From: Bacteroidaceae bacterium
GTDB lineage: Bacteria; Bacteroidota; Bacteroidia; Bacteroidales; Bacteroidaceae
Assembly: GCA_017617575.1 (NCBI GenBank)
Contig: JAFZVY010000114.1
Location: forward strand, 1-42,512
DNA: 42,512 nt
Reading direction: 5' to 3'
Under the pieces are notes generated by a model. The model was not told the DNA's origin and searched no databases. It saw only the letters and a program-made list of their open reading frames with translations. The first letter of the stretch is position 1, and each line of letters begins with the position of its first letter. Below, in pieces: positions 1-42,512 of the stretch. The translations under genes and the position numbers were made by a program.

Positions 1-537
1 ACCACCATTATTGTGGTTACGCCTGTCAACAATGTTCATTGTTCTTCCGTGACTTATCCTATCCCTCATACCATGGAAGAAGTGACCTCCAGTATAGTGT
101 TTGTGATAGTATATAGGCGTGCGGCAATAATAGTAATTGGTTCTTACATCATGTGTATAAATGATGAACCTCCATCTTCTGTTAGAGAAAGCTATTGGAC
201 GATAGAAATAGTCATAAGTGATGAGTCGTCTCCACAGGTATTCACCTAAGAGAGACTGAAGAGCCAAGTCTCTCTCGTAACATATTTCCTCGTAGTATTC
301 ATTATGATAACCACGAGCAATATCATCGAGATAGTCATTTACTCCACATATATAGTCATAGTTTATTCTATATAAGTCATCTATTATAGCTTCAGATGTG
401 ATGCCTAATGTATAAGCCATACGGTCAGTAAGAAACAACGCATTATGGCTCATCGCATCATAACTCATTGGCTGTGCCTTTGTGTATGATGCTATCATTA
501 TGAATAATGATGTTATTATAATCCTAATCGTCTTCAT
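1..537 (-). CDS. Hypothetical secreted protein, 3' end cut by window edge
   Basis: An open frame of 179 codons runs on the minus strand from an ATG at 537-535 to the window edge without a stop, so the C-terminus is missing. The N-terminus (MKTIRIIITSLFIMIASYTKAQ) is a clear signal peptide ending in AQ, so the product is exported. The mature part is rich in Tyr, Arg and His (for example YYYCRTPIYYHKHY), with no motif I recognise. A canonical Bacteroidetes promoter lies 47-78 bp upstream of the start, overlapping the terminator of the preceding operon, so this is a separate transcription unit. The sequence is read directly and translation is continuous; the function is unknown. Confidence 0.75.
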   Translation of the reverse strand, partial: MKTIRIIITSLFIMIASYTKAQPMSYDAMSHNALFLTDRMAYTLGITSEAIIDDLYRINYDYICGVNDYLDDIARGYHNEYYEEICYERDLALQSLLGEYLWRRLITYDYFYRPIAFSNRRWRFIIYTHDVRTNYYYCRTPIYYHKHYTGGHFFHGMRDRISHGRTMNIVDRRNHNNGG

Positions 538-583
538 ATCTTACCTTTTTATTAAATAAACCTTATTCTCTTATTTTACATGG

Positions 584-615
584 CAAAGGTATTGTAAATA
601 AAAACCCCACGCAAA
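584..615 (-). promoter_or_regulatory. Promoter for the partial gene at 537
   Basis: On the minus strand a -7 element TACCTTTG (591-584) is preceded by TTTG (615-612) with 20 bp between. This matches the Bacteroidetes primary sigma consensus (TTTG, 19-21 bp, TAnnTTTG). The -33 box lies inside the stem of the upstream terminator. Confidence 0.65.
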
Positions 616-638
616 GGATATTTCCTATTTGCGTGGGG
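598..638 (-). terminator. Intrinsic terminator of the TonB-receptor/GLPGLI operon
   Basis: A perfect 11-bp stem (605-615 with 628-638) closes on a short loop, followed on the minus strand by a T-rich run at 604-598. It begins 21 bp after the stop codon of the TonB-receptor-like gene. Confidence 0.85.
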
Positions 639-658
639 ATTTTCCCTATATGGAAGGA

Positions 659-3295
659 TTAGTCAAAGTTCCAAGAAGCGGAGAGAAGAAGATAACCAGG
701 CATCTTTCTGTAATATGAGACGGTAGATGAATATGACGAACTTGAAACAGACATCCACTCGTTATTGTTTAAGTGTAACAGTTCTTCTCCTGACAGAGTC
801 AGAAGGAAAGGTTTTATATTATAAGAAAAAGAAAATCCTACATTATGATTCACCCTTGATTGTTTATCTCCATGTATATTGCTAAACTCATATTTAAAAG
901 TACCTTTGAACTTGCCAGTTGCAAGATAGGTATATGCGTATGCTGACCATAGATTTGTTTTCTGTGTGTAGTCAGCATAACTAATATATTTAGTTCCTTT
1001 ATATATTGTTCCTATCTCATAGTTAAATATGGACTTCATTCTTGTAGATAATGACAACTCAGCCTTAGGACTTTGAATAGTATTATTAAATAGCACATCA
1101 TTAAGCGATGAAGCAATACAACTATTTGACCAAGACATTTTAATCTTTACATCTGCTGGATAATGTCCCAAACCTTTTGAAAGTACAGAATTAAGAGATA
1201 GTAATTTTTTCCTTCCACCATTCTTGTATGTAATATTATTGACCAAGCCTTGCTGACTTATATTGGCAAGTCCACCGCCATCTGTGTCGTAGTATATTCC
1301 CAATAAATAAAAAATAATATTATGATAACTACTTCTCAAGCGATAAGTGAAGGAAAACATATCATTATTTACAAAAGGGGAAACATCAACAGATGCGTTC
1401 TGAACTCTGTTGTATGAAAGATGAATAGGGAAACCTACCATATGGTTAATGTCTGTTTGTGAAGTTTCCCTGCTACCTGTAAATATAAGTTCACTCTTAG
1501 GATTGAACACAAAGCGAAGTAATGAATTGAAGTTTAACCTTAATGACTTGTCATTTATTTCTTTCTCTGACAAGTCATAGCTGTTTCCTGTCAAAGATGC
1601 GTTTGCTGAAAACCTTACCAATCCCGTGGTCTTTTCAAATACTAATGAACCACTTAGCTTATTATACGCTCCTATAACATTACTATTAGTTGTGTATGAA
1701 TCATCTAATGCAAACTTGTCCTTTATATAGTCATTACGAACCGCAAGCGCAAGGTTATACCCTTTGAATATTGCCCATTTACTTCCAACTTCAACACCCC
1801 AAGATGTACTTTTACCAGAGTTATATGACGTTATTCCATACCTTCCATTATCATAAGCGAAGTATGTAGGTAGAAGCAAACTGTCGTTGAGTACGTTCAA
1901 GTCTTCATTCTGCGTTTTAGTTCCAAACGAAGCCAATGAATAAAGCGTTGTCTTGCCAATTTTTCCTGTTACTTGCAAAGACTGCATGACATCATAGTTA
2001 TTCATAATGTCTTTTTCCTCTATCTGAATGTTGTTCATGCCAAGATAACCTATCGACTGGTTTGTGGTATAATTCGACCATTTACCTAATGTGGAAGATT
2101 GTAACTCAATATTTGTTGCTGGTCGCCATTTAAGGCGGATATTAAAAGATTCCGTTTCGTTCGATTTATCTTTTGAATCCTCATTATCCGTTGCTAAATA
2201 AGGATGAAAATAAATACTACTGTTCCTGTCAAAAGAGTTCATGTCTGCCTTGTTGAGCAAAACTCCAACCTTGGCTTCAAGATTGTTCGTGACATTATAT
2301 CCTCCATTAAGAATAAGAGCTGAGTTTGTATTCCTATACACATTAGTTGGCGGATTCATAAGTGCTCTTTCCTCTTCCGAAAACTCTAATTGACTTACGC
2401 CATTTGAGGAAAGACCTTTAAGGTCAACAAAACTGCCTATGTAATCATCCATGGAAATAATCTCCTTTCCAAGGTTGTTTGAAGATAAGGCTGTCGTAAG
2501 CGAACCACGTTTACCAATGAACATAGCAGTTGATTTTGCTTCATACTTATCGACAATACCACCGCCACCATCTATTTTACCCGAATAGCGAAATGAGTCG
2601 GAAGTCTTTATATTCAAAGCCATCTGTTGCTCTCCACTCCTTAGCGAATGAGCCAGACTTCCATCACTCCAGTTTCTCAATATTTCTGCACCTTCCACCA
2701 CATCTGCCGACAATCCGTTAAGCATCATTCCACTTCCAGTAGTCATGACGTCATTACCATTAACGAGAATCTTGTCCACATCCTTTCCCTCAAATTTGAC
2801 CTTGCCTGTCTCGCTAACCTCCATATCCGGAAGTCGTCTCAACACATCAGAGATATTTTCTTCCGTACCAGTACTAAAGTGCTTGACATCAAAGATGACG
2901 CTATCGCCCTTTGTCTTGACACCTGAGTAGTTTCCCTTCACAAGTACCTCTTGTATCTCACGTGCCTTGTCAAACAGCATTACGAGGTATGATTTCTTAT
3001 CATTAGAAATTTTTTCCACGTAATCCTCAAATCCCATACATCTGACAAAAAGCCAGCCGTCAAATCCATCTGGAGTAGTCAATGAAAATGCTCCTTGCTT
3101 GTCTGTAACGGCAAAAGATTCCATTGGTTGCTTTCCAAGACTATCAGGATAAAGGATTACATTAGCCATCTTGACAGGTTGGTTCTTTTCATCCACTACT
3201 CGCCCCTTTATCGTATCTTGCGCAAAACAAAACATACTACCACACAGGACGTATAGTAGTATGCAAGAAAATATCCTATTTGTCGTTATACTCAT
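659..3295 (-). CDS. TonB-dependent receptor-like outer membrane beta-barrel protein
   Basis: 878 residues. A signal peptide (about 1-26) is followed by a carboxypeptidase-regulatory-like beta-sandwich (about 28-112, starting IKGRVVDEKNQPVKMANV), a plug-like domain (about 113-220, with NISDVLRRLPDMEV and KILVNGNDV) and a long Tyr/Asn/Ser-rich barrel ending in an aromatic-Asp tail (SASWNFD). This architecture matches the Bacteroidetes outer-membrane barrel family related to SusC/TonB receptors; no TonB box is obvious. It starts 2 bp after the GLPGLI gene, so the two are co-transcribed, as is common for this pair. The substrate cannot be told from sequence. It is less likely to be a SusC because no SusD partner is present. 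Confidence 0.85.
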   Translation of the reverse strand: MSITTNRIFSCILLYVLCGSMFCFAQDTIKGRVVDEKNQPVKMANVILYPDSLGKQPMESFAVTDKQGAFSLTTPDGFDGWLFVRCMGFEDYVEKISNDKKSYLVMLFDKAREIQEVLVKGNYSGVKTKGDSVIFDVKHFSTGTEENISDVLRRLPDMEVSETGKVKFEGKDVDKILVNGNDVMTTGSGMMLNGLSADVVEGAEILRNWSDGSLAHSLRSGEQQMALNIKTSDSFRYSGKIDGGGGIVDKYEAKSTAMFIGKRGSLTTALSSNNLGKEIISMDDYIGSFVDLKGLSSNGVSQLEFSEEERALMNPPTNVYRNTNSALILNGGYNVTNNLEAKVGVLLNKADMNSFDRNSSIYFHPYLATDNEDSKDKSNETESFNIRLKWRPATNIELQSSTLGKWSNYTTNQSIGYLGMNNIQIEEKDIMNNYDVMQSLQVTGKIGKTTLYSLASFGTKTQNEDLNVLNDSLLLPTYFAYDNGRYGITSYNSGKSTSWGVEVGSKWAIFKGYNLALAVRNDYIKDKFALDDSYTTNSNVIGAYNKLSGSLVFEKTTGLVRFSANASLTGNSYDLSEKEINDKSLRLNFNSLLRFVFNPKSELIFTGSRETSQTDINHMVGFPIHLSYNRVQNASVDVSPFVNNDMFSFTYRLRSSYHNIIFYLLGIYYDTDGGGLANISQQGLVNNITYKNGGRKKLLSLNSVLSKGLGHYPADVKIKMSWSNSCIASSLNDVLFNNTIQSPKAELSLSTRMKSIFNYEIGTIYKGTKYISYADYTQKTNLWSAYAYTYLATGKFKGTFKYEFSNIHGDKQSRVNHNVGFSFSYNIKPFLLTLSGEELLHLNNNEWMSVSSSSYSSTVSYYRKMPGYLLLSASWNFD

Positions 3296-3297
3296 GA

Positions 3298-3999
3298 CTA
3301 TAAATGTATTATTTTTACCTGTCCAGGTTCAACACCACGTGACTTCATCTTTTCTGCCTCCAACTTGTCAAACTCTGCCAGAGTCACAACCTTGCCCTCT
3401 GTAGGTTTCTCTATCTTTGGCACTTCAGCCAACTCCACTATTTCCTGCAACACGTATGAATATGTAGGAGTGTCCAATTGCATTATTATGCCAGGCAAGC
3501 CTATATATCCCAAAGGCCCTACGCTTAAAGGTATTTCAGTTGTAAACCATGCCGTGATGGTGCTTTTTCCCTTTGTGATAGCCTTGACACATTCTTTGCC
3601 ATTAATAGTTTTCCTTTCCTTCGTAAGCTCCCAATCGCGTGGCTGGTATTTATCTTTGACGAGGAAGTCTTTGTCTATAATACACTTTTGTGCTATAATT
3701 GAGTCCTTGTTGGTATCAATATAAACGCTATTGCTACCACCCATAACCATAAAATTAGGGTCTTCATTACCTTTTACTTCGCAGAAGGAATATATTCCAT
3801 TTGCAAATATCATACTAAATGTCTTCTTGTCATTCTTGAATTTTTCTATGACCAACTCGCGAATATGAACATCTTCCATATTCTTTACAGCATCAGAGAT
3901 AACGTGTGAAGCAGCATAAGTACACTTCACATTCCTTGACTGGGCATAAACACCACACCAGCAAACAATTGATATAAAAAGAAAAACAAGACGTTTCAT
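3298..3999 (-). CDS. GLPGLI family protein
   Basis: 233 residues from the ATG at 3999. The family hallmark appears as GPLGYIGLPGIIMQLD near residues 180-195. The N-terminus MKRLVFLFISIVCWCGVYAQ is a signal peptide, so the protein is periplasmic or surface exposed. In-frame ATGs at 4026 and 4011 would add nine or four residues before it; I prefer 3999 because it begins the signal peptide cleanly and leaves room after the -7 element at 4047-4040. GLPGLI proteins have no established biochemical function and usually sit beside TonB-receptor-like barrels, as here. A 22-bp periodic repeat array lies about 340 bp upstream. Confidence 0.85.
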   Translation of the reverse strand: MKRLVFLFISIVCWCGVYAQSRNVKCTYAASHVISDAVKNMEDVHIRELVIEKFKNDKKTFSMIFANGIYSFCEVKGNEDPNFMVMGGSNSVYIDTNKDSIIAQKCIIDKDFLVKDKYQPRDWELTKERKTINGKECVKAITKGKSTITAWFTTEIPLSVGPLGYIGLPGIIMQLDTPTYSYVLQEIVELAEVPKIEKPTEGKVVTLAEFDKLEAEKMKSRGVEPGQVKIIHL

Positions 4000-4039
4000 C
4001 ACTTTAAGCATATATAAGAAGTTCAAGATTTTGTTTTTA

Positions 4040-4047
4040 CAAATATA
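4040..4047 (-). promoter_or_regulatory. -7 element upstream of the GLPGLI/TonB-receptor operon
   Basis: TATATTTG on the minus strand fits TAnnTTTG. No TTG is seen at the expected -33 position, so a regulator or alternative sigma factor may be needed. Confidence 0.45.
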
Positions 4048-4335
4048 TGCCTTTTCTTTTTATTTTCTCCATAATAAACTTCCCGTTTAACATATTTTTG
4101 TACATAAAACGAACTCTTTATTATTTTTAACAAATTACACTTCGATTATGCCATACTAATACTACATTTACATCATTTTTTCACTTTTCAATCTGTATTG
4201 TTGAAAGACCTCAATAAAAATTTAATATTAATTTAATTGTATAGGTAAAATATTACTAATTATTCTATAACTTTTTTGAAGTGAAGTGTAAGCGAAATTT
4301 AAATCATTAACGATATCATAATAATTTGTACAGGA

Positions 4336-4445
4336 GATATGGGTCTTTTTGTCAGGAGATATGGGTGTAAAATCAAAATGATATGGGTGTAAATGTTGGG
4401 AGATATGGGTGTAATTTATGCCAGATGTGGGTATGTTTCGTAAAA
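4336..4445. repeat. Five direct repeats at exact 22-bp spacing
   Basis: GATATGGGT starts at 4336, 4358, 4380 and 4402, and GATGTGGGT at 4424, each exactly 22 bp from the last. Copies 2-4 extend to GATATGGGTGTAA. The remaining 9-13 bp of each unit are unrelated. The layout (short conserved box, two helical turns apart) is that of a regulator binding array. Confidence 0.85.
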
Positions 4446-4491
4446 GAACAAAAATACATACTGAATAGTCAATATTTAGAAATATTACAGA

Positions 4492-4615
4492 TTACAAATT
4501 ACAAATTTACAAATTCGTGTTTTATGTTTATATATATGAGCTTAAATAATTGATATATAATATAATAACCTTATTTTTGACCATTTATGCTAAATTGTAA
4601 ATTTGTAATTTGTAA
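4492..4615. repeat. 21-bp perfect inverted repeat flanking 82 bp
   Basis: Positions 4492-4512 are the exact reverse complement of 4595-4615. Each arm is built from ACAAATT-like units. The interior is AT-rich and noncoding. It could fold as a cruciform or be a MITE-like remnant. Confidence 0.75.
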
Positions 4616-4798
4616 AAATGTAATAATTTTCTTTTTATGTACTTATTATAAGTAATAGTGCAATGTAAAATACGATATTTTCTTCCTTTATTATATATAA
4701 ATAAAAAATAGTGACAATAAAAAGGAATTTTAATTATATTATTACCCCCTAATTTATAAAGAAAAATAAAGATATTAAAGATTTTCACCATTTATTTA

Positions 4799-5989
4799 TT
4801 AGAACTCTTTAAGCATAAAATTTGGGTTTACACGGAAATATATGCCAAAAGAACTGTTTGTTTCACATAGTTTGTGTGATTTGTTTATGAACAAATCAGC
4901 GTTGAATCCAAGTGTGCAGTTCTTAGCGTATGTCTTGGAATATTCAAATCTTAGGTAGTATGTTGACATACTCTTGAATGCCTCGTTGTTTGTCTTCATA
5001 CTATAAGTACTGAACAGAGGGCTGCCAAAGAGATTGACATAATACTTAGGAGCTCTGAACCATCCACCCTTTATGTATAGGTATTTCCACATATATGCAG
5101 AAGCGGAGAAGTTAAATGCACCTCCCTTTGTCTTTGGCCATAGCTCACCTGACTCCTGAAAGCATCCTAATGCCTTGACTGAAAATTCTATTTTTTTAAG
5201 AGCCTTGCAATCTACATTATACAAGGCATTTATTCCTACGCTACCATTCATGAGTGTTTGTACACCCAGAGAAGTAGTGTCCTGTTCGCCTCCTCTATGC
5301 TGTATGAGAGCTTGGATAGGCGTATATATGTGTAGTTTAGAGTCTTTGCTATTCCATTTGTGTATGGAGCTTACGCCCACGGTGAATGTCTCCTGATGGG
5401 AGTCTTCCTCAAAGATGTAGCTCTGCCAGTTGATCCATGTGTCAAAGTGCCAATAGTCATAGTCAATCAAGGCTTGAAATCCCATTTCTGGGTCAGCCGA
5501 TAAGTCTTGCTCAGAGTTGTACATATCCTCAGAGAGCATGTGATTGCTTCCACCATAGATATTGCCAAGAACCAAGCAGCTATGTTTAGTATTGGCCTGT
5601 GCCCTGAACCATGGCACTATGTGTGCTCCACTCTGGTATTGGTTGCCTTTCCACGTTGAAATGTCGTGATAGGCATAGTTAGGATATTTATTTGCTCCCT
5701 CATATATAATGGCATTAAGTCCAAGTTCAAGGTGAACCTTGTTGTTAGGATTATATTCAGCCTTTGGATTTATCCATAATCCTGGGAGTGAATAGCCCTT
5801 CGTAAGGCTTGAGTTATATTCGTTGTCCCTAAAGAATGTGAGGGCATCTATTTCCACGGCAAGCTTCTTTTCTGCCGTAGTATCTATACAATAATCGTCA
5901 TCGCGCAAATGCTCAAATATCTGAGCATTTGACGTAATGACGAACGATATGTTTGTCACCAGCAATAAAAATATTATTCTTATTGCCAT
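4799..5989 (-). CDS. Putative outer membrane beta-barrel protein of unknown function
   Basis: 396 residues. The signal peptide is about 1-22 (ending SNAQ). The mature part has the alternating aromatic pattern of a porin-like barrel (HFDTWINWQSYIFEE, YLRFEYSKTY) and a C-terminal run of short strands. No named family is recognised. Its start lies 8 bp after the gpmI stop, so it is probably translated from the gpmI transcript; this pairing of a glycolytic enzyme and an envelope protein does not by itself suggest a shared function. Confidence 0.75.
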   Translation of the reverse strand: MAIRIIFLLLVTNISFVITSNAQIFEHLRDDDYCIDTTAEKKLAVEIDALTFFRDNEYNSSLTKGYSLPGLWINPKAEYNPNNKVHLELGLNAIIYEGANKYPNYAYHDISTWKGNQYQSGAHIVPWFRAQANTKHSCLVLGNIYGGSNHMLSEDMYNSEQDLSADPEMGFQALIDYDYWHFDTWINWQSYIFEEDSHQETFTVGVSSIHKWNSKDSKLHIYTPIQALIQHRGGEQDTTSLGVQTLMNGSVGINALYNVDCKALKKIEFSVKALGCFQESGELWPKTKGGAFNFSASAYMWKYLYIKGGWFRAPKYYVNLFGSPLFSTYSMKTNNEAFKSMSTYYLRFEYSKTYAKNCTLGFNADLFINKSHKLCETNSSFGIYFRVNPNFMLKEF

Positions 5990-5997
5990 TGGTGTCT

Positions 5998-7533
5998 TTA
6001 GTCTTTAATAAGGTTCTTACCTGTCATTTCAGCTGGCTGCTCAAGACCCATGATGTGGAGGATAGATGGAGCAACGTCTGCAAGTACACCATTCTCAACC
6101 TTAGCGTTCTTGTTCTCTGTTACGTAGATGAATGGAACAGGGTTGAGTGAGTGAGCTGTATTAACTGAACCGTCTGGGTTGATAGCGTTGTCTGCATTTC
6201 CGTGGTCAGCGATGATGATTGTCTCATATCCTGTAGCCTTAGCTGCCTCTACAACCTCGTTAACACACTGGTCGATAGTCTTTACAGCCTTCTCGATAGC
6301 AGAATAGACACCTGTGTGACCTACCATGTCTGGGTTAGCGAAGTTAACAACGATAAAGTCATACTCGTTCTTCTTGATATTAGCAACGAGCTTGTCCTTT
6401 ACCTCTGGTGCAGACATCTCTGGCTGGAGGTCGTAAGTAGCAACCTTTGGACTTGCAACGAGTACACGCTCCTCACCCTCGTATGGAGCCTCGCGACCAC
6501 CATTGAAGAAGAATGTAACGTGAGCGTACTTCTCTGTCTCAGCTGTGTGGAGCTGCTTGAGACCCTTTGAAGAGATATATTCGCCGAGAGTGTTGTTTAC
6601 GTTCTCCTTAGGGAAGATGATGTTAACACCCTTGAATGAAGCATCGTATGGAGTCATGCAGTAGAACTGGAGACCTGGAATAGTCTTCATACCCTCTGCT
6701 TCCATATCCTGCTGAGTGAGCACGATAGTCATCTCCTTAGCACGGTCAGGACGGTAGTTGTAGAAGATAACAACATCGCCTTCCTTGATTGTACCGTCAA
6801 CGTTAGCGTTGATGAGTGGCTCCATGAACTCGTCTGTGTTCTTGTGCTCCTCTGTGTGAGAGTCATAGCAAGACTGAACGCCCTCTACCATGTCTGTCAC
6901 CTTGCGACCCTTGCCGTTTACGAGCTGGTCGTAAGCAACCTTTACACGGTCCCAACGCTTATCACGGTCCATAGCGTAGAAACGACCTATGATTGATGCA
7001 ATAGCACCTACGCCTACCTCGTCGATATGCTTCTGGAGGTCAGCAATGAATCCCTTACCTGACTTAGGGTCAGTATCACGTCCGTCCATGAAGCAATGAA
7101 CGAAGCAGTTCTTGATTCCATATTCCTTAGCTATGTCAACGAGCTTGAGGATGTGACCAAAGCTTGAGTGAACGCCACCAGTTGAAGTAAGACCCATGAG
7201 GTGGATGTTCTTTCCGTTCTCCTTAGCATATCCGTATGCAGCCTTAATCTGTGCATTCTCAAGGATTGAGTTGTCAGCACAAGCACGGTTAATCTTAACG
7301 AGGTCCTGATATACGATACGACCTGCACCGATGTTGAGGTGACCTACCTCAGAGTTACCCATCTGTCCGTCAGGAAGACCTACATTCTCACCTGAAGCCT
7401 GAAGCTGTGAGTTAGGATAAGTTGCGTTGAGATAATCCATGTAAGGAGTTGGAGTCTGCTTGATTACATCACCCTTACCCTGGTTGCCGATTCCCCATCC
7501 ATCGAGAATCATAAGAAGTGCTTTCTTTGCCAT
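5998..7533 (-). CDS. gpmI: 2,3-bisphosphoglycerate-independent phosphoglycerate mutase
   Basis: 511 residues, the usual length. It interconverts 3- and 2-phosphoglycerate in glycolysis and gluconeogenesis in the cytoplasm, using two Mn ions. Visible features are the N-terminal metal site LLMILDGWG (Asp11), the phosphorylated serine in [10 protein letters not shown] (Ser61), the substrate-site stretch [11 protein letters not shown], and the C-terminal metal motifs [12 protein letters not shown] and IIADHGNAD. It is the first gene of a two-gene unit with the barrel protein downstream. A -7 element TACCTTTG lies about 40 bp upstream of its start. Confidence 0.98.
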
Positions 7534-7571
7534 ATTATTTACAATCTTTTTAGAATTTTATTTATTTCTTG

Positions 7572-7579
7572 CAAAGGTA
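7572..7579 (-). promoter_or_regulatory. -7 promoter element for gpmI
   Basis: TACCTTTG on the minus strand, 39 bp before the gpmI ATG, fits TAnnTTTG; no clear -33 TTG at the expected distance. Confidence 0.5.
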
Positions 7580-7660
7580 CTAATTAGAAATGAATAAGTG
7601 CTTCATGATTAAGATAAATTTTATATTTTTGCACTAAAAATACCTAAGCAGGGTATAATA

Positions 7661-7689
7661 AACGAAAATTTAGATAATTAAATAAAATT
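7661..7689 (+). repeat. Dispersed AACGAAAATTTAGA repeat, copy 1
   Basis: These 29 bp match 35731-35759 with one mismatch. Related copies are at 35822-35850 (inverted) and 36882-36898 (inverted, partial). It lies between genes in every case. Confidence 0.7.
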
Positions 7690-7822
7690 ATAAATACTGA
7701 GTTAGGGGAGGTCTCAATAAAAACATACTAATTCGTTACATAAGAATGAGAAAAATAACATAGTAAATTATGTTAAAGCAAATTTTTTTTGACGTGTACA
7801 GTTGAAAGAATTCTGCAGTTAA

Positions 7823-8046
7823 AGCCCAGAGGGCTGAAAGAACACAGGCAGGGTGTGGAGCGTAGCGTAACCCCTGCATAATGTACATCCTTGTTTTTCA
7901 TAACTCTGAAGGAGTGATAGAATAAGGACATGAACAAATATTTTGTTATGTCACCCTTTCAGGGTTCTTAGTATGATGTGATGCCAACAAACAGGGTTTT
8001 CGCTACGCTCCACGCCCTGCCTGTAATCTCACCAGCCTTTCAGGCT
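7823..8046. repeat. Composite palindromic repeat element (REP/BIME-like)
   Basis: Four 13-bp palindromes with a 3-5 nt loop occur: AGCCCAGAGGGCT (7823-7835), ACTCTGAAGGAGT (7903-7915), ACCCTTTCAGGGT (7953-7965) and AGCCTTTCAGGCT (8034-8046). Between them lies a 23-bp inverted repeat, 7845-7867 against 8001-8023, with one mismatch. The element is GC-richer than its surroundings and noncoding. The form is that of a transposase-associated palindromic repeat, though no transposase is in the window. Confidence 0.75.
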
Positions 8047-8142
8047 TCTCTAAGCCAACTCGTTCAAGTCGTTTTTTTGTTCTTCTTTTTCATAGTTACA
8101 TCATGGCGTAGTATTTACTGCATATATTGTACTATAGTTCAT

Positions 8143-8208
8143 AGTCAGTAACAAGTCAGTACTTAGTCTATACTTAGTCAGTACTTTGTTCGTACTTTTT
8201 CCTAACTT
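8143..8208 (+). repeat. 11-bp tandem array, consensus AGTCAGTACTT
   Basis: Units start at 8143, 8154, 8165, 8176, 8187 and 8198: AGTCAGTAACA, AGTCAGTACTT, AGTCTATACTT, AGTCAGTACTT, then degenerate TGTTCGTACTT and TTTCCTAACTT. It ends 21 bp before the start of the GSCFA gene, where a promoter or operator would be expected. A related four-unit array sits inverted at 29746-29789. Confidence 0.8.
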
Positions 8209-8229
8209 TTAACTTCAAAAATAAGAGTT

Positions 8230-9267
8230 ATGCAACTAACAACAGTTATAGATATTCCAAAGTCGAAGTTCAAGATAAGCGCAGATGACAAGGTATTGTT
8301 CCTTGGCTCATGCTTTGCCGATAGCGTAGGCGAGAAGTTCGTGCGAGGAGGATTTGATGTACTTGTCAATCCGTTCGGCACGCTCTACAATCCTATGAGT
8401 ATAGCCGAGCTACTCCTTCGTTGTGTGGATGAAGCATCAGATATTGACGCTTCTGCTGACATCTTTCAGTCGGAGGATGGCATTTGGCACTCATGGATGC
8501 ACCACTCACGTTTTTCGTCACCTAATCGTGATGAACTTATATCAAACATAAACGAAGCATATTCACTTGTCAGAAACTTTCTTGCTACTGGCAACGTGCT
8601 TGTCATTACCTTTGGCACTTCGATAATATACCGCCATAAGCATGACGGCCGTCTTGTTGCAAACTGTCATAAACAACTGGACACTCTGTTCACAAGGGAG
8701 CGTCTATCTGTTGAAAGTATTGTTGATAAGTGGAAACAAGTTATTGATAAGTTACATTCAGTTAATAATAACTTAAAAATAATATTTACCGTAAGTCCTA
8801 TCCGTCATAAGCGTGACGGAATGCATATCAATAATATAAGCAAGGGAATACTCCTCCAAAGTGTAGATGAAATTATCAACACCTGCAACTTATCAACCGA
8901 TGTAAATAATCCTATTGACAATCCTGTTAATAGAGTTGATAATCCTATTAAAAGTGTTGATTCATCTGTTGATAATGCAAATGCTATCAACATATCCGAT
9001 AATGTTATTAGCAAAAAAAATAGAGTTATCAACACAACTGTTGACAACTCCATACCTCAGTATTTTCCATCCTACGAGATTATGCTCGACGAACTTCGTG
9101 ACTACCGTTTCTATGCTGACGACATGATTCATCCGTCTCCACTTGCCGTCGAATACATCTGGCAACGTTTCCAAGACACTTACTTCGACCGCAACACCCA
9201 GGAACACATTCGCCTAAAGAATAAAGAGTGGGCACGAAGTCAGCATAGGGAGATAGTGAAGACATAA
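8230..9267 (+). CDS. GSCFA domain-containing protein (SGNH-like hydrolase fold)
   Basis: 345 residues. The family signature is KVLFLGSCFADSVGEKF (Ser27 in GSCFADS), and the C-terminal DDMIHPSP (Asp298, His301) resembles the Asp-x-x-His block of SGNH hydrolases, so an esterase or acyltransferase role is possible but unproven. There is no signal peptide, so it is probably cytoplasmic. Residues about 220-275 form an Asn/Asp/Val-rich low-complexity insert encoded by short tandem repeats (NPVNRVD, NPIKSVD at 8920-8961), between conserved blocks. It converges on the DUF4861 gene with only 16 bp between stops. Confidence 0.88.
   Translation: MQLTTVIDIPKSKFKISADDKVLFLGSCFADSVGEKFVRGGFDVLVNPFGTLYNPMSIAELLLRCVDEASDIDASADIFQSEDGIWHSWMHHSRFSSPNRDELISNINEAYSLVRNFLATGNVLVITFGTSIIYRHKHDGRLVANCHKQLDTLFTRERLSVESIVDKWKQVIDKLHSVNNNLKIIFTVSPIRHKRDGMHINNISKGILLQSVDEIINTCNLSTDVNNPIDNPVNRVDNPIKSVDSSVDNANAINISDNVISKKNRVINTTVDNSIPQYFPSYEIMLDELRDYRFYADDMIHPSPLAVEYIWQRFQDTYFDRNTQEHIRLKNKEWARSQHREIVKT
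8920..8961 (+). repeat. 21-bp in-frame tandem repeat inside the GSCFA gene
   Basis: Positions 8920-8940 and 8941-8961 are two copies of a 21-bp unit encoding NPVNRVD and NPIKSVD. Degenerate GTTGAT/AAT units continue on both sides. Confidence 0.7.
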
Positions 9268-9283
9268 CGATACGAACAACAAC

Positions 9284-10513
9284 TTAAAAACTCACCTTAA
9301 CTGGCTTCTTAATCTTTGCGGAAGTGCTTGATAGGAGTGCTTCCCATTCAGCAAGTGTCTTTACACCCCAATTTGGGTTCTTGCTCCATGCCGTACCGAA
9401 GTAATAAGTGTAGTTAGCCTTGTAAGGGGCTACGGCAAGGATATGACCTGTAGCTATGCCATTAGCACGTTCCTGGTACTTCGCCTCTGTGAGTTTATCT
9501 GCATAGATTGTACCAACATATATATTGCCCATCTGTCGTGCAAGCTCGTCCTTGTATTTCTTGTTATATACACTTGCATCACCAAGGTCTTCGTAACCAA
9601 GGTAACCATTATCCTTGCTGATGATGTATGCCGTTGGATTCTGCTGGTGAATGACAACACCAGAAGCTATGCTTGGAGCACCTGTAAGACCTGCATAGCT
9701 GATGCTAACCTTGTTAAACAAGCTTCCTGCATCGAGAGTGATGATACGTGTCTCAACCACCTTCTGACCGTTGTATTCTATCTCTGGGTATGTGAGTTTT
9801 ACTGTAAAGCGGAGAGGACCGTTGTCAAGTATCTCGTATGACTTGTAGCACTTAGGCATACAAAGGCTTCCGTCAGCATTAATGAGGGCGTTTGCACCAC
9901 CACCGAGAGTAGGACCTACGGTATAGCAATCCATACCCTTTCCATGGTCGATGTGGTAGCAGTAGGCATTATACACTTGGTCGGCAAGGTCATGATAACC
10001 ACGGTCATGAAGTTGCTTGCTAACGCTTCGCATCTCTTGGTTCTGTTCACTTGCATACCAGTAGTCGAGCATAAGCTCATCTGTGCTCTTGTTGAAGAGG
10101 TCATAACCTACCGCTCCTCCATGTCCATAGATACGGTAGGCAACACGGTCGTTTTCCCAGCCAAACTCATCGCCACGCTCTGTGAATAGACGTCCCTTGG
10201 CAGCCTTCTTATACTCTTTTGGAGTACCATCCATGACATAGTATATTGACTTACCCTTGCTCGCCACACTTACCTGAAAGATAAGTTTGCCGTCATAAGT
10301 CACCTGACTTGTCAACTCATTACCGTCAGCATCCGTCACAATAACGCTACCATCCGTACCAAGCTTCTTTCTTAGTGCGTTGGCATCAACCTCCACCACT
10401 TCGTTTGAGCGAACAACAGTAGCAGGATTACTTACCTTGAGTGTAACCTTGTCAGCAGAATAAGCAGATGCAGAAATACAAAATACTGCAAGTGAAAAGA
10501 ATATTTGTTTCAT
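9284..10513 (-). CDS. DUF4861 domain-containing secreted protein
   Basis: 409 residues with signal peptide MKQIFFSLAVFCISASAYSA. The body resembles the DUF4861 family: beta-rich, with GDEFGWENDRVAYRIYGHGG and NKSTDELMLDYWYASE in the middle and YFGTAWSKNPNWGVKTLAEWE near the end. Members occur in Bacteroidetes carbohydrate-degradation loci, so a periplasmic role on a polysaccharide is plausible; I know of no reaction I could assign with confidence. It is monocistronic, with a canonical promoter about 110 bp upstream and a GC-rich repeat in its leader. Confidence 0.8.
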   Translation of the reverse strand: MKQIFFSLAVFCISASAYSADKVTLKVSNPATVVRSNEVVEVDANALRKKLGTDGSVIVTDADGNELTSQVTYDGKLIFQVSVASKGKSIYYVMDGTPKEYKKAAKGRLFTERGDEFGWENDRVAYRIYGHGGAVGYDLFNKSTDELMLDYWYASEQNQEMRSVSKQLHDRGYHDLADQVYNAYCYHIDHGKGMDCYTVGPTLGGGANALINADGSLCMPKCYKSYEILDNGPLRFTVKLTYPEIEYNGQKVVETRIITLDAGSLFNKVSISYAGLTGAPSIASGVVIHQQNPTAYIISKDNGYLGYEDLGDASVYNKKYKDELARQMGNIYVGTIYADKLTEAKYQERANGIATGHILAVAPYKANYTYYFGTAWSKNPNWGVKTLAEWEALLSSTSAKIKKPVKVSF

Positions 10514-10529
10514 GATTTTTTAAGTTTAT

Positions 10530-10608
10530 GGCCCCCTCCCAACCTCCCCGAAGGGAGGAGTATAAATATACTCTGTTCGTTGAGTGGTTTATGGGTTATT
10601 GCCCATAA
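10530..10608. repeat. Leader of the DUF4861 gene with hairpins of an intergenic repeat family
   Basis: The segment contains CCTCCC paired with GGGAGG, the palindrome GAGTATAAATATACTC and TATGGG paired with CCCATA. The CCCC/GAAGGG core and the ACTCTGTTCG run also occur at 40760-40820, and a CCCC...GAAGGGGG variant lies inside the methyltransferase gene at 26255-26279. Confidence 0.5.
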
Positions 10609-10622
10609 GAGCATTTCAGATG

Positions 10623-10653
10623 CAAAAGTAACTTATATTTATCATTCTTGCAA
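10623..10653 (-). promoter_or_regulatory. Promoter for the DUF4861 gene
   Basis: On the minus strand TACTTTTG (10630-10623) is preceded by TTG (10653-10651) at 20 bp, the Bacteroidetes housekeeping pattern. It implies a leader of about 100 nt. Confidence 0.7.
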
Positions 10654-10688
10654 GAGATTATGAAATAATGACTCATCTTTCTGAAAAG

Positions 10689-10735
10689 AATAAGGGTGTG
10701 TCATCAGTCATATTGACTTTTGGCACACCCTTATT
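10689..10735 (-). terminator. Terminator of the sigma/anti-sigma/lipoprotein operon
   Basis: A 14-bp stem with one mismatch (10689-10702 with 10722-10735) contains a small inner AGTCA/TGACT stem. It begins 10 bp after the lipoprotein stop codon, with T-rich flanks on both sides. Confidence 0.75.
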
Positions 10736-10744
10736 TTGTTATGG

Positions 10745-12064
10745 TTAAGCTCCTTCTTTTGTTAAGTCATAATATTCATAGTCAAAGTCCACGCATTTCT
10801 TTATATGAATCCAATCGTGAGGAACATATATAGATTGGGTAGTGTTTAGGCGCAGAATATGAAGACCTTCTGGAGTAAGAATACCACGTAGGTAATAATG
10901 TCGTGACTTTGCAATTCTTTCTATAGGATAATCAGGGTCATATTTGTAAATATTTTCTTTGCTTTTATCTAAATATTTAATTGGCATTGGTGGCATTCCA
11001 TTTTCGTAATATAATGCATCAAGTTCAAATACAAATGTATTATTGGATAAATAATTAATAAGTTTATCATCAAACATGGTCCACCTTATATTAGAAAAAT
11101 GTTGTGACATAACAACATTGTGAATTTTTTCTGTTAATTCACTTATAAAATTATGGTCTTTTTCTTGTGAAAGAGGAATAAAATAATGTTTACCAACAGC
11201 TTTTGCATGGCTATTATAGCATCCATTTTTTATAAGAAGTTGAAATATTTTTTTATTATTTGCAGGATTAACTTTGCGAGTATATTTATAACTAACGTCA
11301 ACAGAACGTGTAGGTAGTGTATTAAGATGGTCAAGTAAAGTTTTTTCTATTAAAGTAGTATCTGGCTCACAAAAAGTCACTTTGCTTTCATCTTCTCTAA
11401 ATGAAGATTTGTATACAAGTTTTATACTGTTTGATTCTTCTCCTTTTTTTATATATACAAGTACACATTCGTCTCTTCCAAAAGTCCATGCATCGATTTT
11501 ACCATAGTCACTTAGTGTTTTTATGTAAGCATCTTGAAGCCATGATTTTCTTGGAAATGTATCAAACGTAAAGGCCATCATTAATGTGTCTTTGTTATCA
11601 ATAAGTTTTAGGCTATCTTTTGCCTTGTTTTTCAATTGCTCCAAGCCATACGTCAATAGTTGATACGCCTTGTTAAATGATGCTACTTCTTGAGCATGGA
11701 CATTCTTTGCCTTTTCTATTGCATCTTTAACTTTTGCAATTTGAATTGGGTCTTTACTATTTTTGAGTACTTTTGTGAACTTCTCTGGTATTTCTAATTC
11801 TGTAGGACATAATAAATTTATGTGGTATTCACGAACATGACTATATCTTTGTACTAAAACCATACGGTATTCATAACATCCAGCTTCCTTTAGGTCTGAA
11901 ATAAAAGACATCATATCAGGATTTCCATTTGTATCAATATAACTTTTAGTAAAGTGATACACTTCCTTATCATTATTCTTGCAAGAGTAAGTTACGAACA
12001 AAATACATACAAGTACTATTGTCGTAATAGTTGATAATATATTTTTCATAATCATTTTAATCAT
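10745..12064 (-). CDS. Hypothetical lipoprotein of an ECF sigma operon
   Basis: About 439 residues. The N-terminus holds a hydrophobic stretch and a lipobox (LFVTYSC), so the product is probably lipid-anchored in the periplasm or at the surface. The rest is Lys-rich and soluble, with no family I recognise; the repeated spacing of YSHVREYHIN and similar segments suggests two related halves, but weakly. In-frame ATGs at 12064, 12055 and 12049 compete; 12064 overlaps the preceding gene by 8 bp, and 12049 begins the signal peptide more neatly. As third gene of the operon it may be a target or modulator of the sigma factor. Confidence 0.75.
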   Translation of the reverse strand: MIKMIMKNILSTITTIVLVCILFVTYSCKNNDKEVYHFTKSYIDTNGNPDMMSFISDLKEAGCYEYRMVLVQRYSHVREYHINLLCPTELEIPEKFTKVLKNSKDPIQIAKVKDAIEKAKNVHAQEVASFNKAYQLLTYGLEQLKNKAKDSLKLIDNKDTLMMAFTFDTFPRKSWLQDAYIKTLSDYGKIDAWTFGRDECVLVYIKKGEESNSIKLVYKSSFREDESKVTFCEPDTTLIEKTLLDHLNTLPTRSVDVSYKYTRKVNPANNKKIFQLLIKNGCYNSHAKAVGKHYFIPLSQEKDHNFISELTEKIHNVVMSQHFSNIRWTMFDDKLINYLSNNTFVFELDALYYENGMPPMPIKYLDKSKENIYKYDPDYPIERIAKSRHYYLRGILTPEGLHILRLNTTQSIYVPHDWIHIKKCVDFDYEYYDLTKEGA

Positions 12065-12599
12065 TTTGATGGTAGGACGAATGTCCTGAATAATGTTTCA
12101 CTTCACCCAAGAGATTGTTCATGTCTTGGGCTTTATATGTGTTGCCAGCAACATCTGCAAGGAATTGCTCTATTTCCTCGTCTGTGACGGTAAGTGAATC
12201 GTCGCTATCTGTTGAGGCTTGTTGCTGTGTGTATGAATCTGGTAGCATGAACGTGATACTGCATATTACCGCTACGGCACATGCCACGCCAGTATATTTC
12301 CACCATGCTATTTTAGGCTTCAAAGGTATGGCTCTTGCAATCTCCTTAGGCTCCGACATACCTATGTCAGCTGTATTGTCTTCTTCAAACATATCTTCCA
12401 CGAACTTGTCGCTCATGCCATAGGCTTCAGTATTGAAACTCACGAACATTTCACGATAAGGCTCCCACTCAGCAGGAATGTCCTCTGTCTCTGCAAAATA
12501 ATCTGCAAGCACCTGTTCTTCCTCTTCTGTAGTTTCCGCATCCATGAAACGCTTTATAAGCCTGTCTATGTATTCTTTTGTATATTCCATAAAAATCAT
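12057..12599 (-). CDS. Single-pass membrane protein, probable anti-sigma factor
   Basis: 180 residues. An acidic N-terminal cytoplasmic region (about 1-95, MEYTKEYIDRLIKRFMDAET) is followed by one membrane segment (about 101-118, TGVACAVAVICSITFML) and a short acidic outer tail. The ATG at 12599 overlaps the sigma stop codon as ATGA, a translational coupling arrangement; an ATG nine bases later is the alternative. Position directly after an ECF sigma gene and this topology suggest an anti-sigma role. There is no zinc-binding HxxxCxxC motif, so the assignment is inferential. Confidence 0.75.
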   Translation of the reverse strand: MIFMEYTKEYIDRLIKRFMDAETTEEEEQVLADYFAETEDIPAEWEPYREMFVSFNTEAYGMSDKFVEDMFEEDNTADIGMSEPKEIARAIPLKPKIAWWKYTGVACAVAVICSITFMLPDSYTQQQASTDSDDSLTVTDEEIEQFLADVAGNTYKAQDMNNLLGEVKHYSGHSSYHQND

Positions 12600-13078
12600 T
12601 TCAACTTATTAAACAATATGGCTCTTGCCTTACATATCATGCCTCTTACGGACGATTCGCTTGTGCCGAGTATCTTGGCAATCTCTGTATATGAAAGCTT
12701 GTCAACATTTCTCATCTTTATGATAGCACTCTGTTTCTCTGTAAGCGACTCTATGGCGTGTTTAAGGCGTTGCTCGCCCTCTGCCTCCTCCTGTTGCACC
12801 TGAGCGTTGCGATTGTCCGTGATGTACATTTCCGTGTCAATAGGAACTATGCGTTTTCGTTTGCGAAACATATCTATCGAGACGTTCTTCACGACAACCA
12901 CGCCATAGTGCAACATCTTGTCGGCATCCTTAATCTTCTTGTGCCTCACCCATAGAATGGCAAGAGCCTCCTGAACGGCATCCTCTGCATCGTCAGGGTC
13001 GGAAAGATAATGGAGAGCCTCTGTCAACATAAGCCTCCTTATCTTCGGTACTTGTTCGGTAAACTCTTGTAATTCCAT
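12596..13078 (-). CDS. ECF-type RNA polymerase sigma factor
   Basis: 160 residues. Region 2 spans about 10-80 (LTEALHYLSDPDDAEDAVQEAL, then VVVVKNVSIDMFRKRKR), and region 4 about 100-158 with a helix-turn-helix (LSYTEIAKILGTSESSVRGMICKARAIL). It would direct RNA polymerase to a small set of promoters, probably under control of the membrane protein encoded next. No TAnnTTTG element is seen in the 60 bp upstream, so it may use another promoter, possibly its own. Confident for the family; the regulon is unknown. Confidence 0.92.
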   Translation of the reverse strand: MELQEFTEQVPKIRRLMLTEALHYLSDPDDAEDAVQEALAILWVRHKKIKDADKMLHYGVVVVKNVSIDMFRKRKRIVPIDTEMYITDNRNAQVQQEEAEGEQRLKHAIESLTEKQSAIIKMRNVDKLSYTEIAKILGTSESSVRGMICKARAILFNKLK

Positions 13079-13569
13079 GTTTTGATTATACTTTATTTGG
13101 TTTTGTTCTGACTAATTTATGAATCCTTTTCAGGCTTTGTACATAACTATATCGTCGTTCTTTCGTTTTCGCTACCGAAAAAAGCAACTTTTTTTGTTTT
13201 TCGCCTTACAAATTTATGGAAAAACTATAAAACATCAGTATTATACTTATTCTTTTTCTCGTTTTCTCTCCTCTTCTCTATTTTTCGCAACACTTATGGA
13301 TAAAACATCCTAAATAAGTGGGAAAGTAATGGAGTATTGCAAAACGGCAATAGCATGACTATTGATAAACATACAGTTAAGTGACTATGATGCAAATTGA
13401 GTAATAAAAAAATGCAAATATGTTGCCATAATGCGTAGATTTACGGAATACTCCATATCTTTGTAGCATCAAAACAAAATAAGATGCCAATGTTTAGCTC
13501 TAACGAGGTGAATTAAGGCAAAACAACGTGATAATTATTTAATGTCTAATTTTTAACTTTTAATTTACT
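13079..13569. other. 491-bp divergent intergenic region
   Basis: It separates the sigma operon (left, minus) from the YbjQ gene (right, plus). It holds the YbjQ -7 element (13456-13463), two TGCAA boxes 22 bp apart (13391, 13413) and T-rich heptads at 13541-13565. I see no gene. Confidence 0.7.
13456..13463 (+). promoter_or_regulatory. -7 promoter element for the YbjQ gene
   Basis: TATCTTTG fits TAnnTTTG; the implied leader is about 100 nt. The sequence around it, CCATATCTTTGTAGC and then TCAAAAC, is nearly the same as at the promoter of the gene at 39080. Confidence 0.6.
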
Positions 13570-13890
13570 ATGTTACTTACAACAACACCAACAGTAGAGG
13601 GACACACAATCACCCAGTATTACGGAGTAGTTACAGGCGAGGTTATTATCGGAGCTAACTTCCTTAAGGATTTCACAGCTTCACTTCATGACTTCTTCGG
13701 AGGTAGGGCTGGAAGTTACGAGCGTACCCTCATCGAGGCAAAGGAGAACGCTATGAACGAGATGAGCATGAGAGCTTCACAGCTTGGAGCAAATGCCATC
13801 CTCAGCATAGATATCGACTATGAGACAGTAGGACAGAGCGGAAGCATGCTTATGGTAGCTTGTAGCGGTACAGCGGTAAGGATTGATTAA
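13570..13890 (+). CDS. YbjQ/UPF0145 family protein
   Basis: 106 residues, the normal length of this family. Conserved stretches are the start LTTTPTVEGHTITQYYGVV, the middle GGRAGSYERTLIEAKENA and the end GANAILSIDIDYET. Members form small oligomeric cytoplasmic rings; no biochemical function is established. It stands alone, convergent with mutS. Confidence 0.93.
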   Translation: MLLTTTPTVEGHTITQYYGVVTGEVIIGANFLKDFTASLHDFFGGRAGSYERTLIEAKENAMNEMSMRASQLGANAILSIDIDYETVGQSGSMLMVACSGTAVRID

Positions 13891-14024
13891 GTTTTAAGTT
13901 CGTGAGTTTTTTTAGTTTATTTGTTTTCACGGTAACTGATATTCGTAAGAACATAAGAACCTACAAACTCAAAAACTTAAGAACTCAAAAAACATAAAAA
14001 CTTACTTCCATCAACTATATAATT

Positions 14025-14062
14025 GCAAAAAAAGAGCTTCATCCGTGAGGATGAGGCTCTTT
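14025..14062 (-). terminator. Intrinsic terminator of mutS
   Basis: A 14-bp stem with one wobble (14031-14044 with 14049-14062) and a four-base loop is followed on the minus strand by seven Ts. It begins 10 bp after the mutS stop. Confidence 0.88.
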
Positions 14063-14071
14063 CATTATGAT

Positions 14072-16699
14072 TTACTTTCCTTTTACTATCTTCTTAATCT
14101 CATTCAGTTTGTTGAGTGCCTCTATTGGTGTAAGGTTGTTCACATCAATATTGAGTATCTCATCACGTACCTGACAGAGGACAGGGTCGTCAAGTTGGAA
14201 GAAACTGAGTTGTCCTCCTGTTGGTGCAGGTTGAATGGCTGAGGTATCTGGCTTGGAAACAGATTCGCCTGAGTTGTTGCGCTCAAGGTCTTTGAGAACC
14301 TGTTCTGCTCGTTTCACTATAGTTGGATTCATTCCTGCAATCTTTGCTACGTGAATACCGAAGGAGTGCTCACTACCTCCTGGCATGAGTTTACGCATGA
14401 AGATAACCTTGCCGTTCACCTCACGTACAGAGACGTTAAAGTTCTTTACACGTGAGAACAGATTCTCCATCTCGTTAAGCTCGTGATAGTGTGTGGCGAA
14501 GAGGGTACGTGCATGTGCCTTTGGATTCTCGTGAATATACTCTACAATAGACCATGCTATGGAGATACCATCGTATGTGGAAGTACCTCGTCCAAGTTCA
14601 TCGAACAAGACAAGTGAACGCTCTGTGATATTGTTCAGAATACTTGCAGCCTCATTCATCTCGACCATGAAGGTTGATTCTCCCAATGAGATGTTATCGC
14701 TTGCTCCCACACGTGTGAATATCTTGTCGCAGAGACCTATACGTGCGCTCTCGGCAGGTACGAAAGAACCTATCTGGGCAAGGAGCGTGATAAGGGCTGT
14801 CTGGCGCAATAATGCGGACTTACCAGCCATGTTAGGTCCTGTAAGTATAATTATCTGCTGTTGCTCAGAATCGAGGTACACATCATTTGGCACGTACTGT
14901 TCTCCTATAGGAAGTTGACGCTCAATAACTGGATGACGTCCCTGCTTAATGTCTATCACAAGACTTTCGTCAACAACAGGACGTATGTACCTATTCTCCA
15001 TTGCTGTTGTGGCAAACGAAAGGAGACAGTCAAGGTTAGCCACGAGTGTAGAGTCATTCTGTATGGCAGCTATGAACTTATTGGCGTATGCTATGAGTTC
15101 GCCATATAGTTGCGCCTCTATGACGTCAATCTTATCCTCTGCTCCAAGAATTTTTTCCTCGTATTCCTTAAGCTCCTGTGTGATGTAACGCTCTGCCTGA
15201 GTAAGCGTCTGCTTACGTATCCACTCCTGTGGCACGAGGTCCTTGTATGTGTTGCGTACTTCTATGTAGTAGCCAAAGACGTTGTTGAAGCCAATCTTCA
15301 GGCTCTGGATGCCTGTGGCAGCTGTCTCACGCTCCTGTAACTGGAGGAGGTAGTCCTTGCCACGAAAAGCTATGTTGCGAAGTTCGTCGAGTTCATCACT
15401 TACTCCATCTGCTATGACTGGCTGTTTCTTGCCAAGCGCAGTAGGAGGGTTGTCCGTAAGGTCGTGACTAATCCTGTCACGCAATTCAATACAAGCATCA
15501 AGTTTCTCACCTATAGCGCGAAGACTTGCACTCTCGGAGTTGAGGCATAGCTCCTTCATAGGCTCTATGGCGTTGAGAGCATTCTTTAGCTGTGCCATGT
15601 CACGAGGAGTAGCACGGTTGACGGCAATCTTTGAACCTATACGCTCAAGGTCGCCTACCTGTCGCATCAACTCGTCCATGGAATCGCGGAAGTCTGGCTT
15701 GCGGAAGAAGTATTCAACCACTTCCTGACGGTCTGTAATCTTCTTCACGTCCTTTAGTGGGAAGAGCATCCATCTACGCAACATACGTGCACCCATAGGG
15801 CTTACGGTCTTGTCTATTACGTCAAGGAGGCTTGTACCACCTTCGCACATGGAGTTGACAAGTTCAAGGCTACGTATGGTGAACCTGTCAAGTCGTACAT
15901 ACTTGTCTTCCTCGATGCGTGAGAGGTTACGGATATGTGAAATCTGAGTATGCTGAGTATGCTCAAGGTAGAAAAGTATGGCACCGGCAGCAATAATACC
16001 GTTCTTTAGGTGCTCAACACCAAATCCCTTGAGGTTCTTTGTACCAAAGTGAGTAGTAAGCTTCTTGTATGCTGTCTCGTCCGTATATATCCAGTCGTCC
16101 TGTTCATATACACAATACTTGCTTCCGAAGTTGCCCTCAAACATAAGCTTCTTGCCACGTTCGTAGAGCACTTCCTTTGGTGCAATATTAACGAGTAGCT
16201 TGTCGATGTAATCCGTGGTTCCTTCGGCTGTAAGGAACTCACCTGTGGAGATGTCGAGGAAGGCTACACCACAGGCAGACTTACCGAAATGAACGGATGC
16301 GAGGAAATTGTTTTCCTTGTAGTTCAACACATTGTCGCTAAGAGCCACACCTGGAGTAACAAGTTCCGTGATGCCACGCTTAACAAGTTTCTTGGTAAGT
16401 TTTGGGTCTTCAAGCTGGTCGCATATTGCAACACGCTTTCCTGCACGGATAAGTTTTGGCAAATATGTGTCAAGAGCATGATGAGGGAAGCCAGCCATAG
16501 CCGTACCGCTTGCACTTGTTCCAGCCACGCTGCTTCGCTTGGTAAGAGTGATACCAAGTATGTCAGCCGCTACACTTGCGTCCTCATTATATGTTTCATA
16601 GAAATCTCCGCAACGAAACAGAAGCAAGGCATCAGGATGTTTTGCCTTCAAATCATAGAACTGTTTCATCATCGGGGTCAATTCTTCTTTCTTTGCCAT
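14072..16699 (-). CDS. mutS: DNA mismatch repair protein MutS
   Basis: 875 residues, full length. It recognises mispaired bases and starts methyl-independent mismatch repair with MutL. The mismatch-reading motif GDFYETY (Phe33, Glu35) is in the N-terminal domain; the connector, core/lever and clamp domains follow; the ATPase has Walker A GPNMAGKS (621-628), Walker [11 protein letters not shown] (about 696-705) and the His loop FATHYHE (734-740). A Ser/Pro-rich linker and a C-terminal dimerisation helix pair close the protein. It is monocistronic, with its own promoter element and terminator. Confidence 0.98.
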
Positions 16700-16728
16700 T
16701 TTTTAATTCCTCTTTGGTTAAAAACACG

Positions 16729-16736
16729 CAAAGTTA
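16729..16736 (-). promoter_or_regulatory. -7 promoter element for mutS
   Basis: TAACTTTG on the minus strand, 29 bp upstream of the ATG, fits TAnnTTTG; no TTG at -33. Confidence 0.5.
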
Positions 16737-16831
16737 ATAAAACAAAGTATAAATATATTAAAGTAAATTAAAAATGTGTAAAAAAGAGCTTCATAATAGG
16801 TAATATAAACTAATAAAAGAAAAAATCTTAC

Positions 16832-16839
16832 TACTTTTG
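16832..16839 (+). promoter_or_regulatory. -7 promoter element for the DUF4294 gene
   Basis: TACTTTTG, 17 bp before the ATG, fits TAnnTTTG and gives a leader of about 12 nt. Confidence 0.5.
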
Positions 16840-16856
16840 CACTCGAATTCATAATT

Positions 16857-17504
16857 ATGATTTACAAAACAAGGTACATATTATTTTTCACTCTATACCT
16901 GACTTTATCTTTAAGCATAAATGCTCAGCAAATTGAGGCAACCCGTCAAAACGATTTGGACATGACGGGGGCACCTATCTTTTCGCATGGATGCTACTAT
17001 ACGGGTATGGTGGAGGATAATGGAGAGATGATACCAAGTTTTGCATATTCCGACTTTTATGTGTTCAAGAAGCTTGTGTTCAAGAATGCGCGTGAGGCAA
17101 GGAAATACTACAAGATAGCCAACAACATAAAGAAGGTCTATCCTATTGCTTGCGAGATAAAGCGTACACTTGACAAGACCATCGCTCATCTTGACTCTCT
17201 TCCTGACAAGAAATCGAGGGACGAATATATGAAGCAAGCGGAAAAGGAACTCAAAAAACAATATACTCCAAGACTAAAGAAGCTAACATTCTCACAGGGA
17301 AAGCTACTTATCAAGCTTATTGACCGTCAATGTAACCACACGAGTTATGAACTCATCAAGATGTACATGGGTAGCTTCAAGGCTGGTTTCTACAACACCT
17401 TCGCAAGTCTCTTTGGAGCAAGCCTCAAGAAGGAGTATGACGCAGAGTGTGACGACCGTCTAACAGAACGTTGCATCTTGCTGATAGAGTCGGGACAAAT
17501 GTAA
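16857..17504 (+). CDS. DUF4294 domain-containing exported protein
   Basis: 215 residues. A signal peptide (about 1-23, ending INAQ) precedes the DUF4294 body, recognisable from the tract FKNAREARKYYKIANNIKKV and the basic helix EKELKKQYTPRLKKLTFSQG, ending near IESGQM. It is a conserved Bacteroidetes envelope protein of unknown function. aroB follows after 107 bp; a shared transcript is possible but no promoter for aroB is visible. Confidence 0.85.
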   Translation: MIYKTRYILFFTLYLTLSLSINAQQIEATRQNDLDMTGAPIFSHGCYYTGMVEDNGEMIPSFAYSDFYVFKKLVFKNAREARKYYKIANNIKKVYPIACEIKRTLDKTIAHLDSLPDKKSRDEYMKQAEKELKKQYTPRLKKLTFSQGKLLIKLIDRQCNHTSYELIKMYMGSFKAGFYNTFASLFGASLKKEYDAECDDRLTERCILLIESGQM

Positions 17505-17611
17505 ACTCCTTCGGAGAGTTAAAAGTTAAAAATGAAAAGTTAAAAGTTGAGTTCTTTAGTTTTGAGTTTACACATAATAGTTGGATAATATAAATGAGAT
17601 AAATATACAAC

Positions 17612-18694
17612 ATGAACAAAGTAATCATTTCAACAGATATAAAGCAGACTCTTACGGAAGCTGTGGAATCTGTCAAACACGACAAGCTATTTCTTTTAAC
17701 TGACGAGACAACACAAGCTCTTTGCTACCCTGTTGTCAAGGATATTCCTTGTATGAAGGATGCCATCAACATCGTTATTGGTGCCACGGATACGCACAAG
17801 ACGCTTGAGACACTTGCTAACGTATGGACACAGCTGGGTAATGGTGGAGGTACTCGTCACTCCCTTATGATTAATCTTGGCGGAGGAATGGTTACCGACC
17901 TTGGCGGATTTGCTGCAAGCACATTCAAGAGAGGAATAAAGTACATCAACATACCTACCACGCTTCTTTCCATGGTAGATGCAAGTGTAGGTGGAAAGAC
18001 AGGTATCAACTTCAACGGACTCAAAAATGAGATTGGTGTGTTCAATTCACCTGAGACAGTCATCATCGACACAGAGTTCCTCAAGACGCTCGACCACGAG
18101 AATATATGTTCAGGATATGCGGAGATGATTAAGCATGGTCTTCTCGTAAGCGATAAGCTTAAAGGCGAGGCCCCTGCAAATGGCAAGGACTATACGGACT
18201 TTGGCTTACTCCTCAACTTCGACCTTGACAACGTGGATTATCCTCTTCTCGGACATATGGTAGGTGCAAGCGTAGCCATCAAGGAGAAGGTGGTGGAGGA
18301 AGACCCATTTGAGCATGGTATTCGCAAGGCTCTCAACCTTGGACATACAGCAGGACACGCTTTTGAGAGCTGGGCACTCACACGCAAGCCTTACCTTCAT
18401 GGATATGCTGTGGCATGGGGAATAATATGCGAGCTTTATCTATCTTGCGTTAAGACAGGTTTCCCTACAGATAAGATGCGCCAGACAGTACGTTTCATCA
18501 AGGAAAACTATGGTACTCTTCCTATCACTTGTGACGATTACGAGGAACTCTTTGAATATATGACTCACGACAAGAAGAATACTGCAGGAGTGATAAACTT
18601 CACTCTCCTTGGTAATATAGGTGATATCCGCATCAATCAGACAGCCACAAAGGACGAGATATTCGAGATGCTCGACTTCTTCCGTGAAGGGTGA
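17612..18694 (+). CDS. aroB: 3-dehydroquinate synthase
   Basis: 360 residues, typical length. It makes 3-dehydroquinate from DAHP, the second step of the shikimate pathway, using NAD and a divalent metal. The NAD-binding glycine-rich stretch NLGGGMVTDLGGFAASTFKR and the following IPTTLLSMVDASVGGKTGIN are both present, as are the metal ligands in CSGYAEMIKHGL, NLGHTAGHAFE and LHGYAVAWG. Translation is closed by a strong hairpin terminator 75 bp downstream. Confidence 0.97.
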   Translation: MNKVIISTDIKQTLTEAVESVKHDKLFLLTDETTQALCYPVVKDIPCMKDAINIVIGATDTHKTLETLANVWTQLGNGGGTRHSLMINLGGGMVTDLGGFAASTFKRGIKYINIPTTLLSMVDASVGGKTGINFNGLKNEIGVFNSPETVIIDTEFLKTLDHENICSGYAEMIKHGLLVSDKLKGEAPANGKDYTDFGLLLNFDLDNVDYPLLGHMVGASVAIKEKVVEEDPFEHGIRKALNLGHTAGHAFESWALTRKPYLHGYAVAWGIICELYLSCVKTGFPTDKMRQTVRFIKENYGTLPITCDDYEELFEYMTHDKKNTAGVINFTLLGNIGDIRINQTATKDEIFEMLDFFREG

Positions 18695-18699
18695 ATAAG

Positions 18700-18903
18700 A
18701 ATGAGTAATTAGTAATGAGAAATGAGTAATATTCATGTTACTTTCATTGGGAGCATTCATGATAAAATAAAAAGAGAAATAAGTCACTTGACTTATTTCT
18801 CTTTTGTTTATATATATACGTTTTAAAGGATATTGCTTTTTTCTATGTTACCATCATTGGGAACATAAATATTACTCATTACTAATTCCTAATTTCTCAT
18901 TAC
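18700..18903. repeat. Heptad arrays and a direct repeat around the aroB terminator
   Basis: AATGAGT-like heptads run at 18700-18731 and their complement ATTACTC/ATTCCTA at 18871-18903, the last touching the stop codon of the DUF3836 gene. A 23-bp direct repeat (18736-18758 and 18843-18865, several mismatches) flanks the terminator hairpin. Confidence 0.55.
18770..18806 (+). terminator. Bidirectional-looking terminator between aroB and the DUF3836 gene
   Basis: A perfect 16-bp stem (18770-18785 with 18790-18805) with a 4-nt loop, A-rich before and T-rich after, lies between two convergent genes and could serve both. Confidence 0.85.
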
Positions 18904-19313
18904 TTGCAGCACTCTGGAACGCGGATAACGATAGGATAATCTTTAGCGTTGAAACGAGTCTGCTTAACGTCTGTTGTGTAAGTCTTAGAGAATGAGTTGT
19001 ACTTAGCATAGCTGAGGACTGTCTCATCCTCTGTGTAAACTACTGAGTAGGCAGCTACTGGTGTCCATTCAGAATAATCATCATTCCAACGAGAAGCAAC
19101 CTTGTTGATTACACGACCTTCATTATCGAGGATATAGTCATACTTAACCATCTTACCGTCTACTGTTGTCTGAACCATTGAGCGGTTAGTAGAATTAGAA
19201 ACCTCTACTGACTTGCTCTCATTATTGTCCTTAACCTCGTTTACTGCTGCATTAGCGTTGACTGTAAACATTACTGAAGTGATAACTGCTGCGATAAAAT
19301 TGATAGTCTTCAT
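18900..19313 (-). CDS. DUF3836 domain-containing secreted protein
   Basis: 137 residues with signal peptide MKTINFIAAVITSVMFTVNANA. The conserved part has the DUF3836 pattern: DYILDNEGRVINKVASRWND, WTPVAAYSVVY and YTTDVKQTRFNAKDYPI. These small proteins of Bacteroides and Prevotella are of unknown function. The gene stands alone, with a leader of about 120 nt. A duplicated 17-bp palindrome sits 50 bp upstream of its promoter, so regulation is likely. Confidence 0.85.
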   Translation of the reverse strand: MKTINFIAAVITSVMFTVNANAAVNEVKDNNESKSVEVSNSTNRSMVQTTVDGKMVKYDYILDNEGRVINKVASRWNDDYSEWTPVAAYSVVYTEDETVLSYAKYNSFSKTYTTDVKQTRFNAKDYPIVIRVPECCK

Positions 19314-19442
19314 AATCTTTGTGACCCCTCTTAACTTCTCTTTATTAGAAGAACGCCATACAGGTCATTGGGCGTATATTATTTCTTTATTATTATCTAT
19401 TCTCTCTGTCATCAGAAACATCGTTGTTTCCTTTTGACATTG

Positions 19443-19450
19443 CAAAGATA
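19443..19450 (-). promoter_or_regulatory. -7 promoter element for the DUF3836 gene
   Basis: TATCTTTG on the minus strand fits TAnnTTTG. There is no -33 TTG, which fits a promoter that depends on an activator. Confidence 0.55.
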
Positions 19451-19499
19451 TGGAGGTTTTCATTCACCACATAGAGATTTTTATCACAAAAGGTACGGT

Positions 19500-19563
19500 T
19501 GTAAAAATATTTTACACAAAAGTGTAAAAATATTTTACATAGTGTACTATACATGTGGTACAC
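19500..19563. promoter_or_regulatory. Two 17-bp near-palindromes and a third dyad upstream of the DUF3836 promoter
   Basis: TGTAAAAATATTTTACA occurs twice (19500-19516 and 19523-19539), separated by CAAAAG, so the pair is itself symmetric. GTGTAC (19542) pairs with GTACAC (19558-19563). The proximal copy ends 50 bp upstream of the -7 element, a common activator position. Confidence 0.6.
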
Positions 19564-19610
19564 CAACATGTTTTTCTCCCTATTTATAGAAACTTAGGCG
19601 TTATGATAAT

Positions 19611-19758
19611 TATGAATGAGGAATGTGAATGAGGAATTGATAGTACACTTATGCATAATTAGGAATGTGGAATTAGGAATGAGGAATGGATACTCATTTC
19701 GTCTATTTTTTTGCGATAGAGTGACAATTCCTCATTCCACATTCCTAATTTCTAATTA
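19611..19758. repeat. GGAATGA/ATTCCTC heptad arrays, inverted pair
   Basis: Heptads such as GGAATGT, GGAATTA, GGAATGA and GGAATGG run through 19611-19690. The complementary ATTCCTC, ATTCCAC and ATTCCTA run through 19728-19758, so the two can pair as a long imperfect stem. Confidence 0.6.
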
Positions 19759-19761
19759 AGC

Positions 19762-19794
19762 CAAAAAAGGCGGAGCTCATTTCTGAACTCCGCC
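19762..19794 (-). terminator. Terminator of the 1058-residue protein gene
   Basis: An 11-bp GC-rich stem with one mismatch (19769-19779 with 19784-19794) and a TTTC loop is followed on the minus strand by six Ts. Confidence 0.85.
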
Positions 19795-19863
19795 ACATTA
19801 TATAATGTAGTAATCAAGTTTAGGAAGTTTACGCTCTTCTTCCTATTTTACCAAATGAATACA

Positions 19864-22800
19864 TTACTTAATGATAACCTTCTTGACTGTACCGTTAGAC
19901 ATCTTAACGATGTTAATACCCTTCTGGAGAGCCTTAGTACGTGTACCAGATACAGAGAAGAACTCTGATGCAGTAGCATCTGATGCGTCAGCAGCAACAT
20001 TATCTATTGCTACAGGAGCTACCTCACCGAGGTAGAAGAGCTGGAAGTTATCAACGCATACCCATGTACTTCCTGTAAGAGCAACCTTGATACCGAAGTC
20101 AAGTGTGCCATCCTCAACCTTAAATACAATCTCCTCTGTAGTCAATGACTCAGCGTTAGTTTTGTTAGAGAATGTAATCTCCTTGTCATTTGCATAGATT
20201 ACAGCCTCTTGAGCCTCACAGAATGCATCTACATAGAGAGTGTAGTAACCGTTAGGAAGTTCTGTTACTGTCTGATGGAGGTTGATGTTGCCATTAGCAT
20301 GCCATCTCTCGCAATATACTTTACCAGTCTTAGCAAATGAAGTATTTGTCTGAGTCTGCATTTTGAGGTCACCATCATTTGTCCATCCATTGAGTGTTGC
20401 TGAACCATCAGCTGTTTCAAATGAAGGATTAACGAGCCAATTTGTGAAGTCTGAAGGATTATCTTCAGAAGCGAATGCTATAAGAATATTCTTTGCATAT
20501 TCGGTAATCTCAGCAATCTTAGCGCGTGCCTCAGCTGTTGTGTAACTACCATCTGAAATAGCAGTATTTACTTCATTGAATATATTTAGTGCTTGTTTAA
20601 TCAAGTCTGTTGATTCCTTGCCGTCAATGAGGTTTCCAAGATTGTTGTTATCTTTTACGAGTTGTTCGTATGTAGCAACATTATCCTTAGCATCATTAAT
20701 TGCCTGTACCAATTCACTAAGAGCAGCAAATGCTGTTTCTGCATCCTTTATCTTAGCATCAAGTGCAATTGCATATTTATTATCAACATCAGTCTTGGTA
20801 GCTGTACTCATAGTTAAAGTAGAATTTACACCATATTTCGTAGCATCGTTGGCGTAATTATCTATCTCTTCGTTGATGATATCAATATCCTTGCCTATAA
20901 ACTTAAGAGTGAAGTTGTCCCAAAGTGTCCAACGACCCTCAATAGTACCCATTGACTTGATACCTACCTTAAGAACGCCGTCAATAACAATACCCTTTAC
21001 AGTATTTACATAGTCACCCTTAGAGAAAGCGTTTGAAGCAGAGTTCATACCGTTTGGACAGTACAATGCAGGCTCTGTAGATACCTGAGTACAGTTGTTC
21101 TCAAGATTCTCTGTATAAGTGTGCTCAGCGATGTTCTTAATAGGAGCCTCAAAAGAATTTACATAAATCTGAGCAAGGATGTCATCCTTTGTCTCGCTAT
21201 AGAAGTTATCGTATGATGTCTTAGTGTCACCTGTTGGGCGGTAGAATGCCTGAACAGAAAGCTCATATACACCATTTGGAACACCATTTATAACCTGATA
21301 GAAGTCGAAGTTTCCGTTCCAACGCTCTACGTTAGGGTTAGAGCTTAATCCACCCCATGCAGCATCAGCCAAACTTGTGTCGTGGCTCCATCCTTCAACT
21401 CGTTTGTCGAAGTTAGGGTTAGTAAGAAGATTTGTACACTCCATACCTGGAGCAAGACAATGCTTCTTAACATAGTCAACCATACCATTAATTTCCTCAC
21501 ACTTAGCAAGCATCTCCTCTGTTGAGAGGTTCTTGTTTTCGATGATATTGTAGATGTCGCCTTCATTGCATGAGTCATAGAGTTCGTCAGCAGATTCGCC
21601 AGCATAGCCTATAGTCCTGAGATTATCAATCTCATCGTATAAAGCCTTGAACTGAGCGTATGCTTCCATATTAGCCTTGAGAGCAGACAATGTTTCATCA
21701 AACTGGTCGCTAAATGCAAGAATCTCTTCTACTGTAGTGAGTGTTTTCAAATCCTTGTTTCTAAGTTCAGAGAATGCCTGAACCAAAGACTCCTGAGCAA
21801 AGATTTCATCTTCCTCTGGGTCGATAGACTTTTCTATATTCTTCTCTACCCAGTAAGTGTATGAGGCTGGTGTGTTACCGAGGTAGAGGAGCTTAGCGTC
21901 ATCAATACCTACCCAGTTTTGGAGTGCCTTAGGCATGTTGAGACCTACCTCAAGATTACCGTCTGAAATGCGAGTGAATACGAAGTATGGAGTCATCTCA
22001 CCAGAAGTAACCTCTATAGAGTCTTTTCCTGCATATACATAGCATCCGTTACCGCCGTTTGTGGCAGCAGAGAGGAAGAACTGATATACTCCGTTTGGAA
22101 GACCTGTGATTGATACATATTCCTTTCCTGAGAATGCATTAGCATCCCAAGCCTCAAGGAATACTGTATTGTCGCCCAACTTACCAGTTGTTCCTGATGT
22201 CTGGTAGTTCTGAGCGCTATGAGTACGCTGCCATACGCCAGCACCCTGGTTCAATTCAAAGTCACTATCTGGGATGTATTGCGCTGTCAAATCCTGTGGA
22301 TTGTCAGGAGTTGCTGCATGCTCCTTGAAGTCGTTGATTACTGCCATAAGATCTTCATTAGCCTTAGTCAACTCTTCGAGAGTAGAAGAAGCGTTGTCAT
22401 ATACTGCCTGCGCAGCAGAAATAGCATCCTCATTTACTCCAAGCTCAGTACCCATTTGAATCTTCTCGCCAAGTGAAGTAGCGGAGTAATAGATGTCGTA
22501 AGCAGCTACATACTTAGCATATTCTGCCTTTGAAACAAACTGCCAATGAACGTAGTTAGCCTCTTTGAATTCTGGGTCTGTGAAAAGAAGGATAGTAAGG
22601 TTGTCTCTTGCAACATCCACACCGAGTGGCTGACCAGTAGTTGTTGCACACTTGCTGTACCAGAGGTAGGAACCGTCACCCTGATCAACGAAGTCCCAGT
22701 TGATGTCACCATTGTTGTTGAAGTCAACGTATGGCTCATGAACCTGATTCTCGCAGAACACATAGAACATTTTATTCTCCTTGTTCTCTACCATGTCAGA

Positions 22801-23040
22801 GATAGTAATACCATCTGCAGTCTCTGCAAGAACACACTTGTAGCCCTTTGGACCTACAGAGCCATGAGTGTTATAGGCATTTCCACCCACAAAGAATCCT
22901 TTGGCGTCACGGTTATAAAGATAAACCGTATCACCATAACTGATTGCCTGATGCTCAGGAATAGGAAGCTCCCATTCTGTGGCTGAAGCACTTGCACACA
23001 TCGTTGCCGATGCTAACAAGAATAGTAATTTTCTCTTCAT
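19864..23040 (-). CDS. Large secreted protein with three beta-sandwich (carbohydrate-binding-like) modules
   Basis: 1058 residues. After the signal peptide (1-20, ending SASA) comes a region of about 160 residues (VYLYNRDAKGFFVGGNAY). Three modules of the same style follow, each with a NPxFE/DFELN start, a VNGVPNGVYELSV-type strand and a final VDNFxLxYLG strand: about 255-388, about 530-700 and about 880-1015. They are joined by helical FIVAR-like linkers. The C-terminal 50 residues (VSGTRTKALQKGINIVKMSN, then VKKVIIK) resemble the sorting-type tails of Bacteroidetes secreted proteins. No catalytic domain is visible, so a surface binding or scaffold role is more likely than an enzyme. Confidence 0.8.
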   Translation of the reverse strand: MKRKLLFLLASATMCASASATEWELPIPEHQAISYGDTVYLYNRDAKGFFVGGNAYNTHGSVGPKGYKCVLAETADGITISDMVENKENKMFYVFCENQVHEPYVDFNNNGDINWDFVDQGDGSYLWYSKCATTTGQPLGVDVARDNLTILLFTDPEFKEANYVHWQFVSKAEYAKYVAAYDIYYSATSLGEKIQMGTELGVNEDAISAAQAVYDNASSTLEELTKANEDLMAVINDFKEHAATPDNPQDLTAQYIPDSDFELNQGAGVWQRTHSAQNYQTSGTTGKLGDNTVFLEAWDANAFSGKEYVSITGLPNGVYQFFLSAATNGGNGCYVYAGKDSIEVTSGEMTPYFVFTRISDGNLEVGLNMPKALQNWVGIDDAKLLYLGNTPASYTYWVEKNIEKSIDPEEDEIFAQESLVQAFSELRNKDLKTLTTVEEILAFSDQFDETLSALKANMEAYAQFKALYDEIDNLRTIGYAGESADELYDSCNEGDIYNIIENKNLSTEEMLAKCEEINGMVDYVKKHCLAPGMECTNLLTNPNFDKRVEGWSHDTSLADAAWGGLSSNPNVERWNGNFDFYQVINGVPNGVYELSVQAFYRPTGDTKTSYDNFYSETKDDILAQIYVNSFEAPIKNIAEHTYTENLENNCTQVSTEPALYCPNGMNSASNAFSKGDYVNTVKGIVIDGVLKVGIKSMGTIEGRWTLWDNFTLKFIGKDIDIINEEIDNYANDATKYGVNSTLTMSTATKTDVDNKYAIALDAKIKDAETAFAALSELVQAINDAKDNVATYEQLVKDNNNLGNLIDGKESTDLIKQALNIFNEVNTAISDGSYTTAEARAKIAEITEYAKNILIAFASEDNPSDFTNWLVNPSFETADGSATLNGWTNDGDLKMQTQTNTSFAKTGKVYCERWHANGNINLHQTVTELPNGYYTLYVDAFCEAQEAVIYANDKEITFSNKTNAESLTTEEIVFKVEDGTLDFGIKVALTGSTWVCVDNFQLFYLGEVAPVAIDNVAADASDATASEFFSVSGTRTKALQKGINIVKMSNGTVKKVIIK

Positions 23041-23403
23041 AAGATTAGTAAATTTAATAAATTAGTTAGATATTGTGGTTAGTTTATACAAAACTCGTTA
23101 GTTTATAGCTATAAGTGTTCATCTGTCGTTTTTAGATTATCATTTTAGACTTACGCTAAACATACATAAATCACTTAATCATTGCAAATATCAACAAATA
23201 CAACGGTTATACCAAATATTTATACAAAAAATAATAGCACTATAGTATTATCTGTATAATATTGCCATTTCCAAACAACTTAAATTTAAAATAGTTAAGT
23301 CGAGAGTGCAAAAAGTATCGTTATTTCTCTGTGTCTATTCTCTTTTTCTTCATTCACTCTTTTTATGTTCCTCCGTTTTATCTCCGTCATTTCTCCCTTA
23401 TTC

Positions 23404-23510
23404 CTTCGTTCTTCTTCCGTAGAATCTCCACCGAATGTCCACCGAAACGGTGGACATTAGATGGAGATTCCATGGAGATGTGATGGTGAAAATATGGAGG
23501 AAGAACGAAG
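23404..23510. repeat. Nested 107-nt inverted repeat
   Basis: An 11-bp stem (23434-23444 with 23448-23458) with a three-base loop is stacked on a 9-bp stem (23422-23430 with 23462-23470). An outer arm pairs 23404-23414 with 23500-23510. The structure is noncoding. Confidence 0.7.
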
Positions 23511-23629
23511 TTACTACGGACATGAATTGGAGTTGGAATGGAATATTGCACCAGAGGCGCGGACGAAGAAAAAACAGATAAAAAACGAATATTAAGGGGA
23601 AAACAAAAACTACTTGTGGTGTATTAAAA

Positions 23630-23752
23630 CACGAATTACCATAAATTAGCCACGAATTATCATTAATTCTTTGTCTATTTATCTATGATGTTTAGACAAA
23701 ATAAGAATTAAAAATTTTATGATAATTCGTGGCTAATTTATGGTAATTCGTG
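23630..23752. repeat. Perfect 34-bp inverted repeat with 55-nt interior
   Basis: Positions 23630-23663 are the exact reverse complement of 23719-23752. Each arm carries two CACGAATTA units. The interior has further matching segments, so the whole 123 nt can form one long hairpin. It looks like a small non-autonomous repeat. Confidence 0.8.
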
Positions 23753-23905
23753 CAAATACAAAAAATTGTTCTCTCGTCTATACATTTAGTTCATGTGAAG
23801 AGTTAAAAGTGCAAGTAAAAAATGTATGTCCATTCAAATATGTAGAACAGAGTAAAATATATTTTTGACTCCGTCGAGCTAAAGGTTCACTTTTAACTTA
23901 TCACT

Positions 23906-25738
23906 CTACAAGCTTTGCATGTCATTAAGCTTCTTGTAGTAGCCACCCTTGGCAATGAGTTCTTCGTGAGTGCCTTGTTCTACAATCTTTCCTTCGTGAA
24001 GGACATAGATGATGTTGGCATGCTTGATTGTAGAGAGGCGGTGGGCGATGGCGATTGTAGTACGTGATGACATGAGCTTCTCAAGTGCGTCCTGTACGAG
24101 TCGTTCGCTTTCTGTGTCGAGTGCACTTGTTGCCTCGTCAAGGATGAGGATTGGTGGGTTCTTGAGGATGGCACGTGCTATGCTTATGCGCTGGCGCTGG
24201 CCTCCTGAGAGTCGGCATCCACGGTCGCCAATGTTTGTCTGGTAGCCGTTCTCCATCTCCATGATGAAGTCGTGGGCGTTGGCTATGCGTGCTGCAGCCT
24301 CCACCTGTTCCTGTGTGGCGTTCTCCACGCCAAAGGCGATATTGTTGAACACGGTATCGTTGAAGAGGATTGCTTCCTGATTTACGTTACCTATGAGGGA
24401 GCGGAGTGAGTGGATGGAGAGATCCTTCACGTTTATTCCGTCTATGAGGAGTTCGCCTGCAGTAATGTCGTGGTAGCGAGGCACGAGGTCAACGAGTGTG
24501 CTCTTGCCCGAACCTGACTGACCTACGAGGGCTATTGTCTGTCCTTTCTTTACTGTTATGTTGATGTCGTGAAGTACCTCACGGTCGCTATTCTCGTACT
24601 GGAAACAAACATTCTTGAGTACGATGCTGTCATTAAGTCCCTCTATGTTCTTTGGAGATGCAACTTCCTTGATGTTGTTTTGTGCGGAGAGAATCTTGTT
24701 GACACGCTCCATGCTTGCAAGTCCTTTTTGTACAGCATATCCTGCCTTGGAGATGTCCTTGAGTGGCTGGAGTGTGGTGTAGAGCACAATGAGATAGTAG
24801 ATGAACATACTTGCATCAATACTTGAGTTGCCAGAGAAAATAAGATAACCTCCGAACCAGAGTACGATAACAATCATGACTGTACCGAGGAACTCGCTTA
24901 CTGGGTGTGCTGCCGACTGACGTATGGCAACACGATTTGCTATGTCGCGGAACTCGTTGTTTACCCTTTCAAATCTGTCTTGCATCTTCTGTTCGGCTAT
25001 GAATGCCTTGATGATGCGTAATCCTCCGAGTGTCTCCTCTATCTGGCTGATTGAGTCAGAGAGCTTTGTCTGCTGAAGTATGCTGTTTGCCTTGAGTGAC
25101 TTACCTATCTTGCCGATGGCAAAGGCAAGTACAGGCACGACGAGGAGTGTGAAGAGTGTGAGTTGCCAACTGATATAGAGAAGTGTTCCTATATATACGA
25201 TGATAAGTATAGGGTTCTTGATGAGGGTGTCGAGTGAGTTTGTGATGCTACCGTCTATCTCGTTCACGTCTGTTGTCACGCGAGTGAGTATGTCGCCCTT
25301 GCGCTCCTCTGAGAAGAATGAGAGAGGGAGGCTGAGAATCTTGCGGTAGATGTCGCAACGGATGTCGCGTACAACACCAGTACGGAGTGGCATGATGAGT
25401 GCAGAGCCTCCGAAGTAGGCACTCGTCTTGAGGAGAGTGAGAAAGGAGAGTACAAGTCCAAGCATAAGCATGGTTGTGCTTGGTCCGTATTGCTCTATTA
25501 ACACCTGTGAATAGTAATATACGTTGTTCATAGCCGTGTCCTTGAAGTCGCCTTCGTCCCAAGGGATAAAGTCGTACACGGTTGTATCAACTTGGAAAAG
25601 AATCTGAAGTATAGGAATGATTGCTGTGAATGAAGCCACGTTAAGTATGGCAGATATGATATTTACTAATAGGGCTCCAGCGATATACTTTTTATAGTTG
25701 GCAAAGTACTTGCCCATGATGTTGAAAAATTCTTTCAT
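23906..25738 (-). CDS. ABC exporter, fused membrane and ATPase domains (MsbA-like)
   Basis: 610 residues, the usual half-transporter length. Six membrane segments lie within about 18-335, with a larger than usual extracytoplasmic loop after the first (about 50-85). The ATPase domain begins near 372 and has Walker A GQSGSGKST (406-414), a Q-loop in NQEAILF (453), signature LSGGQ (510-514), Walker B ILILDE (530-535) and the His switch AHRLST (His566). It works as a homodimer in the inner membrane. A lipid, lipid A or drug substrate is plausible; the sequence does not decide. It is monocistronic with its own promoter. Confidence 0.93.
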   Translation of the reverse strand: MKEFFNIMGKYFANYKKYIAGALLVNIISAILNVASFTAIIPILQILFQVDTTVYDFIPWDEGDFKDTAMNNVYYYSQVLIEQYGPSTTMLMLGLVLSFLTLLKTSAYFGGSALIMPLRTGVVRDIRCDIYRKILSLPLSFFSEERKGDILTRVTTDVNEIDGSITNSLDTLIKNPILIIVYIGTLLYISWQLTLFTLLVVPVLAFAIGKIGKSLKANSILQQTKLSDSISQIEETLGGLRIIKAFIAEQKMQDRFERVNNEFRDIANRVAIRQSAAHPVSEFLGTVMIVIVLWFGGYLIFSGNSSIDASMFIYYLIVLYTTLQPLKDISKAGYAVQKGLASMERVNKILSAQNNIKEVASPKNIEGLNDSIVLKNVCFQYENSDREVLHDINITVKKGQTIALVGQSGSGKSTLVDLVPRYHDITAGELLIDGINVKDLSIHSLRSLIGNVNQEAILFNDTVFNNIAFGVENATQEQVEAAARIANAHDFIMEMENGYQTNIGDRGCRLSGGQRQRISIARAILKNPPILILDEATSALDTESERLVQDALEKLMSSRTTIAIAHRLSTIKHANIIYVLHEGKIVEQGTHEELIAKGGYYKKLNDMQSL

Positions 25739-25768
25739 ACAGAAATAAAATACTTAAGTTTATGGGCG

Positions 25769-25799
25769 CAAAGGTATTTGTTTTTGACGAATTAAGCAA
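25769..25799 (-). promoter_or_regulatory. Promoter for the ABC exporter
   Basis: On the minus strand TACCTTTG (25776-25769) is preceded by TTG (25799-25797) at 20 bp. The -7 element ends 31 bp before the ATG. Confidence 0.65.
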
Positions 25800-25893
25800 T
25801 TATACGAGTGTTATAATATCTTAATATGTTAAGTATTTTGATTCTAAAAGCATATTTTAATACCAATTACATTCTATTATGCTAATTAAATAC

Positions 25894-25901
25894 TAACTTT
25901 G
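25894..25901 (+). promoter_or_regulatory. -7 element immediately upstream of the methyltransferase gene
   Basis: TAACTTTG ends 8 bp before the ATG at 25910, so transcription would start almost at the start codon. Confidence 0.5.
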
Positions 25902-25909
25902 CATCTGTT

Positions 25910-26560
25910 ATGAGAAAACTAAAGATTACAGAGATGGGACGCATGAACGTGGAGGAGTTCAAATCGTCCGAGAAGATGCCGCTTGTGGTGGTACTTGATG
26001 ACGTTAGGTCGATGTATAATGTCGGAAGTGTGTTTCGTACTTCGGACGCTTTTCGCGTTGAGGCTATCTATCTCTGTGGCATAACGGCTCAGCCTCCTCA
26101 CCCTGAGATTCACAAGACTGCCCTTGGAGCAGAGGACACCGTGGAGTGGCGTTACTTCAAGGACACTATGGAGGCTGTGGAAGACCTCAAGGCTCGTGGC
26201 TACTTCGTGTATAGCATAGAGCAATGTGAGGGAAGTACAAAGCTTCAGAATCTGAGCCCCATAACCACCGAAGGGGGCTGCCATCCGGAACAAGGGGAAA
26301 AGGATAATTCTTCATCGGTTAAGTCTTGTGTGTCTGGGGAAAACATTCCTCATTCCTCATTCCTCATTTCTCATTCCCAAAAGTACGCTATCATCATGGG
26401 TAATGAGGTGAAGGGCGTGAAACAGGAGGTGGTGAATGCCTCAGACGGATGCTTGGAGATTCCTCAGTTTGGTACTAAGCATTCGCTTAATGTCAGCACT
26501 ACCGCTGGCATGGTGATATGGGAATTTGCAAAGATGTTAATTATTGCCCCTTCTATCTAA
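25910..26560 (+). CDS. SpoU/TrmH-family RNA 2'-O-methyltransferase with an inserted segment
   Basis: 216 residues. It is a SPOUT-fold enzyme that would methylate ribose in tRNA or rRNA using S-adenosylmethionine. Motif 1 is VVVLDDVRSMYNVGSVFRTSD (about 26-46). Motifs 2 and 3 are AIIMGNEVKGV (160-170) and CLEIPQFGTKHSLNVSTTAG (181-200). Between EGSTKL and KYAIIMGN, where relatives have a short loop, residues about 117-156 form an extra segment unlike the family. Its DNA carries an ATTCCTC heptad array and a CCCC/GGGG hairpin typical of intergenic DNA here. The frame stays open, so the protein may still be functional. Confidence 0.88.
   Translation: MRKLKITEMGRMNVEEFKSSEKMPLVVVLDDVRSMYNVGSVFRTSDAFRVEAIYLCGITAQPPHPEIHKTALGAEDTVEWRYFKDTMEAVEDLKARGYFVYSIEQCEGSTKLQNLSPITTEGGCHPEQGEKDNSSSVKSCVSGENIPHSSFLISHSQKYAIIMGNEVKGVKQEVVNASDGCLEIPQFGTKHSLNVSTTAGMVIWEFAKMLIIAPSI
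26255..26378 (+). repeat. Intergenic-type repeat inside the methyltransferase gene
   Basis: AGCCCC (26255-26260) pairs with GGGGCT (26274-26279). Heptads ATTCCTC start at 26345, 26352 and 26359, then ATTTCTC at 26366 and ATTCCC at 26373. The same heptads fill intergenic spaces at 18700-18903, 19611-19758 and 38615-38643. Confidence 0.7.
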
Positions 26561-26650
26561 TAATACGATACTAAATCGTGGTGATTTTTTATCAAATTGA
26601 CAGAAAAGATATAGTAAATGCTTAAAAATCGCAATTTATATGCGTTTTAT

Positions 26651-26681
26651 TTTGCTATTTGATAATAATTGCTGAACTTTG
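26651..26681 (+). promoter_or_regulatory. Promoter for korAB
   Basis: TTTG (26651-26654), 19 bp, then GAACTTTG (26674-26681), one mismatch from TAnnTTTG. The implied leader is about 45 nt. Confidence 0.55.
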
Positions 26682-26733
26682 CACCCGCAATAAGTAAATG
26701 TGTAAAGAGATTTCAAAAACAATATAATATTTT

Positions 26734-28584
26734 ATGGCAGAAAATTTGGAAGTAAAAGAGCTTGCCGATGTAGCGGTACGCTTTTCAGGTGACTCTGGCG
26801 ACGGAATGCAGCTTGCCGGAAACATCTTCTCTACAGTTTCAGCAACTGTAGGTAACAGTATCAGTACTTTCCCTGACTATCCAGCAGATATCCGCGCCCC
26901 ACAAGGTTCGCTTACTGGTGTGTCTGGTTTCCAGGTTCACATTGGTGCTGGTCAGGTTTATACTCCTGGTGACAAGTGTGACGTGCTCGTTGCTATGAAC
27001 GCAGCTGCACTCAAGACTCAGTACAAGTACGCTAAGCCAGGTGCTGCCATCATTATTGATACAGACTCTTTCGGTGCTGCTGACCTCAAGAAGGCTAACT
27101 TCCAGACAGAGGATTACCTTGGTGAGCTCGGCATCGACCCGGACCGTGTTATTGCTTGTCCTATCACTCAGATGGTAAAGGACTGCCTTGCTGACTCAGG
27201 CATGGACGTTAAGGCTATCCTCAAGTGCCGTAACATGTTCGCTCTCGGACTTGTGTGCTGGCTCTTTGACCGTGACCTCGACATCGCTTACAACTTCCTC
27301 AAGGAGAAGTTTGCAAAGAAGGCTGGTGTGGCTGAGGCTAACATCAAGGTTATTCAGGCAGGTTATGACTATGGTCACAACACTCATTCAAGTGTTGCCA
27401 ACGTATATAGAATTGAGACTAAGAACAAGGTGCCAGGACGTTACATGGACATCACAGGTAACAAGGCTACAGCATACGGTTTCATAGCAGCTGCTGAGAA
27501 GGCTGGATTGAAGCTTTACCTTGGTTCTTATCCTATCACTCCTGCAACAGACGTGCTCCATGAACTTTCAAAGCATAAGTCACTCGGAGTTACTACAGTA
27601 CAATGTGAGGACGAGATTGCCGGCTGTGCTTCAGCCGTAGGTGCATCATTTGCAGGTGCTCTTGCCGTAACATCAACATCAGGTCCTGGTATCTGCTTGA
27701 AGTCAGAGGCTATGAACCTTGCTGTTATCATGGAGCTTCCACTCGTCGTTCTCGACGTTCAGCGTGGTGGTCCTGCTACAGGTCTCCCTACTAAGTCTGA
27801 GCAGACAGACCTCCTTCAGGCTCTCTTTGGACGTAATGGTGAAAGCCCAATGCCAGTTATTGCTGCTACAAGTCCTACAGACTGTTTCGAGGCAGCATAC
27901 GCAGCATCTAAGATGGCTCTTGAACACATGACTCCGGTAATCCTCATGACAGATGCTTACGTGGCTAACGGTTCAGGTGCATTCAAGCTTCCTAACCTTG
28001 CAGAGTATCCAGCTATCAACCCTCCTTATGTTCCAGAGGAACTCAAGGGTACATGGGCACCATATCTCCGCAACGAGGAGACTAAGGTACGCTATTGGGC
28101 TGTTCCTGGTCGTCAGGGCTTCGAGCACATCCTTGGTGGTCTTGAGAAGGACAACAAGACAGGTGCTATCTCTACAGACCCAGAGAACCATGACCTTATG
28201 ACTCGCCTCCGTCAGGAGAAGATTGACAAGATTCCTGTACCAGACCTTGAGGTAGAGGGTGACAAGGATGATGCCGACCTCCTCATCGTAGGTTTCGGAG
28301 GTACATACGGACACCTCCACGCAGCTATGGACGAGATGCGTGCTGCTGGCAAGAAGGTTGCCTTGGCACAGTTCAAGTTCATCAACCCACTTCCAGCTAA
28401 CACATCTGAGGTACTCAAGAAGTACAAGAAGGTTGTAGTGGCAGAGCAGAACATGGGACAGCTTGCAGGATGGCTCCGCATGAAGGTTGACGGATTCGTT
28501 CCATATCAGTTCAATCAGGTTAAGGGACAGCCATTCGTTGTAGCAGAACTCGTTGAATCATTCAACAACATCATTAACAAATAA
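26734..28584 (+). CDS. korA: 2-oxoglutarate:ferredoxin oxidoreductase, alpha subunit with fused gamma domain
   Basis: 616 residues. With KorB it converts 2-oxoglutarate (or another 2-oxoacid) and CoA to acyl-CoA, CO2 and reduced ferredoxin. The first about 190 residues are the gamma domain (RFSGDSGDGMQLAG, FPDYPADIRAPQGS). The pyrimidine-binding alpha domain follows (YLGSYPITPATDVLHEL, QCEDEIAGCASAVGASFAGA, TSTSGPGICLKSEAMNLAV). The C-terminal transketolase-like domain is about 500-616. The fused gamma-alpha layout is normal for Bacteroidetes. No ferredoxin-like cluster domain is present in this subunit. The B subunit follows after 16 bp in the same operon; codon use is strongly biased, as in highly expressed genes. 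Confidence 0.95.
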   Translation: MAENLEVKELADVAVRFSGDSGDGMQLAGNIFSTVSATVGNSISTFPDYPADIRAPQGSLTGVSGFQVHIGAGQVYTPGDKCDVLVAMNAAALKTQYKYAKPGAAIIIDTDSFGAADLKKANFQTEDYLGELGIDPDRVIACPITQMVKDCLADSGMDVKAILKCRNMFALGLVCWLFDRDLDIAYNFLKEKFAKKAGVAEANIKVIQAGYDYGHNTHSSVANVYRIETKNKVPGRYMDITGNKATAYGFIAAAEKAGLKLYLGSYPITPATDVLHELSKHKSLGVTTVQCEDEIAGCASAVGASFAGALAVTSTSGPGICLKSEAMNLAVIMELPLVVLDVQRGGPATGLPTKSEQTDLLQALFGRNGESPMPVIAATSPTDCFEAAYAASKMALEHMTPVILMTDAYVANGSGAFKLPNLAEYPAINPPYVPEELKGTWAPYLRNEETKVRYWAVPGRQGFEHILGGLEKDNKTGAISTDPENHDLMTRLRQEKIDKIPVPDLEVEGDKDDADLLIVGFGGTYGHLHAAMDEMRAAGKKVALAQFKFINPLPANTSEVLKKYKKVVVAEQNMGQLAGWLRMKVDGFVPYQFNQVKGQPFVVAELVESFNNIINK

Positions 28585-28600
28585 AAAAGGACATTCAATT

Positions 28601-29593
28601 ATGGCATATACTCAGAATGATTTTAAGAAAGGACAGCCAAGATGGTGTCCTGGATGTGGAGACCATTTCTTCCTCGCATCCCTTCACAAGGCAATGGCAG
28701 AAATAGGCGTTGACCCTTGGAACACAGCAGTAATATCCGGTATCGGTTGTTCAAGCCGACTCCCACACTATATGGCAACATACGGTATGAACACTATCCA
28801 TGGCCGTGCAGCAGCTATTGCAACTGGTGCTAAGGTTGCCAACCCTAATCTTACAGTATGGCAGGTTAGTGGTGATGGTGACGGTCTTGCTATCGGTGGT
28901 AACCACTTCATCCACGCAAACCGTCGTAACATCAACCTCAACATGATTCTTCTTAACAACCGTATCTACGGTCTTACTAAGGGTCAGTACTCTCCTACAT
29001 CTCCACGTGGATTTGTCAGCAAGTCTTCACCATACGGAACTGTTGAGGACCCATTCCGCCCGGCAGAACTTTGTTTCGGTGCTCGTGGACACTTCTTTGC
29101 ACGTGCCGTTGCCACAGACGCTCCTGGTACAGTAGAAGTACTCAAGGCAGCTTACAACCACAAGGGTGCAGCAGTATGCGAGATTCTCCAGAACTGTGTA
29201 ATCTTCAATAATGGTACTCACGATGCAGTCTATTCTAAGGAAGGACGTGCTCAGAATGCTATCTATCTCAAGCATGGTGAGAAGATGCTCTTCGGTGAGA
29301 ACAACGAATATGGTATCGTTCAGGAAGGCTTCGGCGTAAAGGCTGTAAAGCTTGGCGAGGGCGGCTACACAGAGGCTGACGTACTCGTTCACGATGCAAA
29401 GTGCGAGGACAACACACTCCAGCTCAAGCTTGCTGAAATGGAATGGCCAGTAGCACTCGGTGTCATCCGTGACGTTGATGCTCCTACTTACGACGATTGT
29501 GTAACAGCTCAGATAGAAGAAGTAAAGGCAGCTAAGAAGTATCACAACTTCGCAGAGCTCCTCGAAACAAACGATATTTGGGAGGTAAAATGA
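28601..29593 (+). CDS. korB: 2-oxoglutarate:ferredoxin oxidoreductase, beta subunit
   Basis: 330 residues from the ATG at 28601; an upstream in-frame ATG at 28553 would overlap korA by 32 bp and adds residues unlike the family. This subunit binds the diphosphate of thiamine diphosphate and the iron-sulfur cluster. Cluster cysteines begin with WCPGCGDH (Cys16, Cys19). The thiamine motif GDGDGLAIGGNHFIHANRRN and NRIYGLTKGQYSPTS are clear. It is followed by a strong terminator, closing the two-gene operon. Confidence 0.95.
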   Translation: MAYTQNDFKKGQPRWCPGCGDHFFLASLHKAMAEIGVDPWNTAVISGIGCSSRLPHYMATYGMNTIHGRAAAIATGAKVANPNLTVWQVSGDGDGLAIGGNHFIHANRRNINLNMILLNNRIYGLTKGQYSPTSPRGFVSKSSPYGTVEDPFRPAELCFGARGHFFARAVATDAPGTVEVLKAAYNHKGAAVCEILQNCVIFNNGTHDAVYSKEGRAQNAIYLKHGEKMLFGENNEYGIVQEGFGVKAVKLGEGGYTEADVLVHDAKCEDNTLQLKLAEMEWPVALGVIRDVDAPTYDDCVTAQIEEVKAAKKYHNFAELLETNDIWEVK

Positions 29594-29630
29594 ATTCAAA
29601 ATTAAGAATTCAAAATTCATAATTATAAAC

Positions 29631-29668
29631 AAAAGGCGAAACCATTCATCGTGGTTTCGCCTTTTATT
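29631..29668 (+). terminator. Terminator of korAB
   Basis: A perfect 14-bp stem (29631-29644 with 29652-29665) with a 7-nt loop ends in a T-rich tail, 37 bp after the korB stop. Confidence 0.9.
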
Positions 29669-29745
29669 ATACAATAGCATCGGTAAAAAAGGGGAGTATA
29701 TTAATAGAAAGTGAGTTAATATATCAACTCTATTGCCCATAATTA

Positions 29746-29789
29746 AAGTATTGACTAAGTACTGACTTGTTAGAGACTAATATGAGACT
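29746..29789 (-). repeat. 11-bp tandem array, second copy (minus orientation)
   Basis: On the minus strand the units read AGTCTCATATT, AGTCTCTAACA, AGTCAGTACTT and AGTCAATACTT, exactly in phase. The last 26 bp match 8150-8175 with one mismatch. Confidence 0.8.
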
Positions 29790-29937
29790 TTCGACTGAGG
29801 TTTATATAGTGAAGTTCCACGTCACATTTTTTTAGTATGAATGCTTGGGATGCTAAGTGATAGAAGTTTAGTGAGTTATGATGAATACTTGACGTTAGTT
29901 TACTTACAGAGAAAAATTTTTTTCATTTTTTTGTTTT

Positions 29938-29971
29938 TTGCGCGACATATTTTTGGGAAGTGGTACTATAT
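29938..29971 (+). promoter_or_regulatory. Putative ECF-type promoter of the barrel gene
   Basis: TTGCGCGACATATT (29938-29951), 14 bp, CTATAT (29966-29971). The same two blocks at the same spacing precede the ECF sigma gene at 32221. Read as GCGACAT and CTATAT boxes the spacer is 17 bp. The -10-like block ends 26 bp before the ATG. A housekeeping-like TATTTTTG overlaps at 29948-29955. Confidence 0.6.
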
Positions 29972-29997
29972 GATTGTAGAAACAAAAACAAAACCAA

Positions 29998-32145
29998 ATG
30001 AAAAAGATTAATAAACTAACTATCGTTTTAGCCATGATGGCTATGGCAACAACAGCTAAGGCTGAGAATGCTGATACACTAACCGTAAATAATGATTCCG
30101 TGACATGGGACAAGGCTCTTAATGATGTATGCGTCGTTGCTTCAAGTGTCAATACCATGGGTGACAGGACTGTGGCTATCATTACTAAGGATATGCGTCG
30201 TGGCGCACAGAATACAGCTCAGATGCTCGGTAATATTCGTGGCTTGGATTGGAATGCCGTTGATAACAGCATAGAGTATCATGGTAAGAAGAATATCATC
30301 GTGCTTGTGGATAGCATTGAGAAGGGTTACTCATATATCATGAACCTCCATCACTTGCGTTTCAGCAAGGTGGAAATCATCGACCAACCTAAGGGTAAGT
30401 ACAACGGATATGATGCTCTCATAAACCTTACGACTAAGAAGAACTATGAGGGATATGAAGGAAATGTGTTCTATAATACTCGCCTTATGCCTTCAGGTCC
30501 TAACGCTGGTAAGTTTATTTGGGATGTTGAGACAGGTTCAATAACATATACGAGGAATAAGTGGAACTTCGTGGCTAATGTTTCACGAAGTGCAGACAAC
30601 AAGACTGTTTATCAGAATTGGTTTGAGAAGTCATATCCTATGCAAGGACTATCAGAGCGTACCTTGCATGTGGATGACACGAATGAGGAGACATTGAATA
30701 ACTCCGACTATAACGTAAACCTTTCTGTCGATTATCAGATAAATAAGAATCATTCACTTTCGTGGTCATACGCATACTACTATAGCTTGAACCAGGATGA
30801 GACTAACTACATGCTTGAGAAGACTAACTTAGGACTTGGTACTATTGACACCATGGCTGTACATAGCTTCAACAATACGGACAACCATAACCATAGCACG
30901 GCTCTCTTCTATCGTGGCAAGAGTGGCAAGTGGAGCTATAATGCCGATATCAACTATGTTTATAATTGTAACACTCCTGACAATACCTTTGAGCGTGGTG
31001 AGCATTTCACTCTAAGAAACCATTATAATGACCATATGAACTATGCCCGTCTTCGCTCAGATGCCAGAAGGCATTGGGACACAAACCGCACTCAGCTTAG
31101 CTTTGGTAACATAAGTACATGGAAGGACTATGAGCGTAGGGACTTCGATACGGACAATCGTCTCAATTCTAATGGATTCTTCCGCAATAACACTTGGTTC
31201 AACTTGTGGAGGCAGATTGACAGCATAGGACACAACACGGCTTCCATAGGTGGTAGCATAGAAGAGATTCATGTGAAGAGCAATGGAACGAGCGAGAATC
31301 AGGTGGTATGGTCTGTAAATGCCATGTATTGGCATAAATTAACGGAGAAAAACTGGATTCGTTTTAACTATGACTGTAACGTCAGCCATCCAAACCAAAG
31401 CCAGACTTCGACTTACGGTTACTTTACGGATTCACTCTCATGGAGTGGAGGTAATCCTTTCCTCCGTTCAAGCGTTACGCACAACTTAAAGGTATGGTTT
31501 GATGCGTGGTGGTGTTTCAACGCACAGGCAGGTGTTACTTATGCGCCAAATACTATTAGCGGTTTCTCTGAGTTGAGACATGGAATGTTATCAAGCGGAG
31601 TGGAAGGCGACTATGTGGCAAACACATTTGTCAATACAAAGTACGTGTCACCATGGGTGAGTGTTTCGTTCACAAAGCGTTTTGCCAAGAACTTTTTATA
31701 TAAGGCAGATGCCATTTATACCTTGCCACGAGCATCGTATGGCGACGATGTACAGAAGGGCCATACATTCAAGTTCTGGACTTCTCTCCAATACTACTAT
31801 CCAAAGTGGGATTTCAGCGCAAAGGTGGACTATCAAATGTACCATGGCAAGAGCGTGACGCCTCAGACTTATGCTTTATCTGATAAGGATGATTTTCTTG
31901 CATTTACATTTAGGAAGACATTCTGCAAGAAGCATCTTGATGTGGCTTTCGTAACTATAGCTCCATTTAAGTCTGGAAGCGGAGTGAATAGGACTTACGT
32001 GGTATCTCCAGCCTTAACAAGCACGAATTATTTCTGTGCATGGCCAAGTAACAACAAGGGATGCTTGCAGTTGATGGTCACATATCGCTTTATGGGTGGC
32101 AAGTCAATAAGGGAATACAACCGAGAAATGTCTGACGAACGATAA
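29998..32145 (+). CDS. TonB-receptor-like outer membrane beta-barrel protein
   Basis: 715 residues. The signal peptide is MKKINKLTIVLAMMAMATTAKA. A plug-like domain follows (about 35-150: TAQMLGNIRGLDWNAVDNSI, NIIVLVDSIEKGYSYIMNLHHL, then IIDQPKGKYNGYDALINLTT), then a barrel with many alternating aromatic strands to the end (VTYRFMGGKSIREYNREM). The usual N-terminal regulatory beta-sandwich is missing, so it is shorter than typical receptors. It precedes an ECF sigma operon and shares its promoter motif, so the two are probably co-regulated. The ligand is unknown. Confidence 0.8.
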   Translation: MKKINKLTIVLAMMAMATTAKAENADTLTVNNDSVTWDKALNDVCVVASSVNTMGDRTVAIITKDMRRGAQNTAQMLGNIRGLDWNAVDNSIEYHGKKNIIVLVDSIEKGYSYIMNLHHLRFSKVEIIDQPKGKYNGYDALINLTTKKNYEGYEGNVFYNTRLMPSGPNAGKFIWDVETGSITYTRNKWNFVANVSRSADNKTVYQNWFEKSYPMQGLSERTLHVDDTNEETLNNSDYNVNLSVDYQINKNHSLSWSYAYYYSLNQDETNYMLEKTNLGLGTIDTMAVHSFNNTDNHNHSTALFYRGKSGKWSYNADINYVYNCNTPDNTFERGEHFTLRNHYNDHMNYARLRSDARRHWDTNRTQLSFGNISTWKDYERRDFDTDNRLNSNGFFRNNTWFNLWRQIDSIGHNTASIGGSIEEIHVKSNGTSENQVVWSVNAMYWHKLTEKNWIRFNYDCNVSHPNQSQTSTYGYFTDSLSWSGGNPFLRSSVTHNLKVWFDAWWCFNAQAGVTYAPNTISGFSELRHGMLSSGVEGDYVANTFVNTKYVSPWVSVSFTKRFAKNFLYKADAIYTLPRASYGDDVQKGHTFKFWTSLQYYYPKWDFSAKVDYQMYHGKSVTPQTYALSDKDDFLAFTFRKTFCKKHLDVAFVTIAPFKSGSGVNRTYVVSPALTSTNYFCAWPSNNKGCLQLMVTYRFMGGKSIREYNREMSDER

Positions 32146-32165
32146 AAAAGTAAAAAAGTTTTCTG

Positions 32166-32199
32166 TTGTGCGACATATTCATTACATTTGTGTCTATAT
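32166..32199 (+). promoter_or_regulatory. Putative autoregulated promoter of the ECF sigma operon
   Basis: TTGTGCGACATATT (32166-32179), 14 bp, CTATAT (32194-32199). It differs from the copy at 29938 by one base in 20 and ends 21 bp before the sigma ATG. A TACATTTG housekeeping-like box lies at 32183-32190. Confidence 0.6.
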
Positions 32200-32220
32200 A
32201 TAAAAAAGCACCCAAATAAA

Positions 32221-32769
32221 ATGATAAATGATGACAGCATACTCATAGAGCATATTCTTGCTGGCGAAACGGAGGAGTTTCGCCACCTGATGCGCAGGCA
32301 TGGAGGAACGCTATTAGCCTTCATAGAGAGTCTTGTTGCCAGTCGCGAGGAAGCAGAAGACATTGTGCAGGAGGCATTCGTCAACGCTTTTCGTTCTCTT
32401 CGCCAATATGATAGCAGTATAGCCTCGTTTGCAACTTGGCTTCATCGTATAGCCTATAATGAATATCTGCGGCACGTGAAGCGACGGCAACTTCCAACCG
32501 TCTCTTGGGACGAGGATGAACGCCTGCTTAAATCAGCCGACGAAACAGATGACGATAGCTGGATGTCTGAGGCAACAGAGGAACAGTTGGCAAGGCTTGA
32601 TGAAGTGATAGACACTCTTCCTGAGTACGACAGGACGCTACTTCGTCTCTATTACGAGGACGATTTGCCGCTAAAGGAGATAGCCTATATCCTCGACAGC
32701 AAGGACAGCATATTGGCAAGCCGACTGCGGCGAATAAGGAACAAACTGAAAAAAGAACTTAGAACGTGA
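32221..32769 (+). CDS. ECF-type RNA polymerase sigma factor
   Basis: 182 residues from the ATG at 32221. A GTG at 32188 would extend the frame, but it lies within the promoter motif and adds non-conserved residues. Region 2 (about 10-80) reads FRHLMRRHGGTLLAFIESLV, EEAEDIVQEAFVNAFRSLRQ and FATWLHRIAYNEYLRHVKRR. Region 4 (about 120-180) reads LDEVIDTLPEYDRTLLRLYY and the helix-turn-helix LPLKEIAYILDSKDSILASR. It overlaps or abuts the anti-sigma-like gene. Its own promoter motif also lies before the upstream barrel gene. Confidence 0.93.
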   Translation: MINDDSILIEHILAGETEEFRHLMRRHGGTLLAFIESLVASREEAEDIVQEAFVNAFRSLRQYDSSIASFATWLHRIAYNEYLRHVKRRQLPTVSWDEDERLLKSADETDDDSWMSEATEEQLARLDEVIDTLPEYDRTLLRLYYEDDLPLKEIAYILDSKDSILASRLRRIRNKLKKELRT

Positions 32770-32774
32770 TTAAG

Positions 32775-33503
32775 ATGAATACACCCAATGATATAAAACC
32801 AAATAATGATGCGCTCAGACAGGCTATGCTACGGCGCAAGGCTCGTCGTCCGTTGCCAGAGCTGCCCGAAGGATTTGAGGACAGGGTGATGGAGCGGATA
32901 AAAGACATTCAGATGCCAGCAAAGAACGAAGACTCACCAAGGAAGAAAACCACGGTCATTCGTCTATGGTCTTTGCGTACAGTTGGTGTGGCAGCATCTA
33001 TTGCAGGATTATTCTTCGTCTATAACAGAATGACGATAGATGAAGGTACAATAGAGAACAATAATATGATTGCAAAGACTGAAGTGGTAAAACACCATCC
33101 ACAGGGAACCATCAAGGCAGAGGTACAGCCAACAAGGCAAGATGTAGCTATGGAGACTATTGCTACAAGGCAAGTGTCAAGAGCCGTAGTAAGTAGGCAA
33201 GACGAGGTGGAGGAGAGTATTCAGCCAGAACAAGTGGAGGAAACGACAATAGAGGCCACCAATATGGAGGAAACAATCTTTCCAGACGTGATGTTGAGTA
33301 TAAACGATGCCGAACAGGTCATGGATAATTTCATGAAACAATATGAGGACATAGTAGCTGTTTCTGTTTCTCCAGAAACGGAGCAAAAGCTGAATACGCA
33401 CGATGTCTCACATCAGGTTATGAGGGATATTGCTCAAAATATGAATGAATTTACAAAACAACATAATAACTTATCAAACGGAGGAACGACTTATGGCTAT
33501 TAA
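32775..33503 (+). CDS. Single-pass membrane protein, probable anti-sigma factor
   Basis: 242 residues from the ATG at 32775; a GTG at 32766 overlaps the sigma stop and is the alternative start. A basic cytoplasmic part (about 1-75, LRQAMLRRKARRPLPELPEG) precedes one membrane segment (about 77-94, TVGVAASIAGLFFVYNRM). A Glu/Thr/Val-rich outer part of about 150 residues follows. Position after the sigma gene and topology support an anti-sigma role; no zinc motif is present. It overlaps the next gene by 11 bp. Confidence 0.75.
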   Translation: MNTPNDIKPNNDALRQAMLRRKARRPLPELPEGFEDRVMERIKDIQMPAKNEDSPRKKTTVIRLWSLRTVGVAASIAGLFFVYNRMTIDEGTIENNNMIAKTEVVKHHPQGTIKAEVQPTRQDVAMETIATRQVSRAVVSRQDEVEESIQPEQVEETTIEATNMEETIFPDVMLSINDAEQVMDNFMKQYEDIVAVSVSPETEQKLNTHDVSHQVMRDIAQNMNEFTKQHNNLSNGGTTYGY

Positions 33504-34398
33504 CATTAAGACATTTGCAACTACGCTTCTGCTTTGTGCCACAATGGCAGCAGGACACGCCCAGTCTCGTAATGTGTGGTATGGCAAGCAAGTGAAACAA
33601 GGAGAGTACCTTACACTCAATTCGGAACTGATTGATGTGTACAACACACTCGACAGCTTATTCCCAAAACATTACCTCATAAACGAAGAGCCAAATTGTG
33701 TGGGAATGTGGGTAAACTATAACTTCAAGAATCAAAAGGAATATGATGATGTACGTGAAACCATAGAGAAGCTTATCATACGTCTACGTGACGTTCCTGC
33801 ATACCGCTCTTACACAGAACGTCTTGACTCTACTGGTACAAGTGGATTTGGTGTTTCACTTACTCCAAAGACAGATAATTACGACCAGAAGGATTATGCG
33901 TACCTTAATCTGAGGCCAACATCTGTTAATTTCCATTACACAGGCTATATTGAAGGAATGAAGATGCCTTGGGATAAGCGTCAGGATGTGGCAGATGCCA
34001 TAGATAAGTTCTTTGGCAAATACATAAAGAAGAAGGGAGTAAAAAAGGAGAATATAGAATTTGACGGCGAAAAAATCAATTACAGATATTCATGCTTCTT
34101 TAAGCAGTATGACAGTACTTATCGTTGTTCTGGAATTCGCTATATTGTTCCTAACTGTACATCCGAGGACTATGACCTTATATATCGTTTCATGCGTGAC
34201 TACGCCATGACTAATAGCGTGACTGTTGCTTCAAACGATATGTCTTCAAAGTATGAGGAGATAACACTTAGCGTTAATCAGGATAACAATACACCAGTTA
34301 TCTTTGGTGCGGCACTTAGGGGAACCGACTTGTATTTGATACGTACAGTTGGTGAAACAGGCTCCCAGGCATGGATTCCACGTGCATGGGCAGAGTAA
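33493..34398 (+). CDS. Hypothetical secreted protein of the ECF sigma operon
   Basis: 301 residues from the ATG at 33493, which begins a good signal peptide (MAINIKTFATTLLLCATMAA, then GHAQ); an ATG at 33445 would bury it behind 16 extra residues. The mature protein is mixed alpha/beta with many Tyr and Asp residues (YRFMRDYAMTNSVTVASNDM). I do not recognise a family. It is the last gene of the operon, closed by a terminator, and by position may be the effector or the sensed component of the sigma system. Confidence 0.78.
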   Translation: MAINIKTFATTLLLCATMAAGHAQSRNVWYGKQVKQGEYLTLNSELIDVYNTLDSLFPKHYLINEEPNCVGMWVNYNFKNQKEYDDVRETIEKLIIRLRDVPAYRSYTERLDSTGTSGFGVSLTPKTDNYDQKDYAYLNLRPTSVNFHYTGYIEGMKMPWDKRQDVADAIDKFFGKYIKKKGVKKENIEFDGEKINYRYSCFFKQYDSTYRCSGIRYIVPNCTSEDYDLIYRFMRDYAMTNSVTVASNDMSSKYEEITLSVNQDNNTPVIFGAALRGTDLYLIRTVGETGSQAWIPRAWAE

Positions 34399-34422
34399 GC
34401 AAGGATTATCAATAACGCCATT

Positions 34423-34470
34423 CAAGATTCTCGCCCGGCAATATAATTATTGTTGGGCGAGAATCTTGTT
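34423..34470 (+). terminator. Terminator of the second ECF sigma operon
   Basis: A perfect 14-bp stem (34423-34436 with 34455-34468) with further pairing toward the loop is followed by TTATTAC. Confidence 0.85.
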
Positions 34471-34533
34471 ATTACTCTAATACATGATGGTTTTGTAGGT
34501 ATTATGAAAAACAAAGAACTTAAAACCTTGGTA

Positions 34534-34565
34534 TTTGAATTATTGATTTTTTCTTTTTACCTTTG
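34534..34565 (+). promoter_or_regulatory. Promoter for dusB
   Basis: TTTG (34534-34537), 20 bp, TACCTTTG (34558-34565): a full match to the Bacteroidetes consensus, about 20 bp before the ATG. Confidence 0.75.
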
Positions 34566-34585
34566 TACGCATAAAACAGTTGATA

Positions 34586-35656
34586 ATGAAAATAGCAGAT
34601 ATAGAATTAGGGGAACGCCCGGTGGTATTGGCTCCGATGGAGGATGTGACGGATCAGGCTTTCCGACTCTTGTGTAAGGAGTTTGGAGCTTCGATGGTCT
34701 ATTCCGAGTTTGTGAGTGCTGATGCTCTCATAAGGAATGTTAATCGTTCACTTGAGAAGATAAAGGTGGATGATAATGAGCGTCCCGTTGCCATTCAGAT
34801 ATATGGTCGTGACGTGGAATCCATGGTGGAGGCTGCCAAGATAGTTGAGGCGGAAGCTCATCCAGATATACTTGACATCAACTTTGGTTGTCCTGTGAAG
34901 AAGGTGGCAGGCAAGGGTGCTGGTTCGGGTATGCTGAAGAATGTGCCTCTCCTGCTCGACATAACCAAGGCTGTGGTTGATGCTGTCAAGATACCAGTAA
35001 CGGTAAAGACGCGTCTCGGATGGGATTGTGACGACCTCAAGTGTCCTAATCGCTTGAGTGATGAGCGTGCCTTTGTCGTTGAGCTTGCAGAAAGACTTCA
35101 GGACTGCGGTATCAAGGCTCTCACGCTTCATGGTCGTACTCGTTCGCAGATGTACCAAGGCGTGGCAGACTGGACACTTATTGGCGAGGTAAAGAATAAC
35201 CCTCGCATGAATATCCCTATCATCGGTAATGGCGATATCTGTACTCCTGAGCAGGCTGAGAACGCTTTCAATACGTATGGTGTTGATGCCGTCATGATTG
35301 GTCGTGCTACATTTGGTCAGCCATGGTTGTTCAAGGATGTGCGTACATACCTCGATACGGGCAAGCATGATGATACCATGACTCTTGATTGGAAATTTGA
35401 GGTCTTGAAGCGTCAGGTGGAGAAATCCGTGGAGTACAGTCTTCGTGAGGATAATGCCCTCAAGGAGCGTAAGCGTACTGAACTGGGTGGTATCATTCAT
35501 GTTCGTCGTCATCTTGCCAATTCACCCCTCTTCAAGGGTATTCCTGACTTCCGTCAGACACGCATCAAGATTCTGCAGGCAGAGACAAAAGATGCCCTTT
35601 TTGCTCTACTTGACGAGGCAAAACAGAAAATAAACTCGCATTATGGTATAGGATAA
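34586..35656 (+). CDS. dusB: tRNA-dihydrouridine synthase
   Basis: 356 residues from the ATG at 34586; a TTG two codons earlier is in frame but less likely. The FMN enzyme reduces specific uridines in tRNA to dihydrouridine. FMN-site motif VVLAPMEDVTDQAFR (14-28), the catalytic cysteine in DINFGCPVKKVAGKGAGSGML (Cys102), TVKTRLGWD and IIGNGDICTPEQA with the VMIGRATFGQPWLF phosphate-binding loop all fit. The exact Dus class is judged from similarity in mind, not by search. It is monocistronic. Confidence 0.93.
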   Translation: MKIADIELGERPVVLAPMEDVTDQAFRLLCKEFGASMVYSEFVSADALIRNVNRSLEKIKVDDNERPVAIQIYGRDVESMVEAAKIVEAEAHPDILDINFGCPVKKVAGKGAGSGMLKNVPLLLDITKAVVDAVKIPVTVKTRLGWDCDDLKCPNRLSDERAFVVELAERLQDCGIKALTLHGRTRSQMYQGVADWTLIGEVKNNPRMNIPIIGNGDICTPEQAENAFNTYGVDAVMIGRATFGQPWLFKDVRTYLDTGKHDDTMTLDWKFEVLKRQVEKSVEYSLREDNALKERKRTELGGIIHVRRHLANSPLFKGIPDFRQTRIKILQAETKDALFALLDEAKQKINSHYGIG

Positions 35657-35668
35657 ATATTTTTGTCT

Positions 35669-35676
35669 TATCTTTG
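35669..35676 (+). promoter_or_regulatory. -7-like element downstream of dusB
   Basis: TATCTTTG fits TAnnTTTG. If used for the SDR gene at 35920 it gives a leader of about 235 nt that includes the 32-bp inverted repeat at 35728-35853. Confidence 0.4.
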
Positions 35677-35727
35677 CCGAGTACATTTTTGATGTTCGTA
35701 CGAATGCTGTAAGCAGAACAAGTTTTT

Positions 35728-35853
35728 AAGAACGAAAATTTAGAAAATTAAATAAAATTTTGTTCTATCTTTAATTCTTGAAAATAATAACAGACACATT
35801 CGTAAACTTTTAGAAAACGAGAATTTTCTTTAATTTTCTAAATTTTCGTTCTT
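35728..35853. repeat. 32-bp inverted repeat upstream of the SDR gene
   Basis: Positions 35728-35759 and 35822-35853 are reverse complements with one mismatch. Both arms contain the AACGAAAATTTAGA unit also found at 7661 and 36882. The interior 62 bp are AT-rich. Confidence 0.75.
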
Positions 35854-35919
35854 CAAAAAAGCTATCTCATAAACTTGAGATTTAAAAAGGATTATTCAAC
35901 ACTTTAATACTAACAAAAT

Positions 35920-36726
35920 ATGGACTTATCAAATTTCTCACTCGAAGGTAAGAACGCTTGGATTACAGGTGCATCTTACGGAATCGGTTTCAACATCGCT
36001 AAGGCTTTCGTAAAGGCTGGTGCAAAGAATATCATCTTCAACGATATCAACGAGGAACTCCTCAATCGTGGTCTTGCTAACTACAAGGAGGCAGGTATCA
36101 CAAACGTTAAGGGTTATGTATGCGACGTTACAGATGAGGTTGCTGTAAAGGCTCTCGTGGATAAGATTCACGCAGAGGTTGGACAGATTGACATCCTCGT
36201 AAACAACGCAGGTATCATCAAGCGTATCCCTATGCACGAGATGAAGCGTGCTGAGTTCCAGCAGGTAATCGACATCGACCTCGTAGCACCATTTATTTGC
36301 GCTTCTGCCGTTCTCCCAGAGATGATGGAGCGTAAGGAAGGTAAGATTATCAATATCTGCTCTATGATGTCTGAGCTTGGTCGTGAGACTGTTTCTGCAT
36401 ACGCAGCTGCAAAGGGTGGTCTCAAGATGCTTACTCGTAACATCTGTTCTGAGTATGGTGAGTACAATATCCAATGTAATGGTATCGGTCCTGGTTACAT
36501 CGCTACTCCACAGACTGCACCTCTTCGTGAGAAGCAGCCAGACGGTAGCCGTCACCCATTCGACTCATTCATCTGTGCAAAGACTCCAGCAGGTCGTTGG
36601 CTCGACCCTTCTGAGCTTGGCGGTCCAGCTGTGTTCCTCGCTTCAAAGGCTTCAGATGCAGTCAACGGTCATGTTCTCTATGTAGATGGCGGTATCCTCG
36701 CTTACATCGGAAAGCAGCCAAAATAA
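35920..36726 (+). CDS. SDR-family oxidoreductase, gluconate 5-dehydrogenase-like
   Basis: 268 residues, typical for the family. The NAD(P) motif is TGASYGIGF (17-25), NNAG is at 95-98, and the catalytic triad is Ser148, Tyr161 and Lys165 (SAYAAAKGG). It closely resembles Bacteroidetes proteins called gluconate 5-dehydrogenase or KduD, which act in uronate and ketogluconate metabolism; the sequence alone does not separate these. Codon use is strongly biased, suggesting high expression. No kduI or other uronate gene lies next to it in the window. Confidence 0.85.
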   Translation: MDLSNFSLEGKNAWITGASYGIGFNIAKAFVKAGAKNIIFNDINEELLNRGLANYKEAGITNVKGYVCDVTDEVAVKALVDKIHAEVGQIDILVNNAGIIKRIPMHEMKRAEFQQVIDIDLVAPFICASAVLPEMMERKEGKIINICSMMSELGRETVSAYAAAKGGLKMLTRNICSEYGEYNIQCNGIGPGYIATPQTAPLREKQPDGSRHPFDSFICAKTPAGRWLDPSELGGPAVFLASKASDAVNGHVLYVDGGILAYIGKQPK

Positions 36727-36827
36727 AAGAATAATTCAAAATTCAAAATGCATAATTTAAGTTTTTAAGTTATTACGGTAAAGATAACAGCAAGGATAAC
36801 GAACGTTTAAGTAGATAAAGAAAACAA

Positions 36828-36887
36828 AATTTTACCTCACGGTGAGAAAAGTTCTTTAATTTTACCTTACGGTGAGAAAAATTCTAA
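36828..36887 (+). repeat. Two tandem 30-bp units with a CTCAC-G-GTGAG palindrome
   Basis: Units 36828-36857 and 36858-36887 agree at 26 of 30 positions. The first carries the perfect palindrome CTCACGGTGAG, the second CTTACGGTGAG. A similar CGGTCAGTGAG tandem pair is at 40891-40966. Confidence 0.7.
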
Positions 36888-36951
36888 ATTTTCGTTCTCC
36901 CTCATTTCACAAAGTTAACTTCAGAAACTTGAATTATTTGAAATTATATAT

Positions 36952-36990
36952 AAAAGTGCAAGTATCGACCTCGATATTTGCACTTTTTTC
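36952..36990 (+). terminator. Terminator-like hairpin downstream of the SDR gene
   Basis: A 17-bp arm (36952-36968) pairs with 36971-36987 with one mismatch, followed by a T-rich run; it lies 226 bp after the SDR stop. Confidence 0.7.
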
Positions 36991-37022
36991 TTCAAAGTGT
37001 GCATAAATTAAAAAATAAATAT

Positions 37023-37030
37023 TACCTTTG
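37023..37030 (+). promoter_or_regulatory. -7 promoter element for the FadL-family gene
   Basis: TACCTTTG, 38 bp before the ATG; no TTG at -33. Confidence 0.55.
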
Positions 37031-37068
37031 CACCCAAAATAAATACATATAGAACAAAAAGAACAAGG

Positions 37069-38553
37069 ATGAAAAGAACATTTTTAGGACTTATGTCTGT
37101 AATCTCTCTACCTGTGATGGCAGGTGGGTACTTAACTAACACTAATCAGAGTATTTCTTTTTTACGTAATCCAAGTCAGGATGCTGCAATCAATATTGGA
37201 GCACTCTACAACAATCCTGCTGGTACGGCATTCCTCAAGCCTGGCTTCCACTTTGCCATCGGCGTTCAGAATGTACATCAGAATCGTGATGTTACAAGCA
37301 TATTTGACGGTTATCAGTATGGCAAGAAGAATGAGGGTTATGATGCCACAAATGGAAAGCTATTCAGGGGAGAGGCTGATGCGCCTATCCTTCCTTCGCT
37401 TCAGGCTGTTTATAACTGGGCAGAAAAATGGAGCGTAAGCTTCGACTTCGGTCTTGTAGGTGGTGGCGGTAAGTGTACTTACAACGACGGTCTTCCATCA
37501 TTCGAGTCAAAGGTGGCTATGATTCCAGCTATTGCACAGGCTAAAGGCTTGCCTGTTACGGGTTATGCCTTCGATACATATATGCGTGGCCGCTCATACC
37601 AATATGGATTCCAAGGTGGTTTAAGCTATAAGTTGGCTAAGAACCTCAGCGTTTATGCGGGAGCACGTCTTATCTACGCGACAAACAACTACTTCGGATA
37701 TGTTAAGAATATCAAACTTGGATATGCTGGTAGCTATTATTCTGCTCAAGACCTTGTGTCACAGGTTGGTGCACAAACTTCTACACAGATTGCTTCTGCC
37801 GTTCAGGCAGGATTGATGACACAGGAAGAAGCTGCTGCTAAGCTTGCTACTTTGCAGGCTACAGGCGCAGCCCTTGTTAGCGGTACTCAGGATATAGAGC
37901 TTAACTGTAACCAGACAGGCTTTGCCATTACTCCTATCGTAGGTGTGGATTGGAAGGTAAATGAGCATCTTAACCTTGCTGCCAAGTTTGAGGTAAAGAC
38001 TCGTCTTCGTCTCAACAACGAGAGTGTGAACGTGAATACAGAGAACGTGGCTGCCCTTGCAGCTTACGAACATGGAAAGAAAGTGCCAGAGGATATACCA
38101 TCAATCCTTGCTGCTGGAGCCATGTATTCACCTGTCAAGTTTATCCGTATAAATGGTGGTTTCCATTACTATTGGGACAAGCAGGCAACAAAGGTTAATA
38201 ATGCCAATAAGAAGCTTTCTGGAGGCACATGGGAGTTGACAGCAGGTGCAGAGTACGACTTCTGTGACCGTTGGACTGTAAGTGCAGGATGGCAGACAAC
38301 AAACTATCCTAACACGGATGAGTACATGAAGGATATCTCCTTTACAACTAACTCCAACACATTCGGCTTTGGAGCAAAGTGTCAAATTACAGATTGCGTA
38401 GCTGTAGAGGCTGCATATTTCCAGACACTCTACAAGACTTACGAGCGCAATAGCGACAACTATGCCTCATTTGGTGATGTTGCACTCCCTGGTACGGACA
38501 AGTTCAATCGTACCAATCGTGTCTTTGGCGTTGGCGTAACACTCGATTTCTAA
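37069..38553 (+). CDS. FadL/TodX (OmpP1) family outer membrane transport protein
   Basis: 494 residues. After the signal peptide (about 1-18) the mature N-terminus GGYLTNTNQSISFLRNPSQD and the following ALYNNPAGTAFL are the hatch-domain start typical of the OmpP1/FadL family. The rest is a 14-stranded-type barrel (YQYGFQGGLSYKLAKNLSVY, FRVFGVGVTLDF-like end). Family members carry long-chain fatty acids or other hydrophobic compounds through the outer membrane. An Ala/Gln-rich insert at about 228-270 (SQVGAQTSTQIASAVQAGLM) probably forms an extracellular loop. It is monocistronic. Confidence 0.9.
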   Translation: MKRTFLGLMSVISLPVMAGGYLTNTNQSISFLRNPSQDAAINIGALYNNPAGTAFLKPGFHFAIGVQNVHQNRDVTSIFDGYQYGKKNEGYDATNGKLFRGEADAPILPSLQAVYNWAEKWSVSFDFGLVGGGGKCTYNDGLPSFESKVAMIPAIAQAKGLPVTGYAFDTYMRGRSYQYGFQGGLSYKLAKNLSVYAGARLIYATNNYFGYVKNIKLGYAGSYYSAQDLVSQVGAQTSTQIASAVQAGLMTQEEAAAKLATLQATGAALVSGTQDIELNCNQTGFAITPIVGVDWKVNEHLNLAAKFEVKTRLRLNNESVNVNTENVAALAAYEHGKKVPEDIPSILAAGAMYSPVKFIRINGGFHYYWDKQATKVNNANKKLSGGTWELTAGAEYDFCDRWTVSAGWQTTNYPNTDEYMKDISFTTNSNTFGFGAKCQITDCVAVEAAYFQTLYKTYERNSDNYASFGDVALPGTDKFNRTNRVFGVGVTLDF

Positions 38554-38572
38554 TTTGAATCAAAGAATATAT

Positions 38573-38612
38573 GTGCGGACGAGGAACTATTTCTTCGTCC
38601 GCACGCTTTTTT
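38573..38612 (+). terminator. Terminator of the FadL-family gene
   Basis: A 14-bp stem with one mismatch (38573-38586 with 38591-38604) and a 4-nt loop is followed by GCTTTTTTA. Confidence 0.9.
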
Positions 38613-38614
38613 AT

Positions 38615-38643
38615 GAGGAATGAGAAATTAGTAATGAGTAATA
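38615..38643 (+). repeat. GAGGAAT heptad array
   Basis: Heptads GAGGAAT, GAGAAAT, TAGTAAT and GAGTAAT follow in phase, matching those at 18700-18731. Confidence 0.6.
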
Positions 38644-38731
38644 AAATCAAAATCCATCGACTTTACGCTTTACATTTTACGTTTTTGAGTTCTTTAGTTT
38701 TGGGGATTTGTAATTTAGCTCCCAAGAGGGA

Positions 38732-38828
38732 GTGGGTTCTAATAAAAATATAGCGTGTAAAGCATTTTTAATTTTTAATTTTTAACTTTTAATTCCTGAA
38801 GGGATGGGTGGGTTCTAATAAAAATATA
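38732..38828 (+). repeat. 21-bp direct repeat pair
   Basis: 38732-38752 and 38808-38828 are identical (GTGGGTTCTAATAAAAATAT then A), 76 bp apart in phase with upstream GAAGGGA/GAGGGAG runs. A looser copy is at 7707-7725. Confidence 0.65.
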
Positions 38829-38860
38829 AGTGTCTTATTGTGTGAAGTGTATCTATACTT

Positions 38861-38926
38861 TGCAAAGTTTTTGCAAACAGTTTGCAAGGTATGTGCAAGG
38901 TCCTTGCAAGATATATGCAAACATGA
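38861..38926 (+). repeat. Six TGCAA boxes at exact 11-bp spacing
   Basis: TGCAA begins at 38861, 38872, 38883, 38894, 38905 and 38916. Units read TGCAAAGTTTT, TGCAAACAGTT, TGCAAGGTATG, TGCAAGGTCCT, TGCAAGATATA and TGCAAACATGA. A seventh, out of phase, is at 38946. The boxes lie 45-100 bp upstream of the promoter of the secreted protein gene. Confidence 0.85.
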
Positions 38927-38960
38927 AAATCAAATGCCAAGTTATTGCAAAATCAAATTC

Positions 38961-38991
38961 TTGGTGACTCCGAAAAACACCCATATCTTTG
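38961..38991 (+). promoter_or_regulatory. Promoter for the secreted protein gene at 39080
   Basis: TTG (38961-38963), 20 bp, TATCTTTG (38984-38991), the housekeeping pattern. The following GCAGCGTCAAAAC is nearly the same as at the YbjQ promoter. Confidence 0.7.
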
Positions 38992-39079
38992 CAGCGTCAA
39001 AACGAAACAATCCTTTCGCTTATGACAATCTAACGTGAAATAATTAACATTAATAATAACTTAAAAAACATTTACAATT

Positions 39080-39598
39080 ATGAAGACTTTAATCAATTCT
39101 TTCGTTGTTGCTCTCGTAGCACTCTTTACAGTTTCTATCTCTGCTAATGCACAGAACAAGGATGGTAATACTCTTGAGGGAGTATGGATATTTGAAAAGT
39201 ATCATGTTGATGGCAAGGAAAATGCAACACTACCACGTGAAGGCTTATCTTCTGTTAAAATATATGGCAAGAATGGAGAGTATTGCTGTGCTCAAATTGT
39301 CAAGGATAATGGTAATGGAGTAATCAAGGTTAAGCCTCATGAGTATGGTACTTACTCATACAAGAATGGCAAGTATATGGAATGTGGAAGAGAATGTGGT
39401 GATGAAGCAATAATATTCACAGGTAAGAATTCTTTCAAGGGTCGTTTCTTAAATAGATATGAGTTTTGGGTTAGAAACACAAATTTCCCAGAGGAACTTC
39501 GTAAGCACATTCTTAATGCATGTAAGGCAGCTTGTGCCGGTGACTGGGATGTTAAGACACAGACACTCCTTAAAAACCATATTCTTTATAAGAAATAA
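39080..39598 (+). CDS. Small secreted lipocalin-like protein, paralogue of the neighbouring regulator's ectodomain
   Basis: 172 residues with signal peptide MKTLINSFVVALVALFTVSI (then SANAQ). The mature part looks like a small beta-barrel of the lipocalin-like/DUF4488 type: LEGVWIFEKYHVDGKE at the start, SSVKIYGKNGEYCCAQIV, then YEFWVRN. These segments align in order with the outer domain of the regulator encoded next (VGAWTLDKMIFQDGSE, TRCKVYDADSTYYCVELV, TEVWVRA), including one shared cysteine (Cys70 in both). A helix with two cysteines follows (CKAACAG). It has its own promoter, terminator and the upstream TGCAA array. The ligand is unknown. Confidence 0.8.
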   Translation: MKTLINSFVVALVALFTVSISANAQNKDGNTLEGVWIFEKYHVDGKENATLPREGLSSVKIYGKNGEYCCAQIVKDNGNGVIKVKPHEYGTYSYKNGKYMECGRECGDEAIIFTGKNSFKGRFLNRYEFWVRNTNFPEELRKHILNACKAACAGDWDVKTQTLLKNHILYKK

Positions 39599-39624
39599 AT
39601 TTGGTTAGATTGATAGTTTGGTTA

Positions 39625-39661
39625 GTTCACGGAGTAAATATTACTCCGTGAACATTTTTTT
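39625..39661 (+). terminator. Terminator between the secreted protein and regulator genes
   Basis: A perfect 13-bp stem (39625-39637 with 39641-39653) with a three-base loop is followed by seven Ts. Confidence 0.92.
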
Positions 39662-39695
39662 GTTGTACTACATGAGTGCTTTTGATATTTTTAGC

Positions 39696-39703
39696 TATAT
39701 TTG
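39696..39703 (+). promoter_or_regulatory. -7 promoter element for the regulator gene
   Basis: TATATTTG fits TAnnTTTG, 47 bp before the ATG; no -33 TTG. Confidence 0.45.
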
Positions 39704-39750
39704 CAATGTTTAATAAAAGGAATCTATACTTACTTTGCTAACTTATATAA

Positions 39751-40746
39751 ATGAATAAAACATTAAAAAACTTTGCTTTTGTAATTTCTTGCCTATTTAT
39801 ACAAGGATGTTCACATGGTGTTGATAGTAATAAGGAATTCAATATCGTTGGTGCTTGGACACTTGATAAAATGATATTTCAGGATGGGTCAGAAGTAAAC
39901 CCTAACCCTTCAGGTTATACTCGATGCAAGGTATATGATGCTGATAGCACTTATTATTGCGTAGAGCTTGTATCAAGAGAGGGCGATGTACGCATCCTAT
40001 CTCACGAGGCAGCCAAATTTACTCAGCATGATACCGTCTATATTGAGAATGGTCGTAAAACACCATTTAAGATTAAGAGCAATTCTGTCTTCATGACTAC
40101 TTTTGATGGCTATACGGAAGTGTGGGTTAGGGCAGATAAACTGACAGAAGAAAAGAAGCAGGAAATACGAGATAGTTTCATGAATAACAATGGTACTACT
40201 CTCAGTAACTATATCTCGAATGAGCAGCAAGAGAAGGAGAAATCAAAGTTCCTCATTATCTTAGGTAGCCTTGTTGCAATAATCATAGGAGGTTGTATAT
40301 ACCTTGTAATCACTCTTCGTGGCAAGCGTAAGGCACAGAAGGAGCTTCAGGCTATAATGGATGAGAATGCGAGCCACACGACAGAGATAAGTGAGAAGCT
40401 ACAGCAAGCGGAGAATGATTTATTTGGCTCTGACTATTATACATCACTCAAGAAGAGGGTCATGAAGGGCGATACGCTCAAGAAGGCTGACTGGGACGAG
40501 ATGTCGGCACAACTGAAGGAGGCATTTCCTAAGTTTGAGTCTCGTCTTTCATCTCTTTGCAAGATGTCGGATGTGGAGATGCAGGTATGTATGCTGTTGA
40601 AGTTGCGTTTCTCTCCTTCGGAGATTGCTACGGTCATCGTCAAGGATGCAAGTACCATCAGTTCCATTCGCGGACGCCTTTACCAAAAGGTATTTGGCAA
40701 GAAGGGTGGTGCAAAGGACTGGGACGAGTTCCTAAAGGGACTGTAA
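39751..40746 (+). CDS. Membrane-bound HTH regulator with a lipocalin-like outer sensor domain
   Basis: 331 residues. The N-terminus is a signal peptide with a possible lipobox (LFIQGC, Cys20). Residues about 28-130 resemble the secreted protein encoded before it. A membrane segment follows at about 167-189 (FLIILGSLVAIIIGGCIYLV), then a charged coiled coil (190-225), and a LuxR-like helix-turn-helix at about 271-315 (MSDVEMQVCMLLKLRFSPSE, IATVIVKDASTISSIRGRLY). The layout (outer sensor, membrane, coiled coil, DNA-binding end) matches Bacteroidetes one-component regulators that usually have TPR sensors; the lipocalin-like sensor is unusual. Lipid anchoring plus a membrane span in one protein would be odd, so the Cys20 prediction is tentative. 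Confidence 0.8.
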   Translation: MNKTLKNFAFVISCLFIQGCSHGVDSNKEFNIVGAWTLDKMIFQDGSEVNPNPSGYTRCKVYDADSTYYCVELVSREGDVRILSHEAAKFTQHDTVYIENGRKTPFKIKSNSVFMTTFDGYTEVWVRADKLTEEKKQEIRDSFMNNNGTTLSNYISNEQQEKEKSKFLIILGSLVAIIIGGCIYLVITLRGKRKAQKELQAIMDENASHTTEISEKLQQAENDLFGSDYYTSLKKRVMKGDTLKKADWDEMSAQLKEAFPKFESRLSSLCKMSDVEMQVCMLLKLRFSPSEIATVIVKDASTISSIRGRLYQKVFGKKGGAKDWDEFLKGL

Positions 40747-41046
40747 GAGAGACCCTCTCCCCATCACTCCCACGAGGGGAAAGACCTTCCCCCAAGACGG
40801 GGAGTGGTTACTCTGTTCGCTAATAGTTTTCAACACAGAGGGCACAGAGGACTCAGAGAAAATAAATTGTTTTCTTTTGTTTTCCTATGTTTTACTTCCC
40901 TTTGGTCAGTGAGAGAAGTTCTTTTGTTTTTACTTCCCTACGGTCAGTGAGACCGCTTCTCTTAGTTCTAATTGGCGCACATGCGCACATCACTCCGCGA
41001 GAACTAAAAAACTAAAAAACTCACAAACTTAAAAACTTAAAAATAT
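40747..41046. other. 300-bp intergenic region before the GH43 gene
   Basis: It contains a GC-rich CCCC/GGGG repeat (40755-40820) ending in ACTCTGTTCG, a two-copy 38-bp tandem repeat (40891-40966) and AACTAAAA octads (40994-41036). No TAnnTTTG element is obvious. Confidence 0.7.
40891..40966 (+). repeat. Two tandem 38-bp units with a GGTCAGTGAG core
   Basis: Both units begin TTTACTTCCC (40891 and 40929) and share GGTCAGTGAGA. The core resembles the ACGGTGAG core of the 36828 tandem. Confidence 0.65.
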
Positions 41047-42512
41047 ATGCGACGAAAGTTTCTACCATTCATCTTTGCTCTTTTGCCTATGGCAGGAGCG
41101 ATGGCGCAGACATCACGCGACTTGGGTGATGGCACGTTCATGAATCCGGTCATCTATGCGGATGTACCTGACGTGTGTGTCATCAGGGCTAATGATACGT
41201 TCTACATGGTAAGTACAACCATGCATTACTCTCCGGGATGTACTATCATGAAATCACATGACCTTGTCAACTGGGAGGTGTGCGGTTTTGCCCACGACCA
41301 GTTGGAGGAGATTGATGCCTTTGCCCTCAAGAATGGTAAGAACGACTATGCCAAGGGTTCTTGGGCTGCCAACCTCAGATATGACAGGTATGAGGGTCTG
41401 TTCTATCTTATCGTCACTTGTAACACGACGGAGAAGTCATATATCTTCACTACAAAGGACATAGAGCGTGGACCTTGGCACAGGAATGAGGTGTCGCTAT
41501 GCTACGACCCTGGCTTCCTCTTTGAGGACACAGGCAAGGAGTGTAAGAAGTACGTGGTTCATCCTGACTACAGCCTTGAGCGTCACGAGGCTTATCTCTG
41601 CGAGATTATATCTGACGGCAAGGGTGGGGTGAAGCTTGGCGAAAGAAAGAAGCTACTAGACTATACTCAGGCAGATAATCCTTCACGTGGATTGCGTGCC
41701 GAGGGCTATCATGGATATAAGATTGGCGATTACTATTACATCTTCATGATTCAGGGTGAGAACCTTCCTGGTACATGGCAACGTCAGGAGATTGTATGGC
41801 GTTCAAAGTCTCTCTTTGGAAGCAAATGGGAGGTAAAGAAGGTATTCACGGGAGATATGACCCATGAGGGCAAGCCATATATGAAGAATACTGGCGTGGC
41901 TCAGGGCGGTATCGTCGATACTCCTGACGGAAGGTGGTACGCCATGCTCTTTCAGGACGAGGGAGCCATAGGACGTATGCCTGTGCTCGTCAATATGACG
42001 TGGGACAAGGACGGATGGCCTGTACTGGGTAATGGCGGCAAAACTGTGGATGCCCTACAGAAGATGCCTGTACAGAGTACGGAGGCTGACCGTAGGAAGT
42101 CGATAGTCAAGAGCGACGAGTTCAATAATGGCAAGACTCGCTACATCATATCGGACAAGTATGCCGACTCATACGGCATGGGTGGGGAGTATGACTACAA
42201 CGGCTCTAACCTCGACCTTGTATGGCAATGGAACCATAACCCGGACAATCGCTTTTGGAGTCTTACGGAGCGCAAGGGATGGCTTCGCCTGAAGGCAGGC
42301 ATCATGGCTCATAACATACGTGATGCGCGCAATACGCTTACCCAGCGCACGTTTGGTCCTGAGTGTACGGCTGAGACCATGCTTGACGTGTCAAAGATGA
42401 ATGATGGCGACTGTGCTGGTCTCGTGTCGTTCCAGAAGCGTTACGGCTACGTGGGCGTGGAACAAGAAGGTACAAAGCGATTCATCGTCATGCGCAAAGC
42501 CATGGGCAAGGA
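41047..42512 (+). CDS. GH43-family glycoside hydrolase, 3' end cut by window edge
   Basis: 488 codons are present and the frame is open at the edge. The signal peptide is MRRKFLPFIFALLPMAGAMA. The five-bladed propeller shows the family's residues: general base Asp42 in ADVPDVCVIR, the pKa-setting Asp154 in CYDPGFLFED and general acid Glu219 in RAEGYHGYK. The STTMHYSPGCTIMKSHDLVN run resembles GH43 subfamily 12-type arabinofuranosidases, but substrate (arabinan, arabinoxylan or xylan) is not settled. A C-terminal beta-sandwich starts near residue 365 (DEFNNGK, LDLVWQWNHNPDNRFWSL), as in GH43 enzymes with a second domain. It may open a polysaccharide-utilisation locus to the right. Confidence 0.9.
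   Translation, partial: MRRKFLPFIFALLPMAGAMAQTSRDLGDGTFMNPVIYADVPDVCVIRANDTFYMVSTTMHYSPGCTIMKSHDLVNWEVCGFAHDQLEEIDAFALKNGKNDYAKGSWAANLRYDRYEGLFYLIVTCNTTEKSYIFTTKDIERGPWHRNEVSLCYDPGFLFEDTGKECKKYVVHPDYSLERHEAYLCEIISDGKGGVKLGERKKLLDYTQADNPSRGLRAEGYHGYKIGDYYYIFMIQGENLPGTWQRQEIVWRSKSLFGSKWEVKKVFTGDMTHEGKPYMKNTGVAQGGIVDTPDGRWYAMLFQDEGAIGRMPVLVNMTWDKDGWPVLGNGGKTVDALQKMPVQSTEADRRKSIVKSDEFNNGKTRYIISDKYADSYGMGGEYDYNGSNLDLVWQWNHNPDNRFWSLTERKGWLRLKAGIMAHNIRDARNTLTQRTFGPECTAETMLDVSKMNDGDCAGLVSFQKRYGYVGVEQEGTKRFIVMRKAMGK

Follow-up and report, generated by a model that had tools for sequence, protein, structure and literature searches.

A putative sensing pair of Prevotella-type Bacteroidaceae: an exported lipocalin-like protein and a transmembrane regulator that carry homologous outer domains

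We analysed a 42,512-nucleotide stretch of DNA from a Bacteroidaceae bacterium (the window), whose assembly comprises 3.38 Mb in 162 contigs and is about 86% complete. Two of its genes, here named SEC for the exported protein (39080-39598) and REG for the membrane regulator (39751-40746), probably form a sensing loop in which REG activates SEC, and usually itself too, through phased DNA boxes, while SEC feeds back on REG. The computed evidence consists of the homology of the two outer domains, their fold, the conserved pairing of the genes, the phased boxes and the fixed register of these boxes to the promoter. Prevotella-type bacteria are abundant in the rumen and in many gut communities, and to our knowledge few of their extracytoplasmic signals have been described. 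For this widespread sensing module the operator, the promoter register and the partner protein can be predicted, which opens binding, regulon and ligand to direct test.

Results

The two genes and their products

Both open reading frames and their coordinates were confirmed in the window (Table 1). REG joins a DNA-binding domain and a transmembrane helix in one chain, with no receiver or kinase domain, in the order lipobox-like signal, ectodomain, single transmembrane segment, long helix and helix-turn-helix (HTH). The predicted topology is that of a single-pass protein with a periplasmic domain and a cytoplasmic HTH, which agrees with the original prediction of a membrane-crossing regulator ending in a LuxR-like HTH. 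The model of this terminus has the four-helix fold of LuxR/NarL (GerE) domains. Pfam GerE gave no match to the window REG at E 1 and was absent among the matches listed (25 of 51 families) for 34 REGs. The window SEC itself matched no family in Pfam or NCBIfam.

Two observations concern the cysteines of these proteins. The lipobox-like C20 of REG makes the protein a candidate for combining N-terminal lipidation with membrane crossing, which it may do. C70 and C148 of the window SEC are conserved in 71/71 SECs; the model places C148 in its C-terminal helix, and a disulfide between them is possible.

Table 1. Positions of the features in the window
Feature	Position	Strand	Basis
Putative distal operator array: six TTGCAA-type boxes, exact 11-bp spacing	38860..38920	+	
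Promoter-proximal box pair: TGCCAA 38935-38940, TTGCAA 38945-38950	38935..38950	+	
SEC promoter: -33-like TTGG (38961), -7 TATCTTTG (38984-38991)	38961..38991	+	sequence; consensus TANNTTTGY
SEC, exported lipocalin-like protein, 172 aa	39080..39598	+	ORF, profile, model, fold matches
SEC signal peptide, aa 1-24, ending ...ANA/Q (probable cleavage site)	39080..39151	+	A24 and Q25 invariant in 23/23
SEC lipocalin-like barrel, aa 34-132	39179..39475	+	
Intrinsic terminator-like hairpin with T-run, between SEC and REG	39625..39653	+	
REG, transmembrane one-component regulator, 331 aa	39751..40746	+	ORF, model, fold matches
REG signal peptide with lipobox-like FIQGC (putative lipidation)	39751..39813	+	C20 kept in 97% of 71 REGs
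REG periplasmic lipocalin-like ectodomain, aa 30-129	39838..40137	+	
REG transmembrane helix, aa 169-187	40255..40311	+	hydropathy; TM at that place in 71/71 REGs
REG C-terminal LuxR/NarL-type HTH, aa 266-331	40546..40743	+	

SEC and the REG ectodomain are homologous

The ordered segments from which a common outer domain had been proposed are present in both proteins (GVW/GAW; K(I/V)Y; Y-C/Y-C-x-x-(I/L)-V; E-x-W-V-R). A BLASTP comparison restricted to these two proteins, with their signal peptides retained, gave an E-value of 2e-10 (25% across 147 aa), and SEC as the query in a whole-genome search found the REG ectodomain at E 1.3e-7. With the signal peptides removed, the Smith-Waterman score was 100, a value reached by 0 of 3000 shuffles (mean 29.3, sd 5.1, maximum 67), and a profile-profile comparison of 23 SECs with 34 REGs gave a probability of 99.2 (E 6.4e-20). 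The last two results rule out chance similarity. The original prediction had called for a comparison of folds, and those predicted for SEC and the REG ectodomain match: in the AlphaFold2 models the strands run in the same order, in an eight-strand barrel that opens with GxW, as in lipocalin-like proteins. SEC and the REG ectodomain are thus homologous and have the same predicted lipocalin-like fold.

The best fold matches of SEC include potempin E (8ehc, 8ehd) and several Bacteroides lipocalin-like proteins (4qrl, 4gzv, 5byp, 4i95, 4iab), which share the fold with both SEC and the REG ectodomain but only 10-21% sequence identity over the aligned parts. A sequence search of the PDB returned no convincing relative of SEC (seven weak matches, E 0.28-0.6) and no match for REG. 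Pfam Lipocalin_4 matched 6/23 SECs (best 6.7e-5), the window SEC not being among them, and Lipocalin_8 matched 3/34 REGs weakly (best 0.011). A joint tree of the 23 SECs and 34 REG ectodomains separated into two branches with support 100/100, indicating one ancient split; these separate branches rule out a recent duplication within each genome.

The pair is conserved in relatives

A SEC profile was used to fetch named loci, of which the best 80 of 135 matched loci were analysed. In these, REG lies upstream on the same strand for 81/83 SEC genes, with a median gap of 140 bp and 74/81 pairs within 362 bp. The adjacency for which the original prediction had asked is therefore conserved and, together with the matching folds, supports the proposed sensing pair well; it also rules out an accident of a single genome. 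The two SECs lacking an upstream REG are L182, which is near a contig end, and L162, with no REG in 3 kb upstream. Relatives have REG ahead of SEC; the window, unusually, has SEC first. No third gene is conserved with the pair, as even the most frequent neighbour cluster was seen at just 11/74 loci, in differing positions.

Within the genus, 45 genomes yielded 23 separate SEC genes in 21 genomes (E 1e-4), and 22 of the 23 adjoin a REG, the remaining one being truncated where its contig ends; this set shares some records with the 80-locus set. One genome (G017) has a paired REG with an in-frame stop. SEC-profile matches were found in 77/399 genomes sampled from the family, covering 11/30 genera, some of them being a REG ectodomain only. 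Among 295 genomes sampled from the order (E 1e-30), a single genus, with three genomes, supplied all matches from outside the family. Of these three genomes, G519 and G699 match the whole profile, and both have the pair with boxes. A first contig scan of genomes with REG alone as the query found no relative.

Some REGs have no adjoining SEC. Fourteen such loci (L009-L022) form clade A, often beside a glycosyltransferase-like gene (Pfam run for one). Downstream of REG, the five loci tested encode an exported protein that matches AhpC/TSA or thioredoxin. No separate SEC was found in 13/14 clade A genomes, and the other, G017, holds a pair elsewhere. The window's genome has a second REG-type regulator (L005, G000:C159:81721-82719) with no adjoining SEC; phased boxes were not seen in its surroundings, which have single TGCCAA-like boxes only. 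The REG of G019 (L024) also has no adjoining SEC.

Phased boxes stand at a fixed distance from the promoter

The strongest clue in the locus is the phased array ahead of SEC. The original prediction had pointed to repeated TGCAA there, and we found six copies at 11-bp spacing and two more boxes nearer the promoter (Table 1), followed by a -7 element of the consensus TANNTTTGY given in PMC12632263. The final box is 36 bp ahead of the -7 element, a position typical of relatives. Two three-box patterns of the array occur only here in the 3.38 Mb, about 86% complete assembly, and this uniqueness rules out a genome-wide repeat in this genome. No array was found in the window's REG promoter.

In the best 80 of 135 loci, boxes phased at 11 bp precede SEC in 66/74 and REG in 54/68 loci, truncated or end-of-contig REGs being excluded, as against 1/72 control stretches downstream of SEC and 0.6-0.7% of dinucleotide-block shuffles. 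Box-to-box spacing in these 80 loci, for which mononucleotide shuffles were used, was exactly 11 bp in 116 cases; the other common spacings were 44 bp (33 cases; final box to the -7 TTTGCA) and 22 bp (13 cases). The final phased box stands 36 bp ahead of TAnnTTTG in 60 of the 68 SEC promoters with both features (37 bp in four, other distances in four), and 35-37 bp ahead of the -7 element in 52/52 such REG promoters. An activator that contacts RNA polymerase needs a fixed register beside the -33 element, and the fixed register found here suggests, on this general knowledge, that the boxes serve activation, although they could serve repression. The box sequence itself varies between TGCAA, TGCCAA and, in a few loci (L160, L178, L179), TGCGA, with the phase kept; the two pairs of P. 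communis E15-14 have different boxes, TGCGA (L160) and TGCAA (L165).

A terminator between SEC and REG had been taken to mean that the two are expressed independently. The terminator-like hairpin with its T-run is present (Table 1), and a separate promoter for each gene is usual. However, the same kind of box lies in both promoters in most relatives, so that SEC and REG look co-regulated.

Box type follows the recognition helix only in part

Box type tracks the recognition helix of REG, which has T or S two residues before a conserved R (Fisher p 1.5e-9, kinship ignored). This test covered 82 rows, from which exact duplicates and rows with fewer than two phased boxes had been removed and in which near-duplicates between named loci and genus genomes were still present. 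After correction for kinship, six independent pairs were left, with a mean of 4.4 agreeing and 0 opposing (sign test, median p 0.125, range 0.06-0.5). C/G-rich boxes were assigned to 10/61 T-type rows at a cut of 0.2 and to 1/61 at 0.34. The window contradicts the trend, its helix SI-RGR being accompanied by seven TGCAA-type boxes and one TGCCAA box.

Genomes of another genus, g24, have up to 26 promoters with the same box architecture (26 in G272; for example L230, L233 and L250), in which boxes of the form TGCAACG-N4-TGCAACGC stand in the same register ahead of a -7 TAnnTTTG. None of the 77 genomes with a SEC-profile match belongs to g24, and a REG-type HTH was absent from the three g24 genomes tested (E 1e-5). 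Another protein can therefore use such boxes, and the architecture by itself is no proof of REG action. Judged by eye, the proteins downstream of ten g24 sites examined have signal-peptide-like N-termini. The strict two-box promoter pattern finds nothing in the genome of the window, since the proximal pair there is mixed (TGCCAA/TTGCAA).

SEC varies less than the REG ectodomain

Conservation was compared in 71 pairs, namely the window and 70 named loci from the best 80 of 135; pairs with a gap of more than 420 bp or a late-starting REG match were excluded. Mean identity was 60% for SEC, 41% for the REG ectodomain and 64% for the HTH. The signature HE..Y..YxExGR occurs in 69/71 SECs as against 1/71 paired REGs, this one being the window's, so that the window keeps it in both proteins. 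It was also found in the paired REG L064, which lies outside the 71-pair set, and in 8/14 clade A REGs. It is absent from the unpaired REGs L005 and L024, which speaks against a simple rule. Relaxed motifs gave 14/14 for clade A (Y.E with GR or RxR-like endings) and, for YxExGR, 71/71 SECs and 3/71 paired REGs, counts that are on different scales. Read from sequence, the split of the motif looks like a division of labour, though not in the window. Taken together, the identity gap, the signature and the one ancient split suggest a transfer of the conserved function to SEC; in most pairs the REG domain would have changed its role, perhaps becoming a docking surface.

Discussion

Relation to known systems

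The closest known kind is ToxRS/VtrAC. In VtrA/VtrC and ToxR/ToxS, a membrane-spanning HTH regulator with a periplasmic domain, like REG, has a lipocalin-like periplasmic partner encoded by the neighbouring gene, like SEC; the two genes overlap, and VtrA requires VtrC (PMC9214523). The topology of SEC/REG is inverted. VtrA has an N-terminal winged HTH of the OmpR type (PMC5693285), whereas that of REG is C-terminal and LuxR/NarL-like. SEC is soluble and exported (a hydrophobic segment beyond residue 40 was seen in 1/71 SECs), whereas the co-component partner is membrane-anchored. A membrane helix of the partner's own is usually counted as a defining co-component trait. The two proteins of a co-component system bind their ligand as an obligate heterodimer, and SEC and REG may do likewise. 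Co-component genes overlap, whereas SEC and REG are set apart by the 140-bp median gap of the best 80 of 135 loci and usually have separate promoters. SEC is also a paralogue of REG's own ectodomain, unlike the VtrA/VtrC and ToxR/ToxS partners. Because both an N-terminal OmpR-type HTH and a membrane-anchored partner with an overlapping gene are absent here, we do not file SEC/REG as a co-component system, although the pair would work like one; REG is a transmembrane transcription regulator (TTR) in a new form.

TTRs are one-component, membrane-bound, DNA-binding regulators that are frequent in Bacteroidia (PMC10269533), and REG resembles them in being one-component and membrane-bound. The excerpted description in PMC10269533 mentions neither a lipocalin-like N-terminal ectodomain with a LuxR-type C-terminus nor a soluble paralogue. 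Among the open-access literature matches listed, none describes such a pair. In the envelope-stress response of E. coli, the periplasmic protein CpxP is made from a target gene of the Cpx system and damps CpxA (PMC11078701). The promoter anatomy of SEC fits a periplasmic product of a target gene of this kind, and SEC might damp REG likewise. Unlike the one-component REG, CpxA belongs to the histidine kinases and senses through a PAS domain. CpxP is not known to be related in fold to that domain.

Proposed mechanism and alternatives

In the sensing loop that we favour for this two-gene module of Prevotella-type Bacteroidaceae, REG would sit in the inner membrane with its lipocalin-like domain in the periplasm and its LuxR-type HTH in the cytoplasm. 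Active REG would bind the 11-bp-phased TTGCAA-type boxes directly upstream of the -33 element and so switch on SEC and, in most relatives, REG as well, though the window shows no sign of the latter. Exported SEC, carrying the conserved version of REG's lipocalin-like domain, would act in the same loop, most likely by handling a cue in the periplasm and acting back on REG in the manner of CpxP or ToxS. For the binding of REG to the boxes, activation as against repression, contact between SEC and REG, the ligand and the sign of the feedback, we infer from these features. As to direction, the sequence fits both a restraining SEC like CpxP and a required one like VtrC. The latter would make SEC the ligand-binding subunit of a split co-sensor that docks on REG's diverged ectodomain and is required rather than inhibitory, as VtrC or ToxS; this version is somewhat unlikely. 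If the loop is true, the lipocalin-partner logic of ToxRS/VtrAC recurs in the opposite topology, with the regulator's own paralogue as the partner. Less likely than not, but worth considering, is a split sensor of a class so far undescribed: duplication of the lipocalin-like sensing domain of a transmembrane LuxR-type activator may have produced an exported protein that is free of the membrane, with sensing or shut-off passing to this soluble form, the membrane form turning into a docking domain, and the pairs of one genome insulated by their own DNA box codes.

The decoy or competitor role that the original prediction had offered for SEC is possible, as the two domains are homologous with the same fold, a putative REG operator lies in the SEC promoter and the window SEC and REG both keep the shared motif. 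However, the motif that SEC conserves is missing from almost every other paired REG ectodomain, and these ectodomains diverge more than SEC over the 71 pairs, which makes a common ligand site doubtful and a plain ligand sink, competing with REG for one ligand in negative feedback without contact, unlikely. We also regard with doubt, and as improbable, the view that SEC is a mere effector under a neighbouring activator, such as a hydrophobic-ligand scavenger or a potempin E-like inhibitor, with the likeness of the domains due to ancestry only; potempin E and the Bacteroides proteins head the fold matches and five tested clade A REGs precede a different exported protein, but near-constant pairing and one ancient split in the tree fit the loop better. 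That the boxes belong to another, global regulator, and that REG has no control of SEC, is very unlikely. The many similar g24 promoters in genomes with no detected REG-type HTH speak for it, whereas the three-box arrays are confined to this locus in the window's genome, most relatives have boxes ahead of REG as well as SEC, and box type differs between two pairs in a single genome and varies with the REG helix, though not significantly once kinship is corrected for.

Variants of the locus

In clade A, boxes lie just downstream of REG, and by eye they are partly within a terminator-like hairpin (GGAGTTTGCAAA..TTTGCAAACTCC); in the five loci tested they precede the gene for the exported AhpC/TSA- or thioredoxin-match protein. 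In L070 and L071, a phased TGCAA array precedes another exported thioredoxin-like gene away from REG (called by Pfam for L071, similar by eye for L070), which may be a second target in these two genomes of clade A. Tandem SEC duplications at one REG were seen at L127/L209, L139 and L166. Two orphan SECs in P. communis (L207, L208), with no REG and no phased boxes, have PQEYG in place of PHEYG.
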